Positions 1 to 64,000 of a stretch of 64,000 bases of DNA are shown one piece after another. The stretch is from the NCBI RefSeq assembly GCF_029867415.1, contig NC_081181.1, positions 69,722,144 through 69,786,143 on the forward strand. The letters run 5' to 3'. Below the pieces are notes generated by a model. The model was not told where the DNA came from, did not search any database, and saw only the letters and a program-made list of their open reading frames with translations. Positions within the stretch are counted from its first letter, which is position 1. Every line of letters begins with the position of its first letter. The DNA comes from Vicia villosa (taxonomy: Eukaryota > Streptophyta > Magnoliopsida > Fabales > Fabaceae). Made by a program: the position numbers and the translations under genes.

Positions 1-1509
1 GTGATTCTGAATCGACTTGCGTCTATTCCGAACCACTATTGAAACGATTGTATATGTGTTAAAACCACTAACCAGCTTGAGATAAACGATAAGAGAATAC
101 ACTATAGAATCAATACGTCGCTCTATTGAAACTCAATTAACTTCTTATATGATGAACGACGTTTGCAATGCAGTAATAGTGAAAGAAGCAAAAACACAAA
201 CACTTGGTGATAATGATCAAATTGATGGTGATTCAATATGTGATGGATTGTGATGTTTATATAAGTTCTTAATTCACAATCTTAACACTCGAATCGTTGA
301 TCAATTTGCTATTATAACCAAATATGAACAGAACGTAAATGAAAAGGTAAAAGCGACAAGAACACGATATTTGTTTAGGCAATTCGTCGATCGTCCTCGC
401 TACGACTACGTCTGCCCCCAATTCCAAACTGAAATTGGGAAATCTTTCATTAATGTTGAAATCAGTTTATACAAAGAAGATAACAAAGCGATAAACCATA
501 AACCAATTATGTCGATCCTTTGAATCTTCTTCCCCCTTAATCTTTAGTCAGATCAAGGTTATCCAAGAGCTTCACTTGATCCCTTTTCTGCAGTGTCTTG
601 AATTGCCTTGAACCCTTGTTCTTCAATCTTCACACTCAGATGGATCCTCAATGAAACCTCTTGATAAAAACCCCCAAGAAACACCTATCTTGGAGGACAA
701 AACCCGCAGATTTTATTCACCAAAAACCCCACAAATCTTCACCCACTAGGAATCTTCAATTCCGTTCCATGGACGTTATCGAACTCGATCACTAACCCTC
801 AACGCAAGAATGATTATGTGTAATTGTGTTGGAGATGACGAAGAATGAAGATGAGAAGCCTTTGTGTATCTTTCAGTCTTTGGTGTTGTGTTCAATAATT
901 GAACCTTGGACAATATATATGAGAGCTTTTCAGTTGATGCAGAGAAAACCAGAAATTTTGACAGTTTTGATCAGATAGGTCGACCTAATTTAGGGCTGGG
1001 TCGACCTAATAGAGCTGCATATACTTTGGAAGTCAGTTTTGATCAGATAGGTCGACCTAATTTAGGACTGGGTCGACCTAACAGAGCTGCATATCTTTTG
1101 GATGTCATTTGTTCCCAGTTAGGTCGACCTGTCAAAGAGGTAGGTCGACCAGAATCCACTTCAGATGCGTTTTAGGGAAATTTTCTCAGATTAGGTCGAC
1201 CTAGTTGTTGTGTAGGTCGACCTAGCAGAGTGATATGTAAATTTCTTCATTTTAGGTCGACCTGTGTTGGGAGTAGGTCGACCTAACTGCTGATTTTCTG
1301 AGTTCCTCTTATTTTGCTTGTGTTGAGTCGACCTGCGTGCATAGTAGGTCGACCTGCCCTGTTATGAGAGACCGAAGCTTGCTTTTCTTTGAGTTCTTCT
1401 GCTTGTACCTTGTTGCTTGAGTGCTTGTTGAGTTTGCCATGAATCAAAAACATCTTTGTGAGTGTGATCTTGTATTCACATACTCTGTGAGTGTGATCTT
1501 GTATTCACA
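1..1509 (-). repeat. 3' LTR of the copia element, cut by the window start
   Basis: Position 1 matches 5929 in the other LTR and the copies stay colinear to 1509/7437 without net indels. I count about 16 substitutions by eye over 1509 bases, mostly transitions and several at CpG, so roughly 1% divergence. The last 53 bases contain a 29-bp direct duplication of the LTR terminus. A TATA-like ATATATAT lies near 911-918, read on the minus strand. Confidence 0.95.
976..1356. repeat. Palindrome array in copia LTR (GGTCGACC)
   Basis: Eleven exact GGTCGACC words plus one AGTCGACC variant, most as the longer TAGGTCGACCTA or AGGTCGACCT, occur as six pairs with short spacers. The first is at 978-985 and the last at 1347-1354. 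In the element's orientation the array lies upstream of the TATA-like box, that is in U3. Confidence 0.95.
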
Positions 1510-1642
1510 TACTCCCCCTTTTTGATGATGGCAAACCGGTAGTAGAAGCATTGGCAATAAGTGGTAAAAGCTCCCCCGTACACTCAGCATCTATTTACTC
1601 AGCTGAGCTCCCCCGTACACTCAGCATCTATCTCCCCCTTTG
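1510..1642 (-). promoter_or_regulatory. Multiple polypurine tracts of the copia element
   Basis: Read on the minus strand, the LTR is immediately preceded by AAAAAGGGGGAGTA, the PPT. Three more purine tracts follow: two identical GTACGGGGGAGC words (1607-1618 and 1570-1581), each inside a duplicated ~36-bp unit, and CAAAGGGGGAGA (1631-1642). Repeated PPT units before the 3' LTR are a described Sirevirus hallmark. Confidence 0.8.
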
Positions 1643-2061
1643 ACAACATCAAAAGAGATACAAGAAAAAAACAGAAGAGAAGAGTAACGAGAGAAACATA
1701 GATAAAATGCTAGCATTCATAGTATAGTAGATAAAAGGTAGATAGTGACAGCATGAGAGCCAAATATGTTTAAAGGTGTATTAAAGATGAGACACATATA
1801 TGAGCAAGAGAGATATATGCATGAAGTCACTATAAGCATGTTAATTGATAGCATATTATAGTATCAATAATATTTTTGGAAGTGAACAACAATTACGTTA
1901 CCGCTTTCTCAATATGTAGGTGTCAACTTTAGTGGCAGCCTTTAGTCAATGTGGAATGACGCCTGGCTTGATGATGAACTACCTTTACGCTAAGAGAAAT
2001 GTTAGCAGAAAAATATATATATATAAAGTAAAGGAATAATATTAAGAGAGAACAAACGTAA
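1643..2061 (-). other. Copia 3' untranslated region
   Basis: Non-coding stretch between the pol stop codon and the PPT cluster. No envelope-like ORF, such as some Sireviruses carry here, is visible. It is A/T-rich with no convincing repeat. Confidence 0.7.
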
Positions 2062-3534
2062 TTAGCCCAAATTAGAGATATCGAGTATCCCTAATTCCCT
2101 ACGAATGTTGAAGTATTGCTCCGTTGCTAGAGGTTTGGTGAAGATGTCAGCTAGTTGCTTCTTGCTTTCTACATGTTCAAATGTAACGTCTCCTTTCTCT
2201 ACATGATCTCGTAGAAAGTGATGTCTTATTTCAATATGCTTGGTACGTGAGTGTAAGACAAGATTTTTACTCAAGTTTATGGCACTTGTATTGTCGCACA
2301 TGATAGGTATGCGATCAAGCTTAATACCAAAGTCAAGAAGTTGTTGCTTGAGCCATAATATTTGTGCACAGCAGCTTCCAGCAGCTACATATTCTGCCTC
2401 AGCAGTAGATAATGCAACCGATACTTGTTTCTTGCTATGCCAACTTATCAATGAATTTGAGAATAGATGACATGTTCCACTGGTGCTTTTTCTATCGGAT
2501 TTGCAGCCAGCAAAATCTGAATCGGAGAATCCTACCAAATGGCACTCATTTCCCTTTGGATACCATAGGCCATATGTAGTAGTTCCACGTAAGTATCGCA
2601 GAATTCTTTTGACAGCTTTTAAGTGAGATTCTTTTGGACAAGATTGATATCTTGCACACATACACACACTAAACATAATGTCTGGTCTTGAGGCAGTAAG
2701 ATACAATAGTGAACCTATCATACCTCGGTATAATTTCACGTCAACCTCTTTACCTTTCTCATCTTTGTCTAGATTAGTATTTGTTGCCATAGGTGTGTCA
2801 ATTTCCTTTGCTTCACTCATTCCAAATCTTTTGAGCAGCTCCGTACAGTATTTAGTTTGATTCACAAACGTTCCATGACTGAGTTGCTTGATTTGTAGGC
2901 CAAGGAAGAAATTTAGCTCACCCATGAGACTCATCTCAAATTCACTCTGCATAAGCTTAGAAAAGTCTTTGATAAGTTTTGCATTAGTCGACCCGAATAT
3001 AATATCATCTACATAAATTTGGACTAAGAGAATATCTTTATCTTTTCTTTTAATAAAGAGAGTAGTGTCAACTTTACCCCTAGAGTACCCTTGACTAAGG
3101 AGAAATTTGCTCAAACGTTCGTACCAAGCCCGAGGGGCTTGTTTAAGACCGTATAGAGCACGTTTCAGCTTATAGACATGAGTTGGATACATGTAATTCT
3201 CAAAGCCGGGTGGCTGAGCAACATAGACTTCTTCATTTATATGGCCATTTAGAAAGGCACTTTTAACATCCATTTGGAATAGTTTGAAGTCTTTAGAACA
3301 AGCATAAGCAAGTAAGAGACGAACAACTTCGAGACGTGCTACAGGAGCGTATGTCTCTTCATAATCAATACCTTCCTCTTGATTATAACCTTGGGCAACT
3401 AATCTAGCTTTGTTTCTAGTAATAACGCCGTTTTCATCAAGTTTGTTACGAAAAACCCATCTAGTGCCTATTACTTGATGATCTCCCGGATGAGGGACTA
3501 AGTCCCAAACATCATTCCGTTTAAATGGGTTTAA
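2062..3534 (-). pseudogene. pol: Copia pol remnant: reverse transcriptase and RNase H
   Basis: This frame encodes the copia-type RT followed by RNase H. Visible landmarks are MDVKSAFLNG and YVAQPPGFE (RT core), LKQAPRAWYERL, the catalytic YVDD in QIYVDDIIFG, HSRTKHIEIRHHFLRD, and the RNase H words DSDFAGCKSDRKSTSG and STAEAEYVA. The frame is open upstream of the first Met at 3273 as far as 3534, where an in-frame TAA (3535-3537) separates it from the protease/linker segment of the same frame. It ends at 2062-2064. RT and RNase H look uninterrupted, but without an intact Gag, an integrase or a start this copy cannot supply its own Gag-Pol. Confidence 0.93.
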
Positions 3535-4077
3535 TTATTCTTGCATGGCCATTAGCCAATGCTCATCAAGTAATGCATCCTTAGCGTTTTTCGGCTCAAC
3601 TTGTGAAACAAAAGCAAAATGATGACAGAAGTTCCTTATCTTTGAGCGTGTTGTAACGCCCCTTGAGATGTCTCCTATTATATTGTCAATTGGATGGTCT
3701 TTCACATTTGTCCAGGCCTTGGGAAGTTCTTCATTGTTTGAGATGCTTTCTTTTTCATTTACATCGTGAGACTCATCTTTCTCTCTCTCAGCATCTTTCT
3801 TTTCAATACTTTCATTCTCGTCTTCCTTATCCTTGACAATGTCTTCAGTGGATGGACCTGCACCATTAAACGAAAGACCTACACTTCCTTTACCAAGTAT
3901 GGCTCCCCGATTGTTATCTCCATAGATGACATACCCCTTTTTCTTTGCTTGAAACTCAACGAAAAGAGATAGGTCTCCAGTCATGTGTCTTGAACATCCG
4001 CTATCAAGGAACCACAACCTTTCGGTGATGTCAAGACACTTTTCCTGCAAAATTAATTTAGAAGGGAAGGTCCCCAA
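3535..4077 (-). pseudogene. pol: Copia pol remnant: protease fused to post-integrase linker
   Basis: The N-terminal part shows the copia protease active site DSGCSRHMTG (residues ~27-36) and runs to the GKGSVG that follows it in the family. The sequence then jumps to an acidic, Lys/Glu-rich segment and the linker that normally precedes RT (HPIDNIIGD, GVTTRSK, FVSQVEPKNAKDALLDE). The pre-integrase zinc motif and the whole integrase core are therefore absent, with the deletion junction near 3870-3890. A premature TAA at 3535-3537 ends this piece, and a frameshift near 4075 separates it from the gag frame. No integrase is encoded elsewhere in the element. Confidence 0.9.
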
Positions 4078-4925
4078 TCTTCATTGGGTCCTAGGTGGTG
4101 AGTACAGAAGTTGTTGCACTTAGGCAACCATTGAAATACTCCTTTAGGAACTAAAATTCTCCTAAATTTGCATTTTTCAATGGTATGTCCCTTTTTGCAA
4201 CAATAATGACAGGTAATATGATGAGAATATGCTGTTTTGCTAGTTGATACTTTTGGTACAAAAGTGTATTTACTATATAAAGGAGTATACGATCTTTTGA
4301 ACTTATTTGGATCAACGGCAAAAGTCACTTTTGGTTGTAGAGCCTTGTCTAACTTGGCTTTTAGATCTCTTACTTCTTTTTGCCAAATGTGACATGTCTC
4401 ACAACCAAACCATGATGTAGGATCTATTTCAACTTTATCCTTTTGAATGTCTAGCATAGATTGTTTTAAAGCTTCCATATCCTTTTCGGTTTTCTCAACT
4501 TTTGATTCAAAATATGAAAAGATTTTCTTATTTGAGGCCAAAAGTTTGAAAGCTTTAATTGCATCTCTATGTAATTCTTCAAAAGCAAGTTTTAGTTGAG
4601 AATGAGATACCTTATCTACGAGTTCAGGTTTAAGATGACTTACAACTTTCTTTTTCTTGTGTTGATGAGCCATAAAACATAGGTTTGCTGATTTTTCTTC
4701 ATCGCTTGATGAGCTTTCACTAGATGAATCACTTTCCCATGCTATGTAGGCTCTTTTAGATTTGTTATGACCTTTGCTTTGGTTCTTCTCTTTTTCCTTC
4801 TTAAGGTATGGACAATCCGGTTTGTAGTGACCGACTTTCCCACAATTGAAGCAAAGGCCTTTGATTTTTCCTTTATTGTCGTCATCTTGTTTGAACTTGT
4901 TTGATTGCTTTCTATAGTTGATCAA
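4053..4925 (-). pseudogene. gag: Copia gag C-terminal half with two zinc knuckles
   Basis: A clear CCHC zinc knuckle, CFNCGKVGHYKPDC, lies near residue 25. It is followed by a Ser/Glu-rich stretch, a long predicted coiled coil with heptad-like Leu/Lys/Glu content, and a second CCHC-like motif, CHYCCKKGHTIEKC, near residue 240. This frame follows the upstream gag frame after a one-base shift near 4922-4925 and is lost again near 4060-4077, just before the protease. RNA packaging is the usual role of the knuckles. Two knuckles with a long spacer is longer than a minimal copia Gag. Confidence 0.88.
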
Positions 4926-5473
4926 GCCTTTGTCAGAATGTTTTGCTCCATTTTCTTTAGATATTTGTTGTATCTTCGCACAAACAGTCCCATTTCCTCA
5001 TCATCGGAGTCTTCGTCATCACTTGTATCACTATCCTTTAGCTCTTGTCTTGAGGTCTTGGAGCTTGAAGCTTTTAGAGCTATCGACTTCTTCTCTACCT
5101 CTTTCTCCATGTTCTTTTCTTTCTTTGCCCTTTTCTCATGCATGTCAAGGCATTTAAGGTGTTGTTCATGTTCCTCTAGTTTACCAAAGAGAGTGGTAAT
5201 GTCTAAGGTGTTTAGATCATTTGCTTCCTTTATTGCTGTAACCTTGGGTTGCCATTCCCTGTTCAAGCATCTTAAGATTTTGTTAGTAGCAACTGCATTG
5301 GAAACAGGTCTATCAAGAGAATTTAACCGATTTTTCAGGTGAACGAATCTCTTCTGCATGTTTTCGATGGATTCACCATCTTCCATGTGGAAGAGTTCGA
5401 ACTCTTGAGTTAACGTATTGATCCTAGCTAGTTTGACATCATCCGTTCCCTCGTGGGCAACTTGCAATGTGTC
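4922..5473 (-). pseudogene. gag: Copia gag middle segment (UBN2-like capsid region)
   Basis: The segment continues the frame of the N-terminal gag piece after an in-frame TAG at 5474-5476 where the family has Trp. It carries the capsid-region words typical of plant copia Gag (LNTLTQEFELFHMEDGESI style, FVHLKNRLNSL, RCLNREWQPKVTAI) and ends in an acidic Asp/Ser cluster followed by the YNKYLKKM region that leads into the zinc knuckle. It is broken from the next piece by a frameshift near 4925. Confidence 0.87.
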
Positions 5474-5791
5474 CTACATAGCTTTAGCGGATCTACAATG
5501 GGAAACGCGATAGTATTCATCAACTCCTAGAGCTGAGATTAGAATGTTTCTCGCTTTCCAATCGTATGCATATCTCTTTTCATCTTCAGCATCCCAAGTA
5601 TTTTCTGGTTTTGGAACAACTGCACCAGCTGCATTTGTCATGGTGATCTGAAAGGGACCATTGACAATAGCTGTCCAGATGTTCCTATCAATTGCATTGA
5701 TGTGGACACACATACAATCCTTCCAATAGCCATAGTTTTCACCATTGAAAACTAGAGCTCTATTGGGAGCCCCTTTAGGTCCGGAAGCCAT
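5474..5791 (-). pseudogene. gag: Copia gag N-terminal segment
   Basis: Starting at the Met at 5791 (ATGGCTTCCGG), this encodes the DUF4219/UBN2-type Gag start: a RALVFNGENYGYWKDCM block, a TIVNGP-like segment (TAIVNGPFQIT) and W-A/E-DEKRYAYDWKARN. A further in-frame Met lies upstream at 5818, but the internal one matches the usual Gag N-terminus better. The premature TAG at 5474-5476 ends it after about 105 residues. The initiator lies only ~40 bases past the PBS. Confidence 0.88.
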
Positions 5792-5831
5792 CTTTCCAAT
5801 AAGTGTTTCACGTAGCACGGAATAAACCAGA

Positions 5832-5843
5832 GCTCTGATACCA
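5832..5843 (-). promoter_or_regulatory. Copia primer-binding site (initiator tRNA-Met type)
   Basis: The minus strand reads TGGTATCAGAGC two bases after the LTR end, the standard plant initiator-Met PBS. It fixes the element orientation as minus and the LTR inner boundary at 5846. Confidence 0.96.
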
Positions 5844-5845
5844 CT

Positions 5846-7437
5846 TGTTAGACGCTGGCCTTAGGATCTAGAGGGGGGGTGAATAGATCTTACACAGTTT
5901 TGCGGAATTAATTGAACTTTAAGCGGAAGTGATTCTGAATCGACTTGCGTCTATTCCGAACCACTATTGAAACGATTGTATATGTGTTAAAACCACTAAC
6001 CAGCTTGAGATAAACGATAAGAGAATACACTATAGAATCAATACGTCGCTCTATTGAAAATCAATTAACTTCTTATATGATGAACGACGTTTGCAATGCA
6101 GTAATAGTGAAAGAAGCAAAAACACAAACACTTGGTGATAATGATCAAATTGATGGTGATTCAATATGTGATGGATTGTGATGTTTATATAAGTTCTTAA
6201 TTCACAATCTTAACACTCGAACCGTTGATCAATTTGCTATTATAACCAAATATGAACAGAACGTAAATGAAAAGGTAAAAGCGACAAGAACACGATATTT
6301 GTTTAGGCAGTTCGTCGATCGTCCTCGCTACGACTACGTCTGCCCCCAATTCCAAACTGAAATTGGGAAATATTTCATTAATGTTGAAAGCAGTTTATAC
6401 AAAGAAGATAACAAAGCGGTAAACCATAAACCAATTATGTCGATCCTTTGAATCTTCTTCCCCCTTAATCTTTAGTCAGATCAAGGTTATCCAAGAGCTT
6501 CACTTGATCCCTTTTCTGTAGTGTCTTGAATTGCCTTGAACCCTTGTTCTTCAATCTTCACACTCAGATGGATCCTCAATGAAACCTGTTGATAAAAACC
6601 CCCAAGAAACACCTATCTTGGAGGACAAAACCCGCAGATTTTATTCACCAAAAACCCCACAAATCTTCACCCACTAGGAATCTTCAATTCCGTTCCATGG
6701 ACGTTATCGAACTCGATCACTAACCCTCAACGCAAGAATGATTATGTGTAATTGTGTTGGAGATGATGAAGAACGAAGATGAGAAGCCTTTGTGTATCTT
6801 TCAGTCTTTGGTGTTATGTTCAATAATTGAACCTTGGACAATATATATGAGAGCTTTTCAGTTGATGCAGAGAAAACCAGAAATTTTGACAGTTTTGATC
6901 AGATAGGTCGACCTAATTTAGGGCTGGGTCGACCTAACAGAGTTGCATATACTTTGGAAGTCAGTTTTGATCAGATAGGTCGACCTAATTTAGGACTGGG
7001 TCGACCTAACAGAGCTGCATATCTTTTGGATGTCATTTGTTCCCAGTTAGGTCGACCTGTCAAAGAGGTAGGTCGACCAGAATCCACTTCAAATGCGTTT
7101 TGGGGAAATTTTCTCAGATTAGGTCGACCTAGTTGTTGTGTAGGTCGACCTAGCAGAGTGATATGTAAATTTCTTCATTTTAGGTCGACCTGTGTTGGGA
7201 GTAGGTCGACCTAACTGCTGATTTTCTGAGTTCCTCTTATTTTGCTTGTGTTGAGTCGACCTGCGTGCATAGTAGGTCGACCTGCCCTGTTATGAGAGAC
7301 CAAAGCTTGCTTTTCTTTGAGTTCTTCTGCTTGTACCTTGTTGCTTGAGTGCTTGTTGAGTTTGCCATGAATCAAAAACATCTTTGTGAGTGTGATCTTG
7401 TATTCACATACTCTGTGAGTGTGATCTTGTATTCACA
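5846..7437 (-). repeat. 5' LTR of the copia element (1592 bp)
   Basis: Plus-strand ends are TGTTAGACG...TATTCACA. The length is exact from the PBS side (5846) and from the breakdown of similarity to the left LTR (7437). In the element's direction it begins TGTGAATACAAG; a 29-bp duplication of that terminus follows, then the palindrome array, a TATATAT box around 6839-6846 and a ~900-bp downstream part. Confidence 0.95.
6904..7284. repeat. Palindrome array in the second copia LTR
   Basis: Colinear copy of the 976-1356 array, offset 5928: eleven GGTCGACC words and one AGTCGACC variant. The palindrome cores are unchanged between the LTRs although substitutions occur in the spacers and flanks (for example near 6939-6945 and 7089-7100). 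Confidence 0.95.
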
Positions 7438-7468
7438 GAAAATGGGGATTTTGGACTTTCTCTGTGCA

Positions 7469-7503
7469 GGAAATCAATTTCCCCATATTGGAAATCTATT
7501 TCC
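7469..7503. repeat. Pair of GGAAATC-N-ATTTCC palindromes
   Basis: GGAAATCAATTTCC (7469-7482) and GGAAATCTATTTCC (7490-7503) differ only at the centre. They match the GAAATCGATTTC palindromes of the B LTR with the central CpG lost. Confidence 0.85.
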
Positions 7504-8139
7504 TGAGACTGCGTTGGAAAAAATGCAGAATTTGAAAATAACATAACTGGAGTTTCGTAACTCGGATTTAGATGTCGTTGGAAGCATTGGAAAGCTCTTC
7601 GAATGCTCTATTATGTAGTGAAGTAAGACAATTGTTTTATGCCAAGGATTTTAGGGTCAAATTGACATTCTAACATGTATATATGATATGGTTACTACGG
7701 AGTCTTAATGGAAAATTTCCCAACTTTGGGAATTCATAACTTCCGACTTGTAGGTCCGTTTGACATGGAGTTTATATCATTATAAAGCTAGTAAGATGTA
7801 TTATCTAGGAAAAATATCCTAGGTACCATATTGGTTCTCTTCGACGTATCTGACGCCCATTCAGACGAATGTGGCAAATGGAATTTTGTCAAATTTACCC
7901 CCAAGAGTAATCCAGTCCTGTAGAGGGAGCTGAATACCTATGTTGTCCTTCCAGACTTGTGAAATCGTGTTGTAGAACATGATATGCATTATATTATCAC
8001 TTGTATACTATTGGTATGAATATGTAGGACAAATCTGAATGCTTTATGATGATAAATGTTATTATGGCTTGATGATATGTGTGATAATGATCACTTGATT
8101 TATGTTTGTTCTAATCGAACTTTCGGATATGATTATATG

Positions 8140-8514
8140 CATACTTGATGGGAGTGATCTGGTGTATACTCATCATGTATGTTGTGATTTTTGTGCATTA
8201 ACGAGTACACAATGGGAATGATCTTGTGTATACTCATTGTGTATTTCGTCATCTTTATGTCCCCCTCCATGCAGGAATGATTTGGTGTATACTCTGTGGA
8301 TGGCCGTCAATGGAAATGATCTGGTGTATACTCATTGGTGGGAAGAGATAGCTGGGAATATTCACCGCTCTCAATGGGAATGATCTGGTGTATACTCATT
8401 GATTGGTGTGAGATATGTGGATACTTGATGGGAATGATCTGGTGTATACTCATCATGTTACCGAGGAAATGCTAGTGCTTGATGGGATGATCTAGTGTAT
8501 ACTCATCATGTACT
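8140..8514. repeat. Seven-unit hairpin array, constant loop and variable stem
   Basis: Seven copies of a 19-20 nt loop close to GGAATGATCTGGTGTATACT are each flanked by self-complementary arms that differ between copies. Units: 8140-8181, 8206-8243, 8266-8303, 8304-8341, 8371-8402, 8426-8455 and 8474-8514. Arms include TGATG/CATCA, TACACAATG/CATTGTGTA, TCAATG/CATTGA and CCGTCAATG/CATTGGTGG, the last with two G-U pairs. Units are irregularly spaced and not in simple tandem. Confidence 0.9.
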
Positions 8515-9171
8515 GAAAAAGGAATTTCCTCTAGCGGGGAAACATAGGATGTTGGTACGGTGGGATTGTGATACCATGTCGGCAAGATTACTCGTTTACT
8601 CACCCCTAGTGATGCCACATAGGCAATATCATTAGGTCCTCGCCGGTGGGCTGGCACAATCACGGTGACGTGGTTGTACTAGCAACAGCATACTTGTGTG
8701 TTATTTGTGTGTTTGTTTCTGTCTCATTGGTTAGTCATGGGACTTCCAATGGTGATATTGTCCATGTTGTGTATTTGTACCTGACCGTGAGGATACCCCG
8801 GATCCACGGTGGATCTGTTTGATCGTAAGAACCTTGTAGAACCGAGTGAACCCATAAGATAGAGGAACTCACTGAGATTTAGTAATCTCACCCCAATTCT
8901 CTTAATATTTTTCTGGAATAAGTTAGAAGTAGACGAATTGCTAGATGACTCGTATTGAAGACCGTGGACGAGTTGATGGCAGGAAGACCTCGACAGACGT
9001 TATCTTTCCGCTGTGCAATATTTTGGACAAGCCAATTGTATACACTTTATACTTAGAGTTGACTTGTATATGGTTTTTAATTCTTGTCATTTTTCCGCTT
9101 ATTCATGTTTCTTGCACCATTTTAGCATCACTACATATTATTCTAGATGTATATGTACAGGGTGTTACAGT

Positions 9172-9186
9172 TGGTATAAGAGCAGG
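9172..9186 (+). promoter_or_regulatory. F primer-binding site (Met-tRNA type, one mismatch)
   Basis: TGGTATAAGAGCAGG follows the LTR end; the core differs from TGGTATCAGAGC at one base. It marks 9169 as the LTR inner end and gives plus orientation. Confidence 0.85.
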
Positions 9187-10939
9187 TCGATTCTTGTCCC
9201 TGCCATGAAACATCGTTAGCAATTCTCTCCTCTCTTATATGTGTGTGTTGCTAGCCTGATTTCTACTATTATAGTATTCAGTTATTGAGCCTGATCACCT
9301 CACTAACTGTGTACGTGATAGATTGGATCATGGTGGAGTCACCACGAGGATGCGTAGGTTTCGAAGCAAGTCGAGCTGAAGTGGTCGAAGTCGGTTAAGT
9401 TAGGAGAATGTTGGGATTATCAGGAGTAAGAGGATAAATTTTCACGGAATAGTTGACAACCCGACTTCGTGACAAGGTCTGAGACGATTGGAAGTTCCAA
9501 CGTTTTGATTGGATAGAGTAAAACTTCTCTTGATCTTGGTAGCAGTGAAGGAAATCCATGAAGCACCTGAGTAAGAATGTAGTAAGGGAATTCTACGATG
9601 GAGTTGGGCTTGAAGTAGTTAAGATTTAGCTACACGATCATGGTGCTAGTGGAAGAGAAGACTAGAGAACCAATAAGATGGAAGACGTTTGGGAGTTTGT
9701 ACAAAGATATTATATTTTTCTAGTAACTCTGGCTTGGGAAGGACTCGAATGGACAAGGTTTTACACCCCGACTCGTTCTGGTGTACCTTGAGGAGTGTGT
9801 GGCTACCTATTTAATGGATTGGTGGAACGAGTGGAAGTGGTAATCTCCATTTGGGAAATCTTTGGTACCTATTTTGGTGAAAGGAGCTACCGCATCTCCT
9901 TGCTATTTTGACATGGGTGAGTCCTAGAACTACGCTAGGCAGAAATTGAATGGATGGATATGCAGAGTGACATAAACCATGTTCCCTGCTAGTTGTGATT
10001 CATCTAGTCCCAAGTGAAACCGTAGAACTACGCTAGGTGTTGGGCACTTAGGTGAATTCAACTAGTGGTTATCTACAGACATCGACGAGCTAACCACAAC
10101 ATGTGATTGTTGTTTGTAACCATGATATTCCTATGTGGTGGTAGTTATCATCGGAAACCTCTCGTATGTGCCTTATATGAATGAGTACATCCCTAGCGTG
10201 GGATCTCGAACTGGATTTTTATCAAGTCAGATCTAGCTTGTTACGTTTGTAGGGGGTTTACCCTAGTCGTGTGACACTTTTAGGTTTCAGCATCCTGAGG
10301 AGTGTGATTGGAAGAACTTGAGGAGCGAGGACCTTAGTGGGAACCTGTCCTGTTATTGTCGGTCGTAACTATAGGATACGGGTAGAGATGGTTATGCGCT
10401 TCTGTTAGGTTACTTGAGATCATGGCCTTGGAGTTGGACCAATATATTAGTACTACCAGATAGGTATAACGCTGCAGTATCGCTATCGTGCACGAGGCGT
10501 GTGAACCATTTTTCCAACAAATGTGTGACATTATTGATCTGGAACTCAAGGTATCATTCAGATCAGTATTCGTGACACGCGAGCCCGAATTCTCATAAGG
10601 TAGATGAGATAAAGATCCATATGTCGCACTCGATGCTTGAGGATTATGCGAGCTTGGGAGATAAGAGATGGATTAGATTCTAACACTACGCTTATGAGAA
10701 GACCTTGGATGGTCGTGTCGCGTGAGAATTTTATATTCTATATTGTAGATGCTCCTTGTTCCATTGTAATTGGTGAACCTTTATTCATAGTGTCCGAGAT
10801 GGAATGTGTATAATCACCGTATTCCAAACAACACATTGTGCGACTACCTTTAACCTTGCTGAACAGAGTACGAATGGATAAAGTGTACCTTGGATTAGCT
10901 CGATGCGAGATATTTAGGGGGGTATTGGTAGATCCTCAG
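9187..10939 (+). other. F interior: non-coding retrotransposon DNA
   Basis: About 1.75 kb after the PBS with no ORF over ~75 codons and no recognisable gag or pol word. It contains two copies of a TAGAACTACGCTAGG phrase (~9926-9940 and ~10024-10038). It probably is the start of a non-autonomous or decayed Ty3/gypsy interior. It ends where the Ogre-like LTR E begins. Confidence 0.6.
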
Positions 10940-12053
10940 TGTCATACCCCAAAATTTGCCCTCATATATTTGCAAATGCCATTTTATTCTGAATAAGTGA
11001 CGTAACTCAGTTGGTAAGGATTTGAGCGTAAGAGGTACAAGAGCTAGAGGTCCCAAGTTCGAATCTCACTTACTGACATTTTTTCCTTTTATTTGTTACT
11101 AATTTTATTTCTGTTTTAAAATATAAAAAAAATCATAAAAATAAGTCAAAGGCATACATCACAAGTGGGTTTCTGTTTTACTCCAAGAAGCCATGTCTCT
11201 TACGTATACAAGGAGCATGACACATTTTCTCCAAACAATCAGGGGCAATCAAGTCAAGATTCGAAGAATCTCTCAAATGCCAAAAAGTCAAAGGCATACA
11301 TCACAAGTGGGTTTCAAACTATTTCCCGATCAATTTGGGATAATCATGTCAAATTTTAAAAAAAATCTCTCAGAAGCATCGACAATCAGGGGCATCATAC
11401 TAAGTACTCGGGGCACGTTGCCCATAGTGCACACCTCATAAAGTCCTCGTGAGGCGAATCTTTCCAAAGTGCCCACTAGCAGGGGCAAATCTATGCAAGT
11501 CCAGTTTGACATCTTGATCAATACTCAGCGGTGTGTCCTAATCAAATCCATGAATGGTAGTTACTATAATATTGGGGGCAATGTTCAAGGCATCCATACC
11601 TTCCCACAGCTCCGATTTCACAAGATCCTATCCCCACATAGCAATTCTCAAGAAGATATCTTCAAACATACTCGTCCCGACAAAGACAGGACTCCCCAAT
11701 AGAGTTTACATCTTCAACACTACCGGTTCTCCAAAACTTTGCTCTTCTCCAACACGGTGTATCAATATCTCTAATCCCCAATCAGGGTACATCAAGTTAC
11801 TGATCATCCCCAAGCAGAAATCATAAATCCCCAGCTGAGCATCTTCAAGATAAGATCAGACATCAAAATCACAAAGGCATAGAGATTTATTTTCTCAATC
11901 AAGACAACATAAATCACATATCATATGTCATAAACATATTCATACATTGCATATAGTACCTCGTAATGAATTCATCCATAACATACAAAATTTCTCATTT
12001 ATTTTGAGGGACTCATTACATAATACATGCATCATGACATTGCATAACTATAC
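10940..12053 (+). repeat. E: Ogre-like LTR/non-coding fragment
   Basis: It begins TGTCATACCCCAAAATTTG, closely matching the LTR starts of A (TGTTATACCCC...), B and D. A tRNA-like sequence follows, then ~900 bases whose style (phrases around CCCCAGCTGAGCATC, short CAT-rich runs) resembles the 3' non-coding part of A. No PPT, PBS or coding sequence is seen and the right end is simply replaced by the A LTR. Best read as a truncated Ogre/Tat LTR or a recombinant fragment. Confidence 0.55.
10994..11073 (+). other. tRNA-like sequence with Pol III A and B boxes
   Basis: A-box-like TAACTCAGTTGG (11003-11014) and B-box-like AGTTCGAATCTC (11056-11067) sit at tRNA spacing, and outer arms TAAGTGA (10994-11000) and TCACTTA (11066-11072) can pair as an acceptor stem. 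D and anticodon arms are degenerate, so this is a tRNA relic or SINE head rather than a working tRNA gene. Confidence 0.6.
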
Positions 12054-13419
12054 TGTTATACCCCAAAATTTGCCCACTTCTTTTTTCAGGAAAGTTTCAA
12101 TATGAAAATTAAGAGTCTCATATAAACATGGATTTTTTCAAAATATCCTGACATATGAAGAACTTGGTTTTCAGAATTTTTCTTACACAGTAACTTGGCT
12201 TACAGTGGAATTTATTCTTACGCAAACGCCAAATACTGTTCTTTACTTCACAAATACTATTTATTTATTTTACAGATAAATAGTACTAACACAGTTCATG
12301 CAGGGTTAAATCTTTTTGCAGGCACAAAAATCAGGTACGCTTAACTGCCTCCTATACAGACAGTCCCTAATCAGGGTTTTTTCTTGTTTTAACAGGAGCA
12401 ACAAGTTTTGAGAGCTCAAATGGATTTCATATACATCCATACATCTCAAAGTACCATCATACAAATTTTCAAACTTCAATTCACTCAGACGCACCGTCAG
12501 CAGCTCAAACAGTCAACAGACGACCCGTTTGACCAAAAAAGTCAACTGACAGTCAAAAATGAAATTTTTTGTCAAAGTCCATATTTTGTCAAAGGATTCA
12601 ACATTTGATCATTGGATGATCACAATTCATCAAGGAAAGATCAAAAATCAACAAAAACCTAAGATTCAAAATTAGGGTTTTTTGCCTGAAAAGTCAACTC
12701 AACTTTGACTGATCATAACTCTCTCATCCTTCATCCAAAAAATGTCAACCAAAGCTCATTTTGAAGGAAATTCAATTATCTTTCAAATGCAATTGATCCC
12801 ATGGTCATAGCATTCACCATTTGGAAAATATGGCCAAAGACATTACAGGTCATTTTCAAAGTCAACAAAAAGACACTTTTTTCAAATAGACACACAAGGA
12901 GAACCAAAAATCATTTTGATATGAGACCAAAGACATTGGTTAGAGGACTCTTTGAGGTTTCCAAAAAGTGCAAGATCTCCTTCATATGACAAAAATTGAA
13001 GGATTTACACCTTGTTGAAGTTGGCTAAATTTTGGGAAAATGCATGAAATCAACATTGCTCAAAAATGTTTTTTTTCCAAATGAGTCCAAGTTTTTATGG
13101 TCCAAACATCTTTGCCATGTTACTATGGGCCTCCCACGACCAAGACAAAGCCCACATCTTTATTGGCCATTTTTTGCATAATTTTATCTTACTTTAAGAT
13201 TAAAATTAAAAGGAAAATGCATGGATAATGGTTGCTTGGCCTCCAAGTATGACTCACTTCAAGGAATCTTCATTTTTTCTGCAAGAATTGAAGAGCAAGA
13301 CAAGAGCATTGAATGGAGTCAAGCTTGGTCAACAATTCAAAGATTTTTAATATTTTAAAAATCAAACTTTCAACAAAGACAACAAAGCTTCTTAGCTTGA
13401 GTTCCAAGCAACTTTGGGC

Positions 13420-13427
13420 TATAAAAG
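13420..13427 (+). promoter_or_regulatory. Putative TATA box of the A LTR
   Basis: TATAAAAG in the context GGGCTATAAAAGAAGC; the equivalent in the 3' LTR is TATAAAAG at 28753-28760. It lies in the LTR segment that differs most between the two copies, yet the box is kept. Confidence 0.6.
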
Positions 13428-14049
13428 AAGCATCATACTTCAGCAAAAGAAGGACACACGAAATAGGGCAAGAGTATAGCAAGAAATATCACAAAAATTC
13501 TCAAAATTTGCATATACTTTGTAATTTTCAAATTCAAATTTCCAATCAATATCAATACCAATAAACACTTCTAATCATCTCCTCAAACATTATAGAGTAA
13601 GATTGAGCTCTAAATATAGACATATGAGAGTCGTATAAAGCACTTAAAGCTCTTCATGTACATATGAGCTTTATTTTCGTTTTTGTATATACAACTAATT
13701 TCACTGCAAACTAACCACCCTAACATCCTTATGGGGACCTATATGTGTGATCTGGGCCTTAGCATGAGTGTTCCAACGTGAGGATCAGGCTCCACCATTA
13801 AAACGAGTCCATGAGTGTTTAAGCTTCATCTTCTTCGTATCCATAGCTAGGAGCTTCAAACCTTAAAACAAATGACATATTTGGATTCAGGACACTCTAA
13901 TTAGTGGATCTGGGTCACTTGTTTCTATTGCTAACTCGTATTTTTTGCAGGTTCATAGGTTGTTAAAAAACTGGAATTTTAACGTCCAAATAGGGGAGGT
14001 TAAAAACCCCCGCTATTTGAAGCTGAAAACCTCACTTCTGGAGGTTGAA

Positions 14050-14078
14050 GACGACCACGCGTCCAAGCGTGGTTCGTC
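14050..14078. repeat. GC-rich hairpin in the A LTR
   Basis: GACGACCACGC pairs with GCGTGGTTCGTC around a GTCCAA loop, with one bulged T. The 3' LTR keeps the stem at 29382-29410 and changes only the loop (GTCCCA), although surrounding sequence is diverged. Confidence 0.8.
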
Positions 14079-15668
14079 TGACTTTTCAGCGCGCCAAGGT
14101 GGCCCTTCCCTCAAATCTTATTCGCTGGTCAATCCAGCGTGGGCCCCTGCAAAGACTTTGAATCCCCTTGGATTCAGTGTACACCATCATACCATGCACC
14201 TACAAATCTGTGCCCTTGGATCAATCTCAAAGCCAATCCAACGCCTCACACATGCAAGCTCACCATGCTCCTTCATTAATTGCCACACCAGATCAGTATC
14301 CTTATATTTTTAATTTTATTTTCTATTTTTATTTTAGTTTCTTTGATAAATTAATTAAAAATAGTTAAAAACTTCCAAAAATTCCACAAAAAATATTTTA
14401 AACTTCTAAAATAATATATTATTTTATGAAACAAAAATATTTTATTTTTCTTCAAAATTTCAATATTTTTCATAATTAATTAGTATGTATTTGTATATTT
14501 GCTTATTAATTATTTTAATTAGTCAAAAAATCATAAAAAAGATTGTTCTTTGTGTTAAATATTGTTTATATATCATAAACTAATTTTGTACATATTTAGG
14601 ATAATTTTCTCTTTAAGTTTTAATTATTTGTGTAATTATTTGCATAATTATGTTTTGATTAACTTAAAATATCCAAAAACAAATTTCAAAAATTCCAAAA
14701 AAATTAGTTTTGTTCTAAAATCAATTAACAAACATTTTGTACATATTTTTAAACTTATTTGCTAGGTTTAATCATATTTCCATCTTTTCTTTATTTTAAA
14801 TTAATTAATAATGCATTAATTATATTTAAAATAAATCACAAAAAATACAAAAATATGCCTTTTATTTCTTGCAATTTAAAATTCCTAGATAAATGTATAG
14901 GATGTCAAATTCATGTAAATAGGCTAGTTTACATTTCCCGCACAATCGATGTAATAGCGTAGATTTACTTTCTGCACTTTACATTTCCGCATTTTAATTT
15001 CCAGCACCCATATAAACTGCGTGTATGTCAAAGATAAAACTGAACCGTCAGATCACTAACTTCAAAGATAAATATCTGAATTCAATCACAATCACATTTG
15101 CACCTCCTAGGGTAACCCCTTTTCACTCTTTTCAAAATCAAAGTTACATTTCTACTGTTTCGAGTACAAAATCGAACCTTTTGTTTATATCCGACGAATG
15201 GATAGATTTTTAAAGGGAACAAGGATAAAGACCTCCTAACTCAGGGTAGACCTCCTAGTTTGCTTGCTCAAAATCAAAACAAACAAAATTCTCATACACT
15301 GTTGTTTTTTAAAACGAATTTTCCAAAAGACAATATTTTGTATACATCCAAACACGGATCATTACAAAATTAACGATCTTTTCAAAACATCTTTCGAAAG
15401 ATAAACAAGCATTTGTATATATCCGCACAAGGATCATTACAAATTCTATTTGCAAAGGTATTTCAAAAACACAGGTAAAGCATTCCGAATCAATTGAAAA
15501 GTAAAGCAAATGAGCTAAGCAAACTAAAGAGCCCATGGATAACCATGGATACAAAGGGTGCTAACACCTTCCCTTTGTATAACCTACCCCCTTACCCAGA
15601 ATCTCTCAAAGGTCTTTTTTCTGTTTCTTTTATAAACCTTTCCTTCATTGGATAAAATAAAAGGTCGG

Positions 15669-15679
15669 TGGCGACTCTG
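15669..15679 (+). promoter_or_regulatory. PBS-like 11-mer inside U5 of A
   Basis: TGGCGACTCTG is identical to the first 11 bases of the PBS at 15785, 116 bases downstream. The same word is at 31012-31022 in the 3' LTR. Element B has its own version. Confidence 0.75.
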
Positions 15680-15784
15680 TAAACTTTTTCAAAAGTGACG
15701 CGAAAGCGTCCGATCGACAAAAAAGAGTCAGTTCACGTATCCCACCCACGGAGGGGTATGGCCCGAAAGGACGGTCCACAGAAC

Positions 15785-15802
15785 TGGCGACTCTGCTGGG
15801 GA
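15785..15802 (+). promoter_or_regulatory. A primer-binding site (tRNA-Arg type)
   Basis: TGGCGACTCTGCTGGGGA begins four bases after the LTR end. This is the PBS known for legume Ogre elements, assigned to tRNA-Arg. Confidence 0.95.
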
Positions 15803-16451
15803 CTACAAATTCAAAATGTTTTCAAAAGGGGTTACCTTTAGAGTATAGATCATTTCGATGTTTTCAATTGTTTGATCTGATTGCTTTACTTTTCACAGGT
15901 TTGCTTGGGTACTTTGCTTGTGTGAAAGATTCTAACCCGAATCTCGAGATACCTTAAGTATATGACAATAGACCAAGGAAACTGTACGGCATGTACCGAT
16001 ACGGTTGATCTGGTAGTCATCGTTAGTGTGATACTTTGGTTTATACTGATGTCCCTTGAAAGCGATCAAGGAGTATATTAGGCTTCCGAAGTGTCATTAA
16101 CACTAATTTGTCTTAGAACCTTTTAGTTGAACTTGACTTGTGGCCTATTAAGTGGCTAGCTTTGAAATTGATCGAAGCTAGTTATCCTCGAGGAATATTC
16201 TTGATCGGCCGTCCGAGCGCCGTATTGAGATGTTGTCTCCAAGGATCATAGAACCCGAATACTATTCTAGGACAGGTTTTCAACCAACTCAACTTCAGAG
16301 GGGAGGGTATCACCTATCAACCTCATGCAAGCCTTTAAACCTAAGGCTATTGTTTGATTTGTTTTTGTGTGCCACATGTTTGCATCATAAACACATCATT
16401 TTTCACTACACATTTCAAGGATCAAAGAGTTTACTTTTGTTTTTGCAGGTA
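15803..16451 (+). other. A 5' leader with putative 3' splice site
   Basis: Untranslated leader of about 650 bases with many short upstream ATGs. It ends in a T-rich tract and TTTTTGCAG (AG at 16447-16448) directly before the ORF1 start codon, a good 3' splice site, so a 5'-UTR intron is plausible. Element B also has a T-run and CACAG just before its ORF1. Confidence 0.6.
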
Positions 16452-17795
16452 ATGGCTCCCGCCACCAGAGATTACATCCGAATCAATATCTCAACGGTGC
16501 CATCTGAACTCAAAGTCTTGGTAGCAGAATTCCCCAGGAATGCTCAATTCACTGAAAAGCATGGTCACCTACTCCATTTGGTTACCTCAAAGTTTGAAGA
16601 AGACATGATACGGGTCCTGTTCCAGTTCTTCGACCCTGAACATCATTGCTTCACATTTCCTGATTACCAGTTGGTACCCACTTTGGAAGAATTCTCTGAA
16701 TTAATTGGATTACCAATCCGAGATCAATTACCTTTCACTGGTTTAGAAAGAAAACCAAAACCTGAAGTCATTGCTGCTGCTTTACATCTGCAAAAGTCAG
16801 AAATCAAATCCAATTGGGAAACAAAGAGTGGAGTTGAGGGTTTGCTTGCCAAATTCTTACTGGAAAAGGCTCGACTACTGCTAGAAAACAAAAGTTATCC
16901 AGCTTTTGAAGAAGTTATGGCTCTTTTGATCTATGGGTTGGTTTTGTTCCCTAATTCCGACCAGTTCATAAGTGTACACATCATCAACCTTTTCCTAATT
17001 CGCAACCCGGTACCAACATTGCTGGGAGACATCCTACACTCTCTACACACTCGTACCACGAAGAAGCGAGGAACTCTCATGTGCTGTATACCACTGCTGG
17101 CTAGGTGGTTTACATGTCATCTTCCCCGATCAGTACTGAGAAATGAACAAAGAGCACAATGGTCTTACAGAATCATGTCTTTATCTCATTCAGATATCCG
17201 ATGGAACAACTTCTTTCAAAGAGACATTACTATCATTGATCATTGTGGAGAATACCCTAATGTGCCACTCCTTGGCATTAAAGGAGGTATCACTTACAAT
17301 CCCTCTCTAGCTCTACGCCAATTCGGATATGCAAGAAGCAACGGTCCTCATGACATGATTATCCGTGGCATTGTGTTTGATTACGAGAATGATTCTCACA
17401 GACACCGACGAAGATTCATACAGGCTTGGGACAGTATCTATAGAATAGAAAGCAAAACTCTGGGGCAATGGAATTCTATTCCTATGGAACTTTACCTCAG
17501 ATGGGTGCGTACTCATGCTCAAAAACTCATGATGCCCTATCCCGCTGTTCTACCTGTGACTATCGAATCAGAAGTCGAAGGTTACGAACCTCAAGTTATT
17601 CTACACCCGGATATGCCAACTGACTTGGAAGAGTTGCAAAAATCCTGGGTTCAACTCAAAGAGGAAAGAGACACCTTCAAAGAACACTGTCAGGACTATG
17701 AGAGAAGGCTATTCGAGCTCACCAGACAGCTTCAAGAAGAACAAAGAATCAACGCATTCCTGGGGACAAAGAAAAAGCGCCCACGGGAGACCTGA
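16452..17795 (+). CDS. Ogre ORF1 protein (DUF7745-like)
   Basis: 447-residue protein encoded upstream of gag, the position of the function-unknown ORF1 that distinguishes Ogre from other Ty3/gypsy elements. I start it at MAPATRDYIR because the longer frame from 16230 crosses the putative splice acceptor. Conserved blocks shared with B's ORF1 are HCFTFPDYQLVPTLEEF (residues ~63-79), NPVPTLLGD plus a HCxxPLL-like block with CCIPLLARWF (~190-220) and GEYPNVPLLGIKGGITYN (~266-283). Residues ~388-437 form a predicted coiled coil. The C-terminus KKKRPRE looks like a basic nuclear localisation signal. I believe it belongs to the plant DUF7745 family; function unknown. No frameshift or stop is present. 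Confidence 0.88.
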   Translation: MAPATRDYIRINISTVPSELKVLVAEFPRNAQFTEKHGHLLHLVTSKFEEDMIRVLFQFFDPEHHCFTFPDYQLVPTLEEFSELIGLPIRDQLPFTGLERKPKPEVIAAALHLQKSEIKSNWETKSGVEGLLAKFLLEKARLLLENKSYPAFEEVMALLIYGLVLFPNSDQFISVHIINLFLIRNPVPTLLGDILHSLHTRTTKKRGTLMCCIPLLARWFTCHLPRSVLRNEQRAQWSYRIMSLSHSDIRWNNFFQRDITIIDHCGEYPNVPLLGIKGGITYNPSLALRQFGYARSNGPHDMIIRGIVFDYENDSHRHRRRFIQAWDSIYRIESKTLGQWNSIPMELYLRWVRTHAQKLMMPYPAVLPVTIESEVEGYEPQVILHPDMPTDLEELQKSWVQLKEERDTFKEHCQDYERRLFELTRQLQEEQRINAFLGTKKKRPRET

Positions 17796-18094
17796 AAGAT
17801 CATTTATTTTATTTTCTGTCTTGTAAGCCCAAATGAGGCAAAGAAAAAAGAATAAATTGATTAACTAACGTTTGTTGCTTCTTTAACAAATCTAGACTCT
17901 ATGATCCTTGAAAACATTGCACACATGCATTCACATGCATTGCATACACATTGCATTTCATACATTGCATTTCATACATTGCATTCATATACATTGCATA
18001 CACATTGCATACATGGCATCCAGTCATACACATTTCATAACAGGTTCTCATGACGGGTTTCTCATCTCTTCGCTGTTTATTTCAGTCAGAAGAG
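17796..18094 (+). other. ORF1-gag spacer with CATTGCATA repeats
   Basis: The spacer holds about nine degenerate copies of a CATTGCAT(A/T)-type word between ~17923 and 18020, then a T-rich tract ending TTTATTTCAG (AG at 18084-18085) ten bases before the gag ATG. That tract is a credible 3' splice site that could bring gag to the front of an mRNA. Confidence 0.65.
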
Positions 18095-21000
18095 ATGGAA
18101 TCTGAGGCAAGCATCAAGAATCTCGAAGTACAGAATGCCCAAGTTCAAGTGGCAATTCTGGAACTGGCAAAGGGGCAACAAGAGCTGAAAGCCCTGATAC
18201 TCAAGAAGAAGAAGAAGCCCAAAGAATCTGCAGGCTTGAGTTACCTGAGAAGGAAGATCAAGATCCCTGTCAAAAAGATCAAAAAGCCACCAATCCCTGA
18301 AATAGTCGGTGATGGTGAACAAGAAGATAATCAAAGCAACCAGGGTTCTGCTAAACCCTCTCTCTCTTCAAATGAAGAAGAAGATCATTCTGGAGACGAA
18401 CAGGATGATGACAAATACCAACAGTTGGAGGATCGTATGAAAGCTATGGAAATACAAAAAATACCTGGCTTAGATTTCAATGATCTGGGACTCGTGTCGG
18501 ATGTTGTCATCCCTCCAAAATTCAAAGTTCCAACCTTTGCAAAGTATGATGGAGTTTCTTGTCCAAAACTACATTTGAGATCTTATGTGAGGAAGATACA
18601 ACCTCATACAACAGATAACAAATTGTGGATTCACTTTTTCCAAGAAAGTCTGTCAGGTACACAACTCGAATGGTACTACCAGCTAGAAAATACCAAGGTT
18701 CATACTTGGGAAGAATTAGCTGCTGCTTTTTACAAACAGTACCAATACAATGCTGATCTTACACCCACTCGTACTCAATTGCGAGGCATGTCTATGGGAC
18801 CAAAAGAAAGTTTCAAAGAGTATGCACAAAAGTGGAGAGATATGGCTGGAAGGGTTCAACCACCCTTATCTGATCGCGAACTAGTCGACATGTTCATGGG
18901 CACTTTAACTGGCCCATTCTATAGCCATTTGCTGGGAAGTTCATCATCAGGTTTCACTGACCTAATACTGACCGGAGAACGTGTCGAAAGTGGCATTCGA
19001 AATGGAAAAATTCAAGTAGGATCCTCCTCTGGTACTACAAAAAGGCCCATCAGAAATGAGGTCAATACAGCGCAAATTCAGACAAGTCACAAAAGTGATC
19101 AGCATCAATCTGTAGGGGCAGTTATGATCTCCGCATCTGCACCTCAAAAAGATCAACAGCCAAAATATACGCATCGACCAGATGCACCAAGAAGAACTTT
19201 CACCAAAATCAACATGCCAATCTCTCAGGCATTGCAGCACTTGCTTAAAGCGGATCTGATCACATTAAGGGGTCCTCCGAAGAATGTCAATACTTCTTCT
19301 CTGAATTATCGCCCTGATGCAACATGTGCCTATCATTCAAACTGTCCAGGACATGACGCAGATCACTGCTGGGCCCTGAAAAATAAAATCCAAGACATGA
19401 TAGATGCTGGAGAAATTGAGTTCGATCCTCCAGAAACTCCAAATGTCATCACAGCACCTATGCCAAAGCATGACAAAACTGTTAATGCTATCATAGACAC
19501 AGTTTACATTTATGATGTGAACGAAGTATCAATTCCACTCCTCGAAGTCAAAAGAAAGTTCATCCAAGCTGGTTACTTTCCAGGTTGTGATCCCGACTGC
19601 TTTTATTGCTCACGCCAACCCAATGGTTGTGAAAATCTAAAGATGGGAATTCAAAAACACATGGATCGCCGTATCATTATGATTGAGAGGCTCCCTTCTA
19701 TGGACATGTTGGGCAAAGTCTTTGCCAACGGGATAAGAATGGAAGACGTCTCAGTGATCTCCAGCTTACCATTCAAAATCTCTACCAAGGCTCCATTCAA
19801 ACTTTCTGCTACACTCAAAGTGGCATCAGTAGTCATTGCTAGACCAACTCCATTTCCATACTCCTCAGACAAAGCTGTCCCATGGGGATATGACACTAAT
19901 GTTTACATTCATGGAGTTAAGCAGGATCCCTCGACTAAAGAGGACGCAACACTAACTACTTCAGCTGTAAGTAACATTGCAGGCACTAGCAAGATCACGA
20001 GAAGTGGAAGAATCTTTTCACCAGAAATTTCTCCAAATATTGCTGCTAGTCCAATCCAGGTTCCAATTCCTATTCCAGATATCAACACTCGAGGCAAAGA
20101 GCCACTGATCGAACCAGTTCAAAATCCGGTAGAGATCACTGCTGAGGATCCATCAAAGCAAGAGATGGACGAAATATTGAAAATCATCTGCAAAAGTGAT
20201 TACAATATTGTCGAACAACTGGGGCATACTGCTTCAAAAATCTCAATGTTATCTCTGCTAAAATATTCAGAAGCTCATGCTAAAGCTCTAATGAAGTTCC
20301 TTCAAGCTGCGCATGTGCCTCAAGAAATCCCAATCGACCAATTTGAGAATTGTGTCGCCAGTCTTACAGTGCCCAATGGTCTTGGTTTCTCTGATGTGGA
20401 TCTAACTCCTGCTGGAAGAAATCACAACAAGGCCCTGCACATCTCTATCGAATGCAACGGCACCACTCTGTCTCATGTGCTAATAGACAATGGTTCCTCT
20501 CTAAACGTGTTACCAAAGGTAATACTGGAAAAACTTGACTTCAAAGGAGTTGTGCTACAACCAAGTGATGTGGTTGTAAGAGCCTTCGATGGGTCAACAA
20601 GAACGGTGTACGGAGAAGTTAAGCTCCCAATCAGAGTGGGCTCTCAAACTTTCGATGTTATCTTTTCCGTAATAGACGTTCTTCCAACATACTCCTGTTT
20701 ACTAGGACGCCCTTGGATACATGGGGCAAACGCTGTAACTTCTACCCTGCATCAGAAGTTAAAATACCCAGTAAAAGGAAAGGTTGTCACAGTCTATGGC
20801 GAAGAAGAATATATGGTCAGTCACTTGAGCAACGACAAGTATGTTGAGATGGAGGGCGAATCCATCGAAACTCCGTATCAAGCTTTTGAGGTTGTATCTC
20901 CAGATATCTCTACCACCAAGCATATTCCTGCTACTCCAGCTACAACTATGGCTTCTCTCAAAGATGCCAAAGCCATGATTGAACAGGGTGATCGCACAGT

Positions 21001-21859
21001 ATGGGGACAACTCCCTGATATACCCTACAAGTCCGACAAGCTAGGTCTGGGCTATAATGGTGAAAATCAAAAGAATGATCAAAATCCTCGCTCTGAAGGG
21101 TTAATATCACACTTCGCCAGCCAAGAAGTAAACGCCATTGATGATGAAGGGACATACTTGAACCACATCATTCAGCCATATCCAGACGAAATTCCACCCA
21201 TTACCATGGGAATGTGGGATGCTGTGGGAGGACCAAATGACGGTTACAACTACCAGTATATCACACCTCAGAATTCTTACATTGCTCTGGAAGATCTTAC
21301 TCCAACAGAAGAGGGTAATCAAAATGACGGAAGTATCACAAGTCCCGTCACTCAGCAATATCAAAATCCACCCAAAGAAGTATGGGACACGCTAGGAGAA
21401 CCCAGCGGCAAATACGACTATATGGTGAAATATTCCGCTCCTCCGAGCTTTTCAACTCCCATCAAAGACATTGTCCCGACTGGATGGGACGAACAGTACG
21501 ACGACAACTTCGCTCTTGAAGAAGCCAGGAAGATGCCAAACAACGAAGGTTATTTTCTGTCACAGTACACTCCTTATCAGGATGCACAAGTCTCTATTCA
21601 AAACATCATTCCTACTGCATGGGACGGCCTTATCGAGCATCTCGCTCAGCCAATAGAGGGACCTCCACCTGGATTCTCATATCCAACAAATCATCCAACT
21701 TATCCTGAAGAATTACCTACGCATTTTCCCACTAGCGGAATCAATGCTACGGAAGACGAAAAGAACAACTGCAACTGGAACAGCTGGGTGCTCCCTGCTA
21801 ACAACGGTGGATTGAACAACTGGAAAGCAGAGGATGTGATCTCCTTTGATCAGGAGTAA
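18095..21859 (+). CDS. gag-pro: Ogre Gag-Protease polyprotein
   Basis: 1254 residues from the Met at 18095; an earlier in-frame Met at 18050 lies before the putative acceptor. Order: N-terminal coiled coil and Lys-rich patch (to ~45); acidic linker; Retrotrans_gag capsid domain (~148-300, words WIHFFQESLSGTQLEWYY and ESFKEYAQKWRDMA); a CHHC-type knuckle CAYHSNCPGHDADHC (~411-425); a Cys-rich motif CDPDCFYCSRQPNGC (~498-512); aspartic protease (~780-880) with LIDNGSSLN at the active site and LLGRPWIHG as the flap-side block. The site reads D-N-G where B has D-T-G. After the protease come three degenerate ~57-residue repeats (~1035-1200) with DIVPTGWD/NIIPTAWD words. The terminal TAA overlaps the intron donor, so unspliced RNA gives Gag-Pro only. 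Confidence 0.93.
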   Translation: MESEASIKNLEVQNAQVQVAILELAKGQQELKALILKKKKKPKESAGLSYLRRKIKIPVKKIKKPPIPEIVGDGEQEDNQSNQGSAKPSLSSNEEEDHSGDEQDDDKYQQLEDRMKAMEIQKIPGLDFNDLGLVSDVVIPPKFKVPTFAKYDGVSCPKLHLRSYVRKIQPHTTDNKLWIHFFQESLSGTQLEWYYQLENTKVHTWEELAAAFYKQYQYNADLTPTRTQLRGMSMGPKESFKEYAQKWRDMAGRVQPPLSDRELVDMFMGTLTGPFYSHLLGSSSSGFTDLILTGERVESGIRNGKIQVGSSSGTTKRPIRNEVNTAQIQTSHKSDQHQSVGAVMISASAPQKDQQPKYTHRPDAPRRTFTKINMPISQALQHLLKADLITLRGPPKNVNTSSLNYRPDATCAYHSNCPGHDADHCWALKNKIQDMIDAGEIEFDPPETPNVITAPMPKHDKTVNAIIDTVYIYDVNEVSIPLLEVKRKFIQAGYFPGCDPDCFYCSRQPNGCENLKMGIQKHMDRRIIMIERLPSMDMLGKVFANGIRMEDVSVISSLPFKISTKAPFKLSATLKVASVVIARPTPFPYSSDKAVPWGYDTNVYIHGVKQDPSTKEDATLTTSAVSNIAGTSKITRSGRIFSPEISPNIAASPIQVPIPIPDINTRGKEPLIEPVQNPVEITAEDPSKQEMDEILKIICKSDYNIVEQLGHTASKISMLSLLKYSEAHAKALMKFLQAAHVPQEIPIDQFENCVASLTVPNGLGFSDVDLTPAGRNHNKALHISIECNGTTLSHVLIDNGSSLNVLPKVILEKLDFKGVVLQPSDVVVRAFDGSTRTVYGEVKLPIRVGSQTFDVIFSVIDVLPTYSCLLGRPWIHGANAVTSTLHQKLKYPVKGKVVTVYGEEEYMVSHLSNDKYVEMEGESIETPYQAFEVVSPDISTTKHIPATPATTMASLKDAKAMIEQGDRTVWGQLPDIPYKSDKLGLGYNGENQKNDQNPRSEGLISHFASQEVNAIDDEGTYLNHIIQPYPDEIPPITMGMWDAVGGPNDGYNYQYITPQNSYIALEDLTPTEEGNQNDGSITSPVTQQYQNPPKEVWDTLGEPSGKYDYMVKYSAPPSFSTPIKDIVPTGWDEQYDDNFALEEARKMPNNEGYFLSQYTPYQDAQVSIQNIIPTAWDGLIEHLAQPIEGPPPGFSYPTNHPTYPEELPTHFPTSGINATEDEKNNCNWNSWVLPANNGGLNNWKAEDVISFDQE

Positions 21860-22118
21860 ATGCCATTTCCTGTTTTCTTTGTGTATATTGTGCAAAGATA
21901 AAAGTGGTTCCTGAACAATCGAACCATGAGCTTGAAAGCCGTGTGCCTTAGCACAACGGTCCTTCTACAAAAAGGGTTTGTCATATCATGATTATGTGCA
22001 TTCAATAAAATCATGGGATGCTTGCATGTTCAAAATTTTGTGATCCTTTTTCTTTCTTTATTCGCTTTCAAATAGCTATGTTTTTCTCTTCATACACACT
22101 CACATATCTACCATGCAG
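21856..22118 (+). other. Ogre gag-pro/pol intron (263 nt)
   Basis: Donor GA|GTAAAT starts at 21856 within the codon pair GAG TAA that ends gag-pro. Acceptor is CTACCATGCAG, with G at 22118. Removing 263 bases joins codon 21854-21855 plus 22119 and continues in the pol frame at 22120; frame arithmetic confirms this. An intron at this place is known from Ogre elements. The homologous intron of B is 267 nt once G1 is discounted, with the same donor-stop overlap. Confidence 0.85.
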
Positions 22119-22119
22119 A

Positions 22120-25100
22120 TTCACATACACGCTGGATCCAGTCAATAACGACTCTGCTATTGCCCGTCATGACTTTGAAAATCCGATCTACCAAACTGAG
22201 GACGAAAGTGAGGAAGATTGTGAAGTGCCAAGAGAAATTGCAAGACTTCTAGAACAAGAAGAAAAAGCCATACAGCCTCATGAGGAGCCGATTGAGGTCA
22301 TCAACTTGGGCAGTGACGAAGAAAAGAAAGAGGTCAGAATTGGGGCTGACTTAGAAAACAGTGTCAAGCAAAGACTGATTCAATTGTTGCAAGACTACGC
22401 CGAGATATTCGCCTGGTCTTATCAAGATATGCCTGGCCTTGACACGGACATTGTAGTTCATCGCCTGCCAATCAAAGAAGGAAGCACTCCGGTCAAACAG
22501 AGACTGCGAAGGAGTAAGCCTGATATGTCAAAAAAGATCAAAGACGAGGTTGAAAAACAATTCAATGCCGGATTCCTAAAAGTTGTAAGTTATCCTCCTT
22601 GGATAGCTAACATCGTGCCTGTACCCAAAAAAGACGGGAAAGTCAGAATGTGTGTAGACTACAGAGATCTGAACCGGGCAAGCCCTAAAGATGATTTCCC
22701 TTTACCGCACATCGATGTACTAGTTGACAATACCGCACAATGCAAGGTATTCTCCTTTATGGACGGATTCTCAGGGTACAATCAAATCAAGATGGCACCC
22801 GAAGACATGGAAAAAACAACCTTCACAACTCCCTGGGGAACCTTTTGTTACAAAGTAATGCCCTTTGGTCTAAAAAATGCTGGAGCTACCTACCAACGAG
22901 CAATGGTAACACTATTTCATGATATGATTCATCAGGAAATAGAGGTGTATGTCGATGACATGATCGCAAAATCCAACACCGAAGAAGAACATTTGAGTCA
23001 TTTACACAAGCTGTTTGACAGACTCAAGAAATACAGATTGCGACTGAACCCGAACAAGTGTACCTTTGGAGTAAGATCCGGTAAACTCTTAGGTTTCATC
23101 GTCAGCAGTAAAGGTATTGAGGTTGATCCTGCCAAGGTCAAAGCCATTCAAGAAATGCCTATACCCCGTACCGAGAAACAAGTCAGAGGATTCTTGGGAC
23201 GTCTAAACTACATAGCCAGATTCATTGCCCATATGACTCCTACTTGTGTGCCAATCTTCAAATTACTGAAGAAAGATCAAGTGGAAAGATGGAATGACAA
23301 ATGCCAGTTAGCCTTTGATAAAATCAAAGAATACCTTCAAAAACCGCCAATCTTGTTACCTCCTGTGGAAGGCAGACCTCTGATAATGTACCTAACTGTG
23401 TTAGAAGATTCAATGGGGTGTGTACTCGGACAACATGACGATTCCGGTCGAAAGGAGCACGCAATCTACTATCTTAGCAAAAAGTTTACCGATTGTGAAA
23501 CAAGATACTCACTACTCGAAAAAACTTGCTGTGCCTTAGCATGGGCGGCTCGCCGACTAAGACAGTATATGCTAAATCACACCACTTTCCTGATCTCCAA
23601 GATGGATCCAATCAAATACGTGTTCGAAAAACCTGCTCTCTCTGGAAGGATTGCAAGATGGCAAATGATCCTAACAGAATATGACATTCAATACACTTCG
23701 CAAAAAGCAATCAAAGGAAGTGTGGTAGCTGATCATTTAGCTCATCAAGCAGTAGATGATTATCAGGCATTGAACTTTGACTTCCCAGACGAAGACATTA
23801 TGCTAGTCAATGACTACAAACAACCAGGATCCCGATGGACTATGGTTTTTGACGGAGCTTCTAATGCGCTCGGCAATGGCATCGGAGCTGTGATCATTTC
23901 CCCCACAGGAGGTCATACACCCTTCACCGCCAGATTGTGTTTCAATTGCACCAACAATATAGCCGAATACGAAGCATGCATTCTGGGTCTCAAAGCTGCA
24001 ATTGATCTAAAAATCAAATTCCTTGAAGTCTACGGAGACTCGGCCTTGGTAATCTACCAAGTCAAAGGGGAATGGGACACAAAGCACCCAAATCTAATTC
24101 CATACAAAGAACATGTGTTGAGTTTGATTCCTTACTTCGAGGAGATCACTTTCGAACACATCCCACGCGAAGAAAATCAACTAGCTGATGCCTTAGCTAC
24201 CATGTCATCCATGTTCAAAGTCAATTGGGACGACGAAGCTCCTATGATCACCATTTACAGGCAAGACGAACCAGCCTATTGCAATGAGATCGATACCAAA
24301 CAAATGGAAGACAAATCATGGTTCCATGAAATACAAAGGTATCTCGAAACCCAGGAGTACCCTGAAGGGGCATCTATTAACGACAGAAAGTTTCTAAGGA
24401 GATTTGCCTCCAAATTCTTCCTAAGCAATGGAACTTTGTACAAGCGCAACCATGACTCGACTTTACTTCGTTGCGTAAACAAGAAGGAAGCAGAACAAAT
24501 CATGGAAGACATACACAATGGTACCTTCGGTACTCATTCCAACGGACATACAATGGCTAAAAAGATCTTGAGAGCAGGTTACTACTGGTCTACCATGGAG
24601 ACAGATTGCCATCATCATTCCAAATCTTGTCACAAATGCCAGATATATGCCGACAAAGTGCATGTACCTCCAGTTCCATTAAACGTTCTGACGGCTCCTT
24701 GGCCTTTCGCAATGTGGGGTATTGATATGATTGGAGAAATCAAACCTACTGCTTCCAACGGACATCGCTTTATCCTGGTCGCTATTGACTACTTCACAAA
24801 GTGGGTAGAGGCAGCTTCATATGCTTCTGTCACCAAGAATGTGGTAGCCAGGTTTATCAAGCACAATCTCATTTGTCGGTACGGCATCCCCGAAAGGATC
24901 ATCACTGACAATGGCACGAATCTAAACAACAAAATGATTACTGAACTCTGCACGCAGTTCCAGATCAAACATCATAATTCTTCTCCATATCGACCAAAGA
25001 TGAACGGCGCTGTCGAAGCCGCCAACAAAAACATCAAGAAAATCATACAAAAGATGACAGTAACCTACAAAGACTGGCATGAGATGTTACCTTTTGCTCT

Positions 25101-25566
25101 TCATGGTTATCGCACATCTGCGCGTACTTCAACAGGGGCAACTCCATTCTCGTTAGTCTACGGTATGGAAGCAGTTCTCCCAATCGAAATCCAGATTCCT
25201 TCCTTAAGGATCATGAAAGAAGCCGATCTAGACGAAGACGATTGGATTCAAACTCGATTCGACCAAATACACTTGATCGATGAGAAAAGACTTGCAGCTA
25301 TCTGTCATGGCCAGCTATACCAAAAGCGCATGATCAAAGCATTCAACAAGAAAGTCAAAAGTCAAGCATACCAAACTGGTGGCTTGGTTATCAAACGCAT
25401 CATCTTACCACAAGGTGATCCCAGAGGCAAATGGACCCCCACCTACGAGGGACCATTCATAATCAAGAAAATATTCTCCGGCGGTGCCATGTTGCTTACC
25501 ACCATGGATGGCGAGGATTTCCCACACCCTGTGAATGCGGACATAGTCAAAAAGTACTTTGCTTAA
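22120..25566 (+). CDS. pol: Ogre Pol: RT, RNase H, second RNase H, integrase
   Basis: 1148 codons after the intron (the frame is open from 22018). Order by exon residue: RT (~130-300) with VPKKDGKVRMCVDYRDLN and YVDD at 277-280; retroviral-type RNase H (~420-490, with WAARRLRQYML); a second archaeal-like RNase H (~573-700) with FDGAS, AEYEA, YGDS and LADALA, the extra domain known in Tat-lineage elements; integrase H2C2 finger (GTHSNGH...CHKC, ~800-840); core D (GIDMIG), D (ITDNG) and E (GAVEAAN) with exactly 35 residues between the last two; and a C-terminal GKWTPTYEGPF block. All catalytic residues are present. No stop or shift. Expressed only through splicing or readthrough. Confidence 0.94.
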   Translation, partial: FTYTLDPVNNDSAIARHDFENPIYQTEDESEEDCEVPREIARLLEQEEKAIQPHEEPIEVINLGSDEEKKEVRIGADLENSVKQRLIQLLQDYAEIFAWSYQDMPGLDTDIVVHRLPIKEGSTPVKQRLRRSKPDMSKKIKDEVEKQFNAGFLKVVSYPPWIANIVPVPKKDGKVRMCVDYRDLNRASPKDDFPLPHIDVLVDNTAQCKVFSFMDGFSGYNQIKMAPEDMEKTTFTTPWGTFCYKVMPFGLKNAGATYQRAMVTLFHDMIHQEIEVYVDDMIAKSNTEEEHLSHLHKLFDRLKKYRLRLNPNKCTFGVRSGKLLGFIVSSKGIEVDPAKVKAIQEMPIPRTEKQVRGFLGRLNYIARFIAHMTPTCVPIFKLLKKDQVERWNDKCQLAFDKIKEYLQKPPILLPPVEGRPLIMYLTVLEDSMGCVLGQHDDSGRKEHAIYYLSKKFTDCETRYSLLEKTCCALAWAARRLRQYMLNHTTFLISKMDPIKYVFEKPALSGRIARWQMILTEYDIQYTSQKAIKGSVVADHLAHQAVDDYQALNFDFPDEDIMLVNDYKQPGSRWTMVFDGASNALGNGIGAVIISPTGGHTPFTARLCFNCTNNIAEYEACILGLKAAIDLKIKFLEVYGDSALVIYQVKGEWDTKHPNLIPYKEHVLSLIPYFEEITFEHIPREENQLADALATMSSMFKVNWDDEAPMITIYRQDEPAYCNEIDTKQMEDKSWFHEIQRYLETQEYPEGASINDRKFLRRFASKFFLSNGTLYKRNHDSTLLRCVNKKEAEQIMEDIHNGTFGTHSNGHTMAKKILRAGYYWSTMETDCHHHSKSCHKCQIYADKVHVPPVPLNVLTAPWPFAMWGIDMIGEIKPTASNGHRFILVAIDYFTKWVEAASYASVTKNVVARFIKHNLICRYGIPERIITDNGTNLNNKMITELCTQFQIKHHNSSPYRPKMNGAVEAANKNIKKIIQKMTVTYKDWHEMLPFALHGYRTSARTSTGATPFSLVYGMEAVLPIEIQIPSLRIMKEADLDEDDWIQTRFDQIHLIDEKRLAAICHGQLYQKRMIKAFNKKVKSQAYQTGGLVIKRIILPQGDPRGKWTPTYEGPFIIKKIFSGGAMLLTTMDGEDFPHPVNADIVKKYFA

Positions 25567-25590
25567 AAAAAAAAAAAAAAATACAGCTCG

Positions 25591-25730
25591 CTAAGTTGAA
25601 AACCTGAAAGGGCAACTTAGGCAAAAATGAGCGTCTCGGTGGATTGAAAACCCGAAAGGGCGATCCAGGCAAAAATTAGAGACAAAACAAATACAATCCC
25701 GGTAGGCTGAAAACCTGAAAGGGCAGCCTA
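25591..25730 (+). ncRNA. Three structured hairpins with GAAA tetraloops in the A 3' UTR
   Basis: Starting 25 bases after the pol stop, three units share one architecture: variable outer stem, AAAA on the 5' side, inner CCY/GGG stem, GAAA loop. Outer stems are CTAAGTTG/CAACTTAG (25591-25620), TGGATTG/CGATCCA (25640-25667, one G-U) and TAGGCTG/CAGCCTA (25703-25730). Each is followed by G(G)CAAAAAT(T/G)AG. Four stem positions change as compensated pairs, the signature of a conserved RNA fold. This is an RNA element within the transcript, not a separate RNA gene. Confidence 0.85.
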
Positions 25731-27369
25731 GGCAAAAATTAGGGAATAAAGCATACAACTATGTCCCGCTCAGCTGCCTACTCACCGACAAGGTTCAACA
25801 CCTCAAAGACACCGATCAGTCCAATCACTTTCTTCCAACAAGTGAGGGATGAGATGCTCGAAGACAGATTGGCAATAGCAGAATTGAAACTTGACTGGAT
25901 CGTTCTCACATAGCTATTTCTTTTCATAAATACTTTTCAAAACTTTCTGACAATTTCCTACTTCTAGGATTGTTGTCTCCCTATACTAATCCGCCTATCA
26001 CGGCACCTTTTCAAAAATCAATGCAGCTTATAACTAACATTTTTTCTGTTTTGAATACGCGAGCATCCCAATGATATTTTGAATGAACATATGCATTTGA
26101 ATATGATTGATGTTTACCAGGAAAAACAGGAATAGCATTCCGGACATGTCCCAATTATTTGGACATTATCCTAAACCAGCATCAGAAGGAAGTTTCCCCA
26201 ATGGAGACACATTCCTCAACAAATCCCTCAAAAAGATTTTTCTTTCGAAAGAAGTCTTATTCCCCAGCAGGGTTGTTCCAGATTACTGTCTTCAGAAGGT
26301 GTGATCTCCGCACCCAAACTTGGTCAGATAGTGCATCGGAGGATTATGCATCTTCCTCATTCCCACTCCAAAGGGCGTCACAGTCCGAACTCTCAAAACT
26401 ACTGTTCATCCCCGAGCAGTAATCAAAGATCCTTCAATAGAACATCCTGGTTCTCAAAGAATTTCCCCAACCCAGGGTACTCAAGCGAGACAGAAGATCA
26501 TCAACAACCACGATGCCTTCACTTCCAAATGGCTAGCAGGGATTTATTTTCCCAATCACAATGCCTTCATTTCTTGACGACTAAGCTGGGATTTATTTTC
26601 CCAATCAGGAGCTTGACACGCTCTAAGCTGCATAAACCATGCATCACATTCACACTCATATTCACATTCACAATCATGCATCATACGCATATTCATACAC
26701 AACATAACTTGCATATTTCTCCTCTAGCTCGAGGATCTCATATCATACATGCATCATAGACATCGCATATTATTAACTTGATTTTTCAGGTAGACAGATG
26801 TCTTCAGCAAAGATGTTCTCACTCACATGCAGTGTTCATCCTGAATCTTATTCAGACAAGCAGTCCTTTCAGATACAATCAAACCAAAGATTCACTCTGA
26901 AGAACTCTCATTCTCAACTCATTTATCATCTAACATTGCTAGTCTAAGGCGATACCTCAGACGGTTCCAGAACGATCTAGCATTTCAGATCTAAGGCGAT
27001 ACCTCCGACGGTTCCAGAACGATCTAGCATTTCAGATCTAAGGCGAAACCTCAGACGGTTCCAGAACGATCTAACATTGCAGATCTAAAGTGATACCTCA
27101 AACGGTTCCACAATGATCAACTTTCAAATCCTTCATCAAGATATAATCAACAGATTCATTCTGATGAACAAACCATCAACACATTGTCCAGGTGGCATCC
27201 GAAAGCCCATCTCAGGTAATGTTTCAATCTGCCAACAACATTTCACAGACAACATTCAAATGCAACTTCCAACATCTCTGCTGATCAAGGTAAGTGCAAA
27301 TTTTCAGGGCATCTATTTATTCAATCATCTTCTACCCTCAGATTTCAGACAATCTCTTCAGGTTTAAGA
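25731..27369 (+). other. A 3' untranslated region
   Basis: About 1.6 kb with no credible ORF; short Met-initiated frames here (for example 26107-26304) have no homologue I recognise. It includes CAT-rich runs near 26640-26760 and a 47-bp tandem repeat. Long, variable 3' UTRs are typical of Ogre elements. Confidence 0.75.
26945..27130 (+). repeat. 47-bp tandem repeat, ~4 copies
   Basis: Units start at 26945, 26992, 27039 and 27086 (TAAGGCGATACCTCAGACGG style). The first three differ by few bases; the fourth is more diverged. It lies in the hypervariable Ogre 3' UTR, a region proposed as a seed of satellite DNA. Confidence 0.9.
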
Positions 27370-27387
27370 AGATTGAATAGGGGCAAC
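27370..27387 (+). promoter_or_regulatory. A polypurine tract
   Basis: GATTGAATAGGGGCAAC lies directly before the 3' LTR start TGTTATACC. It is purine-rich and at the correct place for plus-strand priming, though shorter and less pure than the G1/G2 tracts. Confidence 0.7.
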
Positions 27388-30300
27388 TGTTATACCCCAA
27401 AATTTGCCCACTTCTTTTTTCAGGAAAGTTTCAATATGAAAATTAAGAGTCTCATATAAACATGGATTTTTTCAAAATATCCTGACATATGAAGAACTTG
27501 GTTTTCAGAATTTTTCTTACACAGTAACTTGGCTTACAGTGGAATTTATTCTTACGCAAACGCCAAATACTGTTCTTTACTTCACAAATACTATTTATTT
27601 ATTTTACAGATAAATAGTACTAACACAGTTCATGCAGGGTTAAATCTTTTTGCAGGCACAAAAATCAGGTACGCTTAACTGCCTCCTATACAGACAGTCC
27701 CTAATCAGGGTTTTTCTTGTTTTAACAGGAGCAACAAGTTTTGAGAGCTCAAATGGATTTCATATACATCCATACATCTCAAAGTACCATCATACAAATT
27801 TTCAAACTTCAATTCACTCAGACGCACCGTCAGCAGCTCAAACAGTCAACAGACGACCCGTTTGACCAAAAAAGTCAACTGACAGTCAAAAATGAAATTT
27901 TTTGTCAAAGTCCATATTTTGTCAAAGGATTCAACATTTGATCATTGGATGATCACAATTCATCAAGGAAAGATCAAAAATCAACAAAACCCTAAGATTC
28001 AAAATTAGGGTTTTTGCCTGAAAAGTCAACTCAACTTTGACTGATCATAACTCTCTCATCCTTCATCCAAAAAATGCCAACCAAAGCTCATTTTGAAGGA
28101 AATTCAATTATCTTTCAAATGCAATTGATCCCATGGTCATTGCATTCACCATTTGAAAAATATGGCCAAAGACATTACAGGTCATTTTCAAAGTCAACAA
28201 AAAGACACTTTTTTCAAAAGGACACACAAGGAGAACCAAATATCATTTTGACATGAGACCAAAGACATTGGTTAGAGGACTCTTTGAGGTTTCCAAAAAG
28301 TGCAAGATCTCCTTCATATGACAAAAATTGAAGGATTCACACCTTGTTGAAGTTGGCTAAATTTTGGGAAAATGCATGAAATCAACATTGCTCAAAAATG
28401 TTTTTTTTCCAAAAGATGCCAAGTTTTTATGGTCCAAACATCTTTGCCATGATATTATGGGCCTCCCACGACCAAGACAAAGCCCACATCTATATTATCC
28501 ATTTTTGACATAATTTTATCTTATTTTAAGATTAAAATTAAAGGAAAATTGCATGGATAATTGGTGGCTTGATCTCCAAGCATGACTCACCTCCAAAGTA
28601 TTCAATTTTCTGCAGAAGATTGATGCCCAAGGCAAGAGCATTGAATGTAGTCAAGGCTTGGTCAAAAATTCAAAGTTTTTTATTATTAAAGAACCAAACT
28701 TTCAACAAAGGCAACTATAGCTTCTTGCTTCACTTCCAAGCAGCCTATGGGCTATAAAAGGAGCAGCATACCTCCACAACAAGAAAGGACACGAATTAGA
28801 ACAAGAGCATAGCCATCTTTATCATAAAATTCTCCAAAAAATACATACACTTTGTAATTTTCCAATTCTATATTTCAATCAATATTAATACAAACAAAGC
28901 TTTCCAATCATCTTCTCAAACAACATAGAGTAAGATTGAACTCATAATATAGTCCCATGAGAGTCGTATAGTGCACATAAAGTTCTTCATGTACATATGC
29001 CCTTTACTTTCGTTTTCTTATATGCAATCAATTTCCATGTAAACTAACCATCTTAATATGTTCATGAGGTCCTATATGAGTGATCTGGGCTTTAACATGA
29101 GAGTTCCCACGTGAGAATCACCCCATACCATTAACACGAGCTCATGAGTGTTCATACTTGAATCTCTTCGAATCCATGGCTACAGACCTCAAATTGCAAA
29201 ACTAATACCACCATCGTGTTCAGGAGGTGATTTTAAGGGATCTGGGTCACTTTCATTCATTGCTAACGCTTGTTTTTTGCAGGTTCAGAAGTTATCAAAA
29301 ACTGCATATTTTATCGTTCAAATAAGGGAGGTTAAAAACCCCCGCTATTTGAGTCCAAAAACCACACTTCTGGAGGTTGAAGACGACCACGCGTCCCAGC
29401 GTGGTTCGTCAGCCCCAGCTTTGACTTTTCAGCGTGCCTGCGTGGCCCTTTCCACGTTTCTCATTCGCTGGTCAACCAGCATGGGTCCCAGTCAGAGAAT
29501 CTGAATTCTCCTTGAATTCAGTACATGCTCCCCACACTCATATCATGCGCCTCCAAATCTGAACCACATGATCAATCAAGCCAGCTCATCCAATGATCAT
29601 AACACACAGCCCACACCATGCACCTTCATCAAATTCCACACTTGATAAGTATCCTTTTTATATTTTCTATTTTATTTTATTTTTATTGCAAAAATAATTA
29701 AAAATAGTTTTAAATTCCAAAAAATTCCACAAAAAAATATTTTAGACTTCTAAAAATATATATTATTTTCTGAAATAAAAATATTTTATTTTTCTTCATA
29801 ATTTCAATATTTTACATAATTAATTAGTATATGTTTATATATTTACTTTTTAATTATTCTAACCAATCAAAAAATCATAAAAAAAATTGTTCTTTGTGTT
29901 AAATATTGTTTATATATCATAAACTAATTTTGTACATATTTAGGATAATTTTATCATTAAGTTTTAATTATTTGTGTAATTATTTATATAATTATGTTTT
30001 AATTAACTTAAAAAATCCAAAAACAATTTCAAAAATTACAAAAAAATTAGTTTTGTTCTAAAAATCAGTTAACAAACATTTTGTACATATTTTTAAACTT
30101 ATTTGCTAGGTTTAATCATATTTCCATCTTTTCTTTATTTTAAATTAATTAATAATGTATTAATTATATTTAAAATAAATCACAAAAATACAAAAATATG
30201 CCTTTTATTTCTTGCAATTTAAAATTCCTAGATAAATGTATAGGATGTCAAATTCATGTAAATAGGCTAGTTTACATTTCCCGCACAATCGATGTAATAG

Positions 30301-31123
30301 CGTAGATTTACTTTCTGCACTTTACATTTCCGCATTTTAATTTCCAGCACCCATATAAACTGCGTGTATGTCAAAGATAAAACTGAACCGTCAGATCACT
30401 AACTTCAAAGATAAATATCTGAATTCAATCACAATCACATTTGCACCTCCTAGGGTAACCCCTTTTCACTCTTTTCAAAATCAAAGTTACATTTCTACTG
30501 TTTCGAGTACAAAATCGAACCTTTTGTTTATATCCGACGAATGGATAGATTTTTAAAGGGAACAAGGATAAAGACCTCCTAACTCAGGGTAGACCTCCTA
30601 GTTTGCTTGCTCAAAATCAAAACAAACAAAATTCTCATACACTGTTGTTTTTTAAAACGAATTTTCCAAAAGACAATATTTTGTATACATCCAAACACGG
30701 ATCATTACAAAATTAACGATCTTTTCAAAACATCTTTCGAAAGATAAACAAGCATTTGTATATATCCGCACAAGGATCATTACAAATTCTATTTGCAAAG
30801 GTATTTCAAAAACACAGGTAAAGCATTCCGAATCAATTGAAAAGTAAAGCAAATGAGCTAAGCAAACTAAAGAGCCCATGGATAACCATGGATACAAAGG
30901 GTGCTAACACCTTCCCTTTGTATAACCTACCCCCTTACCCAGAATCTCTCAAAGGTCTTTTTTCTGTTTCTTTTATAAACCTTTCCTTCATTGGATAAAA
31001 TAAAAGGTCGGTGGCGACTCTGTAAACTTTTTCAAAAGTGACGCGAAAGCGTCCGATCGACAAAAAAGAGTCAGTTCACGTATCCCACCCACGGAGGGGT
31101 ATGGCCCGAAAGGACGGTCCACA
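27388..31123 (+). repeat. A 3' LTR (3736 bp)
   Basis: Starts TGTTATACCCC, ends GGTCCACA, and directly abuts B's RT gene. The first ~650 bases and the last ~900 bases are almost identical to the 5' LTR (from ~30215 on I see no difference), while 28540-29660 differs by roughly one base in five with indels. TATA box at 28753-28760. Confidence 0.94.
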
Positions 31124-31981
31124 CCCTCCTCTGACTGGGACTTGGCAATCATGTCATCCACATAAACCTCAATTTCTTTGTGCATCATATCATGGAAAAG
31201 AGTAGTCATGGGCCTTTGATACGTCGCACCAGCATTCTTTAACCCAAAAGGCATTACTTTGTAGCAGAATGTCCCCCATGGCGTAATAAAGGTTGTCTTT
31301 TCCATGTCTTCAGGTGCCATCTTAATCTGGTTGTATCCTGAAAAACCATCCATAAAGGAGAAGACCTCAAATTTTGCCGTGCTATCTACCAACATATCAA
31401 TGTGAGGCAGAGGAAAATCATCTTTCGGACTGGCTTTGTTCAAATCTCTATAATCAACACACATGCGAACTTTTCCGTCTTTCTTCGGCACAGGCACAAT
31501 ATTGGCAATCCATTGAGGATATACAGAGGTGACAAGGAAACCCGCGTCTATCTGCTTCAAGACCTCATTCTTAATCTTCTCCGCCATATCAGGATGACTC
31601 CTTCTTAACTTTTGCTAGACAGGAGGACATTCAGGTTTCAACGGAAAACGATGCTCCACAATATCTGTGTCCAACCCATGCATGTCTTGGTAGGACCACG
31701 CAAAAATGTCAACATACTCTTTAAGAAGCTCTATCATCCTCTTCTTAACATCTTGACCAAGCAGTGCCCCAATATTGACTTCCTTTTTATCTTCTTCAGA
31801 ACCCAAGTTGATGAATTCCAATGGCTCTTTATACGGCTGAATGGTGTCTTCCTCGTGCTCAAGCAGTCGGGAAATCTCATCAGGAATACATTCATCACTC
31901 TCTTCTTCCGCCTCATACACAGGATGCTCAAAGTTGGGAGAGGGCGCAGGGTCATTACTTTCAACGGTTTTATTGATTAAT
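31124..31981 (-). pseudogene. pol: B pol fragment: N-terminal linker and RT, truncated
   Basis: The exon begins at 31981, after acceptor TTTGTGCAG. It encodes the acidic linker (NFEHPVYEAEEESDE), FAWSYQDMHGLDTDIVEHR, then RT through VPKKDGKVRMCVDYRDLNKA and YVDDMIAKSQ. An in-frame TAG at 31615-31617 replaces a Lys codon. Coding identity stops at 31124, where the frame runs into A's LTR, so the rest of RT and everything after it is lost. RT lies downstream of the G1-filled intron, so expression would also need an ~7.9-kb intron to be removed. Confidence 0.92.
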
Positions 31982-32114
31982 CTGCACAAATGATTATTAT
32001 TTCAGGAAAAGGAAAGATATATGCAAACATGTAATCGTGCAGATTATGGAAAATGAAAACGTTTTTAAGGTTTTTTGGGTTACCACTTTCCAGAAAAAGC
32101 AAAAAGATAAAAAG

Positions 32115-34245
32115 TGTAACACCCCATATTTTCATTAATTGATTTAAATTGGAATTAAAATTATTTATTTGAAATTATTTGGCATTTGATTGGATTTAAT
32201 TGAAGAATTATGAAAAAGGAGGTTATTGGGTCAAATGTGGTGTTAGTAAAGAGGGGGTGTTATGTTAGTAGGCCTTTTACTAAATTAAAATCTATTTTTC
32301 ATAAAATAAGGAATTTAGGAAAAAAGGAAAATAGACGTGGAAGAGAAGCAGAAGAGTAGAAGTGCTGGTACGTGAAAGAGGAACAGAAGAGGAAGAGGGC
32401 TAATCAAGATCCTTGGCTAAGGTAAGGGGGGACTCTTCTGGTTAACATCTTTTATCGTATTATAGATGATGGGACTGATTTAGATGCATTGTTTGTGTCA
32501 ATTGGTTATATGTTAGGTTGGGGTTTTTGGATGATTTTGATGGGAATTTTTTGACGTGATGAATTGTATGATCATATGGCTGTTATGATGATTGAATGAT
32601 CCTCTTTGTGTGTTATATTTGTATTATAACATGTATGTGGATGATATGGTGGTATTTGAGGTTCATGATATAACTTGATTTGGGTTTTGGGGATTTTGGG
32701 ATGAATCCCGTAATGCTGTCAGTCGATGTGAGATCTCTGGTTTTTGCCAGTTCGCGCCGCGAAGGTGGGTGCGCGCCGCGAAGGCGTAACTTTTCTCGTT
32801 CCGCGCCGCGAACCTGTGTTTGCGCCGCGGACTGTGTGTGGCGCCGCGTGCTGCAGCGATAATTATTTTCTTTGAAAAATGTAAAAATCTGTAACTTTCA
32901 AACCGTAAGTCCGTTTTAGTTGCCGTTTTGGACGTTGTTCCTTAAATTGAATGTTCTACCATATAAAATAAATATAACAACAATAACTTGATTTTATTTT
33001 GAAAAGTATCGTTTTCTTCAAATCTGGCTTACTCTTGTTTTGCATAAATGATGAGGTGCAACGGGTTGTTGTTTGCATAATTGAATGTGTGCAATGATGG
33101 TGTTGTTATATGATTGCTCCTGTTTGTTATACAAATGGATGTTGTTCATGGTAAATATGGTTATCATGTATTTTGATGAATGATGAGGTAAATACTCTAT
33201 CGTGGATGAGTTGCTTTGTTGTACTTGGTACGCGATTGTGAGGGGTGCTATTGTTGTGCACTGTATAATGAATGATTTACCTGCTATGATGCTGTGGTTG
33301 TAATTGGTGTTTATTATACATATATTGTGATGTAAAATATGTATTTTATTATGGTTGAGAAACAACATAACTGTGTGTGGCTGTTGATTATTGTGGTGGT
33401 TGATGATTATGATATCTGGTTGATTAATGTTGATGATGAGCATGTTATGGTTGATACATGCATTTCATAATCATGTTGTGGGCTGTATCCCTTATGGTGG
33501 TGGGACAGCGGTAGCTAATTCCCATTGTGTGGAATTGGTGAGAGAAGTAGCCGAATCTTTATGGTGGTGGATCGGTGAGATGGGTTATCCCATGTTTGGT
33601 ACCACATGCATATAGTTGCATTTGCATTAGGTTGTTGTGTATAATTATAACATGAATGGAAGATTGTCCAATGTTATAATGTTTGATGATGGTGTACTTG
33701 TTATGGTGATGTCTTTTGGTAATGTATTCTATTGTTGTTGTGTGTTGATAAGTACTTCCTGACAATCTGAATATAATGAAATTGGATGAATAATGTGACT
33801 ATGATGTGTTATTGTTTATGATTCGATAACATTTGTTAATTGTGAATGAGACTCACCCTTACTTTGATGATTTCAGATTGGCGAGTAGCGGCTTTCGACT
33901 CTGGTGAGGATAGCTCATAGGCCAGTTTGTTTAAGTATAGTGTCGGTGTCATGCTCTGATATTGTAACACTGGGGGAACGCTAGTTTAGAGTTGATGATG
34001 ATACTCTATTTTGTTGTTATTGGAGTAATTTTGTGAGATATTGCATAGGTGATGTTATGCTTATCTGTTGATTAATGTTCCGCTGTATAGAAACATGATT
34101 TTGTTAAATGGATGATTTGCCCCTAAGTGAAGCATGACAATTGATTTATGATAAATTTGTTATAATTGGAATTGTGGCACCCTTGTTCTTCATGTTTTAC
34201 TCTGATTTTAATGTTAATTTCCGCGGGGTTTAGAAGGGTGTTACA
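32115..34245 (+). repeat. G1 5' LTR (2131 bp)
   Basis: TGTAACACCCC...GGGTGTTACA. It holds the CGCG palindrome array at 32751-32850, a CATAACT/CCG-type module just after it (~32890-32945), and a hairpin at 33515-33538 (CTAATTCC with GGAATTGG around CATTGTGT). Frames seen here in antisense are low-complexity and not genes. Confidence 0.95.
32751..32850. repeat. CGCG-C-CGCG palindrome array in G1 5' LTR
   Basis: Five copies of a GC-rich word; the first is TTCGCGCCGCGAA, whose arms TTCGCG and CGCGAA pair around one C. They stand out sharply from the A/T-rich surroundings. The 3' LTR has a sixth copy. Confidence 0.92.
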
Positions 34246-34249
34246 ATAG

Positions 34250-34261
34250 TGGTATCAGAGC
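34250..34261 (+). promoter_or_regulatory. G1 primer-binding site
   Basis: TGGTATCAGAGC, continuing AGGTCGG, four bases after the LTR end: initiator-Met type. Confidence 0.95.
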
Positions 34262-37200
34262 AGGTCGGTCCGTCCGGCCAATAGTCGAGTCAGTTGAGTT
34301 GCACGACGGTTGAATACTGTCGGCATATTATCCCTTGGTACGCGACATGTGAGTGAATCACTGTTGGTACTTGGTTGTTTGTTGCGGAGGTTGGTTGAAA
34401 CAGGTGGGGGAGAAGTTTCACTTCTCAGTTATGTTTCAGTTGTAAGATGATTGATTCAGTCGGCTGCTGTTGGCAACAGTGCAAGCATTGTTAGAGTTGT
34501 TGTTCTCCGAATCGAAGGTGACCTGGAATTAAGACTTGGCTGGCAATTAAGTTGGAGCATCTTGAAGGAGGATGATTATATGCAATTGATAATTATTTGT
34601 AGGAGAGGAAAATTAGAAAGTTGCAATGTATCAGCTCTGCTGGTGCTGCGAAGTTGTCAGTGGAGTAGCCTTGGGTCTTGGAAGAGGATCATTGCAAGTT
34701 TGCAAAGAGGATTGTTGTCGTGATATTTCAGAAATCGCACTTCAGCAATGGGATGTGTTGCTCAAGTCATAAGAATGTTTGGAATGTGATAGAGTAGAAG
34801 AGAATGAGTTTTGAAGAGAGATTTTCGTAAGTAAAACGCAGGAAAATTGCTGAATAGCCGCAGAACTTCGAAAATTCATAACTGGAGTTCTGGACATCCG
34901 AATTGAGTTCCGTTTGAAGCGTCGGAAAGCTAACGAGATGAACTTTGTTATAAAAATGGTTGCAGCAGCTGTAACATAATAAATTGTGACAGGATGACGT
35001 TGGAAGGAGGCGAAGTTACGGTTACTCTTGTTCTTATAACTAGACTTGTTTATTGGTACTGCACGGGATGTCAGTGTTAGTGTTGAACGGATTGAAGGAA
35101 CGATTAGAAGGTTGTTGAGAAGTGATTTTAAGAATTGAATATGCCATTTGAAGAGATTTGAGAATACCGTATAGAGAGTGTCGGGGCATGATGTCGGTGT
35201 TGGATTATCGGACGACGATTGGAAAATTCATATCTTGAGTTCCGAGTGTCGGATTAACGTGCCGTTTGAACCTATGAAGAGGAGAGATTATGTTCTACAT
35301 TATGGGAGAGTTATAAATACAGTAGAGGTGATCCTATGAGAGGATATTCTGAATTCAGTTAAGGAAGCGTGAAATTTGTTGAATAGGAATGCCTACTACC
35401 GTGATTATTCGAAACGGAGTTGAGTAAGACATGTTGTTGATGAATAAGTCGATGAGATATTCGGTAATAAAGATGATTTGAGTACCGATGGATTTTAGTG
35501 AGAAGCGAATTAGTAGTAAAGATGGAATAAACTTTAGAACTATTGGAATCGTATTTGTGATGGCAAGGTAACGATAAGTATAAAAGATGAATTTTGGAGA
35601 ATTCTGACACTTATTGAATGTAAGGAAGACCTTGTTGAGATGTCGAGTGGGATGATATTTGGGCATGAAAGATGTCATAGAATTTGGAGCAAAACCACGA
35701 GTTATGAATGTTGTGTTACTGCTGGAGTAGGAAGTCTTTAAATATGTCGGTGCTAATGGTGAATGAGTTGGATTTGATTGGACAATTTTGAGACTTGAGT
35801 TGGTATGTGAAGGCACTCCTAATAGTGTTAGATTGGGTATGCTAAAGATGACTAATGGCATTCTTGACGAGATTAGAGAAGGTCAGCAAGATGATGTGAG
35901 TTGATCGATAAGTTGACTTTGAATTACCAAGGTAAAGGCGGTGAATTCAGAATCGACGAAAACGATGTAATGAGGTTGAGTGATTGGATTTGTGTAACTG
36001 ATGTTTTGAGCTTCAGAAGGATATTCTAGAAGGACACCGTAGTGAATTATTGAACTATGACGATGTTAATGAGTTTGGGTGCAAACTCGGAAATGGACAC
36101 TATTATGTAGTAACGACGGTTTATGCTTAAATATGATTTTTAACTATCTATTGACAAATTGAGGACTTGATCACCCTTAATCTCTTGTTGGTAGTAGACG
36201 GAAATCATATAAATGAGATGAACTTGTTTTGTTACCTTAATGGTATAAGATGTGATGGATACTAAGCCGTGAAGAATAATCACTCGCTATGTGTGTGAAA
36301 TTATGAAGAAGTGAATATGGAAGAGTGCAACATGATGGGCAAATGACTTAAAATGGGTAATCAGAGTCGCGCAGCGAAAGTGCGATGTGGAGTAGTGTTA
36401 TGAGTACTACTTGGGGGAAGTGAGGAATTAATATGTCAGGAGCCTACATAGAGAATATGTATTGATCTATATGTTGGATTTAGAATCCAGTGGATGTAAG
36501 GATGTCGTGTCGGAGAATTATAAATCTTTCGATTAATTGCCGAGATGATGAATATGTTATTATGGTTGTACGTAGTTAACGAGTATGTATTCGGCGAAAT
36601 TAAAACGAAGAGTTGATGCTATATGATGCTGTCATAATTTTGTGCTGTTAATAAGGTGATATTGTATATTCCAAATATAATGAGGAATTATACTCCATGA
36701 AGGACGAAGTTGATTTAATTCTTAAAGAAGAGCGAGACTCAGTTTGAGCTATTTTGTAAGCAATGGTATATTAAGGATGATGAGGGTGATTATAACTACT
36801 TGTGTGTACTCGTTCCGATGGTTGGAATGTCTTAATAGATGTAGTAACTCAGGAATTGTTGTTGAATGAATATAAGTAATTCTAAGTGATAAATAATACC
36901 ATGGATGGTAAAGAATGATTCTTGAAACGAATGAGTAAAGAGAGTCGGAATCGGGTAAAACTCAGAAATTTATTTGGTATAGATGATTGTGATGAGTAGT
37001 CAGAGTAGTGCAGAAAAAGTGAAATGTAACGTGTTGGATAATTACTGGTGTGATTTAAGAGGAGTCAGATAATTGGAATTCAATGGTATAGGAATATGAG
37101 TATTGAGTTTCTTGAAGGAAGCGGTTGGTGAAAAGTGTAAGTATTACCTTATCGCTCAGATGGAAAAGCGTGTCTAAGGTTGGTACGTTCGTATATGGAA

Positions 37201-37590
37201 TGCATGGCTGCAGTGTTGATCAGGTGTGATCATACCACGGGTTGCGTGATTATATTATTCAGTTATTGGGCGTAGTGTATGGGTGGCACTTCAATGTACT
37301 ATTGTTGTTAACCTTTTGGAGGTATAACGAGTAGTACACCTTTGGGCAGTCAAATGTGACGTAAGAGCTGAGATTGAATGCGTGAGACATGCTTTCTGTT
37401 GGTTATATCAGATGAATTTGAGGATTGAAGACCAAAAGTTGAAGTAATTGCGCGGTAAAGAGATAGCAGTGGTCAGAGTGGCTTAGGGAGGACCAATCAT
37501 GTGGTAATGTTAATTGAGAGATGGAAAGTCAGGTGAAGGACTCTTATGCGAGCTGGTTGCTTGAAGTATGTTTTCGAGGACGAAAACTCT
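34262..37590 (+). other. G1 interior, non-coding with pol remnant
   Basis: No gag, protease, RT or integrase ORF. Two CATAACT...CCG modules lie at ~34873-34946 and ~35226-35280. The only protein trace is the pol piece near 35731-36060. The right end carries TTTTCGAGGACGAAAAC before the PPT, a phrase common at the 3' end of chromovirus-type elements. Confidence 0.8.
35731..36060 (+). pseudogene. G1 pol remnant between RNase H and integrase
   Basis: Reading in shifting frames gives KSLNMSVLM, NELDLIGQF, EGTPNSVRLGMLKM, DEIREGQ, FRIDENDVMRLSDW and ILEGHRSELL, which follow the order of the Ty3/gypsy segment joining RNase H to the integrase zinc finger. At least one stop and two frameshifts are present. 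The same piece exists in G2 (46166-46500), so the decay predates both insertions. Confidence 0.75.
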
Positions 37591-37606
37591 TTTAGTGGGG
37601 GAGAGT
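37591..37606 (+). promoter_or_regulatory. G1 polypurine tract
   Basis: TTTAGTGGGGGAGAGT directly precedes the 3' LTR; G2 has the same tract at 54122-54137. Confidence 0.9.
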
Positions 37607-39768
37607 TGTAACACCCCATATTTTCATTAATTGATTTAAATTGGAATTAAAATTATTTATTTGAAATTATTTGGCATTTGATTGGATTTAATTGAAGAAT
37701 TATGAAAAAGGAGGTTATTGGGCCAAATGTGGTGTTAGTAAAGAGGGGGTGTTATGTTAGTAGGCCTTTTACTAAATTAAAATCTATTTTTCATAAAATA
37801 AGGAATTTAGGAAAAAAGGAAAATAGACGTGGAAGAGAAGCAGAAGAGTAGAAGTGCTGGTACGTGAAAGAGGAACAGAAGAGGAAGAGGGCTAATCAAG
37901 ATCCTTGGCTAAGGTAAGGGGGGACTCTTCTGGTTAACATCTTTTATCGTATTATAGATGATGGGACTGATTTAGATGCATTGTTTGTGTCAATTGGTTA
38001 TATGTTAGGTTGGGGTTTTTGGATGATTTTGATGGGAATTTTTTGACGTGATGAATTGTATGATCATATGGCTGTTATGATGATTGAATGATCCTCTTTG
38101 TGTGTTATATTTGTATTATAACATGTATGTGGCTGATATGGTGGTATTTGAGGTTCATGATATAACTTGATTTGGGTTTTGGGGATTTTGGGATGAATCC
38201 CGTAATGCTGTCAGTCGATGTGAGATCTCTGGTTTTTGCCAGTTCGCGCCGCGAAGGTGGGTGCGCGCCGCGAAGGCGTAACTTTTCTCGTTCCGCGCCG
38301 CGAACCTGTGTTTGCGCCGCGAAGGCGTGTTTTCTATTCGTTACGCGCCGCGGACTGTGTGTGGCGCCGCGTGCTGCAGCGATAATTATTTTCTTTGAAA
38401 AATGTAAAAATGTGTAACTTTCAAACCGTAAGTCCGTTTTAGTTGCCGTTTTGGACGTTGTTCCTTAAATTGAATGTTCTACCATATAAAATAAATATAA
38501 CAACAATAACTTGATTTTATTTTGAAAAGTATCGTTTTCTTCAAATCTGGCTTACTCTTGTTTTGCATAAATGATGAGGTGCAACGGGTTGTTGTTTGCA
38601 TAATTGAATGTGTGCAATGATGGTGTTGTTATATGATTGCTCCTGTTTGTTATACAAATGGATGTTGTTCATGGTAAATATGGTTATCATGTATTTTGAT
38701 GAATGATGAGGTAAATACTCTATCGTGGATGAGTTGCTTTGTTGTACTTGGTACGCGATTGTGAGGGGTGCTATTGTTGTGCACTGTATAATGAATGATT
38801 TACCTGCTATGATGCTGTGGTTGTAATTGGTGTTTATTATACATATATTGTGATGTAAAATATGTATTTTATTATGGTTGAGAAACAACATAACTGTGTG
38901 TGGCTGTTGATTATTGTGGTGGTTGATGATTATGATATCTGGTTGATTAATGTTGATGATGAGCATGTTATGGTTGATACATGCATTTCATAATCATGTT
39001 GTGGGCTGTATCCCTTATGGTGGTGGGACAGCGGTAGCTAATTCCCATTGTGTGGAATTGGTGAGAGAAGTAGCCGAATCTTTATGGTGGTGGATCGGTG
39101 AGATGGGTTATCCCATGTTTGGTACCACATGCATATAGTTGCATTTGCATTAGGTTGTTGTGTATAATTATAACATGAATGGAAGATTGTCCAATGTTAT
39201 AATGTTTGATGATGGTGTACTTGTTATGGTGATGTCTTTTGGTAATGTATTCTATTGTTGTTGTGTGTTGATAAGTACTTCCTGACAATCTGAATATAAT
39301 GAAATTGGATGAATAATGTGACTATGATGTGTTATTGTTTATGATTCGATAACATTTGTTAATTGTGAATGAGACTCACCCTTACTTTGATGATTTCAGA
39401 TTGGCGAGTAGCGGCTTTCGACTCTGGTGAGGATAGCTCATAGGCCAGTTTGTTTAAGTATAGTGTCGGTGTCATGCTCTGATATTGTAACACTGGGGGA
39501 ACGCTAGTTTAGAGTTGATGATGATACTCTATTTTGTTGTTATTGGAGTAATTTTGTGAGATATTGCATAGGTGATGTTATGCTTATCTGTTGATTAATG
39601 TTCCGCTGTATAGAAACATGATTTTGTTAAATGGATGATTTGCCCCTAAGTGAAGCATGACAATTGATTTATGATAAATTTGTTATAATTGGAATTGTGG
39701 CACCCTTGTTCTTCATGTTTTACTCTGATTTTAATGTTAATTTCCGCGGGGTTTAGAAGGGTGTTACA
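37607..39768 (+). repeat. G1 3' LTR (2162 bp)
   Basis: Identical to the 5' LTR except about three substitutions and an extra 31 bases in the palindrome array (38243-38373), which adds one GCGCCGCG copy. The indel ends lie in the repeats, consistent with slippage or unequal recombination. Confidence 0.95.
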
Positions 39769-39903
39769 AAAAGCATGTATATGCAGAAACAAAATGACTT
39801 TTATTGATGATTTTAATGTTTTAAAACAAACAGAAAACAGCCCCAACAACTTCACTTTCATCTTGGGCAGAATGAAAGAATTTTTGAAAAACATAAAAGC
39901 AAA

Positions 39904-42252
39904 TTACTTTGAAGCATGAATACACTCAGGAATGTCAATGGTGATCCAGTTCTTAATCATCTTTCCATGGGTCACAAAGTTTGGCACCTCTGGCTCTGAT
40001 TCACTTTCAACAATAGCGTTCACTTCTAGAGGAGTCGGATGTAGAAACCCAGCACTATGAAACATTTCCTGATAAGGACGAAAAGCAGATCCAGGCTTCA
40101 TCATAGATTTGTATGAGGCAGAAAATCCCAGACCAGCTCTATTCTTGTTCTCTTGTAGACTCACCACTTGTCCCCAGACTCCTGAATGTCCATTCTGAAC
40201 CACCAGTTAAGCATCTTTGAAGGAGGCAATGGAAGCTTCATCCTTTTTGAATTCATCATTAACAGTCAGGGCTTGGAATGCAGTTCCAATGACTACTTCA
40301 TCAGCCTCTATGGTACGGAACGAAGAGAGATGACTAATCAGCAAAGCTTGTTCTCCATTTACAACAACCATCTTTCCATCTTTCACGAATTTCAACTTTT
40401 GGTGGAGAGTCGAAGTAACTGCCCCAGCCTCATGGATCCATGGGCGTCCCAATAAGCAACTGTATGTAGGAAAAATGTCCATTACTTGAAAAGTAATCTT
40501 GAAGACAAATGGTCCAATACCAATAGGGAAATCAACCTCTCCAACCACTGATTTCTTCGATCCATCAAAAGCCTTGACAATCACATTGTTGAATCTCATT
40601 GGTGTGCCACCATAAGACAGCTTAGCAAGAGTGGATTTTGGCATGACATTCAGAGATGAGCCAGTATCGATCAATACATTAGACATTGAGTCCTCTTTGC
40701 AACTGACAGAGATGTGCAAAGCCAAATTATGATTTCTTCCTTCCTCAGGCAAATCTTCGTCACTGAAACTCAGATTGTTACAGGCAATGATATTACTCAC
40801 AACCCCATTAAACTGATCCAGCGTCACATCATGATCCATAAAGGCTTGATCAAGTATTTTCATCAAAGAATCCCTATGAGCAGGAGAACTCGTCAGCAGC
40901 TCCATTATAGAGATCTTGTACGGAGTACGATGCAACTGATCCACAATCTTATAATCACTCATCTTGATAAGCTTCAAAATAACATCCATTTCCTTTCCTG
41001 AAGATGACCCTTCATTCACTTTTGTCGCATCATTATTGTTCACAGGCACTTGAGTAGGATTCCTCTGGACATCCACAACTGTTTGGGGCTGAGTAAAAAC
41101 TCGTCCACTTCTAGTCACTCTACTAACATCTGCTACATTCTCAACAGAAGACAGAGGCTTAATCTCAACTTCTTTTCCAGCTTCCAACATGGTGGCATTG
41201 TATCTGTATGGTATAGCTTTATCAGAACTATAAGGTACAGATCCAGGAAAACATATCACAAGAGGTTCTACAGCAGCTTTGCCATAATAACCAATCTCTA
41301 CACATTCCGGGATTTCAAAGCATGGTTCAATCACATTGACATCATCTTCATCTCTACCCCTCAGAATCTCAATGAGCCTTTGATCTATCATCTCTTGTAA
41401 GTCTCTTCTCACAATATAACACCCTCGAGGATTGACTGAACAAATCCTACAAGCGGCATGATTATGCTCATAATGACTGTATTCACACAGGGTGGCATGC
41501 ATCTCTACCAATGATCCTCTGATGTGTTCCACACGATAAATCTTATACTTCCCAGGACACCCATATACCATATTCACAACAGACGCTTCATGAGTTGGCA
41601 ACGGATTGTTTTGCACATTTGGGCCAATATCACGGAAAGAAAGCATACCCGAACGGACCAATCTCTGAACTTCATTCTTCAGGGACCAACAGTTTTCCAA
41701 ATCATGCCCAGGAGCATTCTGATGAAAAGCACAAGTGGCATCAGCTTTATACCACCAAGGGAGTTTCTCTGGAACAGGAGGTGGTAACCTCGGTTGAACC
41801 AACTTCTTATGAATTAGTGCAGGATACAGTTCAGTGTATGTCATAGGGATAGGATCAATATTAACTCGAGGATACTGATTCCGCATTGCTGGTTGTTGAC
41901 TAACAGGAGCTACAGGCACTGAATTCACAACAGGAGTCACTGACACCACTTGTTGAGATTGATTTCTGAATCGACTATTCCTCCCATGAGAAACAGGATT
42001 AGCATCTGATTCCTTCTTCTTCTGGAATGAAGAACCATACTTCTTCGCACCACCAGACGAATTGTCATTCCGAACCAGACGACCTTCTCGCACAGCTTCT
42101 TCCAACCTAACACCCATACCCACCATTTCGGTGAAGTCTGCAGGAGCACTTGCAATCATTTTCTCATAGTAAAACAGACCAAGAGTCTTCAGAAAAATCT
42201 TAGTCATCTCTTTTTCTTCCATCGGAGGAATAACTTGGGCGGCAGCCTCACG
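39904..42252 (-). pseudogene. gag-pro: B gag-pro, 3' segment (capsid end, knuckles, protease)
   Basis: Continues B gag after the G2 insertion point. Visible: capsid C-terminal part (KIFLKTLGLFYYEKMIASAP, VGMGVRLEEAV), CHHC knuckle CAFHQNAPGHDLENC, a Cys-rich CRICSVNPRGC motif, and protease with LIDTGSSLN and LLGRPWIHEAG. An in-frame TAA at 40207-40209 replaces a Lys codon; the same frame reopens to 39904. It lacks the ~57-residue repeats that A has before its splice donor. The final TAA (39904-39906) overlaps donor GTAATT exactly as in A. Confidence 0.92.
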
Positions 42253-42877
42253 TGTAACACCCGTATATTTTAATTTTTAATTTAAATGGAAATTTAATTT
42301 AATAATTAGAATTATTGGTGATTTGTAGAATTTAATTGGAAAATGATGGTTTATGGTGTTGGGCCATGTGTGACGTTAAGGAATGAGGGGGTGTTATGTT
42401 AGTAAAGGTCTTATTCCAATTAAAGGTTATTTTATAAAATAATAAGGAATTGAGAATAAGAAAAGGAACGTGAAAAGCAGAGCAGAGGAGATGAGGGATT
42501 GGGAAGCAGGAACGTGAAGAGGAGCAATGGAGGGAGAGACCAATCAAGAATCTTTGGCTAAGGTAAGGGGGGACTCTCCGGTTATCATCTATTATCGTGT
42601 TCTTAGATAATAATATTGATTAGGGATGTTGTTGAGTCAATTGGATTATATGATAGATTTAGGGATTTAGTCGAATTGTATGATGTTTGATCCCTATGTT
42701 TGAATCCATGATACCTATGTTGTTTCGGTCCCAATTGATGCGTGATTGAGGTATTATGAGGTGTTCTTCGTGTTGTTTGTGCATTCGATTTCCCTAGGTT
42801 CGTACTGGTATGAATTGGGTGTGTTTGGAATGCATAGAATGCTGTTTTCTGCAGGTTGGGGTTTCTGAAATCGCCGG

Positions 42878-43080
42878 TTCGCGTCGCGTGCACAGGGTTG
42901 GCGCCGCGAACAGGTGGGCAGAATTCCAGGAAATTGTGATACGCACAGGTCGCGCCGCGTACCTGTGTTGGCGCCGCGAAGGCGTACTTGTTTTCTCGTT
43001 TCGCGTCGCGTGCATAGGTTGGCGCCGCGAACGTGTTAGTGTGGTTCAGGTCGCGCCGCGAACTTTGGTTGCGCCGCATG
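42878..43080. repeat. CGCG palindrome array in G2 5' LTR
   Basis: Eight copies of a CGCG(C/T)CGCG-type word in pairs separated by short spacers; matching array at 54763-54965 in the 3' LTR. Confidence 0.9.
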
Positions 43081-43482
43081 CTGTAGCGATAGTTATCTCT
43101 TGGGAAAGTTAAATGATGTGTAACTTTCGAACCGTAGGTCCGTTTCTAGTGCCGTTTCGAGCATGATGAATCTTATGATATAGCCTATGTTTTAAATGAT
43201 GAAATGAGGTGTGAATCCAATTATTTTAAATATGATTTTATTTCTTGGTGTAGGATGTATTGTACATATATGTGATGAGATGTGTTAAATACATGATATG
43301 TTGAAATATTAATCATGTGACGATTTGTTTAATTGGATGATGTATTGTTGACATATAGGATGAAATGTGACAATATGAGATGTTGTTTTGAAAAACATTA
43401 TGATGTGATGATTTGTTTAGAGTCGTATGATGATGACTGAATTGCTTTGAAATGATGTGAATACATGTGTGTCCTTATTTTT

Positions 43483-43605
43483 GATGATGATGATTGGTGT
43501 GGACACTTGTATGTTCTTTAATGATGATGATGATGATTGATTATATTTGAATGAAGCTAATGTATATAAACATACTTTGATGATGATGATGATGATGATG
43601 ATGAA
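43483..43605 (+). repeat. (GAT)n microsatellites in the G2 LTR
   Basis: Several runs of GAT/TGA, longest about nine units near 43578-43604. The 3' LTR copy (55365-55480) is shorter, accounting for the length difference between LTRs. Confidence 0.9.
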
Positions 43606-44489
43606 ATGGGTATTTGATGATGTTACTCATTAGACTTGACGATGGTATAGTATGTTGTATATGTTGCATTCATTCATGTTCACTGATGATACTGTATCCA
43701 TAAGGGTGTGTTGGATCAGTGAAGGGCATGATTCCCATTGTGTGGAATCTGTGCTGGCAGGGCCGTATCTTGATGATGTTGGATCGGTCATGGGTTATTC
43801 CCATTTGATGAGGTTGGTACCACATGCATAGTGTCAGTTCATACATATGCATACTTTTATAACATGATTGGATGTATTCCAGTGTTATAAATATTGATGA
43901 TGTGTTGGTTGTGTGTTTTGTTGAATTAATGTTGAGTATGATTGTCTGTTTGAAAGATGTGTTTTGTTGATGTTTGTGTAAACGATAGATGTTCCTGATA
44001 ATCTGAATATGATGAAATTGGGTGAATGATATAACTATGATGTGTTGTTATTTAAGATGCAATAACATTTGTTAACTGTGATGAGACTCACCCTTACTGT
44101 TGACATTTTCAGATTGAGGATAGCTGCTTTCGACTTGGTGAGGATTAGCTCATAAGTCAGTGTATTAGTGTAGCGTCAGGTGTCATGCTTTGATATTGTA
44201 ACACTGGGGGAACGTTAGATTAGAGTTTATGATGATACTCTATCGTGTTGTTATTGTATTAAATTATGTGGGATATTGCATAGATGATGTTATGCTTATC
44301 CATATGATGAATTTTCCGCTGTGTAAACATGAGATGTTTATGTATTATGACAGATTGTTCCTTAGTGAAAGCATGACAATGAATTTATGATAATTTGTTT
44401 TAAATTGAATTGTGGCACCCTTGTTTTCATGTTTTACTTTGAAAATTATTTTATAAATTTCCGTGGGGTTTAGAAGGGTGTTACAATAG

Positions 44490-44501
44490 TGGTATCAGAG
44501 C
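44490..44501 (+). promoter_or_regulatory. G2 primer-binding site
   Basis: TGGTATCAGAGC four bases past the LTR, as in G1. Confidence 0.95.
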
Positions 44502-47049
44502 AGGTCGGTCCGTCCGGCCAATTGTTGAGTCAGTTGAGTTGCACGACGGTTGAATACTGTCGGCATTTTTATTCCTTGGTATGCGACATGTGAGTGAATC
44601 ACTGTCGGTACTTGGTTGTTTGTTGCAGGTGTTGGATTGAAACAAGTGGGGGGAAGCTTCGCTTCTCGGTTATGTTTCAGTTGAAGAAGATTGATTCAGT
44701 AGGCTGTTGTTGGAAACAGTGCGAGCGTTGTCGGAGTTTGTTGTTTCCCGAGTTGAAGGTGACTTGGAATTAAGACTTCACTGGGAATTGAGTTGGAACA
44801 TCTTGAAGGAAGGTGATTAGAGGTAATTGACGGTTATTGTAAGAGAAGGAGATTGGAGAGTTGCGATGTGTCAGCTCTGCTGGTGTGCTGCGAAGTTGTC
44901 AGTTGAGTAGCCTTGCGTCTCGGAAGAGGTTCAGTTACGAGTTTGCAAGGAGGATTGTTGTCGTGATGTTGCAGAAAGCGGACTTCGGCGGGGGAATGTG
45001 TCGCTTAAGTTATAAGGATATTTGGAAGTGAAGAGATACGATAAGGGGCTGTTTGGAATGTGATAGAGTTGAAGAGAATGAGTTTTGGAGAGAGATTTTC
45101 GTAAGCAAAACGCAGGAAAATTACTGAATAGCTGCGGAACTTCGAAAATTCATAACTGGAGTTCTGGACACCCGAATTGAGTTCCGTTTGAAGCTCGGAA
45201 AGCTAATGAGATGAACTTTGTTATAAAAATGGTTGCAACAGCTGTAAGATAATTAATTGTGACAGGATGACGTTGGTAAGAGGCGAAGTTACGGTTACTC
45301 TTGTTCTTATAACTAGACTTGTTTATGGGTACTGCACGGGATGTCAGTGTCAGTGTTGAAGGGATTGAAGGAACAATTAACAGGTTTGTTGAGGAGTAAT
45401 TTTAAGAATTGAATTTACCAATTGAGGAGTTTTGGATATATCGTATAGAGTGTCACTGCATGATGTCAATGTTGTATTTTTCGGGCAATGATTGGAAAAT
45501 TCATATCTTGAGTTCCGAGTGTCGGATTGATGTGCCGTTTGAACCTACGAAGAGGAGGGATTGTGTTCTACCTTAGGGGAGAGTTATAAATACAGTAGAT
45601 TGACCCTATAAGGAGATGTTGTGGAGTCGGTTAAGGAAGCATGAAACTGGTTGAATAGGAATGCCTACTACCGTGATCGTTTGAAACAAAAATTGAGTGG
45701 AACATGTTGTTGGTGAGATGTCCGGTAATAAGGATGGTTTGAAGGCCGATGAATTTTAGTGAAGAGTGCATTAGTAGTAAAGATGGGATAAACTTTAGAA
45801 CCCTTGGAATCGTATCTGTGATGGCAAAATAACGATAAGTATAAAAGAAGAATTGTAGGGAATTTCTAACATTTGTTGACGTGAGGAAGACTTTGTTGAG
45901 ATTCCGAGTGGGATGATATTTGGACGTGAAGGATGTAATAGAATTTGGATTAAAACCACGAGTTATGAATGTTGTCTTGGTCTTGCAGGCTAATTGTATG
46001 GTTCAAAATTCGAAGTGTTTAGTGATCATAAGAGTTGAAGTACCTCTTTGATCAGAAAGGGCTTAATATGAGGCAGTAGAGATGATTAGAATATATTTTT
46101 GGACGAGGATTTTGGTTTGAATTACCATCCTAATGAGGAAAATGTTGTGTTATTGTTTTGCGTAAGAAGTCTTTAAAATGTCGGTGCTAATGATGAATGA
46201 GTTGGATTTAATTGGACAATTTAGAGACTTGAGTTGGTATGTGAAGGCACTCCTAATAGTGTTAGGTTGAGTATGCTAAAAGATGACTAGTGGTACTCTT
46301 GACGAGATTAGAGAAGGTCAGAAAGATGATGTTGACTTGATCGATAGGTTGACTTTGAATTACCAAAGTAAAGGCGGTGAATTCAGAATCGACGAAAATG
46401 ATGTAATGAGGTTGAGTGATTGGATTTGTGTAACTGATGTTTTGAGCTTCAGAAGGATATTCTAGCAGGACACCGTAGTGAATTATTGGACTATGACGAT
46501 GTTAATGAGTTTGGGTGCAAACTCGGAAAATGGACACTATTATGTAGTAACGACGGTTTATGCTTAAATATGATTTTCAACTAATATTGACAAATTTAGG
46601 ACTTGATCACCCTAAATCTCTTGTTGGTAGTAGATGGAATCGTATAGAAGAGATAAGCTTGTTTTGTTACCTTAATGGTTTAAGATGTGATGAATACTAA
46701 GCCGTGAGAATAATCACTCACTATGTTGTGTGAACTTATGAAGAAGTGAATATGAAAGAGTGAAACATGGTGGATGATGACTTAAGACGGGTAATCAGAG
46801 TCGCGCAGCGAAAGTGTGATGTAGAGTAGTGTTATGAGTACTATTCGCGGGCAGTAAAGGAATTAATATGTCGAAAGCCTACATAGAACATATGTGTTGA
46901 TCTATATGTTGGATTTAGAATCCAGTGGATGTAAGGATGTCGTGTCGAAAAATTATAACTCTTTTGAATAATTGCCGAGATGATGAATATGTTATTACGG
47001 TTGTACGTAGTTAACGAGTATGTATTCGGTGAAATTAAAACGAAGAGTT
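44502..47049 (+). other. G2 interior left of D, non-coding
   Basis: Colinear with the G1 interior and without intact ORFs. Contains two CATAACT...CCG modules (~45149-45220 and ~45500-45545) and the pol remnants described separately. Confidence 0.8.
45994..46500 (+). pseudogene. G2 pol remnants: RNase H end and pre-integrase segment
   Basis: First piece (45994-46145) reads LYGSKFEVFSDHKS, YLFDQKGLNMRQ and LNYHPNEENVV in shifting frames, the end of a Ty3/gypsy RNase H. The second (46166-46500) reads MSVLMMNELDLIGQF, then a 60-codon open stretch starting MTSGTLDEIREGQKDD, then FRIDENDVMRLSDW and GHRSELL, matching G1. The first piece is not evident in G1. No catalytic core remains. Confidence 0.78.
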
Positions 47050-48595
47050 GATGCTGTCATACCCTAATTTTTGACCCCCCTGAGATGACATATCTTCAGG
47101 ATTTTTTATCAGGTCAAGACAAGTACCCAGAGCAGTCATTTCTCCATTTGATACCTAATCGAGGATGCTCAAAGACAAGAAAGCTCAGGCAAAGGATCAA
47201 TCAATACAAAGACTAGTCTCTAATACAATCATGGGGCTCAAAAACTTCACTTTTCTCATCTATGATTGATTAGACATCCAGTCATATGAGTACAGGTTTA
47301 CTCAGGTCACCAGACTAGGGGTTTTGAGCCTATCAAGGACTGAAATCAGGGATCACATTTGGGAAACCCTAAAAAGCCCCAGGGAACCATTCAAAGACCT
47401 CAATCATCTTCAAATAACTCATATGACAAGATCCACTGGACATTACACCTCAATTCAAAGTCTACAGTCATTATTTTCACATGGTCGACAAATTAGGGTT
47501 TTGACCTAATTCACCAAGATGGTTGACTTTTAATCAGGGCATGAATCCAAAACTCAAGACATGATTCAAGGATCTCTACTACCTCCATATAATCCATTTA
47601 TATCATCCATTTGGGGAGAAGATCTTATTTTTACACAAAAGCCCAAAAATTCACTTTGTCAGGAAAAAGTCAACTGTGAAGGATCATCATTGACTTTTTA
47701 GGTTTTTAGTCAAAAAATGACTTTCAAAGATCAATATCATCAATATATGGATGTCAAAGTCATTTGGACAAAGAAATTCAAAGAAATTCATCAAGGAGCG
47801 AAAAGTCGGGAATTAGGGTTTTTGAAGGCATGGTGAGAACTCAAAATTTCACCTACACAACTCAAAAAACTTCCAACATGAAAGTTGTAGATCTTGCAAA
47901 ATAAAACAACATCTTACAAAGGAACTTTTTTCAAAAGATCAACCATTTATGAAGTTTTGGAAATTTTGAAGTTTAGGTCATAAACACTTAGAAATTTTTC
48001 TAAGTGTTTTAACCTAGTTTTCATCCAACTTTGGGCTCATTTTTCACAAATTTCCCAAATGATTCTGAAGAAGACATAAACTAATGAATTGAAGTAGATG
48101 TTTAGGGCTTTCCAAATTGTGTTCAACCTTCTCCAAATTCAATTTGAGCTAGGAGTTATGCTTGTTCAAAGTTGGCCTCATGAAGTAAAATTATAGGTCA
48201 TGTGCAAATTGGACTTTGCAAATTTTGTGCAAATAACCTCTCTTATGGATGCTACACGACCCATAACACATCTGAAACCATGCCATACATCCATTTTCAT
48301 CATTGCATAAGGATTAGAGAAGATTCCAAAAACAAAGGCATGTGATTATGTAATGATTGCATTTTTGAATTTATGACAAATTGGTGATTCATCAAAGGAA
48401 TCTTCTCCCAACCAATTGGAGCTCATTTCTGCAGCAATTTGGTCCCCTAAGATCAAGCAAAACCGATGGCTAGGGAGTGGTATCAAAGAGCTCATCATTG
48501 CACTTGGGATATTCTTTGAATTTCTTCATGGCTAAGAAACCAAACTCACCTCATTAAGCAAGCTTACTATGATCAATTACTCTGAACCAATTCCC

Positions 48596-48603
48596 TATAA
48601 ATA
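48596..48603 (+). promoter_or_regulatory. Putative TATA box of the D LTR
   Basis: CCCTATAAATAGAGG, a near-ideal plant TATA context, about 1.5 kb into the LTR. Transcription would start near 48630. Confidence 0.7.
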
Positions 48604-49544
48604 GAGGCCTCATTCTCATTCAGAAAACACACCAAAGCAACCATATTACTTGCTTTCTCTTTCTCTTCTCTTGTTCATTGTTTTTCAAAGTTCTTTGGCA
48701 AGAAGAATCGATTTCTTCAAACCAGAGCTTATCTTTGGGAAGTGAGCATTCTAACATCTCAAGGGAGGTCATTTGAGGTGATCCAAGCACCTGGATCACT
48801 TCTGTAAGTGGAGGAACACCATTGTTGCTCTCACTTTGGAGCATTTGCAGTTGGAGGTCCATGGAGTGATTCAGGAGGTTTCAAGCCAAGCCAATCATCC
48901 AGACACACTCCTCAGGTCATAGTGAAGCTAACCAGATGGCTGCAGCTCATCTGTAACTCCAAATTCAACAACCTCCATGTTCACTTGAAGCTGAAATCGA
49001 GGGAGGTCCATAGAACAATTCAGAAGGATTCAGGCTACAATAAGCATCCAGTTAGCATCATTGAGTCTCAGGGAAGCTATTGAGATCATTCATTCAAGCT
49101 CAGTTGCTCTCAATCATCCTCACGACCTTCAGTTTCAGAGGTAAGTTTCTGAACTCCCTCTCTTTAATTTAAGTACTCTTTGTGAAATAGCTCGATTCTA
49201 TCTTGTTCAGCATCATCAGAGGATTGAAAACCCTCTATCATCATCCATTTATCTTTCAGTATAGTCATTTAATTTAATTTTGAAATTTTAGGGTTCTTCA
49301 CAATTTCTGGTAAATTAGTTAGATGTAGTTAATGATAGTTCATGTTAGTTACATATTTAGAATCGTGAGTGAATTTAGAGCAAGTTTCATGTTTACATCA
49401 TTGCAAATGGTTGAGAAACGAGTGAGTTCAGAAATTCAAAATCATGGAGCTTGAGGTTGAAGACGAAGATGGTGGTGGCGCGCAAAATTTGAATTCTCAG
49501 GGGAGAGTTTATTTTATTTTGAATGGTATGCGTATTATTAACGA

Positions 49545-49628
49545 CTGAACAACTTGCCCTAGTGGCCACACATGCGCTCTTAGTCTCCTCATGCCACAAG
49601 TTTGGGGTTCGAATCCCCCTCGCCCCAG
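49545..49628 (+). other. tRNA-like sequence 1 in the D LTR
   Basis: A-box-like TTGCCCTAGTGG (49554-49565) and a perfect B box GGTTCGAATCC (49606-49616) within a strong T-arm (GGGG/CCCC). Other arms are degenerate, so not a functional tRNA gene. Confidence 0.65.
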
Positions 49629-49704
49629 ACTTTTTGTTCCTTTTATTTTTTCATGGTTTTACTACTTGTTTGAAAATATAATGAATTGAATGCAAGTTAC
49701 TAAC

Positions 49705-49785
49705 ACTGAGCGCGCGCTGGCCCAGTGGTTTGGTTTTGGGTATGTGACCTAAAGGGCGTGAGTTCAACCCCTCTAGGTGACAAAA
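49705..49785 (+). other. tRNA-like sequence 2 in the D LTR
   Basis: A-box TGGCCCAGTGG (49718-49728) and B-box GAGTTCAACCC (49760-49770), the spacing of a short tRNA. It lies ~150 bases after tRNA-like 1 on the same strand. Confidence 0.6.
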
Positions 49786-50354
49786 TCATATTTTTTATCA
49801 CTTTTCACACTAAATTTCTTCACAACTTCACACAATTATTTAACCTATCAAATTAAATCATTTTCACTTCATTTTTCACACACTTGTTATTTAATATACC
49901 TATTTTATGTATAATCAAAAAAAATCATAAAAATATTATTTAATTCATATATTTTTATTAGGTATAAAATAGTATTTTAAGTGTTTTATTAAATACTTTA
50001 AATATATGTTTCCATTTTGTTTTAACCTAATTATTTGTGTGAATAATTTTATGATAAAACCCTAATTGTTTAGGTCTTAATTAAGTAAAAATCTTTATTT
50101 TTACTTTAATTAAGTTGACTTTTGTCAATTCTCAAAACTGTTTTCAATCTCTGATTAAATCAAATGATTAAGGTTTTCAAACAACAAAACCTCATATCAT
50201 TCCAAATCATTTTCAAATTTCTGTTATAACCAGTACTGTAAAGTACTGGGCCTCTAATAGAGTGTAAGTCCCAAAAACCTTCTCTTCTTAGCTTGTTTTC
50301 AAAACTGTATTTTTCAAAATCTTCTTTCTGTTTTCAAAACATTCTTCTGGTATT

Positions 50355-50843
50355 TGAAGGGCATTATTCCCGGTGAAACTCTTCAGATACCTATGTGACC
50401 TTTGTCCATCTTCACTTCTTCTGTTTTCAAAAACCATTAACTGTTTATCATATATATTCAACTGTTATCAACAAAACAACAAAAATACTGTTGAGGCTCT
50501 GTACATACTTCTTCAATGGCCTCCACTCCATCCAGGTTAGGCTTTACAGGCTTTCAATTTACAGTCTTTATTTAAATTACTGTCAAATATAAACTATGCA
50601 TATATTAGTTTAGAACTGCGTTTGAGTATAAACCTTAGGATAGTTAAACTATATATATATTATAGGAATATGGCCTAGGATTGAGAATGTCTTCCCGGTG
50701 AAGGCTCTTTCCTAATTAGAGATTTGTAGTTCAAACCCCCAAGATGAATTATTCCCGGTGAAACATCTTGGCAAAAACCTTAGAATCCAAAAAATAATAG
50801 GACACATCCACCCAAAGAGGAATTATTCCCAGTGAAACCTCTT
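50355..50843. repeat. Four covarying hairpins with a CCCGGTGAA loop
   Basis: Loops share TTCCC(G/A)GTGAA. Arms: TGAAGGG/CTCTTCA (50355-50385, one G-U), TAGGA+GAG/CTC+TCCTA (50676-50714), CCAAGATG/CATCTTGG (50739-50771) and AAGAGG/CCTCTT (50815-50843). Arms share no common sequence, yet each pairs with its partner. Confidence 0.85.
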
Positions 50844-50920
50844 ACCCATTTGCTTAGAGCCAAAATAAGTTCAAAACTACATAGCTTTCTCTTGTGCTAT
50901 AACAAGGACCCTCGACTAGC

Positions 50921-52680
50921 CTCCTCTTGGGCTTTGTACAAGGACCCACAGGCTTCTTAAAAGCATTTCCAGCTTCCTCTTGAGCTTGTATACAAGGACC
51001 CATCAGGTTTCTTATAAACATAGGAACAGGTCTTTAGTCACCTTTTAGCCTACCCTGGTGAGTTTCTTCCAATTTAAACCAGACTTTAAACAAGCTAAGT
51101 TTGTCTCAATTTTGCATTGAGTACATTTTTGGAATGAGAGACATGGACAGTCTCTGTCACCCTTATCTTCATCAATCTTCCTTAGCAAAGTCTAGGATCC
51201 ATGTTTGGTCACCCTCAGCATTGAGTCAGCCTTCATCTTGGGCTTTAAACAAGAAGTCTCACTAGATAATCTTTCTGCCAATCCTTTCATCCCTTAATAA
51301 TTAATGGAGTGCTACCCAAATCAATCACTTTATAAAAACCCCTGGAAAGGGTCAGCCTCCAACATCTGTCTAAAAATGTCAAAACCCCTGGAAAGGGTCA
51401 GCCTCCAACATCTGTCTAAAAATGTCAAAACCCCTGGAAAGGGTCAGCCTCCAACATCTGTCAAAAAATGTCAAAACCCCTGGAAAGGGTTAGCCTCCAA
51501 AATTAATTAAAAATAATTTCATTCTCTTAGGAGATGATTTCCCCAAAAGAGTCAGAATCCCTGGAAAGGGTCAGCCTCCAAAAAAAAACATGATAAAGTC
51601 AGTCTTTTAATAGACAAATTCACCAGCTGAGTCAAAATCCCTGGAAAGGGTTGGCTTCCAAAGAAAAACAGTCTTTTAATAAATAAAACCTCTTCGGTAG
51701 AGTCAAAACCAACAAAAACAGTTAGCCTCAACCTTGGGCTTCATACAAGGCACCCAAACAATAAAACTCCCCTGTCAAGAGTCAGCCTCAACCTTGGGCA
51801 TTGTACAAGGCAGATAACAGAGTCTCCCCAGTGAGTCCTTCATCACTCAGTAGCCACAACCTTGGGCTTTGTACAAGGCAGATAAACCATATCTTTCATG
51901 TGTCAAAGATTCCTAACACTTAGGATCTTTCCCCATATAGTCACCCATACTTAATTCATTTAAGAGTCCGCCACAACCTTGGGCTTTGTACAAGGCAGAA
52001 AATAATGTTTTCCCTAACTACAGTCAGCCACAACCTTGGGATTTGTACAAGGCACATAAAATAGAGTCATTCAATTATTCTCAACAGTCAGCCACAACCT
52101 TGGGCTTTGTACAAGGCACATAAATAGAGTCTCCCTAAGTAGAGTCAGCCTCAATTCTGGGCTTTGTACAGAACACAAAAATACCCTGTAATTAATCTCC
52201 AATGGAGTCATCTCCCAGAGTCAATAATATCAATTAATCAATCAAAAAGCCTCAAGCTTGGGCCTCATACAAGCCAGCTAAAGTCAAATCTTTTATACAG
52301 TAGATAGACATAGCTTATCTCCATAGAGAGATATTTTTACTACTCTACCACATTCAAACAAACAAACATTTCAATTTCAATTTCAATCAAAGTCTCCCAT
52401 TTAGGACTCTGAAAGACATGCTCTGGCACATCCCCAGACTTGTACACTTTCCCTAATTTGGACGAGCATCTTTCTTTCATTTAAGAGGCATCTAACTGGC
52501 ATACTTGCACACACACAAGTAAGGTCCCCCTCTTGAATGAAATGAATTCAGTTATTCTGTCACTCCTTTAAATGTTTGTGGTAGAATAGTACAAATACCT
52601 CTCTGTAGAGATAATTTCATGTCTCTTTACTGTAAACAGAGATTTAATTCCAAGCTTCAACCTTGAGCTTCAAGCAAGGC
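50921..52680. repeat. Dispersed CTTG-loop-CAAG repeat family, about 12 copies
   Basis: Recurrent phrase of arms around a loop close to GGCTTTGTA. Most copies use CCTTG/CAAGG; others are TCTTG/CAAGA (51236-51254), TTCTG/CAGAA (52155-52173) and GCTTG/CAAGC (52256-52274), all self-complementary. Copies alternate with short unrelated text rather than forming a strict tandem. Confidence 0.85.
51333..51665 (+). repeat. 46-bp minisatellite in the D LTR
   Basis: CCCCTGGAAAGGGTCAGCCT-type units begin with exact 46-base periodicity (GGAAAGGG at 51344, 51390, 51436, 51482), followed by two looser copies near 51554 and 51643. The CCC and GGG flanks of TGGAAA can pair. Confidence 0.92.
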
Positions 52681-53217
52681 ACCAAAAACAAGTAATTTCC
52701 CTAGTTAGTTCCCCGAACTACATTAAGCTCTGACTTCCACTAGGGATATGTAGGCATGAGGTTCACAAGGAATCTCAGCGAGCTAATAAAATACCAAAAA
52801 TAGTCAGTCTGTCTATCTGTCTGTCTTTTAAAATCAATTCAATTCTTTCTCCTAACACAAAGGAGAAATCATTAGCAATAAACACAAACACAATGACACA
52901 GAGAAGGTTCCTGTAGAGTACTACAGATATGTAGGGTGTTTAAACACTTCCCTATGTATAACCGACCTCCCGGACTCCAGAATTTCTAGTCTAGGTGAAA
53001 TCCCCACACTTAGCAAACTCCTAGGGTTTAGTTGAGATCTTTTTTCCCCTTTCCTACTCGTAGGACAATAAGAAAGTTCGTGTGATATCGTAGGAAGAAC
53101 TGAAATAAAATTCATCCCACCACGGGCGCATTCTCCTTCCAAATTTCGCGTGAAGGGTTTAGCGTGCCGTCCTCCCAAGTGAAACGGGGAGGTAAAGAAA
53201 ACGACCACCACAGATGC

Positions 53218-54121
53218 TATATGACGTCGTAATAAATTTGTGTTGTTGTTAAGGGGTTATTGTAGATCCTAGATATAATGAGGAATTATACTCTATGAAG
53301 GGAGGAATTGATTTAGTTCTTAGAAAAGAGTGAAACTCAATTTGAGTTGTTTGTAAGGAACGGCGTATTGAGGCTGATGAGCGTGATTTTAATTACTTAT
53401 GTGCACTCGTTCCGATGGCCGGAATGTTTAATAGATGTAGCAACTCAAGAATTTGTTTTTGAGTGCGAGTAAGTATTATTGAGTGGTAAATTGGTACCAT
53501 GAATGATGAAGAATGATTCTTGAAACGAATGAGTAAAGAGAGTCGGAATCGGGTAAAACTCAGAAATCTATTTGGTATAGATGATTGTGATGAGTAGTCA
53601 GAGTAGTGCGGAGAAAACGGAATGTAACGTGTTGGATAATTACTGGTGTGACTTAAGAAGAGTCAGATAATTGGAATTCAATGGTATAAGAATACGAGTA
53701 TTGAGTTTCTTGAAGGAAGTGGTTGATGAAAAATGTAAGTATTACATTATCACTTAGATGGAAAAGTGTGTCTAAGGTTAGTATGTTTGGTAGATGGAAT
53801 GCGTTACTGCAGTGTTGATCAGTGTGATCATACTATGGATTGTGTAATTGTATTTCTCAGTTGTTGAGTGTATTGTATAGGTTATGCCTCAATGTTCTAT
53901 TGTAGTTAACCTTTTAGAGATATAATGAGTGGTACAACTTTTGATGGTCAAATGCGACGTAAGAACTGGGATTTGAATGTATGAAACATGTTCCCTGTTG
54001 GTGATGTCAGATGGATTTTGAGGATTGACCGATGGTAATGTTAATTGGGAGCTGAAGAGTCAGGTGGAGGACTCTTATACGATCTGGTTACTTGAGGTAT
54101 GTTTTCGAGGACGAAAACTCT
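53218..54121 (+). other. G2 interior right of D, non-coding
   Basis: Colinear with G1 ~36620-37590, no ORF; ends in the TTTTCGAGGACGAAAAC phrase before the PPT. Confidence 0.8.
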
Positions 54122-54137
54122 TTTAGTGGGGGAGAGT
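54122..54137 (+). promoter_or_regulatory. G2 polypurine tract
   Basis: TTTAGTGGGGGAGAGT immediately before the 3' LTR, identical to G1. Confidence 0.9.
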
Positions 54138-56361
54138 TGTAACACCCGTATATTTTAATTTTTAATTTAAATGGAAATTTAATTTAATAATTAGAATTAT
54201 TGGTGATTTGTAGAATTTAATTGGAAAATGATGGTTTATGGTGTTGGGCCATGTGTGACGTTAAGGAATGAGGGGGTGTTATGTTAGTAAAGGTCTTATT
54301 CCAATTAAAGGTTATTTTATAAAATAATAAGGAATTGAGAATAAGAAAAGGAACGTGAAAAGCAGAGCAGAGGAGATGAGGGATTGGGAAGCTGGAACGT
54401 GAAGAGGAGCAATGGAGGGAGAGACCAATCAAGAATCTTTGGATAAGGTAAGGGGGGACTCTCCGGTTATCATCTATTATCGTGTTCTTAGATAATAATA
54501 TTGATTAGGGATGTTGTTGAGTCAATTGGATTATATGATAGATTTAGGGATTTAGTCGAATTGTATGATGTTTGATCCCTATGTTTGAATCCATGATACC
54601 TATGTTGTTTCGGTCCCAATTGATGCGTGATTGAGGTATTATGAGGTGTTCTTCGTGTTGTTTGTGCATTCGATTTCCCTAGGTTCGTACTGGTATGAAT
54701 TGGGTGTGTTTGGAATGCATAGAATGCTGTTTTCTACAGGTTGGGGTTTCTGAAATCGCCGGTTCGCGCCGCGTGCACAGGGTTGGCGCCGCGAACAGGT
54801 GGGTAGAATGCCAGGAAATTGTGATACGCACAGGTCGCGCCGCGTACCTGTGTTGGCGCCGCGAAGGCGTACTTGTTTTCTCGTTTCGCGCCGCGTGCAT
54901 AGGTTGGCGCCGCGAACGTGTTAGTGTGGTTCAGGTCGCGCCGCGAACTTTGGTTGCGCCGCGTGCTGTAGCGATAGTTATCTCTTGGGAAAGTTAAATG
55001 ATGTGTAACTTTCGAACCGTAGGTCCGTTTCTAGTGCCGTTTCGAGCACGATGAATCTTATGAGATAGCCTATGTTTTAAATGATGAAATGAGGTGTGAA
55101 TCCAATTATTTTAAATATGATTTTATTTCTTGGTGTAGGATGTATTGTACATATATGTGATGAGATGTGTTAAATACATGATATGTTGAAATATTAATCA
55201 TGTGACGATTTGTTTAATTGGATGATGTATTGTTGACATATAGGATGAAATGTGACAATATGAGATGTTGTTTTGAAAAACATTATGATGTGATGATTTG
55301 TTTAGAGTCGTATGATGATGACTGAATTGCTTTGAAATGATGTGAATACATGTGTGTCCTTATTTTTGATGATGATGATTGATGTGGACACTTGTATGTT
55401 CTTTAATGATGATGATGATTGATTATATTTGAATGATGCTAATGTATATAAACATACTTTGATGATGATGATGATGATGAAATGGGTATTTGATGATGTT
55501 ACTCATTAGACTTGACGATGGTATAGTATGTTGTATATGTTGCATTCATTCATGTTCATTGATGATAATGTATCCATAAGGGTGTGTTGGATCAGTGAAG
55601 GGCATGATTCCCATTGTGTGGAATCTGTGCTGGCAGGGCCGTATCTTGATGATGTTGGATCGGTCATGGGTTATTCCCATTTGATGAGGTTGGTACCACA
55701 TGCATAGTGTCAGTTCATACATATGCATACTTTTATAACATGATTGGATGTATTCCAGTGTTATAAATATTGATGATGTGTTGGTTGTGTGTTTTGTTGA
55801 ATTAATGTTGAGTATGATTGTCTGTTTGAAAGATGTGTTCTGTTGATGTTTGTGTAAACGATAGATGTTCCTGATAATCTGAATATGATGAAATTGGGTG
55901 AATGATATAACTATGATGTGTTGTTATTTAAGATGCAATAACATTTGTTAACTGTGATGAGACTCACCCTTACCGTTGACATTTTCAGATTGAGGATAGC
56001 TGCTTTCGACTTGGTGAGGATTAGCTCATAAGTCAGTGTATTAGTGTAGCGTCAGGTGTCATGCTCTGATATTGTAACACTGGGGGAACGTTAGATTAGA
56101 GTTTATGATGATACTCTATCGTGTTGTTATTGTATTAAATTATGTGGGATATTGCATAGATGATGTTATGCTTATCCATATGATGAATTTTCCGCTGTGT
56201 AAACATGAGATGTTTATGTATTATGACAGATTGTTCCTTAGTGAAAGCATGACAATGAATTTATGATAATTTGTTTTAAATTGAATTGTGGCACCCTTGT
56301 TTTCATGTTTTACTCTGAAAATTATTTTATAAATTTCCGTGGGGTTTAGAAGGGTGTTACA
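54138..56361 (+). repeat. G2 3' LTR (2224 bp)
   Basis: Same structure as the 5' LTR; its palindrome array (54763-54965) is better preserved, with CGCGCCGCG where the 5' copy has CGCGTCGCG. Confidence 0.95.
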
Positions 56362-57335
56362 TCACGCCATCTCTGAGCATATTCCTTGAAGGATTCCTTC
56401 TCTTTCTGCATCATAGCTCGCAATTGATCCCTATCAGGAGCCATGTCCACATTATACTTGTATTATTTCACAAACGCCTCAGCTAAGTCATTAAAAGTGC
56501 GAATATGGGTGCTATCAAGGCCCATATACCACTTATAAGCAGCTCCAGTCAAACTGTCTTGGAAATAATGGATCAACAGACGTTGATCATCAGTGTGAGT
56601 GGACATCTTCCTTACATACATCACCAGATGTGCCTGGGGACAGGAATTTCCTTTATACTTCTCAAATTCAGGCAGTTTGAACTTAGCAGGTACTTTCACA
56701 TTGGGAACAAGGCAAAGATCATGCATGTTCTTTCCAAACAGTTCTTTCCCACGCAGGGCTTTCATTTCTTTCTGCAGTTCTTCAAACTGATCTTGGAAAC
56801 CATCCATTCTGTCATGAATTTCACTTTGAGCAGCATCATAAATGGGCTCTGGGACAAAAGGACCAGTATGAACAATAGGAGATGTGTTGACCATAACAGG
56901 AGTCAACGGACGAGTCATCTCAGGAACAGACAAATAACCTTCAGGCATGCCCCAGGGATATCCATTAGGCATACGTTGCTGAGTAGCACCAGCAGGAACA
57001 GCAGGAATTGTTGTAGCAGCAATTTCAGAAATCACAGTGGTCTGACCCTGAGCTTGTGCATTGGGAGGAGGAACTTGATTCTGATTCTGAGTCTGATTCT
57101 GAGCAGCCATCAATGTCTCAATCAAAGCAGTGAGACGATCCACACCAGATCTCAAAGTAACAACCTCTTCACGTAACTCACGATTCTCTTGTTCAAGACC
57201 TTCCATCTTCTTCTTGCAGTTGGCTCGAGTGTTATACCGGTGAGACAGCTTGATTTTGTATGAAGAACACTGAATAAGAGCTCGGGAATACTCTTGGGAG
57301 CAAGACCAAAATGCAGAATGATGCATGAAATGCAA
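56362..57335 (-). pseudogene. gag-pro: B gag, 5' segment, interrupted by G2
   Basis: N-terminal coiled coil (EGLEQENRELREEVVTLRSG), a Gln/Asn/Pro-rich linker, and the first half of the capsid domain (KLPEFEKYKGNSCPQAHLVMYVRKM, YFQDSLTGAAYKWYM). The most plausible start is the Met of MEGLEQEN near 57207; the longer frame extends to 57335. An in-frame TAA at 56463-56465 replaces a Gln codon. The frame then continues to the G2 TSD at 56362 and resumes at 42247. Confidence 0.9.
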
Positions 57336-57485
57336 TGCAAATGATTTTTATTTTTATTGGTTTTCAAGGAACTTTAAGACATTAATTGTAAACATTATCA
57401 AAAACAACATAACAACATTCTTCATTAATAATAGAAAAGCTTACAAAAGGATTTAAAGATCCAAAATTACAAAACAGAGGAAAAG

Positions 57486-59015
57486 CTAAAAACTAGAAGG
57501 GAACACTTCTGACGAAGATCCAACTCCTCTTTGCAGCTTCTTACGGAGCTTCTCCAACTCATCTTCATAAAAGGCCTTCAAATGAGCATTCTCGACCATC
57601 AACTTATCAGCAACTTCCTTCCATGCAACTGAATCTTCTTGTTGTCTCTTTCGCTTTTCTCCATGTTGTTGAAGCAACTCTTCTTGATGACGAATCTGAT
57701 CATCCTTTTCCATCAACCAACCATCTTGGATATCAAGCATTTCATCTTTTTCTTTCAAATGTATCTTCAACTCTTTGTTCTCAATTTCCGAAGCATGAAA
57801 CTTCTTCTCCCAAGCATCTCTTTCCGCTCTCAACTTAGCCACGAGCTCTAGATGCGCCTCATTACTTTCAACAGGAGTAGTGAAAGACAAAGGTGGAGTA
57901 ATGAGCAGAGAAGTTTCCTCAAGTAAATAAGGCATCTGAAAAGTGTGAGCTCTAGCTTGAACCCAATCAGTGTAGTCTTTGAGAGCAACACATTGTTTCG
58001 TTCCCAAATGTCTCTTCCTATCAATATGGTGCCAAGCACGCACAAACCGATTTCTCATATCCGAATTTCCATCTTGATTAAGATAGAAGATTCCTGACAC
58101 AAGAATACTAGCGGGTCTCTCCTTCATGGGGTAGCAAAATTGATGCCTTGCAAGAATGAGGTTGTAGGTAATTCCTCCTTGTATACCAAGAAGAGGTACA
58201 TTAGGAAATTCCCCACAACTATCAATAATCTCACCAATGTCATAAGCATGATTTTTCCAATGGATATTCCCATTAGTAAGAGGCATGATCTTCTGAGACC
58301 ATGAGAGACCATCAGGATTGTTCAAGAAATTCTTAGTCTGAGGTAAGTGCGAAATAAACCACTTATAGAGCAACGGAGTGCAACAGTTGATAAGTCCACC
58401 TTTCTTATCATTCCTACGGTGAATGGAATGATAAGTGTCCCCAAGCAAAGTAGGTACAGGATTCCCAATCATAAAGATCCGAATAGCATTAACATCGATA
58501 AAGTTGTCAATGTTGGGAAAGAGTATCAAACCATAGATGAGCAAGGCAAGAAATATCTCAAAAGCAATCATACTTACTTTACTAGCCAACATAGAAGCCT
58601 TTCCAATCAAGAACTTAGAAGTCAACCCCCAAATTCCTCCTTTTTTGGTCATATTTGCTTTTACATCTGATATTTTCAACTGAAGAAGCTCTGCTATCTC
58701 ATCAACCTGAGGCTCTTTCTCCAGACCACTAAACGGTATGTCATTCGTAACTGGAAAACTAATCCAATAAGAATACTCCTCCAAAGTGGGCATAAGCTGA
58801 TAATCAGGAAAGGTGAAACAATGATAAACCGGGTCATAAAACTGCACAAGAGTCTCAAGAATCCCCTTTTCCACTTTAGTCTTCAAGATAGAGATCAATT
58901 TCCCATAACGGTTTTTGAAGTTGTCAAGATTAGGAACCAAAGTTGCTAGCTCTTTCAACTCTTTTGCGCTTGAATTCCGGAAAGTGTACTTCTTGATGCT
59001 TCTCTTTTGATCCAT
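57486..59015 (-). CDS. B Ogre ORF1 protein (DUF7745-like)
   Basis: 509 residues from the Met at 59015 (ACCATGG context), open throughout although the rest of B is broken. It shares with A's ORF1 the blocks YHCFTFPDYQLMPTLEEYS, NPVPTLLGDTYHSIHRR, INCCTPLLYKWFISHLP and GEFPNVPLLGIQGGITYN. The C-terminal ~110 residues are a long coiled coil with a basic KRKRQQE patch, and the tail is Ser-rich. A CACAG lies just before the start codon, as in A. Function unknown; it probably acts with Gag or RNA. Longer C-terminus than A (447). Confidence 0.85.
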   Translation of the reverse strand: MDQKRSIKKYTFRNSSAKELKELATLVPNLDNFKNRYGKLISILKTKVEKGILETLVQFYDPVYHCFTFPDYQLMPTLEEYSYWISFPVTNDIPFSGLEKEPQVDEIAELLQLKISDVKANMTKKGGIWGLTSKFLIGKASMLASKVSMIAFEIFLALLIYGLILFPNIDNFIDVNAIRIFMIGNPVPTLLGDTYHSIHRRNDKKGGLINCCTPLLYKWFISHLPQTKNFLNNPDGLSWSQKIMPLTNGNIHWKNHAYDIGEIIDSCGEFPNVPLLGIQGGITYNLILARHQFCYPMKERPASILVSGIFYLNQDGNSDMRNRFVRAWHHIDRKRHLGTKQCVALKDYTDWVQARAHTFQMPYLLEETSLLITPPLSFTTPVESNEAHLELVAKLRAERDAWEKKFHASEIENKELKIHLKEKDEMLDIQDGWLMEKDDQIRHQEELLQQHGEKRKRQQEDSVAWKEVADKLMVENAHLKAFYEDELEKLRKKLQRGVGSSSEVFPSSF

Positions 59016-59778
59016 GGTACCTGTGATGTTTACAAAAAATGTCTCTAAGTTCCTTGAAAACCATTTGTGAATGTCATTTTTATGAATGCATGGTTTATGC
59101 ATCAATCACAATCAAGAGCACACAAGATCACAGCAAATCACACAAAATCACACAGTCCAGGTTCAAAGGTTCGACGTCACGAGCATGGAGCCATGGGACT
59201 ACCCATCCCACAAGGCGTGATCTAAGGAGTTTTGTACCTGCCAATCGGGTTCTACAAGGGTTCCCAGAGTTTTCAATCTTCTATCGGATATTACCGGCAC
59301 GCACAATTGCTCATGGGCGCCAACAATATGCCTAAAAAGATCTCGTCTGAGCGTAGTATCGCATGACAACAAGCTCAAATTGGTACTTGATCTTGTTTCT
59401 GCACTACATCCTAAAAAAGGCTTAATTGGTTAAAAAGGTTCTAGGCCATTCAGCTTCTACGGACACTCACTATTGAAAGTAATAGCGTTATCACGATGAT
59501 TCGTAACAACCTCTACTACCTTCCATGAGGCCTCCACTGATTGGGGTTCCACCATATGACGCTCATGGTAAGGATTGCTCCTGACATGCGACTATTGGTC
59601 TTACCACCTCCTATCTCAAGTTACTCACCAAAGTTCGGGTTAGAACTTTGTCTCATCACAGAGGAACCATCGAGCACCAAAAAGAAAAAAAAGAAAATAA
59701 CAAACAAAGCACACAACAATATATACGGATAAAAACACACAGATAAGCAAAAATAGGCTTAACACACTTAAAACTGGA
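59016..59778 (-). other. B 5' leader
   Basis: Untranslated leader between PBS and ORF1, similar in length to A's. No ORF of note; an A-rich tract (plus strand) near 59681-59705 is simple sequence. Confidence 0.65.
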
Positions 59779-59796
59779 TCCCCAGTGAAGTCGCCA
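59779..59796 (-). promoter_or_regulatory. B primer-binding site (Ogre type, variant)
   Basis: The minus strand reads TGGCGACTTCACTGGGGA, three differences from A's PBS and all in positions 9-11. It starts six bases inside the LTR boundary at 59803. Confidence 0.88.
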
Positions 59797-61017
59797 TTTT
59801 TCTGTAGCGGGGAAAATCTGATATCGAAGCCATAGGATTGACTCGAATCAATATTCCGTTTGAAATCGCCACCGCGCTTTATTGTTTCCAAAGGAAAAGG
59901 GAAAAGAACGAAAAACCCAAAGTGTGTTTTTAAAACAAAAAGAGATCTCAGGTACGGGTGTTGATTATATGAGGGGAAGGTTTAAAGCACCCCTCATATC
60001 TGTGGTACTCCACAGGAACCTTTTTGAAAATCTGTGTCGTGTGTGCTAAAAAAGGGTTTGTTTTATTTTTAAAATAAGCTCAGCAAGACTAAGTCTTGTG
60101 CCTACGTACCTCCTTGGTGCAATGGAGAAGTCAGAGCTAATGTAGTACCGCTTAAAGGGAAAACGGTTTTTTAAAACGAATAAACACTTTATCGTCGTCG
60201 GAGAGAAATACTCAGCCATTGATCTTGAGCATGAGAACAAATAAGTTCTTTGCATCGCAAATGAAAGAAGGGCTCCAACTCGGATAAAATCGACGAGTAT
60301 GCCACTAGCTCTCTCACGCGGAAAAGATCTCATTTTATCAATCAATTTCAAAATCGTGGGGTATAACCACTCGTTTCGACAATTAACAGTGTCTAAACTT
60401 TGAAGAAAAAGCCACTAAGGGCAAAAGATATTTTTAAAGAAAAAAGTTTTGAAAAGGTTGCAAACATAAGAAGGTTTTGTAAAAAGGGAGAAGATTTTGA
60501 AAATCTAAGAAGTGGGAGGAGATGAAGAGGCTATCCTAATGCGTAAAATAAAAGCTAAGGAGAGAAACGGTCTAACCAAATTAAGAAGCCAACACTTGAC
60601 ATTATGAGTCAAGGTAGATTTCCCATCCTTTGGAATATCAATACCAAACCAAAATTATCACTTGGGGATCCAGATGAACTTATTATCTTAGCACCACTTT
60701 GCATTAAGCACATTAAAATTCTGACGAAAATCGGGCAGAGTAACGGCTGTTTTCGGGTAAAATCCTTATCTCAATGCCTTGGAATTAACCATCAAGGGAT
60801 TTCAAGGAAACACCTGCATACACAAACAGACAACAATCCAATGCCAGACAGACAGAATAACAGCAGAGTAACAATAGAATAAGGGTCCAGAGGCATTAAG
60901 TCCATAAGTCCGAATCTCCAAAATGCTAGGGATAGTAACCAATAGTCCAAAAGAGAGCCTTATGTGTTTTTTAGATTTTGGTTATTTATTAGTGTTTTAG
61001 CATAAAAGTAAAGTATG

Positions 61018-61111
61018 GTCCAAGTGGACAAAAAGATAATGGCGGAAACATAAACATATGGTCCAAGTGGACAAAGAGAAAATAGCGGAATATAAAAACG
61101 TCCAAATGGAC
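61018..61111. repeat. Three GTCCA-N2-TGGAC palindromes
   Basis: GTCCAAGTGGAC at 61018-61029 and 61061-61072, GTCCAAATGGAC at 61100-61111, within loose ~40-bp repeats that also share ACAAAGAGAAAAT. Confidence 0.85.
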
Positions 61112-61847
61112 AAAGAGAAAATGGTGGAATGTAAATATGATGAAATGATAAAGTAAAGCATAAAGCGAGAAATATAAAGAGCAATATGATAAAGTGCGGA
61201 AATTAAAGTCAATTGTTAGATGTTAAAGATAACCATCTTGAAACATGTCAAATATGTTATCAAAGTTAGTAATGAAGATCGATGGTGAGTGAAGGATGTA
61301 CTCGGATTTAAATTCAATGGAACTTTATCAGAAGCTTGATAAAATAATAGCAACTACACGATAAATTTCCATAAGTCTTAAATCATCCGCATACAATTCT
61401 CTTCCATATTTGATCTTTTTATTCGGGACACGAAATATTGCGCTATGTTAAGCAGATCGCCAAGTGATTTATGTAGAAATCACCCTACAACGAGGCCGGT
61501 CAAAACTTTATGTGCTAATGCATGCGAGAGAAATGATATGTAGATCATTCTCCGAAAGCAATACCGCACGAAAAGAAAATAGGTAACGATCTAGTGTTTA
61601 CTAAGAATCCATAGAATTCTCAAAGTATTAAGACTTTCATCGATCAAAAGAAAAAAAAGAGAAGAAGAAGATAAAAATGCATAAAGTAAAATCAACTCAC
61701 ACTATCATTAATATCATTCATCTAATAGTATGGATTTGGTTCTTTCAAACCTATCAACATCCTAGATCCAATGATATTAATAAAGTGGAGGAAGTAGGAA
61801 ACCAAAACAAGCATAAAAAAGGCAAAAAAACCACATTCTGCCAGCAG

Positions 61848-61955
61848 GAAATCGATTTCATGCAGGGGGAAATCGATTTCCATAGTGCAGTTTTCAAAAA
61901 AAAAACAAGTTACGTTCAGCAGGAAATCGATTTCAGCCTTAAGGAAATCGATTTC
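61848..61955. repeat. GAAATCGATTTC palindromes, downstream group
   Basis: Four exact copies (61848-61859, 61869-61880, 61923-61934, 61944-61955) as two pairs, each pair 21 bases start to start. Confidence 0.95.
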
Positions 61956-62400
61956 GTCAGTGTAAATTTCAGCAAAAACATCATTTAAAGGCATGAAACT
62001 TGATTTGAACAAAAATACAAACACCTTATGATCACACATCAACTTGAGCACGAAATTTCCATCACAAAACCAGCAAATAGCACCAATATAGCATCAAAGA
62101 TGCATTGAACACAAGCAATAAAGATCTACATCATGGATCTAGCAAATTACCACTTCTTGAACAAAAGTCTTGGAGTAGCTTCAAGAGCAAGCACAAAGTG
62201 TGTAGATCCTTCAAATTTGGAGATGAACAACCAAAGAAAAGAGAGAAATGTAGGAGGTTTAGTTCAAAATTAGCAAGATTCAAGGTGAATCTCACTAATC
62301 TTATGAAAATGAACTTTGGGTGAGGGTTTTGGAAAGGGTGAGAAATGAATTTGCAAGCAATTTTTTGGCTCTCCAAGCTTGAGAAATGAGAGAGTAGAGG

Positions 62401-62412
62401 TCTCTATTTATA
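62401..62412 (-). promoter_or_regulatory. Putative TATA box of the B LTR
   Basis: The minus strand reads TATAAATAGAGA, very close to the D LTR box (TATAAATAGAGG). Confidence 0.7.
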
Positions 62413-62644
62413 GAATTGGAGCAAGAGTAGTGGTAGTTTGGTCTTTTTGCATTTGGTGATTAGCTTGTGTTTAATTGGTGATTAAAGTGGCATTTAAATG
62501 GTAAAAATGGTAAAATGAGGTTAAAATGGAATTAATGAAGGGAATTATTTTGATGAGGTGGAAAATTGGTAAAATGATCAAAGAAAAAGGTGCCAAAATG
62601 ATGTCAAGCTTCCCTCCTTATATTTTTTTGAATTTCGCCTTAAG

Positions 62645-62823
62645 GAAATCGATTTCCCCAGGAGTGAAATCAATTTCACTCTGTTCCAGAAGAGAATTTG
62701 GCGCAAAATACACTAGGGAAATTGATTTACCCAAAAGGGAAATCGATTTCATGTTGTCCAGAATGTGATTTTGTTGAAAATTGCTGCAGGAAAATCGATT
62801 TACCCAAGAGGGAAATCGATTTC
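62645..62823. repeat. GAAATCGATTTC palindromes, upstream group
   Basis: Six copies in three pairs (62645, 62666; 62718, 62739; ~62790, 62812), three exact and three with a changed centre or edge. Start-to-start spacing within pairs is again ~21 bases. Confidence 0.93.
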
Positions 62824-63092
62824 ATCAGTCCAAAATATGAAAAATGCCTTGTTTATTGCATGTCTTGGCTTGGTACCTACAAAACAAAAGCCTACAAAGA
62901 AACAAAGCAATATTTTTGGTATTTGGGTTAGTATAATATGCATACAAGATAAACAATCATTGGTGCTTGATGGTCCCTCTTATTGATGAGGTGAGTGCAA
63001 CACCACAAACAAAACTTCCAAGTGAAACTCTTGATTAATGATATAGGATATGAATGATATAGGATCTTAGGGTCAAAAATTGGGGTATGACA

Positions 63093-64000
63093 AGCTCCCT
63101 CATCATGTTGTTGTTTAGATTCGACCCGTTGTCAGTGATAATCCTGTTTGGAACCCCATACCGACATATGATGTCATGCTTGATGAACCGAGTGACTACT
63201 TATCTTGTCACGTTGGTGTAAGAAGCAGCTTCAACCCATTTGGTGAAATAATCTATGGCAACCAATATGAATCGGTGTCCATTTGAAGCTTTCGGTTCGA
63301 TAATCCCTATCATGTCAATCCCCCACATTGCGAACGGCCACGGTGATCTCAGAACGTTCAACGGATTTGGCGGTACATGTACTTTGTCAGCGGAAATCTG
63401 GCACTTGTGACATGTTCTTGCATATTGGAAACAGTCAGCTTCCATTGTTAACCAGTAATACCCTGTTCGCAGTATTTTTCTCGCCATTGAGTGTCCATTT
63501 GCATGGGTTCCGAAGGTTCCTTCGTGTACTTCTCTGATAATCTCCTTGGCCTCATTTTTATCCCCACACCTCAGTAACACCGAGTCGTAATTTTGTTTGT
63601 ACAGGATATTTCTGCTCAGGGAGAACTTAGCTGCCAACCTCCTTAGTGTCTTTTTATCAATCGTGGAGGTGTTCTCCGGGTATTCTTGTTTCTCCAAGTA
63701 CCTTCTGATATCGTGGTACCATGGTTTGTTGTCAGACTGCTCCTCGATTGTGAGACAATAAGCAGGCTCATCAAAGTGTCTAACCGTTATCCGTGGTTCG
63801 TGGTTTGGCCAGGTCACTTTGAACATAGAGGAAAGTGTTGCTAATGCGTCAACCATTTGATTTTCTTCCCTTGGGATATGAGTAAAAGTGATTGTCTCAA
63901 ACTCAGCCATTAACTCCATTATAAGGTCTCGATATGGGATCAGCTTTGAATCTCGAGTGTCCCATTCTTTGTTGACTTGGTGGATTACCAGTGCTGAATC
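63093..64000 (-). pseudogene. pol: C: Ogre pol fragment (RNase H end and integrase), split by B
   Basis: The minus strand encodes the end of the second RNase H (HIPREENQMVDALATLSS), the linker, the H2C2 finger (GTHANGHSMARK...CHKCQ) and the integrase core first Asp (WGIDMIG) and second Asp block (RIITDNGSNLNNN), where B's LTR begins at 63092. A TAA at 63200-63202 breaks the frame. The closest relative in the window is A's pol. The upstream part of C lies beyond 64000 and its downstream part is not present on B's other side in this window. Confidence 0.92.

Follow-up and report, generated by a model that had tools for sequence, protein, structure and literature searches.

The window, a 64,000-nucleotide (nt) stretch of the 2.03 Gb Vicia villosa assembly, contains at positions 8140-8515 a row of seven hairpins in which the 20-nt centre is near-constant while the stems differ from unit to unit. 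The array lies in the remaining 3' part of a long terminal repeat (LTR). The features are listed below; matches are to the hairpin model R1, and L numbers denote individual copies.

1-7437, probable minus strand: another retroelement, with repeats at 1-1509 and 5929-7437 (self-BLAST and reading)
7438-9169, plus strand: remaining 3' LTR part with the array (from LTR pairs of relatives and the L004 LTR; the L002 alignment begins at 7446)
8140-8181, plus strand: hairpin unit 1, CATAC[T]TGATG / CATCA[T]GTATG (match 8136-8185, 67.9 bits)
8201-8249, plus strand: hairpin unit 2, ACGA-G-TACACAATG / CATTGTGTA-TT-TCGT (match 8200-8249)
8263-8303, plus strand: hairpin unit 3, weak, with a 2-nt bulge, CCATGCAG / CTGTGG (from the sequence)
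8304-8341, plus strand: hairpin unit 4, CCGTCAATG / CATTGGTGG (match 8298-8347)
8364-8407, plus strand: hairpin unit 5, CACCG-CTC-TCAATG / CATTGA-T-TGGTG (match 8362-8411)
8420-8462, plus strand: hairpin unit 6, TAC[T]TGATG / CATCA[T]GTTA (match 8416-8465)
8473-8515, plus strand: hairpin unit 7, TAGTGC[T]TGATG / CATCA[T]GTACTG, centre 1 base short (match 8470-8518)
9171-9189, plus strand: primer-binding-site (PBS)-like sequence TTGGTATAAGAGCAGGTCG (from the sequence; TTGGTATCAGAGCAGGTCG in L004 and L009)

The edge at 7438 is the end of the inserted element's repeat. The retroelement at 1-7437 is taken to have inserted into the array LTR, cutting off its 5' part, and a PBS-like stretch near 5845 suggests its minus orientation. 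At the other side, the array LTR ends with GGGTGTTACA at 9169 and is followed by PBS-like TTGGTATAAGAGCAGG; we take the sequence at 9171-9189 to be a binding site for initiator-Met tRNA. What is left of the window copy is the 3' part of a single LTR, together with the PBS. Relatives of lineage A (the lineage names A to F are our own) have the hallmarks of LTR retrotransposons, namely TG...CA LTRs (TGTAATACCC...GGTGTTACA), a PBS and a polypurine tract (TTGGTATCAGAGCAGG, AAGGGGGGGAGAATG). The full LTRs of the relatives measure about 2.46 kb, and the two LTRs of a pair lie about 6 kb apart. In the seven pairs compared they were 98.9-99.9% identical, so the insertions are recent. TATA-box candidates, which would place the transcript start, differed between copies.

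The centre of the seven units is GGAATGATCTGGTGTATACT or one of the near variants GGAGTGATC, GATTTGG, GATCTTG and GAAATG, and the units follow each other at 64, 59, 39, 64, 54 and 53 nt. Reading confirmed the initial annotation in that the arms change together around this near-constant centre, each 5' arm pairing best with its own 3' arm. It also bore out that units 1, 6 and 7 go on pairing beyond a T-T mismatch whose position they share, and that units 2, 4, 5 and 7 use G-U pairs. Units 1 and 6 have the stem core TAC-T-TGATG/CATCA-T-GT, which has TGC in unit 7, and extra outer pairs are present in units 1 and 7. In unit 5, CACCG/TGGTG pairs beyond an internal loop, outside TCAATG/CATTGA. The arms most frequent in relatives are TACGCAATG / CATTGCGTA for unit 2, CCACGCGG / CCGTGG for unit 3 and TAC[T]CGATG / CATCG[T]GTTA for unit 6.

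Searched across the window at E up to 1, model R1 gave six matches, all inside the array, and none in the window's other gypsy-like LTRs. Unit 3 of the window had no match of its own, its stretch overlapping the match of unit 4. Nor did the model match the interiors of L031 and L032. Known structured RNA families of Rfam 15 gave 0 matches at 7400-9400 of the window (E up to 1), and viral contigs of IMG/VR contained no exact match to 23- and 18-nt centre patterns. The units do not fit a precursor of a microRNA or hairpin-derived small interfering RNA; a near-continuous stem of about 20 bp or more per hairpin would be expected, and the outer stems have only about 5-12 pairs, often with a mismatch or bulge.

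Copies of the array were collected from the assembly by two queries. With the array itself, 40 of 167 first-look candidates were scored, window included, and all 30 loci fetched had seven units. The second query, confined to the downstream flank (8530-8930), gave 2350 candidates, of which the best 40 were scored; 26 of the 30 fetched carried the array, 14 of them at places already found by the array query. These 26 loci had six to eight centre matches; three had eight, two of these with a weak match far upstream. At the other four flank-picked loci, each of which was read, a different sequence occupied the array site. In L059, L061, L062 and L063, other sequence stops right at the expected 3' arm of unit 7, before TACTGTGTAAGC, and this foreign sequence resembles an inserted element of a single kind.

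A query with a second lineage retrieved lineages B to E, and a query with lineage D retrieved F. In the fetched stretches, lineage A copies have seven units, apart from a few with six or eight; lineage B has four to six, C six or seven, and D, E and F four each. The centre of lineage B is mostly GGAGTGATC. One copy, L090, is mosaic-like: it follows A in the first 350 columns, with at most two mismatches per 50, and over the 150 columns after that it follows F (0 mismatches vs. 4 for A), a pattern that is consistent, on few sites, with a recombinant of lineages A (5') and F (3'). In L076, at about 60-500, a local duplication through the centre has produced a hybrid unit with unmatched arms (CCATGCG/CGTTGCG). 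Since it is absent from L086, a copy on the same contig at a distance of 7.6 kb, this unit is probably young.

To compare own with swapped arms, all 5040 re-pairings of the window's arms were scored. The true arrangement, alone among them, gave 57 Watson-Crick pairs over 12 positions (mean of all arrangements, 38.1), showing that the array observation is real and beyond chance. When G-U was counted, the 64 pairs were reached by 2 of the 5040 arrangements, as was the summed hairpin energy of -92.1 (mean, -62.6), the true arrangement included in both cases. Sixteen copies drawn from 69 loci, several of them near-identical or repeated, were tested in the same way; the true arrangement came first alone in 12 of the 16 when ranked by energy and in 10 when ranked by Watson-Crick count, with 1/24 the best value that a four-unit copy can give. 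By count, the result was weak in lineage B (46/720, 47/720 and 52/120), because bulges spoil the ungapped count; by energy, the weakest copy was L069 (3/120).

Around the centre, the outer stem of each unit has roughly 5 to 12 pairs. The initial annotation had described the centre as a fixed 20-nt loop. It is near-constant, but on the plus strand it is predicted to contain five pairs, the constant part folding as AUGGG-A-AUG[AUCUGGUG]UAU-A-CUCAU. The predicted head has an 8-nt terminal loop, AUCUGGUG, an internal A-A mismatch and G-U pairs at two fixed places, both of which become A-C on the opposite strand.

Folding was compared with dinucleotide shuffles on both strands. The whole array of the window folded no better than its shuffles (z -0.45; -0.43 in a second run). 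Of its units folded alone, unit 2 reached -18.3 kcal/mol, which none of 300 shuffles equalled, whereas 295 of 300 shuffles were as good for unit 3 and 200 of 300 for unit 4. The window copy is decayed. In all seven other copies tried, the sense strand scored z -1.59 to -3.18. Sense and antisense values, respectively, were -0.43 and 0.31 for L001 (window), -2.93 and -0.33 for L004, -3.18 and -0.44 for L008, -2.70 and -4.65 for L050, -2.19 and -2.18 for L072, -2.91 and -0.04 for L079, -1.59 and -0.07 for L074, and -2.97 and -1.41 for L093. A preference for the sense strand is thus clear in three of the six lineages (A, D and E), partial in F and absent in B and C, which beat their shuffles as well or better on the antisense strand (z -4.65 and -2.18).

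The five innermost arm pairs were also predicted in sequence context, a probe that is unsuited to unit 3. Among copies with seven units, they reached a probability of at least 0.94 in 5 units of L004, 4 of L008, 3 of L002 and 1 of the window copy; among those with six, they did so in 5 units of L050 and 3 of L072, and among those with four, in all 4 of L079 and in 3 each of L074, L091 and L093. A fused unit 3/4, with a longer stem than ordinary units, occurs in lineages B, D and E. Of its 17 distinct versions there, 14 fold at -18.8 to -26.1 kcal/mol, and the remaining three, all of lineage B, at -11.3 to -15.6 kcal/mol; fused units of lineage F fold at -13.1 and -17.3. The antisense strand of fused units folds nearly as well, and in lineage F it is level or better.

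Covariation was examined between units and among copies of the same unit. Between units, in a gap-free alignment of 40 units hand-picked from 72 distinct ones, 80.3% of cells were paired vs. 72.5% after shuffling, and the covariation score was 0.265 vs. 0.161; in neither case was any of 500 shuffles as high. Slid versions of the structure paired 28-53% in the same set. Pairs changed on both sides (8 vs. 7.5 shuffled; 257/500) and further pair types (26 vs. 27.0; 437/500) were at the shuffled level in these 40 units. As modelled, the structure is well supported between units.

A further claim of the initial annotation was that the stem is free and only complementarity is conserved. The stems do differ and own arms pair, but units 1, 2, 6 and 7 share TRC-N-YRATG/CATYR-N-GT, and by their sequences these four most probably descend from one duplicated hairpin. 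Their stems differ by compensating changes, e.g., TGATG/CATCA vs. TGGTG/CACCA. Unit 7 occurs as TGATG/CATCA (A, D and E), TGGTG/CACCA (L090-L093), CGATG/CATCG (part of B and C) and CAATG/CATTG (L085), as well as in G-U and uncompensated states (CGATG/CATCA in L028, CCATG/CATTG in L072 and CAATG/CATCG in L085). Compensated changes in the window's units 2 and 3 (CG/CG to CA/TG) could come from methylated CpG decaying on each of the two strands. The change from A-T to G-C in unit 7 of L090-L093 is not of this kind. The outer pair of unit 2 is G-U in 33, A-U in 5 and G-C in 3 elements, and the ninth pair of unit 4 is G-U in 26, A-U in 5 and G-C in 2 elements, with one C-U mismatch.

When arm complementarity was scored against shuffled arms over more copies, it exceeded the shuffled level between units, whereas distinct copies of the same unit gave 10 both-side changes vs. 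8.0 (261 of 1000 shuffles as high). After exclusion of six out-of-register units, the numbers were 10 vs. 6.5 (85/1000), and 1413 of 1507 cells were paired vs. 1408.7 (56/1000). Unit 7 alone had 4 both-side changes vs. 1.4 (30/1000). Covariation within a single unit, compared across its copies, is borderline at best, and the variation looks mostly like ordinary decay. One-sided changes had no bias toward G-U: the ratio of G-U to A-C was 20 to 14 for changes in one element and 16 to 17 for shared changes, in a count that included the six out-of-register units and in which LTR pairs and near-duplicates were merged to one element by a hand list. Without the six units it was 14 to 13 and 16 to 19, respectively, and transitions made up 27 of the 43 changes confined to one element and 35 of the 41 shared changes. 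Since most genomic copies are dead, the power of this test is low, and no support comes from it. All four stem columns that are not Watson-Crick consist of G-U, but this is no test, since the pairs were picked by hand. The RNA pairing suggested in the initial annotation is therefore supported by prediction, own arms beating swapped ones in the window and most of the 16 copies and sense folding beating shuffles in 7 of 8 arrays, but not by covariation within units.

We next consider which elements carry the array. The 3.76-kb interior of the lineage A copy L031 has no open frame above 126 amino acids (aa), and the longest is antisense. Near its end, ahead of the polypurine tract, it reads WDETRLEEATWELESEMRESYPHLFW followed by a stop, which looks like the end of pol and which we take to be the end of a gypsy integrase. 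With an LTR pair about 6 kb apart and a non-coding interior, this one copy fits a non-autonomous derivative similar to large retrotransposon derivatives (LARDs). In lineage B, two stretches in the LTR neighbourhood had no frame above 125 aa. Coding-type interiors were read between two same-orientation array LTRs, in the sense of the array: L097 (lineage D) has an RVP_2 protease and then the start of RVT_1, and L096 (lineage F) has the end of RVT_1, RT_RNaseH and Integrase_H2C2, the zinc-binding part of integrase. The Ty3/gypsy order of protease, reverse transcriptase, RNase H and integrase was thus read in pieces across these two copies. In both, short gaps to the LTRs lie outside the fetched stretches, and frames are interrupted in places and were left as read. 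Neither gave a BLAST match to L031, so in the stretches compared, coding-type and non-coding elements share the array but no alignable interior; the coding state rests on one interior each of A, D and F.

Because the two types of element share the array and little else that can be aligned, a trans-acting role (packaging, dimer formation or reverse transcription) fits better than a coding role. Our preferred reading, to which we give a probability of roughly 45%, is that the array consists of cis-acting hairpins of the genomic RNA, whose heads would most likely be sites for Gag or a co-factor and would be common to helper and parasite elements. It draws on computed results: own-arm pairing, the sense preference in A, D and E, the presence of the array in non-coding and coding-type lineages, and several compensating changes. 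From these we infer transcription of the array, the end of the RNA at which it would lie and the use of the heads in protein recognition. As part of the sense transcript of a group of Ty3/gypsy retrotransposons, the array would act in cis as RNA hairpins, with a fixed head on an outer stem whose sequence may drift while its pairing is kept. Hairpins that bind proteins have this design, the head being fixed and the stem free. The heads would be recognized by Gag of the coding relatives or by a co-factor, genomic RNAs of helper and parasite elements could be packaged together via the heads, and several heads in a row may provide avidity.

LTR retrotransposons make up much of many plant genomes, and to our knowledge, their packaging and other cis-acting RNA signals have hardly been mapped in plants. 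Tnt1 carries BII boxes, short repeated elements in the LTR that are DNA regulatory sites and are not known to have arm complementarity; they resemble the array as a short repeat in an LTR and differ in the arm complementarity found here. LARDs likewise have LTRs, a PBS and a polypurine tract around a non-coding interior, and we know of no hairpin arrays among their features. BARE is a copia-type element. According to the accessible part of one report, the particles of barley BARE1 package the parasite BARE2, in which the signals for dimerization and packaging are conserved (PMC3735527). The likeness lies in a parasite element packaged by helper particles, with packaging proposed in our case; the same part of that report describes no repeated-hairpin array for BARE. 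In RNA viruses, as described in excerpts of four papers, many packaging stem-loops present one motif, as the units do here, but they are dispersed over genomes, whereas 4-8 stand in a row in a plant retrotransposon LTR (PMC3662417, PMC6281560, PMC8677749 and PMC7612645). No description of such an array was found in the portions of the open-licence PMC literature that were accessible. Structured cis signals of retroelements are already known; the array would be a new form of such a signal.

The same structural evidence would serve a different role of the hairpins in the genomic RNA, such as kissing-loop dimers, strand transfer, or control of RNA stability or translation in the leader or at the 3' end. 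Two palindromes in the fixed centre, GTATAC and GATC, speak for dimers, and dimerization via a short palindrome in a 5' hairpin has been proposed for Ty3 RNA (PMC11381356, accessible part). The predicted stem, however, ties up much of GTATAC, and the 8-nt loop is not self-complementary; we regard such another role as possible but unlikely. Complementarity could also be kept by mutation instead of selection, if template switching of reverse transcriptase or replication forks at hairpins copied one arm to the other. Retroelements are reverse transcribed in every cycle, and the palindrome TAACCGGTTA of the same LTRs also has differing yet complementary flanks. However, copying would remove both the T-T mismatch (units 1, 6 and 7) and the G-U pairs (units 2, 4 and 7), which persist in several lineages, it does not predict the sense-strand preference, and two other palindrome cores lack complementary flanks (1743/2000 and 1682/2000), making this explanation improbable.

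At the DNA level, a near-constant element of 20-26 nt, present 4-8 times about 39-70 nt apart in the LTR, could be a promoter or enhancer array in U3, similar to the repeated BII box of Tnt1, with the arms incidental or part of a dyad; a sequence-specific site leaves unexplained why differing arms pair with their own partner, and we give this reading a low probability. Old tandem duplication of a palindromic unit followed by neutral decay, which the within-unit variation resembles, is very improbable, since both sides of the stem have diverged from unit to unit and most units still pair well where drift alone would lose the pairing left from the ancestor, and the between-unit test disfavours it.

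The hairpin module with its fixed head and free stems is present in recent insertions and common to coding-type and non-coding elements. It provides a short, definite RNA for Gag-binding tests and a natural series of head numbers from 4 to 8. An extension of the preferred reading, which we consider doubtful, is that the array is a multivalent Gag handle by which the non-coding parasite (A, seven heads), keeping more heads than its coding-type relatives (D and F, four heads), competes for their particles. If this were true, head number would serve to tune the conflict of helper with parasite elements. The fused unit 3/4 points to a loss of heads in the coding lineages and not to a gain by the parasite.

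Further palindromes and hairpins were seen near the array. Upstream of it, the same LTRs contain paired perfect palindromes with the core TAACCGGTTA and flanks that differ yet are complementary (CCAG..CTGG, GGG..CCC, ATG..CAT, ACCG..CGGT and GTG..CAC). In oriented LTR positions they lie at about 880-1000 in L004, about 1000-1110 in L008 and about 25-70 in L091 and L093. Over 24 distinct pairs, complementarity of the flanks extended 2.50 nt vs. 1.52 shuffled, which none of 2000 shuffles reached. Other lineage A LTRs carry GGAAATCGATTTCC instead, with flanks not complementary beyond chance (1743/2000). The repeats of the neighbouring retroelement contain many palindromes AGGTCGACCT at 962-1380 and 6890-7310, with five perfect 12-mers in 1-1509 vs. 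0.52 in mononucleotide shuffles; complementarity of their flanks was no better than chance (1682/2000).

A further sense hairpin was noticed by eye 3' of the array at about 8654-8679 (GTACAATCA...TGGTTGTAC in relatives). The LTR block around it varies little among the 30 array-selected copies, and its part 8530-8930 is the flank that gave the 2350 first-look candidates. Other gypsy-like LTR pairs of the window lie at 32115-34246 / 37607-39769 (98.4% identical) and 42253-44485 / 54138-56361 (98.8%). Both have short GCGCCGCGAAC repeats and no hairpin array, and in the first pair the LTR end and PBS are similar to those of the array LTR.
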